A stretch of 46,011 bases of DNA from assembly GCA_017642445.1 (NCBI GenBank), contig JAGCPA010000016.1:1-46011 (forward strand). The letters run 5' to 3'. The notes under the pieces are model-generated. The model worked only from the letters and a program-made list of their open reading frames with translations. It did not search any database and was not told the DNA's origin. How positions within the stretch are numbered: the stretch's first letter is position 1; each line of letters starts with the position of its first letter. Both the position numbers and the translations under genes were made by a program. Positions 1-46,011 of this stretch are shown here, piece by piece. This DNA comes from Spirochaetia bacterium (GTDB lineage: Bacteria; Spirochaetota; Spirochaetia; CADAEX01).

Positions 1-215
1 GGAACAGCCTTATACTGGTATGTCAGGTTGTCTGTGAGATTAGGATTATCAACACTGATAATTTTTTCAGAAGCATCTTCGGATTCAACAGCAAAAGAGA
101 TTTTCACAACCCCTTCTTTTTCTGCTGTAGCTTCGTCACTGCCGCTTGATGTGCAGGCAAAGAAAGAAAAAACAAGAAGAACGCACACAAGTCCCGATAA
201 TAATTTAGTCTTCAT
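1..215 (-). CDS. lipoprotein, 5' part only (runs off window)
   Basis: The reading frame starts at an ATG at 215 and is open to the window edge, giving 71 residues. The N-terminus is a lipoprotein signal: Met-Lys-Thr-Lys, a hydrophobic stretch (residues 5-19), then a Phe-Phe-Ala-Cys lipobox with the lipidated Cys at 21. A Ser/Gly/acidic linker follows. A GGAG Shine-Dalgarno lies 7 nt before the ATG and a good promoter lies at 248-276. The visible mature part is acidic and shows no family I recognise. It is expected at the cell envelope; function unknown. Confidence 0.75.
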   Translation of the reverse strand, partial: MKTKLLSGLVCVLLVFSFFACTSSGSDEATAEKEGVVKISFAVESEDASEKIISVDNPNLTDNLTYQYKAV

Positions 216-247
216 TATGGAACTCCATAAAGCAAAAATATATATTA

Positions 248-276
248 ATAATAAATCTTATATATAATATCGTCAA
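248..276 (-). promoter_or_regulatory. promoter of the lipoprotein gene
   Basis: TTGACG (-35, 271-276), a 17-nt spacer and TATTAT (-10, 248-253) on the minus strand, inside a very AT-rich gap. The -35 is identical to that of the dctP promoter. Confidence 0.65.
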
Positions 277-316
277 TATTTAATTAAAAAAAAAGCAATA
301 ATAACAAAAATTTATC

Positions 317-565
317 TTAAAGATTACTTTTGTCAATCTGCTTTGCCTGCTCCGCCGCCTTCTTCTCGGCAGCCTTCTCAATCTTCACCTGCTCCTTGTG
401 TTTCTTATACCACTTGCCTGCGCAGCAGGAGAACGGCATCATGACCGCACAGCTCAATATGACTGCCGCTATAATGGCCAGCCATTTTGACTTGATCTTG
501 AGTCCAGCTAAAATAATGATTGCAATAATTGCAGCAAGGCATACTATCATGCCGAATAAAGCCAT
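317..565 (-). CDS. small two-helix membrane protein
   Basis: An 82-aa protein. Two hydrophobic segments (about residues 4-22 and 27-45) are followed by Cys-Cys and a strongly charged Lys/Glu/Ala-rich tail (about 50-82) that should be helical and cytoplasmic. A GAGGG Shine-Dalgarno 8 nt upstream fixes the ATG at 565. The gene lies 50 bp downstream of mltG on the same strand, so it could be read from the mltG operon or from the weak promoter at 587-615. I do not recognise a family; function unknown. Confidence 0.6.
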   Translation of the reverse strand: MALFGMIVCLAAIIAIIILAGLKIKSKWLAIIAAVILSCAVMMPFSCCAGKWYKKHKEQVKIEKAAEKKAAEQAKQIDKSNL

Positions 566-586
566 ATAATTAACCCTCTTTTTTTT

Positions 587-615
587 ATTTTATACCAATT
601 GTCTGCAGAGCGCAA
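587..615 (-). promoter_or_regulatory. possible promoter of the small membrane protein gene
   Basis: TTGCGC (610-615), a 17-nt spacer and TAAAAT (587-592) on the minus strand, just after the mltG stop. Only a moderate match to a sigma-70 promoter. Confidence 0.3.
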
Positions 616-616
616 G

Positions 617-1648
617 TCACCTTTTCTTAAGGTAGAGAACACGTGCATTGTTATGCTCCGAGAACCGCTTGGAGAAATAGTGCTCCCCTGTCGCCGGATC
701 CTTGAGCAGGAAGTAAAGGTAGTCGGTCTCGGGCGGATTGAAGGCAGCCTCAAGCGAGACAGCGCCGGGATTGCAGATAGGGGTCGGCGGCAGTCCTCGG
801 TTCAGGTATGTGTTGTATGGCGACTTTATCTTAAGGTCGTCGTAGGTTATGTATTCTGGATGCTTTTTCCCCTGGACCTCGGTGATTATGTACTCCACAG
901 TGGCGCAGGATGAGAGGGCTATATTGTGCTCAAGCCTGTTGTAGAAGACCGATGCTATAAGCGGCGCCTCCTGCGGCAGCCTGTACTCCCGCTCCACTAT
1001 GGAGGCCAGGATAACTTTGCTGTAGATCTCCTCGGGCTTCAGGTTCTTCCAGTCGGGATAGAAAGAATTCAGCTTGGCATAGAATGTGTCCAGCAGGGCA
1101 GAGAGCACTGTCTTGGCAGAGAGCCCTTTCTGAAAAAGATATGAGTCTGGGAATATATATCCCTGGGCGCTGTCGGCTGTTATGAAATACTGGGAAAGGA
1201 GCTCCCTGTCATGGGCAGCCGCTATGAACTCATCGGCTTTGGCAAGGTCTGCCTCCTCCAGAATGGAGGCGATACGGTTCAAGGTTATCCCCTCTGGGAT
1301 AGTCACTTTTATGTTGATGCCGCTTCCTGCCACAATAAGGTTCTGGATCTCGCGCGGGGTCATGGCTGCGCTTAAGTTGTACTGCCCCGACTTGAAGCTG
1401 TTCTCTGTCTTATCCAGCTTTGCGATGATCCGCATATACAGCGCTGATTTTATAAGGTGCTGCTCCTCCAGGCGCGCTGCTATAGATGGAAGGTGCTCCC
1501 CGTTCTCCACCGTGAACACCACAGTCTCCCCTTCCGGGTCTGCACACTGGCCGTAGTAGCCCCAGGCATACCATGCACTGCCTGCAGCAATGCCGAAGAT
1601 GATGAGCACAGAGATGAAAAAGATGAGCAGAGCCGCAAGAACTTTCAT
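617..1648 (-). CDS. mltG: endolytic murein transglycosylase MltG (YceG-like)
   Basis: A 343-aa protein matching the YceG/MltG family, which cleaves nascent glycan strands and is thought to set their length. An N-terminal membrane anchor (about residues 4-28) is followed by a LysM-like segment (about 43-110) and the catalytic domain. The signature A-S-I-V-E has the predicted catalytic Glu at about 219, followed by the family's V-F-Y-N-R-L motif. The ATG overlaps the stop of the preceding 66-aa gene (ATGA), and GGAG lies upstream. The domain should sit in the periplasm. Its presence implies the organism makes peptidoglycan. Length is typical of the family. Confidence 0.93.
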   Translation of the reverse strand: MKVLAALLIFFISVLIIFGIAAGSAWYAWGYYGQCADPEGETVVFTVENGEHLPSIAARLEEQHLIKSALYMRIIAKLDKTENSFKSGQYNLSAAMTPREIQNLIVAGSGINIKVTIPEGITLNRIASILEEADLAKADEFIAAAHDRELLSQYFITADSAQGYIFPDSYLFQKGLSAKTVLSALLDTFYAKLNSFYPDWKNLKPEEIYSKVILASIVEREYRLPQEAPLIASVFYNRLEHNIALSSCATVEYIITEVQGKKHPEYITYDDLKIKSPYNTYLNRGLPPTPICNPGAVSLEAAFNPPETDYLYFLLKDPATGEHYFSKRFSEHNNARVLYLKKR

Positions 1649-1845
1649 CTCTTTTTCTCCTTAAGCGGTGCAAGATTCTCTTTAGCCAGAGCTTTGAGGT
1701 GCTCTATCTCCTGGATTGAGAAGTGCTGATACACCTGTTTCTCAAGCTGACATTTAAAGGCATATAAAGATGGCGAGAGTGTGCTCTCCACAGCAGAGAG
1801 GAGGAAATAGAGCTCATTGCATAAATTCTGGTCTATCTCTGTCAT
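1645..1845 (-). CDS. small coupled protein, unknown function (66 aa)
   Basis: Its ATG (1845-1843) overlaps the TGA of the upstream CxxCxxCC gene as ATGA, and its own TGA overlaps the mltG ATG the same way, so all three look translationally coupled. A longer frame opening 13 codons upstream exists inside the neighbour, but the ATGA junction makes the shorter 66-aa form likelier. The protein looks helical, with Leu/Glu/Lys-rich segments, one Cys near the N-terminus and a basic C-terminus. No signal peptide or membrane segment is visible. I do not recognise the family. Confidence 0.6.
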   Translation of the reverse strand: MTEIDQNLCNELYFLLSAVESTLSPSLYAFKCQLEKQVYQHFSIQEIEHLKALAKENLAPLKEKKR

Positions 1846-2279
1846 ATTGTGATAAGTCTCTCCCTCTTGCGGCTTACAAGCCACTCCTCTATCTCTTCCC
1901 TGGTATGGAGCTTTCCTTTGTTCACTCCGGGACAGGATGATGCAAGGTTATCCCATGCTTCCTTTGATTCCATATACGGAGCCCAGAAAGGAAAGCTCCT
2001 GCACTGCAGAGGCCTTGCATCATACACGGCACAGCCTCCGTCCCTCCAGAATATACAGTCGAAGTTCTCCTTCTCTATCAAGCTTATACGGAAATCTCCC
2101 CCTGTGTCCACCTTTACGCAATATTTTTCCAGGAAATCATCCTGGGTCATGGAGAGTTTCTGAGAAAGCTTTTCCAGATCTGAATGGGAAAGAAAGACAT
2201 AGCCTGCGTCAAATCTGCAGCAGCCGGAGCAGCGCTGGCATTCAAAATGGAGACCATCTTTATAAAAAGGCTCTTCCAT
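1842..2279 (-). CDS. YkgJ-type cysteine cluster protein (CxxCxxCC)
   Basis: A 145-aa protein with an N-terminal C-x2-C-x2-C-C cluster (Cys14, 17, 20, 21) and later Cys residues in C-A-V-Y-D-x-R-P-L-Q-C-R-S-F-P-F, the two halves of the UPF0153/YkgJ family. Members are believed to bind zinc or iron through these Cys residues; the biological role is not settled. The start at 2279 follows a weak AAGGCGG site just after the tRNA-Tyr terminator, so expression may depend on terminator readthrough. It is the first gene of the coupled trio ending in mltG. Confidence 0.85.
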   Translation of the reverse strand: MEEPFYKDGLHFECQRCSGCCRFDAGYVFLSHSDLEKLSQKLSMTQDDFLEKYCVKVDTGGDFRISLIEKENFDCIFWRDGGCAVYDARPLQCRSFPFWAPYMESKEAWDNLASSCPGVNKGKLHTREEIEEWLVSRKRERLITI

Positions 2280-2290
2280 AAAACCGCCTT

Positions 2291-2323
2291 AAGAAAAAAA
2301 AGCCTCCTGAAAAATCAGGAGGC
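2291..2323 (-). terminator. intrinsic terminator of the tRNA-Thr/tRNA-Tyr unit
   Basis: A perfect 9-bp stem GCCTCCTGA/TCAGGAGGC with a 4-nt loop, followed on the minus strand by a run of T residues. It sits 3 nt after the tRNA-Tyr 3' end. Confidence 0.9.
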
Positions 2324-2325
2324 AA

Positions 2326-2407
2326 TGGGGAGAATAGGATTCGGACCTATGAAGACTGAGTCAACAGATTTACAGTCTGCCCCCTTTGACCGCTCGGGAA
2401 TCTCCCC
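2326..2407 (-). tRNA. tRNA-Tyr (GUA)
   Basis: An 82-nt cloverleaf with acceptor GGGGAGA/TCTCCCC, anticodon GTA in the loop and a long type II variable arm, as expected for bacterial tRNA-Tyr. The T arm contains GTCCGAATC. The discriminator is A and CCA is not encoded. It lies 8 nt downstream of tRNA-Thr and shares its promoter. Confidence 0.96.
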
Positions 2408-2415
2408 AGTTTTAC

Positions 2416-2489
2416 AGCCACCTGTCCGATTCGAACGGACGACCCCGAGATTACAAGTCACGTGCTCTGGCCAGCTGAGCTAAGGTGGC
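2416..2489 (-). tRNA. tRNA-Thr (UGU)
   Basis: A 74-nt cloverleaf with a perfect acceptor stem GCCACCT/AGGTGGC, T arm GTCCG/CGGAC and anticodon loop CTTGTAA giving anticodon TGT. Discriminator T, CCA not encoded. The anticodon stem CGTGA/TCTCG carries a T-T mismatch at the 29-41 pair. First gene of a Thr-Tyr pair. Confidence 0.95.
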
Positions 2490-2502
2490 ATCAGCTTTGA
2501 TT

Positions 2503-2531
2503 AGAATATTAAAACTGCACAGGAAAGTCAA
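2503..2531 (-). promoter_or_regulatory. promoter of the tRNA-Thr/tRNA-Tyr unit
   Basis: TTGACT (2526-2531), an exact 17-nt spacer and TATTCT (2503-2508). The -10 ends 13 nt before the tRNA-Thr 5' end, leaving a very short leader. Confidence 0.8.
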
Positions 2532-2553
2532 TAGAGTTTTCAATTTTTTTGCC

Positions 2554-2582
2554 TTGCAGAAGAATTTGTAAACCGTTAAATT
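2554..2582 (+). promoter_or_regulatory. possible promoter giving a leaderless HAD mRNA
   Basis: TTGCAG (2554-2559), a 17-nt spacer and TAAATT (2577-2582). The expected start site would fall on or next to the HAD start codon at 2589, and no Shine-Dalgarno is visible there. Confidence 0.3.
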
Positions 2583-2588
2583 AGTAAT

Positions 2589-3233
2589 ATGAAATACACC
2601 GCCATTGCCTGGGACTGGAACGGCACACTGCTGGATGATGCACATATCTGCGCCGAATGTGTCAACGACATGCTCCGCAAAAGGAATATGCCTCTCCTGG
2701 ACCTTCCCACCTACAGGAGCTATGTGGAGAATCCTATCATAAAGGCCTACGAGCATATCTTTGACCTCAAGGTGGTGACCTTTGACATTATTGTCAAGGA
2801 GTTCTACGAAAGCTATCCCAGGTATATGAAAGATGCCAAGCTGATTCCCGAGTCTTACCAGATGCTGGATTATTTCAAAGAGAAAGGATGCAGACAGATC
2901 ATAATAACTGCTGCCCACACCCCCGACGTTGTTGAATATTTATGCAAGTTCGGTATAAAAAACTATTTCGATGCTGTCCTGGGCTCCGACGACTTTCAGG
3001 GAGGCTCCAAAATAAGCTGGGCTTTGGAGTATGCAAAAAGTGAAAAATTTTCCAACGAGAGGCTGCTTATGATAGGCGATACTGCACACGATGCCGAGAC
3101 TGCCGCCGCCATAGGGGCCGACTGCATACTTTTCTCAGGCGGGCATCAGGACGAGAAACGGCTTAAGGCCACAGGTTGCCCAGTGGTGAAAAATCTCTTA
3201 GAGATCAAGTCTCTTATTGAGCAGAATCAGTGA
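2589..3233 (+). CDS. HAD-superfamily hydrolase (phosphoglycolate-phosphatase-like)
   Basis: A 214-aa protein with HAD motif I at residues 9-13 (D-W-N-G-T), motif II I-I-I-T-A-A-H around residue 100, a Lys at the usual motif III position and motif IV M-I-G-D-T-A-H-D-A near residue 160. The layout fits the Gph-like phosphatase subfamily with a helical cap. The residue two after the nucleophile Asp9 is Asn, not the usual acid/base Asp. The exact substrate cannot be read from sequence. It is the only plus-strand gene in the left half, and its 3' end overlaps tlyA by 20 nt tail to tail. No Shine-Dalgarno precedes the ATG. Confidence 0.85.
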   Translation: MKYTAIAWDWNGTLLDDAHICAECVNDMLRKRNMPLLDLPTYRSYVENPIIKAYEHIFDLKVVTFDIIVKEFYESYPRYMKDAKLIPESYQMLDYFKEKGCRQIIITAAHTPDVVEYLCKFGIKNYFDAVLGSDDFQGGSKISWALEYAKSEKFSNERLLMIGDTAHDAETAAAIGADCILFSGGHQDEKRLKATGCPVVKNLLEIKSLIEQNQ

Positions 3234-3939
3234 TTATGCACAGAAATTCCCGGTTCCCCTTGGTTCCCAGGATCGGAGACTCAATCATATCGGTAATATA
3301 GGTATTATCCTCGGCTAAAAGGCGCTCAGTCTCGGCCAGAACCCGGCGGAGATCCTCTTCCTTCCGGATTACGCCGTCAAAACCAGGCACCAGTCCACGC
3401 TCCTCAAACTGCGGCTTTACCAGGGCAATAAGCTTTTTCTCCCTGGTCAGGGAAAGAATGTGGGATGCGGCATGAACTATGGAGCGGAAAGAGAGGTCGC
3501 AGACTGCAATATCGGGCTGTGGATCCAGTGCTGTGACATCCATGATGTTGGTCTTTTCCCTGACCAGCACCGCCGGGTTCTGGCGCAGTTTAAAGTCAAG
3601 CTGGTTGGACCCTGAGTCCACTGCGTGGACCAGCACGGCACCATGCTGCAGAAGGCAGTCGGTAAAGCCCCCGGTGGAGCTTCCTGCATCCAGCACAACT
3701 TTGCCTTTAACATCAATATGCCAGGTATCAAGTGCTTTCTCAAGCTTGAAGCCACCCCTGGATACATACTTTTTATCGGCAAGCACCACCGGGGTATCCT
3801 CGGGAAAAAGCTCCTTGGGATTCTTGATCACTCCCCCATCAACTATTACTTCGCCGCACAGGATATGGGAATAGAGTTTATCGCTTGAATATTCCGGGTA
3901 GGTTTTCTTAAGCAGGGTAAGGAGCGGAACCTTTTTCAT
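3214..3939 (-). CDS. tlyA: TlyA-family rRNA 2'-O-methyltransferase (hemolysin A family)
   Basis: A 241-aa protein. An N-terminal S4 RNA-binding domain (about residues 1-60) is followed by a Rossmann methyltransferase domain with the SAM-binding motif V-L-D-A-G-S-S-T-G-G-F-T-D (about 81-93) and the acidic strand end H-A-V-D-S-G. This is the TlyA architecture; TlyA 2'-O-methylates rRNA cytidines in actinobacteria. The hemolysin name in spirochaetes is historical. The gene starts 6 nt after ymdB ends, so the two are probably one operon. Convergent overlap with the HAD gene at the 3' end. Confidence 0.9.
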   Translation of the reverse strand: MKKVPLLTLLKKTYPEYSSDKLYSHILCGEVIVDGGVIKNPKELFPEDTPVVLADKKYVSRGGFKLEKALDTWHIDVKGKVVLDAGSSTGGFTDCLLQHGAVLVHAVDSGSNQLDFKLRQNPAVLVREKTNIMDVTALDPQPDIAVCDLSFRSIVHAASHILSLTREKKLIALVKPQFEERGLVPGFDGVIRKEEDLRRVLAETERLLAEDNTYITDMIESPILGTKGNREFLCIITDSAQ

Positions 3940-3945
3940 AGGCTT

Positions 3946-4737
3946 TCAGACAGGCTCTGCAAGGCGCTCTATGGAAATGGCTCTGCCGCTCTGGACATCG
4001 GCTTTGATAAGGACACCGCAGAATGTCACAGGCAGATCTGCAATCTCCATCTTAAGGGGCATCTGGGTAAGGGAACGCTCTATGGAGATCTCTTTTATGG
4101 TTCCGATCACAGAGTCTTCGGGGCCGGTCATACCTACATCGGTTATGTATGCTGTGCCACCTTTCAGGATACGCTCATCTGCAGTCTGCACATGGGTGTG
4201 GGTTCCTACCAGCGCGCTAACCTGGCCGTCCAGCCAGCAGCCCAGGGCCTCTTTCTCGGAGCTTGATTCAGCATGGAAATCCACCAGTATAAGAGGTGTT
4301 TCCTTTCTGAGTTTTTTTGCAAGCTCCCTGCCGCACCGGAACGGGCACTCTATGGTGCTCATATTCTCGCGCCCCTGCAGGTTCATTACAGCCAGCTTAA
4401 CACCGTGTTTCTCCACAATGCAGCTGCCGTGGCCAGGGACATCGGCCGGGAAGTTTGCAGGGCGCAGTATAGCCTCTTTCTCGTCCAGGTATGGGTAAAT
4501 CTCGTTCTTCTGCCACACATGGTTGCCGGTGGTTATTACATCGGCGCCACCCTGGAACATCTGCTCTGCAGCGGCAGGGAGAATACCGAACCCCTCGGCC
4601 GAATTCTCGCCGTTCACCACAGTGAAGTCTGCATTATATTTTTTTATGAGGCTCTTAAGATTGAAGAAAACAGCCCTGTTCCCAGGCTGACCTATAATGT
4701 CTCCGAGGAACAGGATGTTGATTGTATCAGCGGGCAT
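3946..4737 (-). CDS. ymdB: YmdB-family metallophosphoesterase
   Basis: A 263-aa protein of the YmdB family, with the N-terminal metal-binding motif F-L-G-D-I-I-G, then V-V-N-G-E-N-S-A-E-G-F-G, T-T-G-N-H-V-W, D-F-H-A-E and V-G-T-H-T-H-V-Q-T-A-D: the Asp, Asn and His ligands of a binuclear metal centre. Bacillus YmdB hydrolyses 2',3'-cyclic nucleotides and affects global gene expression. It overlaps the 3' end of rny by 11 nt, the same rny-ymdB pairing seen in Firmicutes, which suggests coupled expression and a shared role in RNA turnover. Confidence 0.92.
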   Translation of the reverse strand: MPADTINILFLGDIIGQPGNRAVFFNLKSLIKKYNADFTVVNGENSAEGFGILPAAAEQMFQGGADVITTGNHVWQKNEIYPYLDEKEAILRPANFPADVPGHGSCIVEKHGVKLAVMNLQGRENMSTIECPFRCGRELAKKLRKETPLILVDFHAESSSEKEALGCWLDGQVSALVGTHTHVQTADERILKGGTAYITDVGMTGPEDSVIGTIKEISIERSLTQMPLKMEIADLPVTFCGVLIKADVQSGRAISIERLAEPV

Positions 4738-6256
4738 ATTCCACTATCCGGGTCTCGCGGATAATTGTTACCCTGATTCTTCCAGGATACCTGAGGTCGG
4801 TCTCGATCTTCTTGGTTATCTGGCGGCACAGATCTGCAGCTTTCTCGTCGTTGATCTGGTCGCTGTTCACCAGGATACGAAGCTCACGGCCTGCCTGGAT
4901 TGCATATGCTTTCTCTATGCCGTCGAACTGGAGTGCAACATTCTCCAGGTTCTCAAGCCGCTTGATATAGTTGTCGATAGTCTCTTTCCGTGCGCCAGGC
5001 CGTGCGGCGGAGATTGCATCTGCAATCTGCACGATTATGGCTTCCAGAGTTGTAGGCTCGATATCGTTGTGGTGTGCACCGATAGCGTTTACCACCCGTG
5101 GATCCTCGCCCATCTTCCGGGCAATCTCCATACCAACCTCTGCGTGGTTTCCTTCGCCGTCCGACTCTACACCTTTTCCGATATCGTGCAGCAGTGCTGC
5201 CCGGTGTGCCAGAGATCGGTTTGCACCAAGCTCTGCGGCAATAAGACCTGCTATGATTGCAACTTCCTTGGAGTGCTGCAGCACATTCTGTCCGTAGCTG
5301 GTCCTGAAGTGGAGCCGTCCAAGAGCCCGGATTCCTTCCTGAGGCATGTTGTGGATACCTACATCAAAGAGAACTTTCTCTCCTTCGTCATAGATGACCT
5401 GATTGATATCCTTGGTAACTTTCTGAACCACATCCTCGATTCTTGCCGGATGGATACGTCCATCCATAACCAGGCGCTCAAGAGCTTCCTTGGCAATCTC
5501 TTTCTTGACTGGGTCGAAACAGGAGAGTACAACAGCCTCCGGGGTATCGTCGATAATGATATCTACACCGGTAAGGGTCTCCAGTGTACGGATGTTTCTT
5601 CCCTCGCGGCCTATGATGCGGCCTTTCATCTCGTCGGTAGGAAGAGAGACAGAAGTAACGGTGACATCGCCGGTAACTTCGGTGGCAACTCTCTGGATTG
5701 TGGTGACAAGAATCTCTCTTGCCTTTTTCTCGGCACTCAGCTGTGCTTCCTGCTCAATCTTGTTCAGGAGAACCTGGGCATCATGCTTTGCCTCGTTCTC
5801 CATAGACTGGATGATAAGCTGCTTTGCCTGGTCTGCTGTAAGCTGGGAAACTTCCTCCAGCTTCTTGCGCCAGATATTCTCCTGCTCTGTAAGGGCAGTA
5901 TCTCTTTCCTTTAAACCTCTCTCACGGTCAGCAATCTCTTGTGTCTGCTTCTCCAAGATACCTAACTTATTGTCCAGGTTATCTTCTTTCTGTATAAGTC
6001 GTCTTTCCTGCTTCTGAAGCTCAGCACGTCTGTCGCGGAATTCCCGTTCCTGCTGGTTGCGCTCCCTCAAGAGCTGATCCTTAGTCTCAAGGACAAGCTC
6101 CTTCTTTATCGCTTCCGCCTCTTTTACAGCATCCTGCTTGATGCGCTCTGCTTTCTGTTCAGAGGATGAAAGCTGAAACTTGGCATATACCCAACGTACA
6201 GTCCAACCTATTATCAAACCTAAGAGAGGAAGAATACAAAACCATATGTAAATCAT
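4727..6256 (-). CDS. rny: ribonuclease Y
   Basis: A 509-aa protein with an N-terminal membrane helix (about residues 2-22), a long Glu/Gln/Lys-rich coiled coil (about 28-170), a KH domain with G-R-I-I-G-R-E-G-R-N-I (about 212-222) and an HD domain with A-A-L-L-H-D-I-G-K. This is the complete RNase Y architecture: a membrane-anchored endoribonuclease that starts mRNA decay. AGGAGG lies 3-4 nt before the ATG at 6256 and a near-consensus promoter lies just upstream. First gene of rny-ymdB-tlyA. Confidence 0.97.
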   Translation of the reverse strand: MIYIWFCILPLLGLIIGWTVRWVYAKFQLSSSEQKAERIKQDAVKEAEAIKKELVLETKDQLLRERNQQEREFRDRRAELQKQERRLIQKEDNLDNKLGILEKQTQEIADRERGLKERDTALTEQENIWRKKLEEVSQLTADQAKQLIIQSMENEAKHDAQVLLNKIEQEAQLSAEKKAREILVTTIQRVATEVTGDVTVTSVSLPTDEMKGRIIGREGRNIRTLETLTGVDIIIDDTPEAVVLSCFDPVKKEIAKEALERLVMDGRIHPARIEDVVQKVTKDINQVIYDEGEKVLFDVGIHNMPQEGIRALGRLHFRTSYGQNVLQHSKEVAIIAGLIAAELGANRSLAHRAALLHDIGKGVESDGEGNHAEVGMEIARKMGEDPRVVNAIGAHHNDIEPTTLEAIIVQIADAISAARPGARKETIDNYIKRLENLENVALQFDGIEKAYAIQAGRELRILVNSDQINDEKAADLCRQITKKIETDLRYPGRIRVTIIRETRIVEYAR

Positions 6257-6289
6257 ACTTCCTCCTAATACATAGTATTCCAGTTAATT

Positions 6290-6318
6290 ATAATATATGT
6301 ATTTATTTTATGGGTCAA
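6290..6318 (-). promoter_or_regulatory. promoter of rny
   Basis: TTGACC (6313-6318), a 17-nt spacer and TATTAT (6290-6295). The -35 overlaps the TGA stop of the upstream unknown gene, so the rny operon can be transcribed independently of the ribosomal cluster. Confidence 0.65.
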
Positions 6319-7103
6319 GCAATAACTTGGATATTATTGATTTTTTTTATGATTTTTTTCACATTATCTGATGTGATGACTGTACTGTCGAATGCAAAGA
6401 AGAGATACCGGCCGTCGGTATCGGGTCCAAGAGGGGCAAAACAGCAGCTTGGGATATGCTGCAGGTGTCTTTCGGGGATAAGACCTGCAAGCTCGGTAAG
6501 CTCGCAGAATGATGAGTTTATTATGAGGGTGCGCCGCTTAGATAAAAGCTGGGTGTAGACTTCGCTCTCAAGAGGAAAATGGAACACGCTACCTCTGGGG
6601 TTTCCGAACCCAGGGGCAAAGAGGTCGGAAAAAGCATCGCCTTCCTTGGCGATTATGGCGGCATATGGGCTGCCGGTACCTGCAAGTAAAGCTGACAGCT
6701 CTTTCACCATACCAATCCTGTCGGAAGGTATAGCCTCTTCGGGAGATTCAGGTACAGCAGGTTCAGGTGCAGGAGCTGCAGGCTCTTTGTCCAGACCTAT
6801 GGCATCGGCGATAAGGCGCCTCAGGTTCTCGTCGGCAGCCTCCCCTGCATTCTGGTATACGCTTGAGTTTATCTCGTATACACCGTCGGAGAAATCTATG
6901 ACTGTATCGGTGCCCTTCATCAGATCCTCAAGCTCGATTATGCTTGCGATGCCGTCATCCTCCATGTTGATAAGCTTCTCTGCGAAGCCCATCCCCTGGT
7001 AGAGGTACGGTACAGTGTCACACAGCGCCGGTGCAGGGTTATACTTTCCCCTTATCGCATCAAGCCTTTTTCTGCGCCGTTCTATGTAACCTTCCTTCTC
7101 CAT
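6315..7103 (-). CDS. conserved-looking protein of unknown function (262 aa)
   Basis: It starts at an ATG preceded by GGGGAGAGAG and lies directly after the hairpin that closes the rplQ operon. Three parts can be seen. A basic N-terminus leads into a globular region (about 1-105). A Pro/Ala/Glu linker spans about 108-125. A C-terminal domain (about 128-262) has hydrophobic strands around R-R-T-L-I-I-N-S-S-F-C-E-L and R-Y-L-F-F-A-F-D-S-T that would fit a GAF-like alpha/beta fold; this last point is a guess. No signal peptide or membrane segment. Its position between rplQ and rny suggests a cytoplasmic housekeeping or regulatory role, but I do not recognise the family. Confidence 0.7.
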   Translation of the reverse strand: MEKEGYIERRRKRLDAIRGKYNPAPALCDTVPYLYQGMGFAEKLINMEDDGIASIIELEDLMKGTDTVIDFSDGVYEINSSVYQNAGEAADENLRRLIADAIGLDKEPAAPAPEPAVPESPEEAIPSDRIGMVKELSALLAGTGSPYAAIIAKEGDAFSDLFAPGFGNPRGSVFHFPLESEVYTQLLSKRRTLIINSSFCELTELAGLIPERHLQHIPSCCFAPLGPDTDGRYLFFAFDSTVITSDNVKKIIKKINNIQVIA

Positions 7104-7117
7104 CTCTCTCCCCGATA

Positions 7118-7145
7118 CAAATAAGGGGAAGTAAAATACTTCCCC
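7118..7145 (-). terminator. terminator-like hairpin after rplQ
   Basis: A perfect 9-bp stem GGGGAAGTA/TACTTCCCC with a 3-nt loop, followed on the minus strand by TTATTTGTAT. It is the first strong hairpin after the spc/alpha part of the ribosomal cluster and probably marks its end. The T tract is imperfect, so some readthrough is likely. Confidence 0.65.
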
Positions 7146-7169
7146 CTGATGCTCAATTCAATAAAAAGG

Positions 7170-7607
7170 TCAGGCCTTCTCAGCTGGAGCTTTTGTCTCT
7201 TCAGCCTTCTTCTCTTTTGCCTTTTCCTTCTTATCCTTTTTCTCTTTTACCTTTCTGTCCACAAGCTCAAGAATAACAATCTCGGCAGCATCGTTGTTCC
7301 GTCTGCCCAGCTTCAGGATTCTTGTGTATCCGCCGTTTCTTGTGGCAAATCTTGGAGCAATATCAGTAAAGAGCTTTGCCAGAACTGCTTCGTCCTTGAT
7401 ATCCTCGGCAACGACTCTGCGGTTATGTACAGAATCCTCTTTTGCCCGGGTAATCATCTTCTCAGCCATTCTTCTGATCTCAAGAGCTCTTGCTTTGGTT
7501 GTCTTAATTCTCTCGTATTTAAAGACAGAGGTAACCATGCTTCTTTTTACCGCTTTTCTGCGGTCGCTTCTCATATTGAGCGCATTAAAACCTGATTTAT
7601 GCTTCAT
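7170..7607 (-). CDS. rplQ: 50S ribosomal protein L17
   Basis: A 145-aa protein with the L17 core (M-K-H-K-x-G near the N-terminus, then the R-S-D-R-R segment). After about residue 118 it carries a Lys/Glu/Ala-rich tail of roughly 25 residues that shorter L17 proteins lack. L17 sits at the peptide exit side of the large subunit. Its ATG lies inside the end of rpoA (11-nt overlap), so translation is probably coupled. Last gene of the cluster. Confidence 0.96.
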   Translation of the reverse strand: MKHKSGFNALNMRSDRRKAVKRSMVTSVFKYERIKTTKARALEIRRMAEKMITRAKEDSVHNRRVVAEDIKDEAVLAKLFTDIAPRFATRNGGYTRILKLGRRNNDAAEIVILELVDRKVKEKKDKKEKAKEKKAEETKAPAEKA

Positions 7608-8655
7608 CTTTGTTTTCCTTCTGTAGTGTTTTTGGTCCTATTTTTCTATTTGTGTAGTCTGCCTCTGTCATACCCAGAGTAAGACCCCACTCTTCAAGCT
7701 TGCCCTTGATTTCTGCCAGGGATTTCTTTCCGAAGTTCCGGGTTCTGAGGATATCTTCCTCGTTCTTTTCGGTCAGCTCGCCCAGTGTGAAGATCTTGGC
7801 CTTGTTGAGGCAGTTGCTTGCCCGCACAGAAAGCTCAAGCTGGCTGACTGGTGTGTTCTTGACCTCAAGAATATGCTTGTCAGTCTTATCCTTCTCTTCC
7901 TCGCTGTTGATCTCTTTCTCATCAAAGTTGATGAAGATTGTGAAATGCTCCTTGGCAATTTTTGCAGCTTCGCCGACAGCATCTACAGGAGATACTGTAC
8001 CATCGGTCCAAACCTCCAGAATAAGCTTGTCATAGTCGCTTCTGTCGCCGACGCGTGTGTTCTCGATAGAATACTTCACCTTCTTGACAGGTGAGAAAAT
8101 TCCATCTACAGCAATCGCATCAACAAACTCTTTATACTGCTCGTTGACCTCGGCCGGAACATATCCTCTTCCAAGAGAGATCTGAACTTCCATATCCAGC
8201 TTTGCATCCTTCATAAGGGTTGCAATCTTAAGATCTGGATTAAGAACCTTGATATTGGCATCCACCTCGAAATCTTTTCCGGTAATAACACAGCCTGACT
8301 TGTTCTCAAGGAGAATGACCCGGTCCTCTTCTTCATTAGGAAGAGCCACACAGAGAGATTTCAGGTTGCTGATAATCTCCGGTGTATCCTCAACTACCCC
8401 TGGAATACGTTCGAACTCGCTTGGGATTACATGAGCCTTTCCATCAGCATCATAGCTGGTGAACCGGACAGCAACCACAGCAAATCCCTGGATGGAGGAA
8501 AGGAGCACACGGCGCATGGTGTTGCCGATAGTTGTGCCGAAGCCTCTCTCGAACGGATAGGCTATAAACTTTCCATAATCCTGGGTAACATCGTTCTGTT
8601 CCAACGAAAGTCCCGAAGGTTTCTTAAACCCTTTTAAAAGGTTTTTTCTTGCCAT
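7597..8655 (-). CDS. rpoA: RNA polymerase alpha subunit
   Basis: A 352-aa protein. The N-terminal dimerisation and assembly domain (about residues 1-235) has the family block F-E-R-G-F-G-T-T-I-G-N-T-M-R-R-V-L-L-S-S. The C-terminal alphaCTD (about 270-330) has L-E-L-S-V-R-A-x-N-C-L and the R-N-F-G-K-K-S-L-x-E-I-K helix that contacts UP elements and activators. GAGG precedes the ATG, 4 nt after the rpsD stop. The usual alpha-operon neighbours (rpsM, rpsK, rpsD, rplQ) are all present. Confidence 0.98.
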   Translation of the reverse strand: MARKNLLKGFKKPSGLSLEQNDVTQDYGKFIAYPFERGFGTTIGNTMRRVLLSSIQGFAVVAVRFTSYDADGKAHVIPSEFERIPGVVEDTPEIISNLKSLCVALPNEEEDRVILLENKSGCVITGKDFEVDANIKVLNPDLKIATLMKDAKLDMEVQISLGRGYVPAEVNEQYKEFVDAIAVDGIFSPVKKVKYSIENTRVGDRSDYDKLILEVWTDGTVSPVDAVGEAAKIAKEHFTIFINFDEKEINSEEEKDKTDKHILEVKNTPVSQLELSVRASNCLNKAKIFTLGELTEKNEEDILRTRNFGKKSLAEIKGKLEEWGLTLGMTEADYTNRKIGPKTLQKENKDEA

Positions 8656-8659
8656 CTAA

Positions 8660-9259
8660 TTACCTCGAGTAGAATTCTACAATCAGCTGCTCGTTGATGT
8701 CAGCCAAGTCTGTGACTTCGCTTCTCAGCGGCAGTGCCTTAACAGTTCCTTTCATAGCATCTGGATCGACTTCAAGCCAAGGCATAACGCCGGACTTTGT
8801 AAATTCCTTAAGGCTCTCTTTGATGATAACAAAGTTCTTGCTTCCTTCTTTGATCTCGATGACATCCCCTGCTTTAACCAGGTAGGAAGGAATTGTCACT
8901 TTCTCGCCGTTAACCAGGATATGACCATGGTTAACCAGCTGTCTTGCCTGCTTTCTTGTTGAGGCAAATCTCATTCTGAACACCATGTTGTCAAGGCGCC
9001 GTTCCAGGAGTGTGATCAGGTTCTCACCAGTCTTACCTTTCATTCTGTTTGCTTTCTCGAAGGTAAGCTTGAACTGTTTCTCCAGAAGTCCATAGATAAA
9101 GCGTACTTTCTGCTTCTCAGCAAGCTGGAGGCCATATCCGGATTTCTTCTTTCTGACTTCCTTGCCCTTTCTCTTTGACTGTTTTGTATACCCCATCACA
9201 ACAGGGTTGATTCCTAAAGCTTTGCACCGCTTTAAGAGGGGCTGCATACTTTTTCCCAT
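8660..9259 (-). CDS. rpsD: 30S ribosomal protein S4
   Basis: A 199-aa protein with the S4 RNA-binding core R-R-L-D-N-M-V-F-R-x-x-F-A-S-T-R-x-Q-A-R-Q-L-V-x-H-G-H. The N-terminal zinc-type Cys cluster of some S4 proteins is missing: only one Cys is present in that region. It is a primary 16S rRNA binder and assembly initiator, and in other bacteria a translational repressor of the alpha operon. AAGGAGAATACAGT lies before the ATG. Confidence 0.96.
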   Translation of the reverse strand: MGKSMQPLLKRCKALGINPVVMGYTKQSKRKGKEVRKKKSGYGLQLAEKQKVRFIYGLLEKQFKLTFEKANRMKGKTGENLITLLERRLDNMVFRMRFASTRKQARQLVNHGHILVNGEKVTIPSYLVKAGDVIEIKEGSKNFVIIKESLKEFTKSGVMPWLEVDPDAMKGTVKALPLRSEVTDLADINEQLIVEFYSR

Positions 9260-9278
9260 ACTGTATTCTCCTTAGAAC

Positions 9279-9659
9279 TCACACTCTTCTTGTTTTCTTA
9301 GGCCGACATCCGTTGTGTGGAATCGGAGTAACATCCCGGATGGAGAGAACCTTAAGTCCAAGTCCGCCCAGGGATCTGACAGCTGATTCTCTGCCGACGC
9401 CAGGTCCGCTGATATAAACGTTAACCTCTTTCAGACCGTAGTCCATAGCTTTCTTAGCAGCAGCCTCGCATACAGACTGTGCTGCAAAAGGAGTGGATTT
9501 CTTGGCTCCTCTGAAGGAAAGCTCACCGGAGCTTGCCCAAGACAAAGCGTTGCCCATCAAATCGGTCACAGTAACAATAGTATTATTGAAGCTGGCCTTG
9601 ATATAAACATTTCCGCTGAAAACTGAAATCTTTTCTTTTTTCTTTTTTACAGTAGCCAC
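9279..9659 (-). CDS. rpsK: 30S ribosomal protein S11
   Basis: A 126-aa protein with the S11 signatures N-N-T-I-V-T-V-T-D and the C-terminal [12 protein letters not shown]-x-K-x-R-R-V. The start codon is GTG (9659-9657) with GGAGG 6 nt upstream; the two following residues, Ala-Thr, match the family start. It sits on the small-subunit platform. Between rpsM and rpsD in the alpha-type block. Confidence 0.96.
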
Positions 9660-9674
9660 TTATGTCCTCCAACC

Positions 9675-10040
9675 TTACTTCTTCTTTCCGGCAACAGTCT
9701 TTTTCTTGCCTTTTCTGGTACGTGCATTGGTCTTGGTTCTCTGACCGCGGACAGGAAGTCCCTTTCTGTGTCTGAGTCCCCTGTAGCATCCAATGTCCAT
9801 AAGACGCTTGATGTTAAGGGCAATCTCGGATCTGAGACGGCCTTCAACCTTGTACTCGGTCTCGATGACCTTTCTCAGGCTGTTAACCTCTTCCGGTGTA
9901 AGATCGTTGATTCTCTTGTCTGCATCGATTCCAGTTGCCTCGCAGATTTTAACTGCAGAAGTTCTGCCGATACCATAGATATATGTAAGTGCTATCTTTG
10001 CACTTTTGTTGGGAAGGTCAATACCCGCAATTCTTGCCAT
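9675..10040 (-). CDS. rpsM: 30S ribosomal protein S13
   Basis: A 121-aa protein starting [10 protein letters not shown], with the Y-G-I-G helix-hairpin region, R-G-L-R-H-R[10 protein letters not shown] and a basic C-terminal tail that reaches the tRNA sites. S13 lies in the small-subunit head and contacts P-site tRNA and the inter-subunit bridge. It follows rpmJ by 17 nt. Confidence 0.97.
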
Positions 10041-10057
10041 AACTCTTCTCTCTCCCC

Positions 10058-10171
10058 TTACCGTTGTCTTTGTTTATGCTTTGGATTCTGACAAACAATT
10101 CTCAGAACACCTTTTCTTCTGATGACTTTGCATTTCTCACACAAAGGCTTTACACTCACTCTGACTTTCAT
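10058..10171 (-). CDS. rpmJ: 50S ribosomal protein L36
   Basis: A 37-aa protein ([14 protein letters not shown]...). Cys11, Cys14, Cys27 and His32 form the zinc knuckle of the zinc-binding (C+) L36 form. It lies in its standard place between secY and rpsM. An AGGAGC-type site precedes the ATG at 10171. Confidence 0.97.
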
Positions 10172-10182
10172 ATTGCTCCTCT

Positions 10183-11511
10183 TTATAAATTCCTGGACCT
10201 GATCCTGCCTTTCTTTACCAGTCCCTCATGATGGTGCATTTTCATGTGCCCCTCGATCTGAGACATAAAGTCAAGGTCAACTCCAACCATAATCAACAAT
10301 GATGTTCCACCCATAAGCATTGCAACCTGACTTGGGAAGTGGAATATTATCTGCACCAGTGTAGGGATAAGTGCGATAAATGCCAGGAATAAGGATCCTG
10401 CCAGAACTATTCTGTTAAGGATTCTCATAAGATAGGCTTCCATCTTCTCAGATCTGATTCCTGGGATAGAACCTCCGTTCTCTCTGATCTGCTTTGAGAT
10501 TTCCTGTGGATTCAGTGTTACCTGAGTATAGAAATATGCAAAGAAGATGATGAGCAGTGTGTAGGTTGTGAGATAGAGCCAGCCTGATGGTCTGAACCAG
10601 TAGGCCAGTGTACCCATCCACCGAACCTTGACACCCATGCCACCGAGAATCTGGAGAGGGAATGTCATTACTGAAGATGCAAAAATAACAGGAATAACGC
10701 CTGACGGATTGATCTTGAACGGAATGTAAGTGTTCTGTCCGCCATACATTTTTCTTCCTACCACTCTCTTAGCATAGTGTACCGGAATCTTGCGCTGTCC
10801 CTGCTGTTCGTAGATAACCAGTGCTATAACCACTACAAAGAGTGCAAGCACGATGATCAGGAATACAGGGTTGATGTCCTTGGACTTGATTCTTCCGAAC
10901 ATAAGGATGAACGCCTCGGGCATCCTTGCCACAATACCGGCAAAAATGATAAGGGAAACTCCATTTCCTACACCCCGCTGGGTGATCTGCTCACCCATCC
11001 ATACCAGGAGCATACTTCCTGTAGTTACAGTGACAATAGCAATCAGGGAATATGAGAGCTTTGACATTGTAATTGCATCTGGAATCTGTCTGGCATATAC
11101 GGTTGCCGCATAGGACTGGATAAGACAAACTAAAACTGTACCGTATCTGGTGTACCGTGCAATCTTCTTTCTGCCGCCGTCTTCCTGTGAGATTTTCTTC
11201 AGCTTAGGGAAGACAAGAATAAGAAGCTGCATGATGATTGACATGGAAATATAAGGCATAATTCCAAGCATGAATACGGAGAAGTTCTTAAAACCACCAC
11301 CGGCAAAGAAATCGATATAATCAGCAAGACCGATCGCACCATTTGATGAGCTCTGAGCTGTCAGGTAGTACAGCTTGAGTGCATTCACATTGATTCCTGG
11401 GATAGGAATTGTGGCACCGATTCTGAAAACCATCAGAACAGCAAAGGTGAAGATGAGTCTCTGCCGTAAATCTTTAATTCTGAATATATCAACAAGTGCG
11501 TTGCCAGCCAT
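10183..11511 (-). CDS. secY: protein translocase subunit SecY
   Basis: A 442-aa polytopic membrane protein with about ten predicted helices. It shows the SecY pattern [11 protein letters not shown] near helix 1, a plug region (about 60-75), the cytoplasmic loops containing [11 protein letters not shown] and P-F-K-I-N[11 protein letters not shown], and a C-terminal Arg-rich tail. It is the channel of the Sec translocon; its partner SecE is encoded at 33767-33946. Starts 1 nt after rplO ends. Confidence 0.98.
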
Positions 11512-11512
11512 G

Positions 11513-11971
11513 TTACCTACCTATCTCTTCGTCTACGATCTTGCCACCAGCTTTCTCGATTTTCTCTTTTGCAGATGCTGACATATCGAGCATCTCAACA
11601 GTAAGAGCCTTGGTGAGCTCGCCGTCGCCCAGAATCTTTACCAGGACATCCTTTGCCTTGATAAGGTTTCTTTCAACAAGAGCTTCCCATGTAACTGTAT
11701 CGCCGGATGCGAATTTATTCTCAAGGTCTGCAACATTTACAACTGCGAATGTTGTCTTGAAAGGATAGTTCTTGAATCCTCTTCTGGATACTCTTCTGAA
11801 CAGAGGCATCTGACCGCCCTCGAATCCTGGGCGAACGCCGCCGCCGGATCTTGCATTCTGTCCCTTGTGACCCTTTCCAGAAGTCTTTCCAAGTCCAGAA
11901 CCCATACCACGTCCGACTTTCTTTCTGTTTTTATTTGCTCCGCAAGGAGCCTTGAGTGTAATATCAGACAT
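11513..11971 (-). CDS. rplO: 50S ribosomal protein L15
   Basis: A 152-aa protein. The Gly/Lys/Arg-rich N-terminal extension ([10 protein letters not shown][12 protein letters not shown]) and the [11 protein letters not shown] segment are diagnostic of L15, which threads into domain II of 23S rRNA. It lies between rpmD and secY, the standard spc-operon order. Confidence 0.97.
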
Positions 11972-11973
11972 GA

Positions 11974-12156
11974 TTATATCTCCTCAACTTTTACAAGGTG
12001 ATTGATTTTCCGTACCATGCCAAGGATAGCAGGATTGCTGTCCAGGATCACATAAGAGCTGATCTTATTCAGTCCCAGGGCATGTGCAGTCTTGATCTGG
12101 TCGGGCTTTCTGCCGATTGTGCTTTTAACCAATTGAATTTTGATCTTACCAGCCAT
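11974..12156 (-). CDS. rpmD: 50S ribosomal protein L30
   Basis: A 60-aa protein. I place the start at the ATG at 12156 (M-A-G-K-I-K-I-Q), just after the rpsE stop with GGGG upstream, rather than the ATG four codons earlier that lies inside rpsE. The body [20 protein letters not shown] is the L30 signature. Position between rpsE and rplO is canonical. Confidence 0.95.
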
Positions 12157-12158
12157 TT

Positions 12159-12647
12159 TCAACCCCATATATCTTTCAGAGTCTTTCCTCTGTCTGCAGC
12201 AATTTTCTTAGCGTCCATGATGTTCTCGAATCCTGAGAAAACTGCCTTAACAATGTTAATGCTGTTCTTTGTGCCCAGAGACTTACTGAGAATATCGGTA
12301 ACTCCCACAGCTTCCATAACAGCCCGGACTGGACCACCTGCAATAACTCCAGTACCAGGTGCAGCAGGCTTGAGTATAACCTTTGCACTCTTGAACTCGC
12401 AGAGCTCTGCATGAGGAATGGTGTTGTTCTTGAGAGGAACTGTGATAAGGCTCTTCTTTGCCTTGTCTACACCTTTTCTTATAGCTTCTGTAACATCGTT
12501 TGCCTTTCCGAAACCGTAGCCGACAGATCCCTGCTTGTCTCCGACAACAACCAGTGCGGAGAATGAGAATCTTCTACCACCTTTTACTACTTTGGCAACT
12601 CTGTTGAGCTTTATAAGTTTTTCAACATATTCTTTTTCCTGATCCAC
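12159..12647 (-). CDS. rpsE: 30S ribosomal protein S5
   Basis: A 162-aa protein with the N-terminal double-stranded RNA-binding-like domain ([16 protein letters not shown]) and the G-x-G-x-A motif [10 protein letters not shown]. The start is GTG at 12647 with AGGGGG upstream, and no ATG fits. S5 lies at the mRNA entry site and influences accuracy. Confidence 0.97.
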
Positions 12648-12656
12648 GTCGTCCCC

Positions 12657-13016
12657 CTAGAACTTTATGCCGGCTTCTCTTGCGCCATCTGCAATAGCTT
12701 TGATCTTTCCGTGATAGAGGTAACCGCCTCTGTCAAATACCACTGTCTCAATCTTAAGCTCTTTAAGCCGCTCTCCGGCAATCTGACCAAGCTTCTTAGC
12801 GCCTTCAACGTTTGTCTTTACATCCCGCAGCTCTTTCTCAAGGTTGGATACTGCACAGAGTGTCTTTCCCTCGATGTCGTCGATAGCCTGGATGTACAGG
12901 TGACAGTTGCTCTTGAAAATTGAGAGTCTTGGTCTTTCTGAAGTTCCGCTTACTTTAGCACGGATGCTTTTTCTGCGTCTAATGCGTCTTTTATTTCCTT
13001 CAACTAACTTCTTCAT
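12657..13016 (-). CDS. rplR: 50S ribosomal protein L18
   Basis: A 119-aa protein: basic N-terminus R-R-x-R-R-x-K-S-I-R-A-K-V-S-G-T-S-E-R-P-R-L-S-I-F-K-S and C-terminal V-F-D-R-G-G-Y-L-Y-H-G-K-I-K-A-I-A-D-G-A-R-E-A-G-I-K-F are standard L18. It binds 5S rRNA together with L5 (rplE, same operon). ATG at 13016, 11 nt after rplF. Confidence 0.97.
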   Translation of the reverse strand: MKKLVEGNKRRIRRRKSIRAKVSGTSERPRLSIFKSNCHLYIQAIDDIEGKTLCAVSNLEKELRDVKTNVEGAKKLGQIAGERLKELKIETVVFDRGGYLYHGKIKAIADGAREAGIKF

Positions 13017-13027
13017 ATCAACCTATC

Positions 13028-13567
13028 CTATTTTGTACCTGATTTTCCGACCTTGCGCCGTACATACTCACCGTCGAACTTGATTCCCTTGCCCTTGTAT
13101 GGCTCTACAGGTCTTAAGTTCTTGATCTCGATGCATGTCTGGCCTACGCGCTGCTTGTCGATACCTTCTACGATAATCTTGTTAGGACCGTCGCAGGTGA
13201 TCTTAAGGTCATCAGCAATCTGGTACATAATCTGTGTTGAGTATCCAAGGCTGAGGAGAAGGATCTTGCCCTGCACTTCAGCTTTGTAACCGACACCGGT
13301 GATAACCAGAGTCTTCTTATATCCAGTGGAGACACCCTCAACCATGTTCTTGACAAGGCTGCGGTACAGTCCGTGGAAAGCTCTGCTCTCCCGCTCGTCA
13401 TTCTGACGGGAAAGAACAATCTCTTTGTCCTTTACCTCTACGGAGATGAGTGGGGAAACAGCCTGGCTCAATTTTCCTTTAGGGCCTTCTACAGTAACTG
13501 TATTGTCTGCAACTGAAACCTTTACCCCAGCAGGGATGGCAATCGGTAATTTTCCAATACGTGACAT
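13028..13567 (-). CDS. rplF: 50S ribosomal protein L6
   Basis: A 179-aa protein with the two repeated L6 domains; it starts M-S-R-I-G-K-L-P-I-A-I-P-A-G-V and ends with the signature P-E-P-Y-K-G-K-G-I-like block (here P-V-E-P-Y-K-G-K-G-I-K-F) and R-R-K-V-G-K-S-G. It lies near the factor-binding site. TAGGAG precedes the ATG. Confidence 0.97.
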   Translation of the reverse strand: MSRIGKLPIAIPAGVKVSVADNTVTVEGPKGKLSQAVSPLISVEVKDKEIVLSRQNDERESRAFHGLYRSLVKNMVEGVSTGYKKTLVITGVGYKAEVQGKILLLSLGYSTQIMYQIADDLKITCDGPNKIIVEGIDKQRVGQTCIEIKNLRPVEPYKGKGIKFDGEYVRRKVGKSGTK

Positions 13568-13577
13568 ATTCCAACTC

Positions 13578-13976
13578 CTACCAAATTGAGCAGATCAGCT
13601 CTCCGCCGACCTTGTTCTCTGTAGCTTTCTTTCCGGTGGTCACACCAGCGGAGGTGGAAACTACAATTGTTCCGTATCCGTTCTTAATCCGAGGCATTTT
13701 CTTATAGCCTGAGTAGATTCTTCTACCAGGTGTTGATATCTTCTCAATATCGTGGATGATCGGATTCTCCATCTCATCATACTTAAGGAAAAGTCTGATA
13801 AAATTCTTGCCGTCCAGCTGGATCTTCTTGAAGTTCTTTACATATCCTTCGTTCTTCAAAACTTTGACAATCTCAAGTTTCAATTTTGAAGGAGTAATGT
13901 CCACCTTCTCAAAACCAGCGCGGCTTGCGTTTCTTATTTTTGTAAGCATATCTGCAACAGGATCTGATACTGCCAT
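13578..13976 (-). CDS. rpsH: 30S ribosomal protein S8
   Basis: A 132-aa protein. I choose the ATG at 13976 ([17 protein letters not shown]) because GGGAG lies 6 nt upstream; a longer frame reaching into rpsN has no family similarity. The C-terminal G-Y-G-x-x-I-V-S-T-S-x-G-V-x-T motif is the S8 signature. A primary 16S binder and, in E. coli, the spc-operon repressor. Confidence 0.97.
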
Positions 13977-13987
13977 TATTATCTCCC

Positions 13988-14173
13988 TTACCAACTCGAT
14001 TTTGTTACACCAGGTATCAAGCCTTTGCTTGCCAGTTTTCTGAAGCAAATTCTACACATCTGGAAATCTCTCATATAGCCCCGCGGTCTACCGCAGATCC
14101 GGCATCTGTTAACTCTTCTACTCATGAACTTAGGCTCTCTTAAAGCCTTGATGATCATTGATTTCTTTGCCAT
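13988..14173 (-). CDS. rpsN: 30S ribosomal protein S14, zinc-binding type Z
   Basis: A 61-aa protein of the short S14 form with Cys24, Cys27, Cys40 and Cys43 as a four-Cys zinc knuckle (C-R-I-C ... C-R-I-C), followed by F-R-x-L-A. The short zinc form implies zinc-dependent assembly of the small-subunit head. GAGGTAATAG lies before the ATG; between rplE and rpsH as usual. Confidence 0.97.
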
Positions 14174-14182
14174 CTATTACCT

Positions 14183-14731
14183 CTACTTCCTAAAAGGCAT
14201 ACCAAGTTTTGCCAAAAGACTCTTTGCTTCCTGATCTGTGTTGCAAGTTGTTACAATTGCAATGTTCAGGCCGCTTACCCGTTCAATCTTATCGAAATCA
14301 ATCTCGGGGAAGATAATCTGTTCCTTGATACCCAAAGAGTAGTTTCCGCGCCCGTCGAATGCGTTCGGGTTTACACCTCTGAAGTCCTTTACACGTGGAA
14401 GAGCCACATTAAGAAGTCTGTCTAAGAACTCCCACATCATGTTGCTTCTAAGGGTAACCTTGGCTCCGATTTCGTAGCCTTCTCTCAGCTTAAAGTTTGC
14501 AATAGACTTGCGAGCCCGGGTTCTAAGAGGTTTCTGTCCAGTGATGAGGGCAAGCTCGCCTACAGCGGCATCCAGAAGCTTCTTGTTCTCGATGGCATCG
14601 CCGCAGCCTACGCTTACAATCACTTTCTCGATTCTAGGAATCTGCATCACAGTCTTATAGCCGAATTCTTTGTTAAGCTCTTCTGCAACCTTTTTATATT
14701 TAATCTTAAGATTCGGTTCTTTATTGCTCAT
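14183..14731 (-). CDS. rplE: 50S ribosomal protein L5
   Basis: A 182-aa protein. The ATG at 14731 overlaps the rplX stop (TAATG) and gives the family-like [13 protein letters not shown] start; a 27-residue upstream extension inside rplX is not L5-like. Core motifs: [14 protein letters not shown] and [22 protein letters not shown]5 binds 5S rRNA and touches P-site tRNA. Confidence 0.97.
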
Positions 14732-15048
14732 TACAGTACTTCTCCACACTTCTTGCATTTGCGGACTTTCTTGTCCCCGGTGCCTTCGATACCGATTCTG
14801 GTAGGTCCGCACTTCTTACAAACGATCATAACATTGGAAATGTCGATTGGAGCCTCGATATCTACGATACCGCCCTTCTCACCCTGTCTTCTTGGCTTTC
14901 TGGCCTTCTTGACCATATTGAGCCCTGCAACAAGAACTTTTCCCTTCTCGCGATCAATCTTCAGGATCTTTCCGGACTTTCCTTTTTCCTTTCCGGCAAT
15001 AACCTGAACAAGATCTTCTTTCTTCAGTTTATATTTTACAACTTCCAT
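14731..15048 (-). CDS. rplX: 50S ribosomal protein L24
   Basis: A 105-aa protein. Start chosen at the ATG at 15048 with GAGGG upstream; a TTG five codons earlier overlaps the rplN stop and is less likely. It has the KOW motif [14 protein letters not shown], and towards the C-terminus a C-K-K-C-G / C-K-K-C-G pair that could bind zinc. L24 is an assembly initiator of the large subunit. Confidence 0.96.
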
Positions 15049-15059
15049 ATACAAATCCC

Positions 15060-15428
15060 TCAAAGTACTTCCGGAGCAAGAGAAATAATCTTCATCTGAT
15101 CAACATCTCTCAATTCTCTGGCAACTGGTCCAAAAATTCTCTTACCTTTTGGGGCGAGACTTGCATCCAGGATCACGCAGGCATTGTCATCGAATCTGAT
15201 GTAAGTTCCATCAGTTCTTCTGATCTTACTGGTTGTTCTGACAATAACTGCTTTCTGAACATCACCTTTCTTAACCGGTGCATTAGGAATGGCATCCTTG
15301 ACTGCTACTACAATGATCTCTCCGATTCCTGCAGTATTCTTATGGCTGCCGCCCAGAACCTTGATACACTGTACAATCTTTGCACCGCTGTTATCTGCTA
15401 CATTCAGATATGTCTGCATCTGTATCAT
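15060..15428 (-). CDS. rplN: 50S ribosomal protein L14
   Basis: A 122-aa protein with the standard start M-I-Q[14 protein letters not shown] and the [10 protein letters not shown] / [13 protein letters not shown] motifs. L14 lies at the inter-subunit bridge, where RsfS also binds. Length and motifs are invariant for the family. Confidence 0.98.
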
Positions 15429-15444
15429 AACTTAACCACCTTAA

Positions 15445-15705
15445 TTATTTAGCCCGCTCTACAATCTCAAGAAGTCTCCAGCATTTTTCCTTGCTGATCG
15501 GCCGTGACTGGATTACTCTTACAGTGTCACCGATGTGAGCTTCGTTGTTCTCATCATGAGCCTTAACCTTCTTTGTTCTGATGACATATTTCTTGTACAA
15601 TCTGTGAAGTGTTTTGTTTACAATAGAAACAACGATTGTCTTCTCCATTTTGTCGCTGACCACAAGACCTGTATAAATTTTCTTGCCTATAGTTTTTTCT
15701 TCCAT
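15445..15705 (-). CDS. rpsQ: 30S ribosomal protein S17
   Basis: An 86-aa protein with the OB-fold S17 pattern: G[13 protein letters not shown] then [10 protein letters not shown] and [17 protein letters not shown] primary 16S rRNA binder. It lies between rpmC and rplN. Confidence 0.97.
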
Positions 15706-15716
15706 GTCAGTCTCCC

Positions 15717-15911
15717 TTACCTAATTCCAAGATTCTTAGCATGGATAAGTGTCTTGACTCTGGCAATCTGTCTTCTGAGAGTTCTCTTCTCGAGAGGATT
15801 CTCAACATGGCCAAGAACTGTCTTGAATCTCAAATCCATATACTTCTTAATCAGTTCTTCGTATTTTGCAAGAAGTTCTTCATGTGTAAGTTCTTTAAAG
15901 CTGTTTTTCAT
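15717..15911 (-). CDS. rpmC: 50S ribosomal protein L29
   Basis: A 64-aa two-helix protein: [11 protein letters not shown] near the N-terminus and [10 protein letters not shown] near the C-terminus are typical of L29, which flanks the peptide exit and binds chaperones and SRP. Starts 3 nt after rplP ends. Confidence 0.96.
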
Positions 15912-15914
15912 AAA

Positions 15915-16337
15915 TTACTCCATGTCCCTTCTTTCTACAAATTTAGTCTTGATAGGCAGCTTGTCGCCGGCCAGTTCCATAGCTTCCCGAGCCAGTTCGG
16001 AGGAAATACCGCCCATCTCAAACATAACCATTCCAGGCTTAACAACTGCTACCCAGTACTCTGGTGCTCCCTTACCTTTACCCATTCTGGTTTCGGCAGG
16101 TTTCTTTGTATAAGGCATATCGGGGAAAATCCGGATCCATACCTTACCGCCTCTCTTGATGGTTCTTGTCATTGCAACACGGGCAGCCTCGATCTGTCTG
16201 TTTGTGATCCACTTAGGCTCCAGAGCAACCAGTCCGAAATCGCCGAAAGCGATTGTATTGCCTCTGTGTGCATTTCCAGTCAAGCTTGCGCTGCTACGAT
16301 TTCTTTTTCTATATTTAGTACGTTTTGGACTAAGCAT
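15915..16337 (-). CDS. rplP: 50S ribosomal protein L16
   Basis: A 140-aa protein: [11 protein letters not shown] start, G-x-x-A-L-E-P-x-W-I-T-x-R-Q-I-E-A-A-R and the R-M-G-K-G-K-G loop that reaches toward the A site. Length and order (rpsC-rplP-rpmC) are standard. Confidence 0.98.
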
Positions 16338-16340
16338 GAC

Positions 16341-17048
16341 TTACTCTCCTTGTCCCACAGCTTTCTTCGGTCTTTTCTTGACCAGAAGCTGTCCGGCATC
16401 TTCTTTCATATCTTTCTTAAGAATCTCGCCGTTGAACACCCATACCTTTACGCCGATAAGGCCGAAAGTTGTGTTTGCCTCGGCAAAACCATAGTCGATA
16501 TCTGCACGGAAAGTATGCAGTGGGATACGGCCTTCCTTATGCTGCTGGATTCTGGCCATCTCAGCTCCGGCAAGACGTCCGGAAATTCTGATCTTGATAC
16601 CCTGAGCACCGCCTCTCATGGCGCTGCTTACACACTGCTTAAGAACCTTTCTGAATGAGCTCTTTGACTTAAGCTGTCTTGCCACGTTAAGGGCAATAAG
16701 CTGTGCATTGACTTCAGGCTTCTTAAGTTCCTTAATCTTGAGCTGGATCTTCTTTCCTGTTACCTTCTGAAGCCGCTCCCCGATCTTCTCGATTGTAGCT
16801 CCTTTGGCACCAATCAGAACACCAGGTTTTGAAGTCTCGATAACCACAGTGATTCTCTGCGGCTGTCTGATGATCTCAACTTCTGATATCTCAGCTCCCT
16901 TAGTCTCAGGACACTTGTCAAGCTCTTCTCTCAATTTAAGATCTTCATGAAGTGTCTCTGCATATTCACGAGGATCAACATACCATTTAGACTTCCAGGT
17001 TTTATTTACTCCAAGTCTCAGGCCTATTGGATTAACTTTCTGTCCCAA
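16341..17048 (-). CDS. rpsC: 30S ribosomal protein S3
   Basis: A 235-aa protein. It starts G-Q-K-V-N-P-I-G-L-R-L-G after a TTG start codon at 17048, 1 nt from the rplV stop, with GGGGG upstream; no ATG fits. The KH domain (about 45-110) has G-x-x-I-G-A-K-G-A-x-I-E-K-I; the C-terminal half has R-I-S-G-R-L-A-G-A-E-M-A-R. S3 forms the mRNA entry tunnel. Confidence 0.97.
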   Translation of the reverse strand: MGQKVNPIGLRLGVNKTWKSKWYVDPREYAETLHEDLKLREELDKCPETKGAEISEVEIIRQPQRITVVIETSKPGVLIGAKGATIEKIGERLQKVTGKKIQLKIKELKKPEVNAQLIALNVARQLKSKSSFRKVLKQCVSSAMRGGAQGIKIRISGRLAGAEMARIQQHKEGRIPLHTFRADIDYGFAEANTTFGLIGVKVWVFNGEILKKDMKEDAGQLLVKKRPKKAVGQGE

Positions 17049-17049
17049 C

Positions 17050-17412
17050 TTATTCCCCCACCTTCGCTAATTCATCAACTATAACAGTAATATGGCTCAT
17101 TCTTCTCAAGAGAATATCGCGCTTGCCTTTGGCTCTTGCCCATACTCTCTTAAGCCGTGGACCTTCATTGACCTGTAATTCCTTGACATAAAGCATCTCT
17201 TCGTCAAGCTGCTTATTCTGTGACAGTGCATTAGCTGCTGCTGACTGAAGAACCTTCTTGAGCATAGCTGCTCCGCCGTTCGGAATAGCCTCGAGCTGAG
17301 CCACTGCTTCTGTATAAGGTTTTCTTCTGATCAGATCTGCAATAGGGCGAACCTTCTTAGGTGAAACCATAAGGTATTTACCTACAGCTCTGTATCCTTT
17401 TTTCTCTTCCAT
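17050..17412 (-). CDS. rplV: 50S ribosomal protein L22
   Basis: A 120-aa protein with the L22 core (S-P-K-K-V-R-P-I-A-D-L-I-R and the C-terminal G-P-R-L-K-R-V-W-A-R-A-K-G beta-hairpin that lines the exit tunnel and carries macrolide-relevant residues). Between rpsS and rpsC as in the S10 operon. Confidence 0.97.
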   Translation of the reverse strand: MEEKKGYRAVGKYLMVSPKKVRPIADLIRRKPYTEAVAQLEAIPNGGAAMLKKVLQSAAANALSQNKQLDEEMLYVKELQVNEGPRLKRVWARAKGKRDILLRRMSHITVIVDELAKVGE

Positions 17413-17431
17413 ATTCTAACTCCACAGCCGC

Positions 17432-17707
17432 TTATTTCTTTGCTTTACTATCGGAAGAATGTCCCCGAAAGATTCTTGTAGGAGCAAATTCTCCCAGCTT
17501 ATGACCGACCAGGTTTTCTGTAACATATACAGGAACCCATGTCTTTCCGTTGTAAACTGAAACTGTATAACCAACCATCTCAGGAATGATTGTGGATGTC
17601 CGGGAATAGGTCTTGAGCATTTTCTTGTCTGTTCCCTTGCCAGCCTCAACAATTCTCTTATAGAGTTTCTTCTCGATGAATGGTCCTTTTTTTATTGATC
17701 TAGACAC
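17432..17707 (-). CDS. rpsS: 30S ribosomal protein S19
   Basis: A 91-aa protein: S-R-S-I-K-K-G-P-F start and the R[18 protein letters not shown] / [12 protein letters not shown] signature. The start codon is GTG (17707) with AGGAG 6 nt upstream. S19 sits in the head beside S13. Confidence 0.97.
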
Positions 17708-17716
17708 AACTTACTC

Positions 17717-18541
17717 CTACTTACGTCTGTTAACGATAAATTTACCGGAAAGCTTTCTCTTCTTCCGGGTCTTATAACCTTTAGTAGGAAGACCCCAAGG
17801 TGTTACAGGGTTACGTCCGGCTGCTGTCTTACCTTCACCACCACCATGCGGATGGTCGATCGGGTTCATTACAACTCCTCTGACCTTTGGTCTTCTGCCA
17901 AGCCATCTGCTTCTTCCAGCTTTTCCAAGGGAAATGTTCATGTAGTCTTCGTTTCCAACCTCGCCGATGGTAGCCATGCATTTCTTGAATACCATTCTCA
18001 TCTCGGTGGAAGGAAGTCTGAGTGTGACATAGTCTCCCTCTTTTGCAACTACAAGTGCGCTTAAACCTGCAGATCTGACAAGCTGGCCGCCCTTTCCATA
18101 AACAAGCTCAATGTTGTGGATCGATACACCCAGCGGAATGTTCTCAAGTGGAAGTGCATTTCCAACTTTGATTGGAGCTGCAGGACCGCTCTGGATCATG
18201 TCGCCTACCTTGAGTCCCTTAGGAGCAAGGATGTATCTCTTCTCGCCGTCAACATAGTTGATAAGAGCGATGTTGGCGCTTCTGTTCGGATCGTACTCGA
18301 TTGTCACAACCTTTCCTGGTACATCGAACTTATCGCGTCTGAAATCGATAATTCTGTATTTTCTCTTGTGTCCACCACCTCTGCGCCGTACACTGATGCG
18401 TCCGGAAGCGCCTCTACCGGCACTTGGAGCAAAACCAGATGTAAGTGATTTCTCAGGTCTGTCTGTTGTAAGCTCTGAGAAATCGAGTGTTGCTCTGGTA
18501 CGCAGACCAGGTGTATGTGGTTTATACTTCTTGATACCCAC
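17717..18541 (-). CDS. rplB: 50S ribosomal protein L2
   Basis: A 274-aa protein beginning G-I-K-K-Y-K-P after a GTG start (18541) with GGGGG upstream. The peptidyl-transferase-proximal motif is complete: [23 protein letters not shown] with the conserved His residues. L2 is a primary 23S binder needed for subunit association. Confidence 0.98.
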
Positions 18542-18552
18542 TTACTGCCCCC

Positions 18553-18855
18553 TTACACGCCTTCAAACATATCTATTTTTTCACCAGGAGCAAGTGTGAT
18601 AATCGCCTTTTTCCATGATGATTTTTGCCCGATTCTATAGCCTGATCTTGTTCTTGTTGCCTTCTTGTCGCCACGTACCCACATTGTGTTGCAGGCAGTC
18701 GGCTTAACACCAAAAACTTTCTCTACAGCTTCCATGATCTGGAACTTATTTGCTTCAGGAAGAACCTTGAATGCATATTTTGCAGACTTCTCTTCTCTAA
18801 GGAGGTTGGTCTTTTCTGTAACAACAGGTTCAATAAGAATATTCTGTGCTTCCAT
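18553..18855 (-). CDS. rplW: 50S ribosomal protein L23
   Basis: A 100-aa protein. The ATG at 18855 (M-E-A-Q-N-I-L-I-E-P-V-V-T-E-K) has AAGGAG 8 nt upstream; a GTG three codons earlier overlaps the rplD stop and its own Shine-Dalgarno. The loop containing K-P-T-A-C-N-T-M and the K-K-A-I-I-T-L end are typical. L23 is the exit-site docking protein for trigger factor and SRP. Confidence 0.95.
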   Translation of the reverse strand: MEAQNILIEPVVTEKTNLLREEKSAKYAFKVLPEANKFQIMEAVEKVFGVKPTACNTMWVRGDKKATRTRSGYRIGQKSSWKKAIITLAPGEKIDMFEGV

Positions 18856-18860
18856 ACCTA

Positions 18861-19484
18861 TCACTCCTTATAAAAATCATTAAGTCCCAGTGCAGCTGAT
18901 TCCAGTGCAAGAACGTTCTTTCCATAGAAAAGATCATGAGCTCTCAATCTATTGTATGAAAGGAAAGTGAGCCAAGGAATGTTCCGTCCTGCTCTCTTGA
19001 TCATGGCATCGTCATCCTTCAGAATGAGAACTGTTCTCTCTGCAGGAACAAGATTCTTGAGAACAGCGGCAATATCCTTTGTCTTTCCGCTTTCAATTGT
19101 AAAATCTTCAACAACTTTGAATTTACCGCCCAGCACTTTCTGGCTGAGGATAGATTTCATTGCAAGTCTTTTCATCTTTTTTGGCATCTTGTAGCTGTAA
19201 TCTCTTGGCTTAGGACCAAAAACTACACCACCGCCAACCCATAACGGACTTCTCTTGCGACCTGCTCTTGCCCGGCCTGTGCCCTTCTGGCTCCATGGCT
19301 TGGCTGTGCTGCCGCTCACTTCGTCTCTGTCTTTTGTGCATGCTGTTCCAACTCTCATGTTGGCAAGTTCGTTATTTATCGCGTAATAAATAGTTCCGTC
19401 ACTTATTTCGCAGTTAAAAACAGAGTCTTCAAGTTCTATTGTCCGTAACTCTTCACCTTTTACTGAGAAGACCTTAGCTTCCAT
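18861..19484 (-). CDS. rplD: 50S ribosomal protein L4
   Basis: A 207-aa protein with the extended tunnel loop K-P-W-x-Q-K-G-T-G-R-A-R-A-G-x-x-R-S-P-L-W-x-G-G-G and a Rossmann-like body. In E. coli L4 also represses the S10 operon, but the S10 leader structure is not at the usual site here, since tuf directly precedes rpsJ. Confidence 0.97.
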   Translation of the reverse strand: MEAKVFSVKGEELRTIELEDSVFNCEISDGTIYYAINNELANMRVGTACTKDRDEVSGSTAKPWSQKGTGRARAGRKRSPLWVGGGVVFGPKPRDYSYKMPKKMKRLAMKSILSQKVLGGKFKVVEDFTIESGKTKDIAAVLKNLVPAERTVLILKDDDAMIKRAGRNIPWLTFLSYNRLRAHDLFYGKNVLALESAALGLNDFYKE

Positions 19485-19500
19485 TTATTTTCCTCTTTGT

Positions 19501-20118
19501 CTACTTTATTGCTTTTCTGACAAGTACCAAACTCTTTGCAGCACCCGGAACAGCGCCTGCAATAAGAATTACTTTCTTTTCAGCGTCAACTTTAACAACT
19601 TTGATGTTCTGGACAGTCACTCTGTCGCTGCCCATTCTTCCAGCCATCTTAAGGCCTTTCATCAGTTTACCTGGTGTGGAAGACATACCTACACCACCGT
19701 TCTGTCTGTGGAACTTGGAACCATGTGTAGCTCTTCCGCCGCCGAAGTTATGGCGCTTCATTACACCTGCATAACCTTTTCCCTTGGAGGTTCCGATTAC
19801 ATCAACTGTATCGATGTCTGCAAAAACCTCGATTCCAAGCTTATCGCCAGGTTTGCACTCAAGCTCAAAGTCCCGGAACTCCACCAGTTTCTTTCTTGGC
19901 TCAATGCCCTCTGCAAACTGACCTGCATATGGTTTTGTCACATGTTTCTTCTTGATATCACCATATCCAAGAACTACAGCGCTGTAGCCGTTTTTCTCGG
20001 CAGTTCTTTCGCCGACAACTGTGTTCTCGTCAACTTTGATAACTGTAACAGGTGTGAGCACGCCGCTTTCGTCAAAAACCTGAGTCATTCCAACTTTTTC
20101 TGCTATCAACCCAATCAT
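19501..20118 (-). CDS. rplC: 50S ribosomal protein L3
   Basis: A 205-aa protein: I-A-E-K-V-G-M-T-Q-V-F near the N-terminus and F-x-R-Q-N-G-G-V-G-M-S-S-T-P-G-K-x-x-K-G-x-K-M-A-G-R-M-G in the central extension that reaches the peptidyl-transferase centre. Second gene of the S10 block. Confidence 0.97.
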   Translation of the reverse strand: MIGLIAEKVGMTQVFDESGVLTPVTVIKVDENTVVGERTAEKNGYSAVVLGYGDIKKKHVTKPYAGQFAEGIEPRKKLVEFRDFELECKPGDKLGIEVFADIDTVDVIGTSKGKGYAGVMKRHNFGGGRATHGSKFHRQNGGVGMSSTPGKLMKGLKMAGRMGSDRVTVQNIKVVKVDAEKKVILIAGAVPGAAKSLVLVRKAIK

Positions 20119-20134
20119 AATCTCATCACCCCAA

Positions 20135-20443
20135 TCACTGCTTAATCTCTACATCAACACCTGCGGGCAATTCAAGTTTCATAAGGGCATCCATTACGTC
20201 TGAGGATGGCTCAAAAATATCAATTAACCTTTTGTGTGTTCTCATCTCAAACTGTTCCCGTGATTTTTTGTTTACAAACGGAGATTTAAGAACAGTGTAT
20301 TTGTTGATCTTTGTAGGCAGAGGGATCGGTCCTGCAACCTTTGCACCAGCCTTTACAACAGTCTGTACAATAGACTTCGCGCTCTGGTCAATCAATTCGA
20401 TGTCAAATCCTCTAAGCCTTACTCTAATCCTTTCTTCAGCCAT
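20135..20443 (-). CDS. rpsJ: 30S ribosomal protein S10
   Basis: A 102-aa protein: [15 protein letters not shown] and [29 protein letters not shown] are invariant S10 blocks. S10 (NusE) also joins transcription antitermination with NusB/NusG. Only 60 bp separate it from tuf and these hold a terminator-like hairpin. Confidence 0.97.
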
Positions 20444-20461
20444 TTTTATTACTTTCTCCCG

Positions 20462-20494
20462 AAAAAATGGCCCCCCGCTTTAGATACGGAGGGC
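20462..20494 (-). terminator. terminator or attenuator between tuf and rpsJ
   Basis: On the minus strand an 8-bp stem GCCCTCCG/CGGGGGGC (one G-T pair) with a 9-nt loop is followed by CATTTTTT. It lies directly between the tuf stop and the rpsJ ribosome-binding site, so it most likely reduces rather than stops transcription into the S10 genes. Confidence 0.7.
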
Positions 20495-20503
20495 ATATTC
20501 TTG

Positions 20504-21688
20504 TTACTCAATAATCTCTGTTACCTGGCCGCTGGCTACAGTCTTTCCACCCTCACGGATAGCGAATCTAAGACCTTTCTCCATAGCGATAGGATAAATA
20601 AGTTCTACAGTAAGCTCGGTGTTGTCACCAGGCATAACCATCTGCTTGTCTTCTGGCAGTGTAACAGTACCGGTAATATCGGTTGTTCTGAAATAGAACT
20701 GTGGTCTGTAACCTGTGAAGAATGGGTTGTGGCGTCCACCCTCTTCCTTTGTCAGACAGTAGATAGCTCCCTTGAACTTCTTGTGTGGTGTGATTGTACC
20801 TGGTTTTGCAAGTACCTGACCTCTTTCGATCTCTTTCTTCTCAACACCGCGGAGCAGGATACCTACGTTGTCTCCAGCTTCTCCCTGATCCATTGTCTTG
20901 TTGAACATCTCAACGCCGGTAACTACGGAGCTTCTTGTCTCCTTGATACCTACGATCTCAACTGCATCGCCAACCTTTACAATACCTCTCTCGATTCTTC
21001 CGGTAGCTACTGTACCACGGCCGGAGATAGAGAAGATATCCTCTACTGGCATCAGGAATGGCTTGTCGATTTCTCTCTCTGGGAGTGGGAAATATGTATC
21101 CATTGCATCGAGGAGCTCCTGGATGCACTTTGTCTTCTCTGGGTCGTCTGGATGAGACATAGCCTCGAATGCAGATCCCTTGATGATAGGACAGTTAGGA
21201 TCGAAACCGTACTTCTCAAGAAGTTCCTGAACCTCTACCTCTACGAGCTCTACCAGCTCTGGGTCTGCAAGGTCCATCTTGTTAAGGAATACAATCAGCT
21301 TTGGAACGCCAACCTGTCTTGCAAGCAGGATGTGCTCTCTTGTCTGTGGCTCTGGACCAGAGTCTGCAGCTACCAGGATAACTGCGCCGTCCATCTGAGC
21401 GGCACCGGTGATCATGTTCTTTACATAGTCGGCATGGCCCGGGCAGTCTACGTGAGCGTAGTGTCTGTTTGCTGTCTCATACTCGATATGTCTTGTGTTG
21501 ATGGTGATACCTCTAGCTTTCTCTTCTGGAGCGTTGTCGATATCATCATAGTTCATTACCTTTCCGCCGTTCTTCTTTGCGCAATACATAGAAATTGCTG
21601 CGGTAAGAGTTGTCTTACCATGGTCTACGTGTCCGATTGTACCAACGTTAATGTGTGGTTTTGTCCTTTCAAACTTCTCTTTTGCCAT
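20504..21688 (-). CDS. tuf: elongation factor Tu
   Basis: A 394-aa protein with GTPase motifs G1 G-H-V-D-H-G-K-T-T, the effector region with A-R-G-I-T-I-N, D-C-P-G-H (G3) and N-K-M-D (G4), followed by domains 2 and 3. It delivers aminoacyl-tRNA to the ribosome. After G3, the usual A-x-D-G-P-M-P-Q-T stretch reads [15 protein letters not shown] precedes the ATG. It has its own promoter and a leader of about 200 nt. The neighbouring fusA seen in many bacteria is absent. Confidence 0.98.
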
Positions 21689-21886
21689 TAGTTTCCTCCT
21701 AAAGAATCTAATACTTAAAAAAATTTCATTTTCAAAAATAATTGAGATAAAAAGATGACAACACTATTATTCAAAAGATATGAATGACAGTATCACCACC
21801 TTACCACTCCAGCTGCCGCAGGCAGCTCCGAGCAATTGGTTTGGCTCAACCAAATGCACAAATGGTCGCAGAAAAACGACCTATTT
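21689..21886 (-). promoter_or_regulatory. structured 5' leader of tuf
   Basis: If transcription starts about 7 nt after the -10 at 21893, the tuf leader is roughly 198 nt. It contains three successive stem-loops: GGTCG/CGACC, TTTGG-TTGAG-CCAAA, and AGCTGCC-TGC-GGCAGCT. An AT-rich stretch and AGGAGG follow. No small ORF with a convincing start was found inside. A regulatory role is inferred. Confidence 0.45.
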
Positions 21887-21892
21887 CATCTT

Positions 21893-21921
21893 GTTTTATC
21901 ACAAGCAGAAACTTTTGACAA
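21893..21921 (-). promoter_or_regulatory. promoter of tuf
   Basis: TTGTCA (21916-21921), a 17-nt spacer and an extended -10 TGATAAAAC (TAAAAC at 21893-21898). A 9-bp inverted repeat, TTTTATCAC/GTGATAAAA at 21894-21902 and 21931-21939, covers the -10 and flanks the -35, as an operator would. Confidence 0.5.
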
Positions 21922-21960
21922 GAGCAAAACGTGATAAAATCAAGCAAATAAATGGTTTAT

Positions 21961-21987
21961 AGCCCCTTTTTCGACGAAAAAAGGGCT
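21961..21987 (-). terminator. hairpin after rpsG, weak terminator or processing site
   Basis: Nearly perfect 13-nt arms (one mismatch) AGCCCCTTTTTCG / CGAAAAAAGGGCT lie just downstream of the rpsG stop. No T tract follows on either strand, so termination would be weak; it may protect or process the rpoBC-rpsLG transcript. Confidence 0.45.
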
Positions 21988-21994
21988 ATTTAGA

Positions 21995-22465
21995 TTACCA
22001 ACGATAATGGGAGAATGCCTTGTTAGCCTCTGCCATCTTGTGGGTATCTTCCTTTTTCTTGAATGCTGTACCTGTTGAATTGAATGCATCAAGCAGCTCA
22101 GCACCCAGCTTCTCGCCCATAGTCTTTCCATTTCTGGATCTGGAAGCCTGGATAATCCATCTCATAGCCAGAGCTTCTCTTCTGGACTCTCTTATTTCCA
22201 TTGGAACCTGATAGGTGGAACCACCTACTCTTCTTGACTTTACCTCAACAACAGGCTTTACATTCTCAAGTGCTGCTGTAAGTGCCTCGATAGGTTCCTT
22301 GTCTGTCTTTTTGCTTAAAAATTCCATTGCATCATACATGATCTTTGTGCTGATTGATTTCTTGCCGTCAAACATCATGCGTGTAATGAACTTTGCAACC
22401 ACTGTACTGTTGTACCGTGGATCTGGAATAAATTCTCTTTTTGTAGCACCGCTTCTTCTAGACAT
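21995..22465 (-). CDS. rpsG: 30S ribosomal protein S7
   Basis: A 156-aa protein: M-S-R-R-x-x-A near the N-terminus, D-P-R-Y-N-S-x-V-V-A-K-F-I and [13 protein letters not shown]-x-E-I are S7 signatures. It nucleates assembly of the small-subunit head. Last gene before the tuf gap. Confidence 0.97.
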
Positions 22466-22480
22466 TTATACGTTCCTCTA

Positions 22481-22855
22481 TCAAGCCTTTGGTTTCTTTG
22501 TTCCGTATTTAGAACGTGATCTCTTTCTGTCTTCTACACCAAGGGTATCCTTTGCACCTCTGATGATATGATATCTTACACCAGGGAGGTCCTTTACTCT
22601 TCCACCTCTGAGCAGGATAACAGAGTGTTCCTGCAGGTTATGTCCGATACCTGGGATGTAAGCTGTAACCTCGATGCCGTTGGAAAGTCTTACTCTGGCA
22701 ACCTTTCTCAAAGCAGAGTTAGGTTTCTTAGGTGTTACAGTCATAACTCTTGTACATACGCCTCTCTTCTGAGGACAGCTTTCAAGAGCAGGAGATTTGG
22801 TCTTTTTCTTGACCGCTTTTCTACCTTTTCTGATTAACTGATTAATTGTAGGCAT
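22481..22855 (-). CDS. rpsL: 30S ribosomal protein S12
   Basis: A 124-aa protein with the decoding-site loops [11 protein letters not shown] and [13 protein letters not shown]. The Lys residues whose change gives streptomycin resistance are both wild type. GGAG precedes the ATG. The 104-bp gap upstream holds a promoter candidate. Confidence 0.98.
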
Positions 22856-22915
22856 TTAACAACCTTCTCCTATATAGTTTTTGGCAGATATACTGCCTCA
22901 TTTTTCCAGAACACT

Positions 22916-22944
22916 AGATTAACAATCTGACTGGAAAAAGTCAA
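22916..22944 (-). promoter_or_regulatory. possible rpsL promoter within a palindrome
   Basis: TTGACT (22939-22944), a 17-nt spacer and the weak -10 TAATCT (22916-22921). Inverted arms TTTTTCCAG/CTGGAAAAA (22901-22909 and 22931-22939) with an inner AGATT/AATCT pair span the region. A second hairpin, GGCAG-TATAT-CTGCC, follows before the rpsL ribosome-binding site. Confidence 0.4.
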
Positions 22945-22959
22945 GTGGGATATTATTCC

Positions 22960-25900
22960 CTATTCAAGATCCTCAATACTGCGCTGTTTCGGGCCGTTTT
23001 CGGCAGCTTCCTGCGCCTCCTGCTTCCGTCTTTCCAGCACTTCCTGAACCACCAGGTCCAGATCCTCGTTCTGATCGTTGTACAGCTTGACATTGCGGTA
23101 CATCTTGTTTCCGGTTCCGGCCGGGATAAGGTGACCGATCAGCAGGTTCTCCTTAAGTCCGTGGAGATGGTCGGTCTTTCCTTCGATGGCAGCCTTGGTA
23201 AGAACCTTGGTTGTCTCCTGGAACGAAGCTGCGGAGAGGAATGACTCGATAGCCAGCGATGCCTTGGTGATTCCAAGGAGCTTGGATCTTGCCACAGCCG
23301 GAGCACCCTTGGCATCGATGACACGCTTGTTCTCTTCCTGGAACCGGACTTTGTCCTCCTGGCTTCCGAGGATGAACTTGGTGTCGCCCACGTGTGCGAT
23401 CTCAACCTTCCTGAGCATCTGGCGGATGATGACACCGATGTGCTTGTCATTGATTCTTACATCAACCTTCTTATAAACCTTGAGAACCTCGTTCATCAGG
23501 TAAGACTGGAGCGCATTCTCTCCAAGGATATTCAGGATGTCGTGTGGGTTCTTCTCGCCGTCGCAAAGCTCCTCGCCTGCCTCGACTTTATCGCCGTCTC
23601 TTACAAGCAGGTTCTTGCCCATAGGGATAAGATGCTTGAACTCTCTCTCCTGCTCGTCGGTGATTATGATGATTCTCTTGCCCTTGCTCTTTCCGCAGAA
23701 CTTGACAGTTCCGGAAACCATGGCAAGAACAGCCGGATTCTTCGGTATTCTGGCCTCGAACAGCTCCTCGACACGTGGAAGACCTTCGGTGATGTCTGAA
23801 CCTTTGGTGTTGGCCTTAAGCAGCTTGGCCAGTGATTTTCCAGCCTTCACAGCCTCGCCGTCCTCTACAGTTACGTATGAGTTTCCAGGCAGGTAGTAAG
23901 TAACCAGCTCCTTGCCGTTCTTGTCCACGATAGAGATTCTCGGGTCAAAGGCCTCGTCGGTGAATTCGATGATCTTCTTCTCTTTCTGTCCGTTGTTTGC
24001 GTTCAGCTCCTCTTTCATTGTCTTTCCAGAGATAAGGTCATGATACTGGATAGTACCTGAATACTCTGCAATGATAGGCTCTGCGAACGGGTCGAACTTG
24101 GCGATGACCTCATCGGCCTCTATGCGGCTGTTAGCCTTGACAAACAGCTCGGATCCATTCTTGATGTCAATCCGCTGCTCGATTCCAAGAGAGAGGAGCT
24201 TGTCGCCCAGAACATGGACATAAGCCTTGTTTGTGGCATTGATTGTCTCCTTGCCCCGCTTGATGAGCGGCTTGCCCGGAGTAACCATGCTGTTGTCCTC
24301 GACCAGGAGCTTGTCTCCCTTAAGGATGTCTCTGGCGATAAGGATCTTGTTGGCAATGATATATCCCTTTCTGGTGAAGAGCACGTCTCCGTTGTCAAGC
24401 TTGACAGTGTTGCCGTGGATCTCTCTGATGAATACAGGATAATCTCTCTTGATTTCGGTTGCCTCGCTGGCCTTGTCTGCTGTACCGCCTGTATGGAATG
24501 TTCTCATGGTAAGCTGTGTACCAGGCTGACCTATGGACTGTGCCGCGATGATTCCGACAGCCTCGCCGATCTCTACAGGTCTGTTGTTGGCCAGGTTCCG
24601 GCCATAGCACTTCTGACATACACCATACTTGGAGTCGCAGGTAAGAACGCTTCTTATCCGGACAGTCTCGATTCCGGCAGCCTCAATCTCCTTGGCCTTG
24701 GCCTCGGTGATCTCCTGGTTCATATCCAGAATAATCTCGCCTGTGATCGGGTGCTTAACCCGCTCAAGTGTAAATCTTCCTTCAATTCTGTCGGCCAGGG
24801 ATTCCTTTATCTTCTCTCCTTCCTTGAGGGCGCTGATATCCATACCGTTGATGGTTCCGCAGTCCTCTTCCTCTACTACAACATCCTGTGCGATATCTAC
24901 AAGACGTCTTGTAAGGTAACCTGCGTTGGATGTCTTGAGGGCTGTATCTGCAAGACCTTTTCTTGCTCCGTTTGAGGAGATGAAGAACTCGATGATGGAA
25001 AGACCTTCCTTGAAGTTGGACCTGATCGCAAGCTCGATGATCTCACCGTTAGGCTTCTGCATACGGCCTCTCATTCCGGCCAGCTGTCTGAGCTGGGTAC
25101 GGCTACCTCTGGCTCCGGACTGTGCCATCATGAATACAGGGTTGAAGCCCTGGCGGTCCTCTTCCAGACGTTTCATAAGCACGTCGGTAAGGGCACCCTC
25201 GGTTGCGGCCCACTCCTCGATTACTCTGTTATACCGCTCGTTCTCGGTTATAGCACCGCTCTTGAACTGGTTCTGGATATCCTTCACCTTCTCCTGTGCT
25301 TTCTCGATAAGAGCCTTCTTTTCAGGAGGTACAATGATATCTGCCATACTGATGGTGGAACCGAACTTTGTGGCATACTTGAATCCCAATGCCTTTACAG
25401 CATCAAGAAGCTGGATTGTGACAGAGGAACCGAACTGCTTGTAGCAGTCGAAGATAATCTTCTTAAGGTCCTTATCTATATAGCCTTTAAGCCATTCTTT
25501 CTTATCTTTGTCGCCAGCCTCGAGAGACCATTTCTTCTCTTCCTGGCCGTCGAAGAACGGACCGTTGTGGAACTCAAGCACATCTGGAAGCGGCTCGTTG
25601 AACAGAAGCCGTCCCGGGGTGGTCAGGATATACTGTCCTTCCAGGCTCTTGTCCACAGACTTGCCCACAACTTTTCCATCCACTACTTTGATCTTTATTA
25701 CATCCTGGTATCTTACAGACCGGGAATCCAGTGCCAGCAGAACCTCGTCGAAAGAGGAGAAGCATCTTACCTTGAGCTTCTTCTCGCCGTTTACAGCTAT
25801 TTCATCATAAGGCTTGGCAATAGTAAGCTGGTAGATACCCAGGACCATATCCAGTGATGGGAATACAATAGGTCTTCCGTTGGCAGGGTCCAGCAGGTTG

Positions 25901-27342
25901 TTGATAGACATCATAAGTGTCCAGCACTCAATCTGCGCCGCCTGGGTAAGAGGCAGATGGACTGCCATCTGATCTCCGTCGAAGTCGGCGTTGAACGCAC
26001 GGCATACCAGCGGATGCAGCTTTATAGCTTTCCCTTCCACAAGAACCGGCTCGAAAGCCTGGATTCCAAGACGGTGCAGTGTAGGTGCACGGTTCAGCAT
26101 GACCGGATGCTCCTTCACAACCTCGTCGAGTACGCCCCAAACTTCATCGGCTGCCTCTTCCACAAGGGTCTTAGCTTTCTTTATGTTATATACAATCTCT
26201 TTCTCCACAAGCTTCTTCATTATGAAAGGCTTGTAAAGTTCCAATGCCATCTTTGCAGGAAGACCGCACTGGTGGAACTTGAGCTCAGGTCCTACAACAA
26301 TTACTGAACGGCCTGAGTAGTCTACTCTCTTACCAAGAAGGTTCTGGCGGAACCGTCCCTGCTTTCCCTTGAGCATGTCGGAAAGTGACTTTGCAGGTCT
26401 GTTGCTGGTTCCCTTTGCCATCTTTTTCTTCTTGGAGTTATCCAGAAGGGCATCAACTGCCTCCTGCAGCATACGCTTCTCGCTGCGGAGCAGGATAGAA
26501 GGAGCACCCATAGCCTGCACTTTCTTAAGTCTGTTGTTTCTGTTGATGACTCTTCTATAGAGGTCGTTCAGGTCTGATGTTGCGAAACGGCCCCCTTCCA
26601 TCGGAGTCATTGGACGGAGATCCGGCGGAATGACTGGAATTACATCCAGGATCATCCAGCTTGGGTTGATCTCTGACTTGAGGAAATCCTCAACTATCTT
26701 GAGGCGCTTGAGGAACTTCTTCTCCACCTTGCCGTCCTTCTTCTTCATCTCGGAGCGGAGTTCCCTTGCAATATCCTGCAGGTCAAGCTCTTTAAGAAGG
26801 ATCTTGATAGCCTCGGCACCTGTGTCTGCTGTGAAGCTCTGGCCGAACTTCTCCTTTGCCTTGTTGTATTCATCCTCGGTGAGCACCTGGAACTTATGCA
26901 GCTTGGTATCCTCTGTGTTTCCTGCGTCAATTACAATGTATTTCTCGTAATAAAGCACAGATCTGAGATCAGAGGATGAGAGGTTGAGCAGAAGACCGAT
27001 CGGGGAAGGAACAGAGCGGTAGTACCAGATATGGGCAACAGGAGCGGCAAGCTCAATATGTCCCATTCTCTCTCTTCTTACTCTGGAGTGGGTCACCTCG
27101 ACGCCGCAGCGCTCACATTTTACACCCTTGTAGCGGATAGACTTGAATTTTCCGCACTTACATTCCCAGTCCTTGGTGGTTCCGAAGATCTTGCGGCAGA
27201 AAAGACCGTCATCTTCCGGTTCCTGGCTTCTATAGTTTATAGTCTCGGATTTCTTGACCTCTCCATAGGACCATTTCCTGATCTGTTCCGGAGAAGCGAG
27301 TTTAATTAAAATATTATCAAATTCCTGCATGTCTTTCATCAT
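22960..27342 (-). CDS. rpoC: RNA polymerase beta' subunit
   Basis: A 1460-aa protein. The N-terminal zinc ribbon has C-K-C-G ... C-E-R-C-G; the catalytic N-A-D-F-D-G-D-Q-M motif lies near residue 450; the trigger-loop region G[16 protein letters not shown] and the second zinc site C-D-S-K-Y-G-V-C-x-x-C-Y-G are intact. GGAGGGG lies 10 nt before the first of two adjacent ATGs. It follows rpoB by 18 nt. Confidence 0.99.
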
Positions 27343-27360
27343 AACTATATCACCCCTCCA

Positions 27361-30300
27361 TCAAAATTGCTTTCCAGCCGGCTGTTTGATCAGCTCCTCA
27401 TCCTTCTCGGTAAGAGGAATCTGCTCTCCCTTGTCATTCCACAGGGACATATCCAGCGCCAATCCACGGAGCTCCTGGACAAGAACGTTGAAGGACTCTG
27501 GAATACCAGCCTGTGTGGTGGATTCGCCCTTGACAATATTCTCATATGTCTTGGTCCTTCCGTTCATATCATCAGACTTGATGGTAAGGAATTCCTGCAG
27601 TGTATTTGCAGCACCGTAAGCCTCAAGTGCCCATACCTCCATCTCTCCGAGTCTCTGGCCACCGAACTGGGCCTTTCCACCGAGAGGCTGCTGGGTGATA
27701 AGGGAATAAGGACCTGTTGAGCGGGCATGCATCTTGTCGTCAACCAGGTGGTTGAGCTTGAGCATATATGCACATCCGATCATAAGCGGATTCTCGAAAG
27801 GCTCTCCGGTAAGACCGTCGTAGAGAATTGCCTTTGAGTTCTCCGGCTGGCCGCCCTTCTTAAGCAGCTTGGAGATCATATCGTTTGTAGCAGACTGGAA
27901 TACAGGAACTGCATATTTTTCATTCAGTGCCAGACCTGCAAGACCAAGGCTGGACTCCATAAGCTGACCCAGGTTCATACGGGAAGGTACACCCAGAGGG
28001 TTGAGACAGATATCAAGCGGAGTACCGTCTGCCAAGTATGGCATATCCTCTTCCGGAAGAATGCGGGATACGACACCTTTGTTTCCATGGCGTCCTGCCA
28101 GCTTGTCACCTGCACGGAGCTTGCGCTTGGTTGCGATGATCACTTTGACAATCTCTTCAACTCCAGGGCTGAGCTCATCGCCCTCAGATTTCTTAAGGCG
28201 CTGCACATCGATTACAGTACCGCTCACTCCTGCAGGAACTCTGCGGCATGTATCCTTTACATCCTTAGCCTTCTCGCCGAAGAGTGTGCGGAGCAGCTTG
28301 AGCTCCGGTGTGGACTCGTTCTCTGCCTTCGGAGTTACTTTTCCGACCAGAATATCGTTGGCCTTTACCTTGGCACCGATGCGGATAATTCCTTCCTCGT
28401 CCAGGTCCTCAAGCTTCTTCTCGCTTACATTAGGAATATCACGGGTAAGCTTGTCGGCTCCGTTCTTGTTCTCCCGGACCTCTGCCTCATACTCGTTCAG
28501 GTGGATGGATGTGAAGATATCCTCCTTGACCACCCGCTCAGAGATAAGGATAGCATCCTCGTAGTTATATCCATTCCATGGGATAAAGCCTACCAGAACG
28601 TTCCGTCCCAGGGCCAGCTCGCCATGGTCTGTCGCAGGGCCGTCTGCAATGACATCGCCCTTCTCTATCTTGTCGTCCAGAGCAACAATAGGCTTCTGAG
28701 AGAAGCATGTGTCCTGGTTTGTCCGCTGATACTTCTGGAGGCGGTATGAATCAACCTCTTCCGGAGCTTCATCAGGGATAATGTCTATGCGGGTAGATGA
28801 CACATAGGATACTTTTCCAGCTCTCTTTGCCTTTACGACAACGCCGGAGTCATATGCAGTCCTTCCCTCCATTCCGGTTCCTACAATAGGAGCCTCCGGG
28901 AACAGCAGCGGAACAGCCTGTCTCATCATGTTGGAACCCATAAGAGCTCTGTTTGCGTCATCGTGCTCGATGAAAGGAACCAGAGAGGTGGATACAGAGA
29001 TTACCTGCTTAGGGGAAACATCCATGTACTGAACTTTCTCTCTGTCCTCGGAATAGTAGTTTCCTGCCCTGCGGACAGAAACCTGCTCGTTCACCAGGTT
29101 GCCCTTGGCATCCAGAACTGCGTTTGCCTGGGCGATTACCTTCTTCTCCTCGTCCATGGCATCCATGTATCTGACAGATTTTGTAGCTCTTCCTTTCTCG
29201 ACCTTCCGGTACGGAGCCTCAAGGAATCCGTAGTCATTAACCTTGGTGTAGTTGGCCAGGGATACGATAAGACCGATGTTTGCACCTTCAGGAGTCTCGA
29301 TAGGACACATTCTTCCGTAGTGGGTGAAGTGTACGTCTCTGACCTCGAATCCGGCTCTGTCTCTGGAAAGACCGCCTGTACCGAGTGCGCTGAGCCTTCT
29401 CTTGTGGGTAAGCTCTGCAAGCGGATTGACCTGGTCCATGAACTGGGACAGCTGGTCTGAGCTGAAGAACTCTCTGACTATTGTTACGATAGGCTTGATT
29501 GAGATAAGGTCAGATGGCCTTAATGTCTCGGTCTCCTTGAGCTGCATCCTGTCCTTTGCAATATGCTCGACTCTTGCGAATGCAACCTTGAGCTGGTTTG
29601 TAAGAAGCTCGCCGACAGAGCGGATACGTCTGTTTCCGAGATGGTCGATGTCGTCCGGGCTCTCCTCGCCGATAAACACCTTGATCAGGAAAGTCATGGT
29701 GCAGATGATGTCATCCATGGTAAGGACTGTCTCGCCGTTATCATCAATCTTTGAGTCATCATCCTCATCGCTTCTGCCAGGTTTCTGATTATATTTTTTG
29801 TTAAGCTTGTAGCGGCCCACTTTGCCCAGATCATATTTCTTCGGGCTGAAGAACATGTTCCTGAGCTCTTTCTCGCCGTTCTCCTTGGAGAAAAGCTCGC
29901 CAGGGAACAGGACATCAAACACTTCCTTAAGGGCGCTCTCTTTTGTAGGCTCAGAGCCGTCTTTGCTCTTTTCCTTCTCTTTCTTGAGACAGTTGAGGAT
30001 AATATCGGAATGGAGGGTGTTCTGGGTCTTCTTATCGATATCAACGATTGTGACCTCCTTGATACCCTTCTCCTTCATCTCCTCCAGTGTGCTGCGGCTT
30101 ATCTCGTCGCCTACGCTGTACAGCAGTGTGTCTTTATGATATATAGTCTTGGCCAGGATTTTTCCTTCCAGGTCAACGTTTCTTTCGTCTTTAGAGTGGA
30201 TAGTGACTTTCTTTGTCGCATAGAAGTTCTCGATTATCTGCTCGCTTATCTCAAAGCCGAGAGCCCGGAGGAAAACAGTTCCAAGAATTCTTTTCTTCCG

Positions 30301-30900
30301 GTCTATCTTCGCAAAGATAAGTCCTTTCTTCTTGTCAATCTCAAACTCAAGCCAGGAACCTCTGTATGGAATGATTCTTGAGGAATAAAGTGCCTTATCC
30401 TTCTCGTATGAGAATACAACACCAGGAGATCTGTGGATCTGGCTTACAATTACACGCTCTGCGCCATTGATGATGAAAGTACCTCTGTCTGTCATCATTG
30501 GAATGTCGCCCATGTAAATCTCTTTCTGCCGGATCTCTCCGGTAGCAAAGGTAAGATTGATCTTGGCCTTCAGCGGGATAGAATAGGTGGCGTTCTTCTG
30601 CTTGCATTCAAACTCATCAAGCTTCTTGTTCTTCTTGTCGCCCAAGGAATATCCGACATAATCAAGAGTCATGTCGCCGTTGGGACTCTCTATAGGGAAT
30701 GTGCTCCTGAATACTTCCTCAAGACCCTGGTTCTCCAGCTTCTCGCCTTTCTTAAGTCTCTCAAGCTGTAAGAACTTCTCGTAGGAAGAAAGCTGAATAT
30801 CAATCAGGTTAGGAACATCCATGAACTCATGATACTCACCTTCGTAATACTTGTCCCCTACAATGTAATGCCGCTTAATAGCTTTTTTTCTATCAAGCAT
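27361..30900 (-). CDS. rpoB: RNA polymerase beta subunit
   Basis: A 1179-aa protein, shorter than the E. coli subunit, as expected outside proteobacteria, which carry extra lineage inserts. The rifampicin region reads [19 protein letters not shown], then [10 protein letters not shown]. Ser504 aligns with E. coli Ser531, where several spirochaetes carry Asn. The C-terminal blocks ([10 protein letters not shown] and [10 protein letters not shown]-x-G-E-M-E-V-W-A-L) are intact. GGAGG lies 8 nt before the ATG. Confidence 0.99.
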
Positions 30901-30922
30901 TCGCTATACCTCCCTCGATAAA

Positions 30923-30953
30923 GCCCGTGTCCATATTATGGACAAACAGGGGC
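30923..30953 (-). promoter_or_regulatory. hairpin in the rplL-rpoB intergenic region
   Basis: On the minus strand TGTCCA-TAATA-TGGACA forms a perfect inner stem, enclosed by GCCC/GGGC, about 22 nt before the rpoB start. It has no T tract. The E. coli rplL-rpoB gap carries a partial terminator and an RNase III site, so a processing or attenuation role is plausible. Confidence 0.5.
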
Positions 30954-30993
30954 TGTACTACGGATAGTCCAACCCCTTTGAATAAAAATATAA

Positions 30994-31023
30994 AATCTAA
31001 AAGTGTTCTGAAATCAAAGTCAA
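30994..31023 (-). promoter_or_regulatory. possible internal promoter before rpoB
   Basis: TTGACT (31018-31023), an 18-nt spacer and TAGATT (30994-30999), starting right at the rplL stop codon. A moderate match only. Confidence 0.35.
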
Positions 31024-31025
31024 GC

Positions 31026-31403
31026 TTATTTAACTTCAACTGTTGCACCAGCAGCCTCAAGTTTTGCCTTAAGAGCAGCAGCATCTTCCTTGGAAGCGCC
31101 TTCCTTGATAGCCTTTGGAGCTCCTTCAACAAGCTCTTTTGCCTCTTTCAGTCCAAGACCGGTGATCTCTCTTACAACCTTGATGCAAGGAATCTTCTTG
31201 TCAGCTGGAACAGCAGCCAGGATAACGTCGAACTCTGTCTTCTCTTCCTCTGCTGGTGCTGCTGCGGCTGCGCCGCCTGCAACTGGTGCTGCAACTGCTG
31301 CTGCAGATACGCCGAACTTCTCTTCCATTGCCTTTACAAGATCAGCAATCTCCATAACTGTCATATTAGCGATTGATTCAAGAATTTCATCTTTTGTAGC
31401 CAT
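31026..31403 (-). CDS. rplL: 50S ribosomal protein L7/L12
   Basis: A 125-aa acidic protein: an N-terminal dimerisation domain (about 1-33), an Ala/Gly/Pro/Glu hinge (about 35-56) and a C-terminal domain with the factor-binding [12 protein letters not shown] motif. It forms the stalk that recruits translation GTPases and is present in several copies per ribosome. A hairpin and an A-rich tract lie ahead of its ribosome-binding site. Confidence 0.98.
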
Positions 31404-31433
31404 ATTAACTTCTCCTTTTTTTTTATTTTTTTA

Positions 31434-31470
31434 TGCGGCAGTAGCATGACTATTTAAGACTAATGCCGCA
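31434..31470 (-). promoter_or_regulatory. hairpin before rplL
   Basis: On the minus strand TGCGGCA/TGCCGCA arms, extended by a TAG/CTA pair, lie between the rplJ stop and the rplL start. An almost pure A tract leading into GGAG follows. With no T tract it is not a terminator. Likely an mRNA stabiliser or translation enhancer favouring excess L7/L12. Confidence 0.45.
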
Positions 31471-31477
31471 ATTGTTT

Positions 31478-32008
31478 TTACTCTGCTTTTGCCTCTTCCG
31501 GTTTTGCAGCTTCTCCACCCTTGTCCACGATTGCCTGCAGTGTTGCGGCAAGCTTCTGGACAGGAGCCTTCATCAGACCCATCAACATAGCGATAAGCTG
31601 AGTTCTTCCTGGCAGCTTTGAGAAAGCCTCAATCTTTGCTGCATCAAAAAGTTCTCCATTGATGACCGCACCCTTGACTGTCAGAGGCATACCTTTTGCA
31701 AATTCAAAAAGTGCCTTGGCAACATCGTTGGATTCTCCTGGAACTGCTGCAACTGCAGTAGGTCCCTTGAGGAAGTCATCCACCTCAGTGATTCCCAGAT
31801 CTTTCATGGCAATCTTGGCAAATCTGTTCTTGACTACCTTGAACTCTGTGTCACTGGCTCTGAGCTTATCTCTGATCTCTGTGATCTGTGCAACAGTAAG
31901 ACCTCTGTAGTCAGCGAAAATAAAGCTTGAGATTCCATCGAACCTTGACTTGAGATCTGCTACTGCTTCTTTCTTGTTATCCTGTACTTTTGCAATATAC
32001 TCTGCCAT
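31478..32008 (-). CDS. rplJ: 50S ribosomal protein L10
   Basis: A 176-aa protein with the L10 core: F-A-D-Y-R-G-L-T-V-A-Q-I-T-E-I-R near residues 33-48, K-N-R-F-A-K-I-A, and a Lys/Glu/Ala-rich C-terminal helix that binds L7/L12 dimers. Only 12 nt separate it from rplA, so the long L10-binding leader of enteric bacteria is not present. Confidence 0.97.
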   Translation of the reverse strand: MAEYIAKVQDNKKEAVADLKSRFDGISSFIFADYRGLTVAQITEIRDKLRASDTEFKVVKNRFAKIAMKDLGITEVDDFLKGPTAVAAVPGESNDVAKALFEFAKGMPLTVKGAVINGELFDAAKIEAFSKLPGRTQLIAMLMGLMKAPVQKLAATLQAIVDKGGEAAKPEEAKAE

Positions 32009-32020
32009 AGTCTACCTCTC

Positions 32021-32692
32021 TTACGCCTTCTTAACCTTAACGCCAGGTCCCATAGTTGAAGAGATAGCCAGAGAAAGGACAAAGTCGCCCTTTGCATCGG
32101 CAGGCCGCTTTCTCTCAATCTCGGAAGCTACAACTGCCATGTTCTCTGCCAGTTTGTCTGCATCCATAGAAACCTTTCCGATAGAAACGCTTACAATACC
32201 AGTCTTGTCAGATCTGTATTCTGTCCGGCCTTTCTTAAGCTCGGCAATTGCCTCTTTGATATCGAATGTAACAGTGTGAGTCTTGGGGTTAGGCATAAGA
32301 CCTCTTCTACCCAGGATAGGACCCAGCTTACCTACATCCTTCATCATGTCTGGAGTTGCCACAGCTACATCGAAATCAAGCCAGCCGCCCTTGATCTTCT
32401 CTACCAGATCGCTGTCGCCGACAAATGCGGCTCCTGCAGCCTTAGCCTCCTCAGCCTTGGCTCCCTTAGCGAAGACAAGAATCTTTTTCTCGCCCTTGAA
32501 CTGATGTGGAAGAACCAGTGTATCTCTGACGCTCTGACCTTTCTTAAGGTTAAGTCTGACTGAGAAATCAACAGTCTCGTCGAACTTAGCAAAAGCAAGC
32601 TCTTTAACAAGCTTTGCACCTTCTTCAAAAGTATAAACTTCAAGTTTGTTATACTTCTTTACAGCATCCTGAAATTTCTTTCCTCTTTTCAT
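32021..32692 (-). CDS. rplA: 50S ribosomal protein L1
   Basis: A 223-aa protein with the L1 signature [26 protein letters not shown]1 forms the mobile E-site stalk and in many bacteria represses its own rplKA mRNA. A matching binding-site mimic lies just before rplK (33140-33180). 2 nt after rplK. Confidence 0.98.
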
Positions 32693-32694
32693 GA

Positions 32695-33126
32695 TTACTT
32701 CTCCACCTCAACACCCATACTGCGTGCTGTACCAGCAATAATTTTCATTGCAGCATCGATATCGTTTGCATTGATATCAGGCATCTTAGTCTCTGCAATC
32801 TTCTTCAGATCAGCCTTTGAAAGCTTTGCAACCTTGTCCTTGTGTGGCTGTGCCGATCCGCTCTGGATTCCGCAGGCCTTCTTGATAAGAACGGCTGCAG
32901 GAGGAGTCTTCAGGATAAAACTGAAAGTCTTGTCAGCATAGACAGTAATGACAACCGGAACTGTAAGACCCGGCTCCATTCCCTTTGTCTTATCATTAAA
33001 CTGCTGAACAAACTGCGGCGCGCTGACTCCGTGAGGTCCCAATGCCGGGCCGACTGGAGGTGCCGGAGTTGCTTTTCCTGCAGGAATCTGCAATTTAATG
33101 TAAGCAACAATCTTTTTCTTTGCCAT
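32695..33126 (-). CDS. rplK: 50S ribosomal protein L11
   Basis: A 143-aa protein: [23 protein letters not shown]-x-H-G-V. The proline-rich N-terminal domain and RNA-binding C-terminal domain are intact. It binds the GTPase-associated centre with 23S H43/H44. AAGGAG lies before the ATG. Confidence 0.98.
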
Positions 33127-33139
33127 TTTTTTCTCCTTT

Positions 33140-33180
33140 GTGGTATAGCGTCCCCCGACTGGCGTCAGGAAACTCCCATC
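33140..33180 (-). promoter_or_regulatory. L1-binding leader (23S rRNA mimic) of rplKA
   Basis: The minus strand reads TGGGAG, then a stem-loop containing GACGCCAGTC, then TATACCAC, 14 nt before the rplK start. The L1 site in 23S rRNA helices 76-77 has the same elements in the same order (GUGGGAG ... GACGCCAGUC ... AUACCAC). The TGG/CCA closure and the enclosed GAC-GCCA-GTC stem can form here. This supports L1 feedback repression of rplKA and possibly the genes behind it. Confidence 0.7.
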
Positions 33181-33184
33181 AAGA

Positions 33185-33199
33185 CGGTAAAACTTACCG
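33185..33199 (-). other. hairpin after nusG
   Basis: Perfect CGGTAA-GTT-TTACCG hairpin between nusG and the L1 leader. No T tract; may separate nusG from rplKA transcripts or belong to the L1 leader fold. Confidence 0.4.
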
Positions 33200-33207
33200 G
33201 TTTATAT

Positions 33208-33765
33208 TCAGATCTTCTCAACCTGGCTGAGCTCAACCTCAACAGGTGTGAACCGACCGAGTATACCAACCATGACTTTTGCCTTGCCTTTCTCAAGGTT
33301 AAGTTCATCTATCTTTCCGACGAATGTATCAAATGGACCTTCGACAATCTTGACAGTCTCGCCGACCTCAAAAGTCTGCTTGACCATGACATGCTTATTG
33401 GTCTTAAGCTCACCGGCCCGCTGAAGGATAGTCTTGATCTCGTCGGTAGGAATCGGATGTGGCTTCTCGTTGCCTCTTGTCCCTACGAATCCAGAAGCTC
33501 CTGCAATCTTCTTGATCTTTGAGAGAGAAGAGAGCCAGTCTCCCTCTGCCAGATCCATCTCCAGAAGCACATATCCTGGAAGGAACTTGCGGACAACATT
33601 CTTCTTCTTGCCATCCTTTCCTTCTATAGTAACTTCCTCTGTAGGAACTTTGATATCAAGAACAGTCTTTGAGAACTCAGGGTCTTCCATGTAAGACCTG
33701 ATGAACTTTTCCACTTTATTCTCATACCCGGAATAGGTATGAAGGATATACCATTCTCTCGCCAT
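33208..33765 (-). CDS. nusG: transcription termination/antitermination factor NusG
   Basis: A 185-aa protein: the NGN domain starts W-Y-I-L-H-T-Y-S-G-Y-E-N-K-V and holds P-G-Y-V-L-L-E-M, the C-terminal KOW domain has V-G-E-T-V-K-I-V-E-G-P-F. It binds the polymerase clamp and couples transcription to translation through S10. ATG is 1 nt after the secE stop. Confidence 0.97.
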   Translation of the reverse strand: MAREWYILHTYSGYENKVEKFIRSYMEDPEFSKTVLDIKVPTEEVTIEGKDGKKKNVVRKFLPGYVLLEMDLAEGDWLSSLSKIKKIAGASGFVGTRGNEKPHPIPTDEIKTILQRAGELKTNKHVMVKQTFEVGETVKIVEGPFDTFVGKIDELNLEKGKAKVMVGILGRFTPVEVELSQVEKI

Positions 33766-33766
33766 A

Positions 33767-33946
33767 TCAGAAAATCACATCCATCAAAAGAATGAGCAGA
33801 AAATCAACCAGACCTAATACGCCGGCAAAAATAAGGGTGGAAATAATAACAATCCAGGTGGATGAGACTACTTCCTGGCGGCTGGGCCATACTACTTTCT
33901 TAAGCTCAGCATAGCTTTCCTTGAAAAAAAGCAAAACTTTATTCAT
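33767..33946 (-). CDS. secE: preprotein translocase subunit SecE
   Basis: A 59-aa protein of the short single-helix SecE type: an amphipathic N-terminus F-F-K-E-S-Y-A-E-L-K-K-V-V-W-P-S-R-Q-E-V followed by one membrane helix (about residues 30-55). The K-K-V-x-W-P-S-R-x-E motif is diagnostic. GGGAG precedes the ATG at 33946, 21 nt after tRNA-Trp. It clamps SecY. Confidence 0.95.
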   Translation of the reverse strand: MNKVLLFFKESYAELKKVVWPSRQEVVSSTWIVIISTLIFAGVLGLVDFLLILLMDVIF

Positions 33947-33967
33947 TATATTCTCCCGAATAAAATA

Positions 33968-34041
33968 CAGGGCAGGTAGGATTCGAACCTACAACATCCG
34001 GTTTTGGAGACCAGCGCTCTAGCCGTTGGAGCTACTGCCCT
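33968..34041 (-). tRNA. tRNA-Trp (CCA)
   Basis: A 74-nt cloverleaf with acceptor AGGGCAG/CTGCCCT, discriminator G and anticodon loop CTCCAAA (anticodon CCA, reading UGG). T arm GTAGG/CCTAC; CCA not encoded. Its place between rpmG and secE is a common bacterial arrangement. Confidence 0.97.
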
Positions 34042-34051
34042 ATTATATTAC

Positions 34052-34228
34052 TTATTTAATCTTTGTCTCTTTGTGGATGGTATGCTTTCTGTCGAACTTA
34101 CAGTACTTGCTGAACTCCATCTTTCCCTGGATGTTCTTTCTGTTCTTGGAAGTTGTATAGTTCTTTCTCTTGCACTCGGTGCACTGCAGTGCAACCAGCT
34201 CTATATTACCTTTCTTCTTTGATGCCAT
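34052..34228 (-). CDS. rpmG: 50S ribosomal protein L33
   Basis: A 58-aa protein: L-Q-C-T-E-C-K-R-K-N-Y, then K-N-x-Q-G-K-M-E-F-S-K-Y-C and K-H-T-x-H-K-E-T-K-I-K. The first zinc pair (Cys16, Cys19) is intact, but the second is C-x-x-D (Cys43, Asp46) instead of C-x-x-C. AGGAGG precedes the ATG, 23 nt after tRNA-Thr. Confidence 0.96.
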   Translation of the reverse strand: MASKKKGNIELVALQCTECKRKNYTTSKNRKNIQGKMEFSKYCKFDRKHTIHKETKIK

Positions 34229-34251
34229 AATATTCCTCCTGACACTATAAA

Positions 34252-34323
<72 letters not shown>

Positions 34324-34350
34324 ATACTTATTCATAATAAGCAATGAGAA

Positions 34351-34379
34351 AAAATATCAAATATGCGAATTTTTGTCAA
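34351..34379 (-). promoter_or_regulatory. promoter of the tRNA-Thr - rpmG - tRNA-Trp - secE - nusG transcript
   Basis: Consensus TTGACA (34374-34379), a 17-nt spacer and TATTTT (34351-34356). The -35 lies within the last codons of the histidine-kinase gene and the -10 just past its stop. Confidence 0.75.
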
Positions 34380-36666
34380 TCTCCCAGGGCAAATTAATGT
34401 AAAATTTCGCCCCGTTGCCAGGGGAGCTCTCGCATCGGATCTCTCCGCCCAGGATACGGGTGACCAGATTATAGACAATATTCATACCCAGGCCGCTGCC
34501 CCCCATACCCCGCTTTGTGGTGAAGAACGGGTCGTAGATTTTCTGGACAACCTCGGGGCTCATGCCCACGCCGTTGTCGGAGTAGACAATCTCCACCCCG
34601 TTCCCGCCCCGGTGCACATCTATGGTCACTGTCCCCTGCTCTATCCCCTCGAAGCCGTGCTTAAGGGAGTTCATGACCAGATTGGTGAATACCTGGGACA
34701 GGGCACCCGGGGCGCTGATGACGCTCAAGTCGTCATCGCCGGTAAGGAGAACCTTGTGCCTGGTCTTTTTATATGCCGGCTGTATGCTGGTAAGAATATC
34801 CTCTATATAGGACTTGAGATTGAACTTTCTTATCTCCTGGCTGGTCTGGTCCACAGCCACCTGCTTGAAGCTTGATATACGCTCGGAAGCCAGGTGCAGG
34901 TTGTCCAGGATAACCTTGGCAGAGTCGTTTGCCATAGCCAGGTAGCTCTCCAGATCCGACCTCTTCATCTGGTTTGCCCTGTACTTGCTGTCAAAGAGCT
35001 TAGTCTGCTCCTCAAGGTATGAGGCGGCTGTGACGCCTATGCCCACAGGGGTGTTCACCTCGTGGGCAACCCCGGCCACCAGGACACCCAGCGATGCCAT
35101 CTTCTCGGCCTCCACCAGGTTCTGCTGGGTCTCCTTAAGGGTGGCCAGGGATACCTTGAGGGCGTTGTTGGCATTCTCAAGTTCCAGAGTACGCTGCGAA
35201 ACCCGCTTCTCCAGCTGTGCGTTGAGCTCGTAGAGCTCCTTCTCGGCCTTCTTGCGGAGTGTTATGTCGCGCAGGGTCATTATAAGCGAGGACTTCTCCT
35301 CAAGGTCGGCAAGACCCACCTCGGCATAGAGCAGAGAGCCGTCCTTGCGCATAAGTATAGCCTCAAACTGCACAGTCTTGCCGGCCAGGGCCTCCTTTGC
35401 ATACTCCCTGTATGGAGCTGCATTGTCGACACCCTCCTCGTAGGCCTCGAAGACAAAGTCCAGCGGGTTTCTCCCCGCCAGCTCGTCGGCCGGGTAGCCC
35501 ACCAGGTCGGCGGCACTCTGGTTGAAGTAGCTTATTGCACCATCCTTAAGCACCACAAGACCGTCGTTGACACCATGGAATACAGCCTGGTATTTCTTCT
35601 CGCTCCGCATAAGCTCGTTTGTCCGCTGCTCTATGGTCTCCTCCATAATCTTTATACTGTGGCGCACAACCCGCTTCCTGGAATAGATGAGGAGTATGGA
35701 GAAACATACCATGATAGCCACAACCACAAGGCCCAGGGCCATAGCCTGCCTGTGGAACTGCTGCAGCGGGCGGTTTATAACTTTCTCGGAGGCACCCACC
35801 AGCACAATTATCTTCTCGTCCATTATGCTGAACGAGTCCCAGGCCACCAGGGCGCTGTGTGATTTGCCCATCCTGTCCATGACCTTGAACTTGCGGTTTC
35901 CAGAGACATGGGAAAGGATATCCTTCATCGGGAAGCTTCCGGTGTTTATCCCCTCCAGGCTGACATCGTGGATATTGCGCCCTATGTTGTCAGGCTCCAT
36001 GTCCACTATGACTGTGCCGTTCTTATCCAGGAAAAGCTCGTCGCCCGAGAATCCAAGCCTGGATACAAAACTGTACTTCTGGATAATGCTTCCAATATTA
36101 ACTGCCACGCCGATAACACCGGTCTTCTGGCCGTTCCGCCAGATAGGGACCAGCTTTATGGCAAGCTGCATGTCTTTAGTTATATAAAGAGGCGGCACAT
36201 AGTTGAGTCCGCCTGAGATCTTGTTCTGATATTCATCTATGTATTTAAGTATGAGGTCCTGAGCCGCCTTTCCCTCGCCCCCTATGGAGAAGCTCCGGTA
36301 GCGGACAATGCCCTCTTCGTCCACCACGATAAAGGCGGTAACCTCCTGCCTGCTGGTCTGAACCAGCTGGAAGAAGCTGTTTGACATCTCGCGCTGCCCG
36401 GTAAAAAGGTCCCGGCAGTAGAGCTGGATAATATCAATATTGTAGAAGATGGAGTTAAGGTTGTCCTCGATAGCCTGGGCAGCCATCCGGACCTGCAGGA
36501 TCTGCTGGTTCTTATATATATTCTCGTTCCGCACCTTGGCACGGTTGTTGATAACTATGGTAGCAAGAAAGAAGAGCACCAGTATAAGAAGCGCCGATGC
36601 TATGAAGTTTATGATGATACGCTTCGGGAAAAGGGTGTTTCGTATAGTGTGAGAATCTTGCTTCAT
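34357..36666 (-). CDS. membrane sensor histidine kinase (Cache-PAS-HisKA-HATPase)
   Basis: A 769-aa protein. TM1 at about 17-40; an extracytoplasmic dCache-like sensor (about 45-295) with V-V-D-E-E-G-I and L-D-K-N-G-T strands; TM2 at about 307-328; PAS (about 355-475); a coiled coil; HisKA with A-G-V-A-H-E-V-N-T-P (phospho-acceptor His535); HATPase_c with Asn666, D-N-G-V-G-M (697-702), F-F-T-T-K and G-G-S-G-L-G-M. All catalytic motifs are intact, but no response regulator is encoded nearby, so it is an orphan. Its ribosome-binding GGGAGGG is the 3' arm of the terminator after the dehydrogenase. It may sense the TRAP substrate or a related small molecule; that is inference. Confidence 0.93.
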   Translation of the reverse strand: MKQDSHTIRNTLFPKRIIINFIASALLILVLFFLATIVINNRAKVRNENIYKNQQILQVRMAAQAIEDNLNSIFYNIDIIQLYCRDLFTGQREMSNSFFQLVQTSRQEVTAFIVVDEEGIVRYRSFSIGGEGKAAQDLILKYIDEYQNKISGGLNYVPPLYITKDMQLAIKLVPIWRNGQKTGVIGVAVNIGSIIQKYSFVSRLGFSGDELFLDKNGTVIVDMEPDNIGRNIHDVSLEGINTGSFPMKDILSHVSGNRKFKVMDRMGKSHSALVAWDSFSIMDEKIIVLVGASEKVINRPLQQFHRQAMALGLVVVAIMVCFSILLIYSRKRVVRHSIKIMEETIEQRTNELMRSEKKYQAVFHGVNDGLVVLKDGAISYFNQSAADLVGYPADELAGRNPLDFVFEAYEEGVDNAAPYREYAKEALAGKTVQFEAILMRKDGSLLYAEVGLADLEEKSSLIMTLRDITLRKKAEKELYELNAQLEKRVSQRTLELENANNALKVSLATLKETQQNLVEAEKMASLGVLVAGVAHEVNTPVGIGVTAASYLEEQTKLFDSKYRANQMKRSDLESYLAMANDSAKVILDNLHLASERISSFKQVAVDQTSQEIRKFNLKSYIEDILTSIQPAYKKTRHKVLLTGDDDLSVISAPGALSQVFTNLVMNSLKHGFEGIEQGTVTIDVHRGGNGVEIVYSDNGVGMSPEVVQKIYDPFFTTKRGMGGSGLGMNIVYNLVTRILGGEIRCESSPGNGAKFYINLPWEIDKNSHI

Positions 36667-36668
36667 AT

Positions 36669-36693
36669 AAAAAAACCCTCCCTTTCGGGAGGG
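36669..36693 (-). terminator. terminator between dehydrogenase and histidine kinase
   Basis: A perfect 7-bp stem CCCTCCC-GAAA-GGGAGGG followed by T7 on the minus strand. Its 3' arm is also the only Shine-Dalgarno available to the kinase gene. Confidence 0.9.
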
Positions 36694-36700
36694 CCCTTAG

Positions 36701-37798
36701 TCAGTATTTGATACCGACTCTGATATACTTCTGGGATTTGGAGACCTCAACAGCCTCGTTGATCTTGTCCAGAGGGAATACCTCGCCCACAAGCTCCCTG
36801 TATGGATACTTGTCCTGGTTGTCCTCCAGGAACTTAAGAGCAATACCAAGGTGCTTAGGGTTATAGTTGTGGATACCCTTGATGGTAAGATACTTTCTGG
36901 TGATATTATTGGCATCGATATTGAGCGGTGTTGGGTTAACCATACCGGCAATCATATACCGTCCGCCAGTCCGCAGCACTGCGATAGCCTGGTTTGCAGC
37001 CTCTGCCCGTCCGCAGAACTCAAGGGCTACATCAACTCCGTTAGGAGCGATCTCCTTGATCTTCTTGGTCAGGTCATCGCCCTGATAATCCTTCAGGTTG
37101 ATGGTCTGGGTTGCACCGAATCTTCTTGCATCCTCAAGGCGGGAGTCCACAACATCGGTGATGATGATCTCCTTTGCCCCTGCAGCTGCAGAAAGAGCAC
37201 AGCAGTTAAGTCCCAGGAGCCCGGCACCCTGTACCAGGACTACATCTCCCTTGTTCACGCCGATGGTCTCCACTGCATTCACTACAGTAGCCAGAGCGCA
37301 GTTCGCAGGAGTTGCAACCTCGTCAGAAAGCTTGTCAGAAAGCTTGAACACAGTTGTTCCAGGCAGAATGTAAACATATTCGCCATAGCCGCCCACCAGT
37401 CCAGACTTGATTGCCGGATCGTTGCAGCTGGTGTGTCCATACTTCTTGAGCTTAACGCACTTCTGTGGCAGGCCGATCTTGCAGTAGAAGCACTCTCCGC
37501 AGGAAGCCATGATAGTCCAGGAGATACGGTCGCCTACTTTAAGTGTGTTGCCATAGCCGTCTTTCAGGTTAGGGGAACCCAGCTTCTCGACAGTACCGAT
37601 AATCTCGTGTCCCAGGATAAGAGGGGTAGCCTCTTTTCTTCTTCCCAGAATAGTGTGCAGGTCTGATCCGCAGATAGTTGCAAATGTGACTTTAACCAGA
37701 ATAGCCTTTTCCTCAAGTGTCTGAGGAATCTCAAACTCTTTAATCTCAATAGGCTTTCCTGCTTCTTCAAAAACAGCAGCCTTACAACAACATCCCAT
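36701..37798 (-). CDS. zinc-dependent alcohol dehydrogenase (MDR family)
   Basis: A 365-aa medium-chain dehydrogenase. Catalytic zinc ligands Cys43, His64 and Glu65 (C-G-S-D, G-H-E), structural zinc Cys100, 103, 106, 114, and nucleotide-binding G-A-G-L-L-G at 191-196 are all present. The stretch G-D-R-I-S-W-T-I-M-A-S-C-G-E-C-F-Y-C with P-A-N-C-A-L-A-T resembles the dehydrogenase subfamily often annotated as phosphonate-catabolism associated, but no phosphonate gene is nearby and the substrate is unknown. The N-terminus has an odd C-C-C at residues 3-5. 20 nt after dctM, so it probably oxidises or reduces something derived from the TRAP substrate. Confidence 0.9.
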   Translation of the reverse strand: MGCCCKAAVFEEAGKPIEIKEFEIPQTLEEKAILVKVTFATICGSDLHTILGRRKEATPLILGHEIIGTVEKLGSPNLKDGYGNTLKVGDRISWTIMASCGECFYCKIGLPQKCVKLKKYGHTSCNDPAIKSGLVGGYGEYVYILPGTTVFKLSDKLSDEVATPANCALATVVNAVETIGVNKGDVVLVQGAGLLGLNCCALSAAAGAKEIIITDVVDSRLEDARRFGATQTINLKDYQGDDLTKKIKEIAPNGVDVALEFCGRAEAANQAIAVLRTGGRYMIAGMVNPTPLNIDANNITRKYLTIKGIHNYNPKHLGIALKFLEDNQDKYPYRELVGEVFPLDKINEAVEVSKSQKYIRVGIKY

Positions 37799-37818
37799 TT
37801 TTTTCCTTCCTTATAAAA

Positions 37819-39177
37819 TCAGTTGGTTGTCTTTACAGCAACGCTTGGCAGCCAAGTGATAAGCCATGGACATGTACAGCACAGTACCAGACCGAGCTCC
37901 ATGATAGCCCAGAATGGAATAGTTCCCATGTAGATATCCTCTGTCGAAACTCCTTCAGGTGCAATACCCTTAAGATAGAAGAGGTTGTATCCGAATGGAG
38001 GGGTACAGAAGGAGTCCTGAAGCATTACAGCCATTGCAACTGTGAACCACAGAATGTCGAATCCGATCTCTTTGCAGATTGGGATATAGATAGGCATTGT
38101 GATCATCAGGATAGCTGTCCAGTCAAGGAACATACCCAGGAAGAAGCAGATAAGCATCATTACTGCGAAAGTTCCCCACTTTCCAAGACCGATACCAAGG
38201 ATAAGGTTCTGGATAACAGCACCACCGCCAAGACCCATGAAGATAGCTGTAAAGAATCCGGCGCCTGTCATTACGATAAGTACCATGGATACTGTGTTTG
38301 CTGTATCCATCATAATCTTTACAAGGCCTTTCCATGTGAACTTGCCGTATGCGATCCACATACAGAATGCACAGAATGCACCTGCTGCAGAAGCCTCGGT
38401 AGGAGTTGCCACACCTGCGAACAGTACACCCAGAACTGCTACGATAAGAATCAGCGGTGGGAACATGTTGAGGATAAGCATCCTGATAAGCTGTGGTCTG
38501 GTTACCTGACGGCGTACTTCCAGTGGAAGAGCTGGTCCCTTCCAAGGGAATCTCCAGCACTGGTACAGTGTATAAATACAGTACATAAGTGCAAGAGCGA
38601 TACCAGGCAGGATGGAACCGGCGAAAAGCTGACCTACTGTACAGCCGGAAAGCTCTGCCAATACCAGAAGCATGATGCTAGGCGGAATAAGAATACCAAG
38701 AGCTGAGGAACCTGCAATAGAACCGCAGGCCAGCTTCATGGAATAGTTGTTCTCCTTCATGATAGGAAGCGCAAGAACTCCCATGGTTACACAGGAAGCT
38801 CCAGTTGTACCGGTACAAGCCGCCAGCAGTGTGGATACGATGATTACCGCAACTGCGATACCGCCTCTGACCGGTCCGAACAGATACTGCACCGATTTGA
38901 ACAATCCTTCCGCCATACCCGACTCACTCATAAAGTTTGCCATGAATATGAAGTAGAGGATCGCCACATAGGTGTAGTTGGACATCTGTGCATTGAATTT
39001 ATTCATGAAGAGGGCTGGGAATGAAGCATGATACTTAGAGCTCAGCCAGCCGAAAATAGTAGCCAGACCGCCGAGTACGAATGCCAGCGGATGGCCCAGG
39101 AAAAGTCCTCCAAGAAGACCTAAGAACATTGCCACGGCTACAAAGCCGGAGGACATTGCAAAACCTTCGAAACCCAT
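37819..39177 (-). CDS. dctM: TRAP transporter large permease (DctM)
   Basis: A 452-aa polytopic protein of the DctM family with about 12 hydrophobic segments, many Gly-rich turns (G-H-P-L-A-F-V-L-G-G near the N-terminus, S-S-A-L-G-I-L-I-P-P-S-I, and C-terminal D-W-T-A-I-L-M-I-T-M-P-I-Y-I-P). It forms the Na+-coupled channel half of a TRAP transporter. The ATG overlaps the dctQ stop by 1 nt (TAATG), showing translational coupling. Confidence 0.95.
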   Translation of the reverse strand: MGFEGFAMSSGFVAVAMFLGLLGGLFLGHPLAFVLGGLATIFGWLSSKYHASFPALFMNKFNAQMSNYTYVAILYFIFMANFMSESGMAEGLFKSVQYLFGPVRGGIAVAVIIVSTLLAACTGTTGASCVTMGVLALPIMKENNYSMKLACGSIAGSSALGILIPPSIMLLVLAELSGCTVGQLFAGSILPGIALALMYCIYTLYQCWRFPWKGPALPLEVRRQVTRPQLIRMLILNMFPPLILIVAVLGVLFAGVATPTEASAAGAFCAFCMWIAYGKFTWKGLVKIMMDTANTVSMVLIVMTGAGFFTAIFMGLGGGAVIQNLILGIGLGKWGTFAVMMLICFFLGMFLDWTAILMITMPIYIPICKEIGFDILWFTVAMAVMLQDSFCTPPFGYNLFYLKGIAPEGVSTEDIYMGTIPFWAIMELGLVLCCTCPWLITWLPSVAVKTTN

Positions 39178-39704
39178 TACTTAGCCTCCTTGTAGTTATC
39201 ACCGTCAACAACCATCTCGATTCTGCGCAGGAAAATAGCAAAGCCCTGGAGAAGCAGCAGGAAGGCCATTACAGGAATAATAGTCTTCTGGAGATAGATA
39301 GGTGCTGGATACTCTGACCAGGAAACCTCTTTGATTGCCCATGAGTCCTTCGCAAATTTTATTCCCCTCCAGAATACTATTCCTACGGATGGGAAGAAGA
39401 AAATACAGTAAGAAATTATATCCAGGATTCCCTGAACTCTCTTGCTGCATTTTCCAGAAATAATGTCGATGGCAACGTGGGCACCATTTTTAAGTGCATA
39501 TGAGGCACACATAGTGAAGTGGAATGCATAAATCATTGTTGTGACTTCGAAAACCCAGTCGTTTGCAATATGGAAGACATACCGGGTGAAACATTCGTAG
39601 ACCATAATCAACATTCCGATAAAAGCAGACCACATACAAATCTTACCGGTCCAATCGCTGAGTCCATCGATGGCGGCAGATATAGTATTTGCCAGTTTTC
39701 TCAT
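39177..39704 (-). CDS. dctQ: TRAP transporter small permease (DctQ)
   Basis: A 175-aa protein with four hydrophobic helices, the DctQ topology, and the family-like segments F-E-V-T-T-M-I-Y-A-F-H-F-T-M-C-A-S-Y-A and S-W-S-E-Y-P-A-P-I-Y. It partners DctM in the membrane. GGAG lies about 12 nt before the ATG at 39704, a rather long spacing. Separated from dctP by a strong hairpin. Confidence 0.92.
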   Translation of the reverse strand: MRKLANTISAAIDGLSDWTGKICMWSAFIGMLIMVYECFTRYVFHIANDWVFEVTTMIYAFHFTMCASYALKNGAHVAIDIISGKCSKRVQGILDIISYCIFFFPSVGIVFWRGIKFAKDSWAIKEVSWSEYPAPIYLQKTIIPVMAFLLLLQGFAIFLRRIEMVVDGDNYKEAK

Positions 39705-39754
39705 TTTTTTTGAATTCTCCTAAATAATTATGCTCATTAATTTAAAGGAAACGG

Positions 39755-39789
39755 AAAAAAGGCGCGAGCTATCTGGGATAACCCGCGCC
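39755..39789 (-). terminator. terminator or attenuator after dctP
   Basis: On the minus strand GGCGCG/CGCGCC with an inner GTTATC/GATAGC stem and a CCA loop, followed by T6. It should let the binding protein be made in excess over the permeases. Confidence 0.85.
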
Positions 39790-39814
39790 CATGATTTAAT
39801 AAATCAACACATCC

Positions 39815-41026
39815 TTATTTGATGAAGCTCTTCAGCTTAGCAAGGTCAGGAAGCTGCAGATCTGCATAACCGTGTCCGTAAACAGAGTTAAGCTGTCTCC
39901 AGTACTGGTACTCGTGCATGTATGAAGCCATTGAGTATGCGCATTCTGCGAACAGTGGGTTCTTGGAAGCGAAATCATACATGATCTCTCTTGACATCTC
40001 AGAAAGTCTCTTGAGGTCTGCTTCTGGCAGCTGGTATGACTTAACGCCAACTTCGTCTCTGAACTTGTTGGTGTAGATACCGGAGGTTCTATCCTCCATT
40101 GCCAGTGTCTGGAGAGCGGTTGCCTGAGCAGCGATCTCGATAGCAGCCTTGATGTTCTCTGGAAGTGCGTCATATTTTGCCTTGTTGATAAGCAGACAGC
40201 ACATTGAACCTGGCTGGTGCCAACCTGGGTGTGATGAGTACTTGGAAATCTCGTTGTATCCCAGACCCCAGTCGAGGTATGGAGTACAGGACTCTGCTAC
40301 GTCGATAACACCAGTCTGCATAGCCTGGTATACCTCAGAAGACTGGATACCTACCTGTGCAGCACCGATCTTCTTCAGGATCTGTCCCTGAGCAGAACCG
40401 GACATTCTGATCTTAACGCCCTTATAGTCTTCCAGACTCTTGATTGGCTTTGTTCCTCTAGGACCAGACTCGATTGTGATAGGTCCGAATGGAATACCTT
40501 CTACGCCGAACTTAGCATATGCTTTGCGGTAAATCTTCATACCTTCGCCGATGCTGCCTGGCTTTCCAACTTCATCATTCATTCTTCCAGCGAAGCTTGG
40601 ATCGTAGTAGATCCAGTTGATGTAGTCGTATGCGTCCATCCACATTGGCCATGAAGAGAGCAGGTTGAATACTGTGTCTTTTCCTGCCCAGTATCCTGGG
40701 TAGTCAGATCCTACCTGTGCAACGTCGTCTTTAACTGCATCGAGAACCTCTCTTGGTCCTACAAGTGCGTTCTCAACGAAGTAGTCGATCTTAACCTGGT
40801 CGCCTACCAGCTGGCTCATTCTAACGATGAACTCATGGTCCTGGTCACCAAGGTGATACTGTGGAGCCCAGCAGGATACCATCTTCCAGTTGTATGTCTG
40901 AACTGGAGCTGCTGCTGCTGGAGCTGCTTCTGCAGAAGCTGCTGGAGCTGCTGCTTTTCCGCCGCAAGATGCAAGCAGAACAACGATCAAAAGCATTACA
41001 GCGATAATACTTCTTTTTTTCATCAT
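39815..41026 (-). CDS. dctP: TRAP transporter substrate-binding lipoprotein (DctP family)
   Basis: A 403-aa protein with a lipoprotein signal (lipobox L-L-A-S-C, Cys21), an Ala/Pro linker (24-44) and a DctP fold. V-K-I-R-M-S-G with its conserved Arg, which binds a substrate carboxylate in the family, is followed by G-V-I-D-V-A-E and L-D-W-G-L-G-Y. The R-M-S-G-S-A-Q-G-Q-I-L-K-K-I-G-A and H-P-G-W-H-Q-P-G stretches recall the TakP-like 2-oxo-acid binders, so an organic acid is likely; the exact ligand is not determinable. GGAG lies 4 nt before the first of two ATGs. Confidence 0.93.
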   Translation of the reverse strand: MMKKRSIIAVMLLIVVLLASCGGKAAAPAASAEAAPAAAAPVQTYNWKMVSCWAPQYHLGDQDHEFIVRMSQLVGDQVKIDYFVENALVGPREVLDAVKDDVAQVGSDYPGYWAGKDTVFNLLSSWPMWMDAYDYINWIYYDPSFAGRMNDEVGKPGSIGEGMKIYRKAYAKFGVEGIPFGPITIESGPRGTKPIKSLEDYKGVKIRMSGSAQGQILKKIGAAQVGIQSSEVYQAMQTGVIDVAESCTPYLDWGLGYNEISKYSSHPGWHQPGSMCCLLINKAKYDALPENIKAAIEIAAQATALQTLAMEDRTSGIYTNKFRDEVGVKSYQLPEADLKRLSEMSREIMYDFASKNPLFAECAYSMASYMHEYQYWRQLNSVYGHGYADLQLPDLAKLKSFIK

Positions 41027-41056
41027 AATTCTCCTTTTTATTATTTTGGTTATTTA

Positions 41057-41084
41057 ATTATATCCCAAAAACAGCAATCGTCAA
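41057..41084 (-). promoter_or_regulatory. promoter of the TRAP operon
   Basis: TTGACG (41079-41084), a 16-nt spacer and a perfect TATAAT (41057-41062), giving a leader of about 24 nt before dctP. A GGGA-GATT-TCCC inverted repeat lies some 65-80 bp upstream and could be a binding site. Confidence 0.8.
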
Positions 41085-41269
41085 ATATTTTTTTTTACCA
41101 AAAAGGACAAAAACAGGAAAATATGTTTCTATATATAAAAACAAGTAGGGAGATTTCCCTCTTTAGTTTTTCTTTTGGGCAAAATGAGAAAAGAAAACTC
41201 CATTTTTCTGACCTAAAATAACTTTATTTACTAAATTTGATAACAAAATATCATATTTGACCTATGGAA
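41085..41269. other. AT-rich divergent intergenic region
   Basis: Between the divergent dctP and SPFH promoters. Visible are AGGGA-GATT-TCCCT (about 41147-41161) and the imperfect inverted arms GTTTTTCTTTT / AAAAGAAAAC (about 41166-41199). No gene was found. Confidence 0.5.
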
Positions 41270-41298
41270 TTGTGCAAATCACCTCAACATGGTATATA
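41270..41298 (+). promoter_or_regulatory. promoter of the SPFH-rdgB-pepF operon
   Basis: TTGTGC (41270-41275), a 17-nt spacer and TATATA (41293-41298), 24 nt before the ATG at 41322. Confidence 0.55.
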
Positions 41299-41321
41299 TT
41301 ATTAAAAAAAGGCGGTGACCT

Positions 41322-42149
41322 ATGAGAAAATTTTTATTCTGGTTGTTTTTCCTCATTATTATTGCAGGAGTTGTATTATATTTCGGATGGATCCGGGTGC
41401 CTGAGAACAATGTGGCGCTGGGATTCTCCACTATCACCGGTTATGATACCGCATTCATGGAGAGCGGAAAGCTGAACTGGAGATGGCAGAAGCTTGTCCC
41501 CAAGTGCTATACCCTTAAAATGTACCAGCTGGATACAGAGAGTGCCGAGGTATCGGTGGCCCAGACCCTTCCTTCCGGCGAGCTTTATGCATCCGGTATG
41601 GCAGGAAGCCCTGATTTCTCATTCTCGGTGAAATATGCGGCCACTTATAAAATAAAGGAAGATTCCCTCTACGCCATGGCAACATCAGGCGAGATCGGAG
41701 AAGGAGGTCTGAACACCTTCTATGCTGATGTGAAAGATAAGATTCAGAATGCGGCCTCTTCCCTTTTAGGAGAGGAGATGGCAAAGGCAATGGCTGGAAG
41801 CACATTCTCGCAGAAGGCCCTGGAAGATGGAATCAAGGCAAGAATCGCAGATCAGCTTGCCGACGTGGAGATCATAAGCTTTGAGACTGTGGAGGCCAAG
41901 TTCCCCGACATAGAGCTCTACAAGGCAGCCAAGGCAAAATATATGGAGAACCTTGAGAAGCAGCAGGAGATTGCGGCACAGAAAGAGAAGGAGACTACAG
42001 ACTTCAACACAAAGATCGACCAGCGTATAGAGCTTCTTAAGAAGTATGGCGAGCTCCTGACCCAGTACCCTATCCTGATAGAGTATTTCAAGTCGAAGAA
42101 CGAGAGCCTCCTGCCGGAGGGTGTCAACTTAGAGGATATCATCAAGTGA
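41322..42149 (+). CDS. SPFH/prohibitin-like membrane protein
   Basis: A 275-aa protein with one N-terminal membrane helix (about residues 4-22). An SPFH-like domain (about 25-190; V-P-E-N-N-V-A-L-G-F-S and V-K-Y-A-A-T-Y-K-I-K) and a helical Glu/Lys-rich segment (about 190-250; K-A-K-Y-M-E-N-L-E-K-Q-Q-E-I-A-A-Q-K-E) follow. This is the layout of prohibitin/stomatin-type proteins, which form membrane-associated assemblies. The exact role is unknown. GGCGGTGA precedes the ATG; rdgB follows after 7 nt. Confidence 0.7.
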   Translation: MRKFLFWLFFLIIIAGVVLYFGWIRVPENNVALGFSTITGYDTAFMESGKLNWRWQKLVPKCYTLKMYQLDTESAEVSVAQTLPSGELYASGMAGSPDFSFSVKYAATYKIKEDSLYAMATSGEIGEGGLNTFYADVKDKIQNAASSLLGEEMAKAMAGSTFSQKALEDGIKARIADQLADVEIISFETVEAKFPDIELYKAAKAKYMENLEKQQEIAAQKEKETTDFNTKIDQRIELLKKYGELLTQYPILIEYFKSKNESLLPEGVNLEDIIK

Positions 42150-42156
42150 GGCATCC

Positions 42157-42756
42157 ATGGATATTTTAGTTGCAACCGGGAATAAAAATAAGATAAAAGA
42201 GCTTTCTCAGATAATGCCGGAGCACAGGTTCCTGACACCGGCAGACCTTAACATCGAATACGATTACGACGAGACTGGCACCACATACTGCGAGAACGCA
42301 CTTGGCAAGGCGCTGTGTCTTCACAAGCTTGTGGGAAAGCCGGTGCTGGCCGAGGATTCAGGCCTCTCTGTACCTGCCCTGAACGGCGATCCAGGCATCT
42401 ATTCTGCACGCTACGGACTGAAAGAAGGACTCAAGCTCAACGATGCCGAGAAGAATGCATATCTTCTAAAGAACATGGAGGCAATAAAAGACCGGAGAGC
42501 TTTCTTCGTCTGCTCCATGGTGCTGGTAATGAACGAATACCGCTACTTTGTGGTGCAGGAGACCATGGAGGGAGAGATTGCCCTTGCTCCGGCCGGAAAT
42601 AACGGCTTCGGATACGACCCTGTGCTCTATATCCCGGCATCTGGAAAGACTGTCGCCCAGATGTGCGATGACGAGAAGAACGCCCTCTCCCACCGCGGGA
42701 AAGCAGGACGCAAGATGAAGCTTATAATAGAGTCGCTGGCCAAGGAACTTGACTGA
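42157..42756 (+). CDS. rdgB: XTP/dITP pyrophosphatase (RdgB/HAM1 family)
   Basis: A 199-aa protein with A-T-G-N-K-N-K-I-K-E-L at the N-terminus, A-E-D-S-G-L-S-V-x-A-L-x-G-x-P-G-I-Y-S-A-R-Y and F-G-Y-D-P / S-H-R-x-K-A, the full RdgB set. It removes non-canonical purine nucleotides (XTP, ITP, dITP) from the pool. Its TGA overlaps the pepF ATG by one base (TGATG). Confidence 0.96.
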   Translation: MDILVATGNKNKIKELSQIMPEHRFLTPADLNIEYDYDETGTTYCENALGKALCLHKLVGKPVLAEDSGLSVPALNGDPGIYSARYGLKEGLKLNDAEKNAYLLKNMEAIKDRRAFFVCSMVLVMNEYRYFVVQETMEGEIALAPAGNNGFGYDPVLYIPASGKTVAQMCDDEKNALSHRGKAGRKMKLIIESLAKELD

Positions 42757-44561
42757 TGGCAAGCACAGAGATAAAGACCAGAGACCAGATAAGTCCAGAG
42801 GATAAGTGGGATCTATCTTCCCTCTTCAAAAGCGAAGAAGATTGGGAAAAAGCGCTGGCCGAGATGAACTCAGCCATCCCTGCCCTCTCCCGTTTTAAAG
42901 GGACATTAGACAAGAGCGCAGAAAAACTTGCCGAATGCCTCAAGGCCATGACAGCGTTCCAGATACTTGCAGAGAAGACTGGCAGCTATGCTATGCTCCA
43001 GTTCAGCACCGACGGCAGCGACCCGTACAATCAGAAACGTTACGGCCTCTATATTTCAGCTGCCACAAAGGCAGAAGCCGAGACCAGCTATCTGGTGCCC
43101 GAGATCCAGGCGATTGCAGATGACAAGATGGCACAGTTCATGCAGTCTCCCCTTCTGGCCGACTACACAATTTATCTAAGCAAGCTGCTGCGCCAGAAGC
43201 CGCACATTCTCTCTGAAAAAGAGGAAAAACTTTTAGCGCTACACTCAGAATCAGATATGACTGCCCACAAGGCATTCTCTGCCCTTACCGATGTGGACAT
43301 GGAGTTCGGCACCATAGAGGAGAACGGCGGACAAAAGCCGCTGACACAATCCACATTCACATCATTCCTGCAGAGCAAGGACCGCGCTGTGCGCCAGAAA
43401 GCATACCGGCAGTTCTACCAGGGATTCGATAAACATAAGAATACTATCGCAGCACTGTACGCAGGAAATGTGCAGCTCGATATCTTCACCGCAAAGGCCA
43501 GGAACTACGGCAGTGCCCTTGAGGCAGCCCTGAGCCCCGACAACGTGCCGCAGAGCGTGTACAACAACCTTATCGCAACCATGCACAGCCGGTTCCCAGT
43601 GCTCCACCGCTACTACGAGCTCAAGCGGAAGGCGCTGAAGCTGGATAAACTTGCACACTGCGATGTATATATGCCTTTCACATCAGCTGTGGAAGTAAAG
43701 CACACCTACGGTGAAGCTGTGGACGAAGTGATAGAGGCTGTTGCCCCGCTGGGCGATGAATACTGCAAAGTCCTGAAGCAGGGACTCACCTGCGGCTGGG
43801 TAGATAAATATGAGAACAAAGGAAAGCGCTCCGGCGCATTCTCGGCAGGCTGCTACACAGGCTGGCCATATATCCTCCTCAACTACAAGGAGGACAGGCT
43901 CAGGGATCTTTTCACACTGGTGCACGAGGGTGGCCACTCCATGCACTCCTGGTACAGCGTGAAATCAAATCCATTCCCCAACTACGACTACACAATATTC
44001 GAGGCAGAGACTGCATCCACATTCAACGAGCAGCTGCTTGCCCGCCACCTTATGAAAAAGTATGCGGACAATCCTGATATGCTTCTGTACCTGGCCGGCA
44101 AGCAGGCCGACGATTTTGTAGCCACCGCCTTCCGGCAGACTATGTTCGCAGAGTTCGAGAAGAATGTGCATGAGCTTGGCGAATCGGGTGCACCTCTTAC
44201 CCTGGAGCTTTTCCGGAGCGAATACCGCAAGCTGCTTGAGGCCTACTTCGGGCCAGATGTGGATCTGCCGGAAGAGGCCGATCTGGAGGGGCTGCGCATA
44301 CCACATTTCTACAGAGCTTTCTATGTTTATAAATATGCGACAGGAATCTCCGCTGCAGTTGCGCTGGCCGACATGGTGACAGGCGGCGGCGAGGCAGAGC
44401 GCAGGCGCTATCTGGACTTCCTCTGCTCCGGCGGAAGATACTATCCTCTGGATTCTTTGAAGAAGGCCGGAGTGGACATGAGCACGCCGGAACCAGTGGA
44501 GAAAGCGATAGACTACTTTGCAGCGCTGCTGGACACAATTGAAAATTTAATGAAAAAGTGA
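42756..44561 (+). CDS. pepF: oligoendopeptidase F (M3 family)
   Basis: A 601-aa metallopeptidase with the gluzincin site L-V-H-E-G-G-H-S-M-H-S (His390, Glu391, His394) and the downstream F-E-A-E-T-A-S-T-F-N-E helix, whose Glu418 is the third zinc ligand. It starts D-K-W-D-L-S-S-L-F after a short leader, typical of PepF. It has no signal peptide, so it is a cytoplasmic peptide-degrading enzyme. Coupled to rdgB. tRNA-Leu lies 52 bp downstream. Confidence 0.96.
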   Translation: MASTEIKTRDQISPEDKWDLSSLFKSEEDWEKALAEMNSAIPALSRFKGTLDKSAEKLAECLKAMTAFQILAEKTGSYAMLQFSTDGSDPYNQKRYGLYISAATKAEAETSYLVPEIQAIADDKMAQFMQSPLLADYTIYLSKLLRQKPHILSEKEEKLLALHSESDMTAHKAFSALTDVDMEFGTIEENGGQKPLTQSTFTSFLQSKDRAVRQKAYRQFYQGFDKHKNTIAALYAGNVQLDIFTAKARNYGSALEAALSPDNVPQSVYNNLIATMHSRFPVLHRYYELKRKALKLDKLAHCDVYMPFTSAVEVKHTYGEAVDEVIEAVAPLGDEYCKVLKQGLTCGWVDKYENKGKRSGAFSAGCYTGWPYILLNYKEDRLRDLFTLVHEGGHSMHSWYSVKSNPFPNYDYTIFEAETASTFNEQLLARHLMKKYADNPDMLLYLAGKQADDFVATAFRQTMFAEFEKNVHELGESGAPLTLELFRSEYRKLLEAYFGPDVDLPEEADLEGLRIPHFYRAFYVYKYATGISAAVALADMVTGGGEAERRRYLDFLCSGGRYYPLDSLKKAGVDMSTPEPVEKAIDYFAALLDTIENLMKK

Positions 44562-44572
44562 CTGTATAGTTA

Positions 44573-44602
44573 TTGACAACGCAAGGTTGATTTCTATATA
44601 GT
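44573..44602 (+). promoter_or_regulatory. promoter of tRNA-Leu
   Basis: Consensus TTGACA (44573-44578), an 18-nt spacer and TATAGT (44597-44602), ending 11 nt before the tRNA. Confidence 0.75.
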
Positions 44603-44613
44603 GTATTTTACCT

Positions 44614-44697
44614 GCGGCGATGGTGAAATTGGTAGACACGTTAGCTTGAGGGGCTAATGGAAGTAATTCCATGAAGGTTCAAGTCCTTTTCGCCGCA
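44614..44697 (+). tRNA. tRNA-Leu (GAG)
   Basis: An 84-nt type II tRNA with acceptor GCGGCGA/TCGCCGC, anticodon stem TTAGC/GCTAA, loop TTGAGGG (anticodon GAG), a long variable arm and discriminator A. CCA not encoded. Its last 18 nt are repeated downstream. Confidence 0.96.
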
Positions 44698-44705
44698 AAA
44701 TAAAA
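44680..44705 (+). repeat. direct repeat copy 1 (tRNA-Leu 3' end)
   Basis: 26 bp comprising the tRNA-Leu 3' end and the first flanking bases; identical to 44820-44845, exactly 140 bp away. Confidence 0.9.
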
Positions 44706-44707
44706 GA

Positions 44708-44732
44708 AACCAGCCTTGTGCTGGTTTTTTTT
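44708..44732 (+). terminator. terminator of tRNA-Leu
   Basis: AACCAGC-CTTGT-GCTGGTT with T8, starting 11 nt after the tRNA. Confidence 0.9.
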
Positions 44733-44750
44733 ATTTTAAGGCATACCAAG

Positions 44751-44829
44751 AAAGGACTTGAAACCCGGGAGCGCCGAGCAGGTGCGAGGATCAAGCGAAC
44801 CGGGGGTGGGCCGTAAGGCCAAGTCCTTT
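44751..44829 (+). other. structured module closed by the tRNA-tail repeat
   Basis: Outer arms AAAGGACTT (44751-44759) and AAGTCCTTT (44821-44829) enclose an ACCCGG/CCGGGGGT pairing and a GGCC-GTAA-GGCC tetraloop hairpin (44809-44820). The 3' outer arm belongs to repeat copy 2, so the tRNA-tail copy pairs with an inverted copy of its own core. The inside is GC-rich, unlike the surroundings. Function unknown. Confidence 0.55.
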
Positions 44830-44845
44830 TCGCCGCAAAATAAAA
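44820..44845 (+). repeat. direct repeat copy 2 (tRNA-Leu 3' end)
   Basis: Identical to 44680-44705. Includes the tRNA-Leu T-arm/acceptor 3' side but no tRNA body. Confidence 0.9.
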
Positions 44846-44870
44846 AACCCCGATTCGTTCGGGGTTTTTT
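44844..44870 (+). terminator. second terminator after the tRNA-tail copy
   Basis: AAAACCCCGA-TTCGT-TCGGGGTTTT with further T residues, placed relative to copy 2 as the first terminator is to copy 1. Confidence 0.85.
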
Positions 44871-44892
44871 ATTTCACCCAACCCCGTGCGAA

Positions 44893-45095
44893 ACAAATTT
44901 CAAAAACTATCAGCGATAACACGAACCCAGCAAAAGGCATATCCCGAGATATCTGGCTCCTCGTCTACAAGCACGTCATCCTGAACTCCAAAGAAACTAG
45001 TTCAGGATGACAATGTGGTTGTACGAGGGGTACCAGCCGATCGAGGGGTGTGTCTTATTGCTGGGTTTATTTTTTTCATTTTTTTTGAAATTTGT
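44893..45095. repeat. nested palindromic element (possible MITE/REP-type)
   Basis: 203 bp with perfect 14-bp terminal inverted arms ACAAATTTCAAAAA (44893-44906) and TTTTTGAAATTTGT (45082-45095). Inside lie AACCCAGCAA/TTGCTGGGTT (44924-44933, 45058-45067), CCTCG..TACAA/TTGTACGAGG (44959-44970, 45019-45028) and, at the centre, GTCATCCTGAACT/AGTTCAGGATGAC (44975-44987, 44999-45011). No coding sequence. Confidence 0.75.
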
Positions 45096-45099
45096 GCAG

Positions 45100-45116
45100 C
45101 AAAAATTGAAGCAAAA
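45100..45116 (+). repeat. upstream module copy 1
   Basis: CAAAAATTGAAGCAAAA, identical to 45697-45713, before the nuclease-like gene. The bases before it (AATTTGTGCA) also resemble those before copy 2. Confidence 0.7.
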
Positions 45117-45163
45117 TGAACATTTCGTGTGTATGTACATGTAGAACCATTCAGGAGGACGGT

Positions 45164-45640
45164 ATGGCAGATACCTCTAAGAAAGCTATTATTGCACGAT
45201 ACACGGACAAATCAAGATATAAACCGGAATATATTTATGGTGATGTTTATGTTGATGAGGACAGAATTATTTTGTCAAAGAAAAATAAATACGAGGAGGA
45301 AATTTTTACAATAGAACTTAATGCCGCAAAACGTTTTTCAATTTACCTGGAGAAAAACACTAACCCAGATGCAATCACACTAGATATATTCATTGATTTT
45401 AAACAGACAAAAGGTACAAACACTTCTGTAACACGACAACTTGAAAGGGGAATAGGACAGGCCGATGCTGTCTTACTAATTCTAAAAATTAAAGCCATGA
45501 AGCACAACCATGACGGCTTTGTGGTTATCATTGAGAACTTTGAAAACAATTATAAGGCTTTTATAATAAAAAAAGGGAAGCTCTCGGTTGAGAAGAACTT
45601 CCCTCTGATTGCCCGACGGCTTTCGTCCTCAGGCAATTAA
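45164..45640 (+). CDS. small protein of unknown function, possibly BECR-fold nuclease-like
   Basis: A 158-aa protein. AGGAGG lies 7 nt before the ATG at 45164; a longer frame from 45116 has no such site. Residues about 50-135 follow a pattern seen in CdiA C-terminal and phage BECR-type nuclease domains: a short strand, P-D-A, D-I-F-I-D-F-K-Q-T-K-G, then R-Q-L-E-R-G-I-G-Q-A-D-A-V-L-L-I and a final beta strand F-I-I-K-K-G-K-L. The family call is from memory of the pattern and is uncertain. No signal peptide or membrane helix. The gene is AT-rich compared with the core genes and lies in the accessory patch. Confidence 0.5.
   Translation: MADTSKKAIIARYTDKSRYKPEYIYGDVYVDEDRIILSKKNKYEEEIFTIELNAAKRFSIYLEKNTNPDAITLDIFIDFKQTKGTNTSVTRQLERGIGQADAVLLILKIKAMKHNHDGFVVIIENFENNYKAFIIKKGKLSVEKNFPLIARRLSSSGN
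45568..45603 (-). terminator. minus-strand terminator-like hairpin inside the gene
   Basis: Read on the minus strand, GGGAAG/CTTCCC with an inner TTCTC/GAGAG pairing is followed by T7. It lies within the 3' part of the plus-strand gene; no minus-strand gene feeding it is visible in the window. Confidence 0.5.
45608..45637 (+). terminator. hairpin at the end of the nuclease-like gene
   Basis: ATTGCC/GGCAAT outer and GACG/CGTC inner stems span the last codons up to the TAA. AT-rich sequence follows without a clean T run. A further AATTAAAAT/ATTTTAATT arm pair (45635-45643, 45671-45679) encloses AAATGT-CA-ACATTT. Confidence 0.45.
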
Positions 45641-45696
45641 AATATAGCTTCCAAAAAACGAAATGTCAACATTTTAATTTGTACAAACTTTTTTCT

Positions 45697-45713
45697 CAAA
45701 AATTGAAGCAAAA
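45697..45713 (+). repeat. upstream module copy 2
   Basis: Second copy of CAAAAATTGAAGCAAAA, followed after 15 nt by TATACT (45729-45734) and then AAGGAG before the frameshifted gene. Confidence 0.7.
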
Positions 45714-45751
45714 CTCACTTTTCCGTGATATACTTTAATAAGGAGTTTGCT

Positions 45752-45939
45752 ATGTTCCATAAGGTAAAAGCTGTAAGCGGCCTGACAGATTATCAGCTGA
45801 GTGTTCAATTGGGAAGCTGAGAAATGGTATTGATGTCTGCAAATATGGGAAACAGTGGATTATTTCTGCAGATGCCATGGTACGTGAATACGGGCCTGCG
45901 CCCAAGCAATTGTCTTCAATATATAAAAGGAAACCATAA
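45752..45939 (+). pseudogene. frameshifted small DNA-binding-type gene
   Basis: An ATG at 45752 with AAGGAG upstream opens a frame that stops after 22 codons (TGA 45818-45820). The frame starting about 45814 continues K-L-R-N-G-I-D-V-C-K-Y-G-K-Q-W-I-I-S-A-D-A-M to a TAA at 45937-45939. Joining the two by one added base gives about 63 residues. The D-Y-Q-L-S-V-Q-L-G start and the K-Y-G-K-Q-W-I-I-S-A-D-A end resemble the recognition part of small helix-turn-helix/excisionase-like proteins. Either a 1-bp deletion or a sequencing error. Confidence 0.5.
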
Positions 45940-46011
45940 CTTCCTTATAAAGTTATCAGGCAGACCTGCCGAATAGTTATATATATTTTCGGATGTGGGA
46001 AAATTCGGGCA
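45940..46011. other. non-coding window end
   Basis: Short inverted pieces (ATAACTT/AAGTTAT near 45936-45957, CCGAA/TTCGG further on). No gene start can be supported before the window ends. Confidence 0.4.

Follow-up and report, generated by a model that had tools for sequence, protein, structure and literature searches.

An RtT-like structured element with host-matched ends behind tRNA and tmRNA genes of Spirochaetia

Several described bacterial systems share features with the element analyzed here. The 3'-ETS of tRNA operons, such as that of leuZ, is a sponge RNA derived from the sequence behind a tRNA. By its description, the leuZ-type 3'-ETS is a unique spacer, neither a dispersed repeat nor accompanied by tail copies, and this sets it apart from our element, although both lie behind tRNAs. 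Integrative elements that target tRNA genes also have a direct repeat of the tRNA 3' end beginning in the T-loop, a known crossover point of tyrosine integrases. Our element differs from them by an inverted copy of the T-arm and a conserved folded core, and no integrase or cargo was seen. The BIME/REP palindromic repeats are likewise short, structured, dispersed, and non-coding, but they are not known to be tied to tRNA genes or to have ends copied from a host gene, so both of these features distinguish our element from them. Some members of BIME/REP are reported to be similar to rtT (PMC2965389).

The RtT (tRNA-tail repeats; Rfam RF00391) of Escherichia coli have, at tyrT/tyrV, the same anatomy as the spirochaete element. 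Like our element, RtT are located behind tRNA genes, end in an exact tail copy (AATCCTTCCCCCACCACCA; ATCCTGCACGACCCACCA), contain an inverted stretch pairing with the tail, and occur in tandem. According to Bosl and Kersten (1991), as cited in PMC2965389, rtT is a transcript of the tyrT operon. The Rfam model for RtT matches five sites in the E. coli lysT-valT-lysW-valZ-lysY-lysZ-lysQ cluster (K-12 locus L270, NC_000913 780554-781809). A tail copy and an inverted tail were found behind the tRNA at tyrT, lysW, and lysQ, as in the element described below. At lysQ the terminator is also duplicated: the order is tRNA, terminator, inverted T-arm, core, tail copy, and an identical terminator, forming an exact repeat.

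The window, i.e., the whole analyzed stretch of 46,011 nucleotides from a Spirochaetia bacterium (GCA_017642445.1, contig JAGCPA010000016.1), contains such an arrangement behind the tRNA-Leu(GAG) gene. Its parts are the following:

44573-44602, + strand: promoter-like TTGACA-18-TATAGT of the tRNA gene, by consensus match only
44613-44698, + strand: host tRNA-Leu(GAG) gene, CCA not encoded
44680-44705, + strand: tail copy 1, CAAGTCCTTTTCGCCGCAAAATAAAA, spanning the tRNA sequence from the T-loop to its 3' end and 7 nt of flank
44699-44735, + strand: terminator-like hairpin and T-run 1, between the tRNA and the element
44751-44762, + strand: inverted T-arm copy AAAGGACTTGAA, the 5' strand of the closing stem P1, reverse complement of the tRNA segment TTCAAGTCCTTT
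44763-44819, + strand: structured core of the short subtype, by predicted fold and covariance-model match
44764-44768/44800-44804, + strand: core helix P2, predicted fold
44771-44785, + strand: core hairpin P2a, predicted fold
44809-44820, + strand: core hairpin GGCC-GUAA-GGCC, predicted fold
44820-44845, + strand: tail copy 2, the 3' strand of P1 and the acceptor 3' strand, exact repeat
44838-44874, + strand: terminator-like hairpin and T-run 2

An earlier note, made from the sequence alone, had described a 26-bp tRNA-Leu tail repeated at 140 bp, a separate terminator for each tail copy, an inverted copy of the tail core pairing with copy 2, and an enclosed fold with a GNRA-type tetraloop. 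Each of these features was confirmed. The 26-nt tail consists of the last 19 nt of tRNA-Leu(GAG) and 7 nt of flank, and the recurrence of an exact 26-mer within 400 bp is not a chance event. The segment TTCAAGTCCTTT of the T-loop and T-stem is located at 44678-44689; AAAGGACTTGAA is its reverse complement and, over its first 10 nt, pairs with 44820-44829 in tail copy 2 as well. The fold enclosed by P1 comprises CCCGG/CCGGG, GCGCC-GAGCA-GGUGC, and GGCC-GUAA-GGCC, GUAA being the GNRA loop. The element lies on the same strand as tRNA-Leu(GAG), 3' of it, and carries the inverted T-arm and the tail copy of that host. Besides the promoter-like site of the tRNA itself, no such sites were found in a scan of the window region around the element.

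For the core alone, the folding energy is unremarkable (z = -1.6). When all 177 nt are folded, the z-score is -6.4, but much of this is due to the terminators. Since the folding energy of the core is not significant by itself, the structural case rests on covariation among homologues. A covariance model, herein referred to as R1, was built from 20 long copies of the element. It includes the closing stem P1 (the inverted T-arm with the tail), P2, hairpin P2a, a variable hairpin P3, and P4-P5; P2 contains a tandem G.A step (X-GAGC ... GCGA-X'). A search of the element's own genome with R1 matched window positions 44749-44827 with 47.1 bits (E 1.1e-10). The window element and the copies in its genus represent a short subtype, which lacks both P3 and P5, the variable hairpins found in the long form, and has a GGCC-GNAA/GGA-GGCC hairpin in their place.

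The alignment of 117 distinct rows was fitted to the structure and hence leans toward it, but the contrast with the controls is large: pairing is seen in 91% of cells, double changes occur in 962 cells as compared to 275 after shuffling, and the covariation score is 0.589 versus 0.046-0.070 with slid partners. The sequences of the stems vary freely and the loops are constant, being AGGAN pentaloops in spirochaetes and GGGA/GUGA GNRA loops in "Deltaproteobacteria". Compensated changes in P2 were also found within the short subtype of the window's genus (GCCAC/GTGGC, AGCAC/GTGCT, and CCGG/CCGG). Covariance among homologues was one of the checks proposed in the earlier note; the compensatory changes found are massive. 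Outside P2a, G.U pairs outnumber A.C pairs 57 to 26, and within P2a one G.U pair is mostly fixed, which indicates that the tRNA-sense strand is likely the folded one. It would probably fold as RNA, in transcripts that read through from the tRNA. G.U pairs nevertheless make up only about 2% of cells, a low share for the helix of an ordinary evolving RNA; this rarity would also be in keeping with a DNA strand that folds, or with palindrome correction. A CsrA-type sponge was considered because the AGGA loops resemble CsrA sites; this candidate was rejected, since several copies have ACGA and the short forms lack such hairpins.

Another proposed check, a search for the core in its own genome, gave a second carrying locus, and these two are the only ones in that genome. 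Here, the core is found in tandem behind tRNA-Leu(CAG) (contig C98), which has a different tail; this tail is matched by the inverted copies as well as by the direct ones. In a wider scan for a 20-nt piece of the core, 40 stretches were found, almost all of them in Treponema/Spirochaetia and "Deltaproteobacteria" metagenome-assembled genomes (MAGs). The hosts among these stretches are genes for Glu, Gln, Ser, Leu, Ala, Met, Pro, Gly, Arg, and Tyr tRNAs, and most copies have the tail of their own host. Exact-core matches at L054, L058, and L082 were excluded as short chance matches in protein-coding sequence. R1 matches were found in 149 of the 395 genomes of the class, representing 63 of its 133 genera; four complete genomes have 7, 7, 7, and 21 copies. 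The element was also detected in 22 of the 297 genomes of the phylum to which one "Deltaproteobacteria" MAG belongs.

Among 118 distinct copies, 99 are located within 600 nt 3' of a same-strand tRNA called by ARAGORN, and these tRNAs have 28 different anticodons. In six further loci the element lies 3' of tmRNA genes. Nearly all the remaining copies are interrupted by the end of a contig or stand behind a tRNA 3' end not called by ARAGORN (L111, L113, L138, and L130). The sequences preceding the elements at L111, L138, and L130 are tRNA-like and were called as tRNA by neither ARAGORN nor Rfam; at least those at L111 and L130 resemble tRNA 3' parts only and are perhaps leftovers of other integrations. 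When a preference for dispensable tRNAs was looked for, the carriers in one genome (G246) were found to include the essential tRNAs Trp, Gln-ttg, and Pro-tgg.

The ends of the element match the tRNA of each copy, making the closing stem P1 host-specific. The tail copy has its start within the T-loop, at 18-22 nt from the tRNA end, and extends to that end. Matches of at least 12 nt to the own tail were found in 85 of the 99 copies, as compared to 0.4% for other isotypes. For the inverted arm, matches of at least 9 nt were found in 91 of the 99 copies, and the control with other isotypes is as high as 10.6% because the T-loop is nearly universal. The layout of the family is, in order, the tRNA, a flank often with a terminator, the inverted T-arm, the conserved folded core, the tail copy, and a flank again often with a terminator; the unit can be repeated in tandem.

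No Rfam match reaching the family threshold was found at the window element, and no Rfam family matched the element in ten loci. In particular, RF00391 had no match near the window element or in the ten element loci, and in nine element-carrying genomes it gave nothing with E below 1 (best E 1.66). In turn, R1 had no convincing match at the E. coli tyrT and lys loci. As neither model recognizes the other's family, our element is classed as RtT-like and not as RtT. The two are alike in the tandem-GA helix reported for RtT (PMC8250186), which resembles the tandem G.A step of P2. They differ in range, RtT having been described from one operon and our element using at least 28 anticodons and tmRNA. 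Several literature searches revealed no description of such a tRNA-trailing family, which thus appears to be missing from both Rfam and the searchable literature.

The tail copies start at the T-loop and bound the insert as direct repeats, as attL and attR would if a phage, an island, or an integrative element had been lost from the site. Such a scar of ordinary tRNA-targeted integration is nevertheless highly unlikely, because in many genera the insert contains a conserved, covarying core of its own, its inverted arm copies the T-arm of the host, and the copies form tandem arrays with spacings of approximately 140-390 bp. Moreover, the exact core had no matches in viral contigs, a distant blastn search against phages and plasmids gave none either, and no integrase was seen in the loci read, where the neighbouring genes were only partly identified. 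The earlier note had suggested either a trace of tRNA-targeted integration or a dispersed tRNA-linked element; the first suggestion, taken in the classical sense of a phage or island, is not supported, and the second is supported by the presence of the core behind many other tRNA genes, each time with the tail of that tRNA.

Presence of the element varies between close relatives: the site behind tRNA-Leu(GAG) is empty in one genome of the genus (G001) and in two of the family (G007 and G008). Variants of the terminator are common to species of the genus and reshuffled between them, which indicates recombination among the tails. Such shuffling would also agree with a local duplication or slippage of tail and terminator around a GC-rich fold formed by chance. 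The probability of this explanation is close to negligible, since the core matches R1 in its own genome at the E-value given above and recurs behind unrelated tRNA genes. In 12 of 54 loci with a located tail copy, this copy extends by at least 10 nt into an exact copy of the flank and terminator.

Near-identical cores were found with P1 stems that differ in both strands, and each of these stems fits the tRNA of its own locus, as for Pro(tgg) in L166 and Met(cat) in L114. A similar pair, Ser(tga) and Ser(cga) in L095, has near-identical cores with host-matched ends, and one of the two tRNAs is truncated at the 3' end. In five genomes, the nearest core belongs to another locus of the same genome for 38 of 51 copies (shuffled mean 10.3, maximum 26). 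The simplest account is that cores pass from one tRNA locus to another, by movement or by gene conversion, and have their ends remade; gene conversion in place of movement could explain the likeness of cores within a genome.

We consider it probable that an RtT-like structured element spreads among tRNA genes with its ends rebuilt from the T-arm of each target; the window contains a short-subtype copy of this element. A break in the T-loop of a tRNA gene would allow insertion of the core at that point; the local T-arm would then be copied in inverted orientation, e.g., by target-primed synthesis with snap-back onto the primer strand, and repair would duplicate the tail and flank. The duplication would keep the tRNA 3' end intact and let the matching stem P1 form. 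Arrays might afterwards grow or shrink via recombination between the repeated tails. Together, these steps would account for a constant starting point in the T-loop, for inverted arms and flanks of varying length, and for ends that match each host. Snap-back is a reconstructed step, and any mobilizing enzyme is hypothetical; the Ala(ggc) copies in L089 and L072, with an inverted arm extending upstream of the T-loop, do not fully fit snap-back. The small number of carrying loci in the window's own genome, two, also speaks against this reading.

Alternatively, the element could be a host-beneficial non-coding RNA under selection, namely a read-through regulatory or sponge RNA of the rtT or 3'-ETS type, with tail pairing that aids processing or stability. 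The conservation of the core and of its loops (AGGAN pentaloops in spirochaetes and GNRA loops in "Deltaproteobacteria"), the strong covariation, the RtT-like tandem-GA helix (PMC8250186), and the real tyrT-operon transcript rtT (Bosl and Kersten, 1991, as cited in PMC2965389) all speak for such a role. We regard it as rather unlikely, however, because copy number and host tRNA vary between genomes, close relatives lack the element, many copies are truncated (L055, L088, and L022), and whole hairpins are lost in core subtypes. Terminators also often stand 5' of the element: a terminator-like hairpin precedes it in 31 of the 54 loci, so its transcription may be weak. Most likely, the spreading element is largely a selfish passenger; a regulatory use of its RNA is possible.

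The structured element is found in over a third of the sampled genomes of the class and in a second phylum, and is apparently undescribed. RtT, an old curiosity of E. coli, becomes one example of a wider phenomenon. Tentatively, the family may represent an undescribed class of mobile structured elements that can target any tRNA or tmRNA gene, insert at its T-loop, and copy both ends from it, with snap-back giving the inverted T-arm and duplication giving the tail and terminator. Each insertion would then be tailored to its host gene and leave this gene functional, and E. coli RtT would be an outlier of the class. If the ends are indeed target-copied, the insertion process is an unusual one that spares the host tRNA, and cultured Treponema could be used to test it.

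Some minor observations were made at other positions. In L087 (839-2424), copies with a tRNA-Gly-like tail flank a gene with an ORF6N domain (PF10543), a possible cargo or insertion. In L088 (1978-2131), sub-threshold matches to the known Treponema RNAs TD-1 and TD-2 lie outside the element. The window also contains a 174-aa ORF without a Pfam match (45116-45640, + strand) and an inverted repeat GTCATCCTGAACTCC...TAGTTCAGGATGAC at 44967-45011, the surroundings of which are 92% identical in genome G005. A leader-like stretch AAAATTGAAGCAAAATGAACATTT...GTGTATGTACA, located at 45047-45160 and also at about 45690-45735, precedes small ORFs; with dozens of recurrences in the sister genomes G002-G006, it is a separate dispersed repeat.
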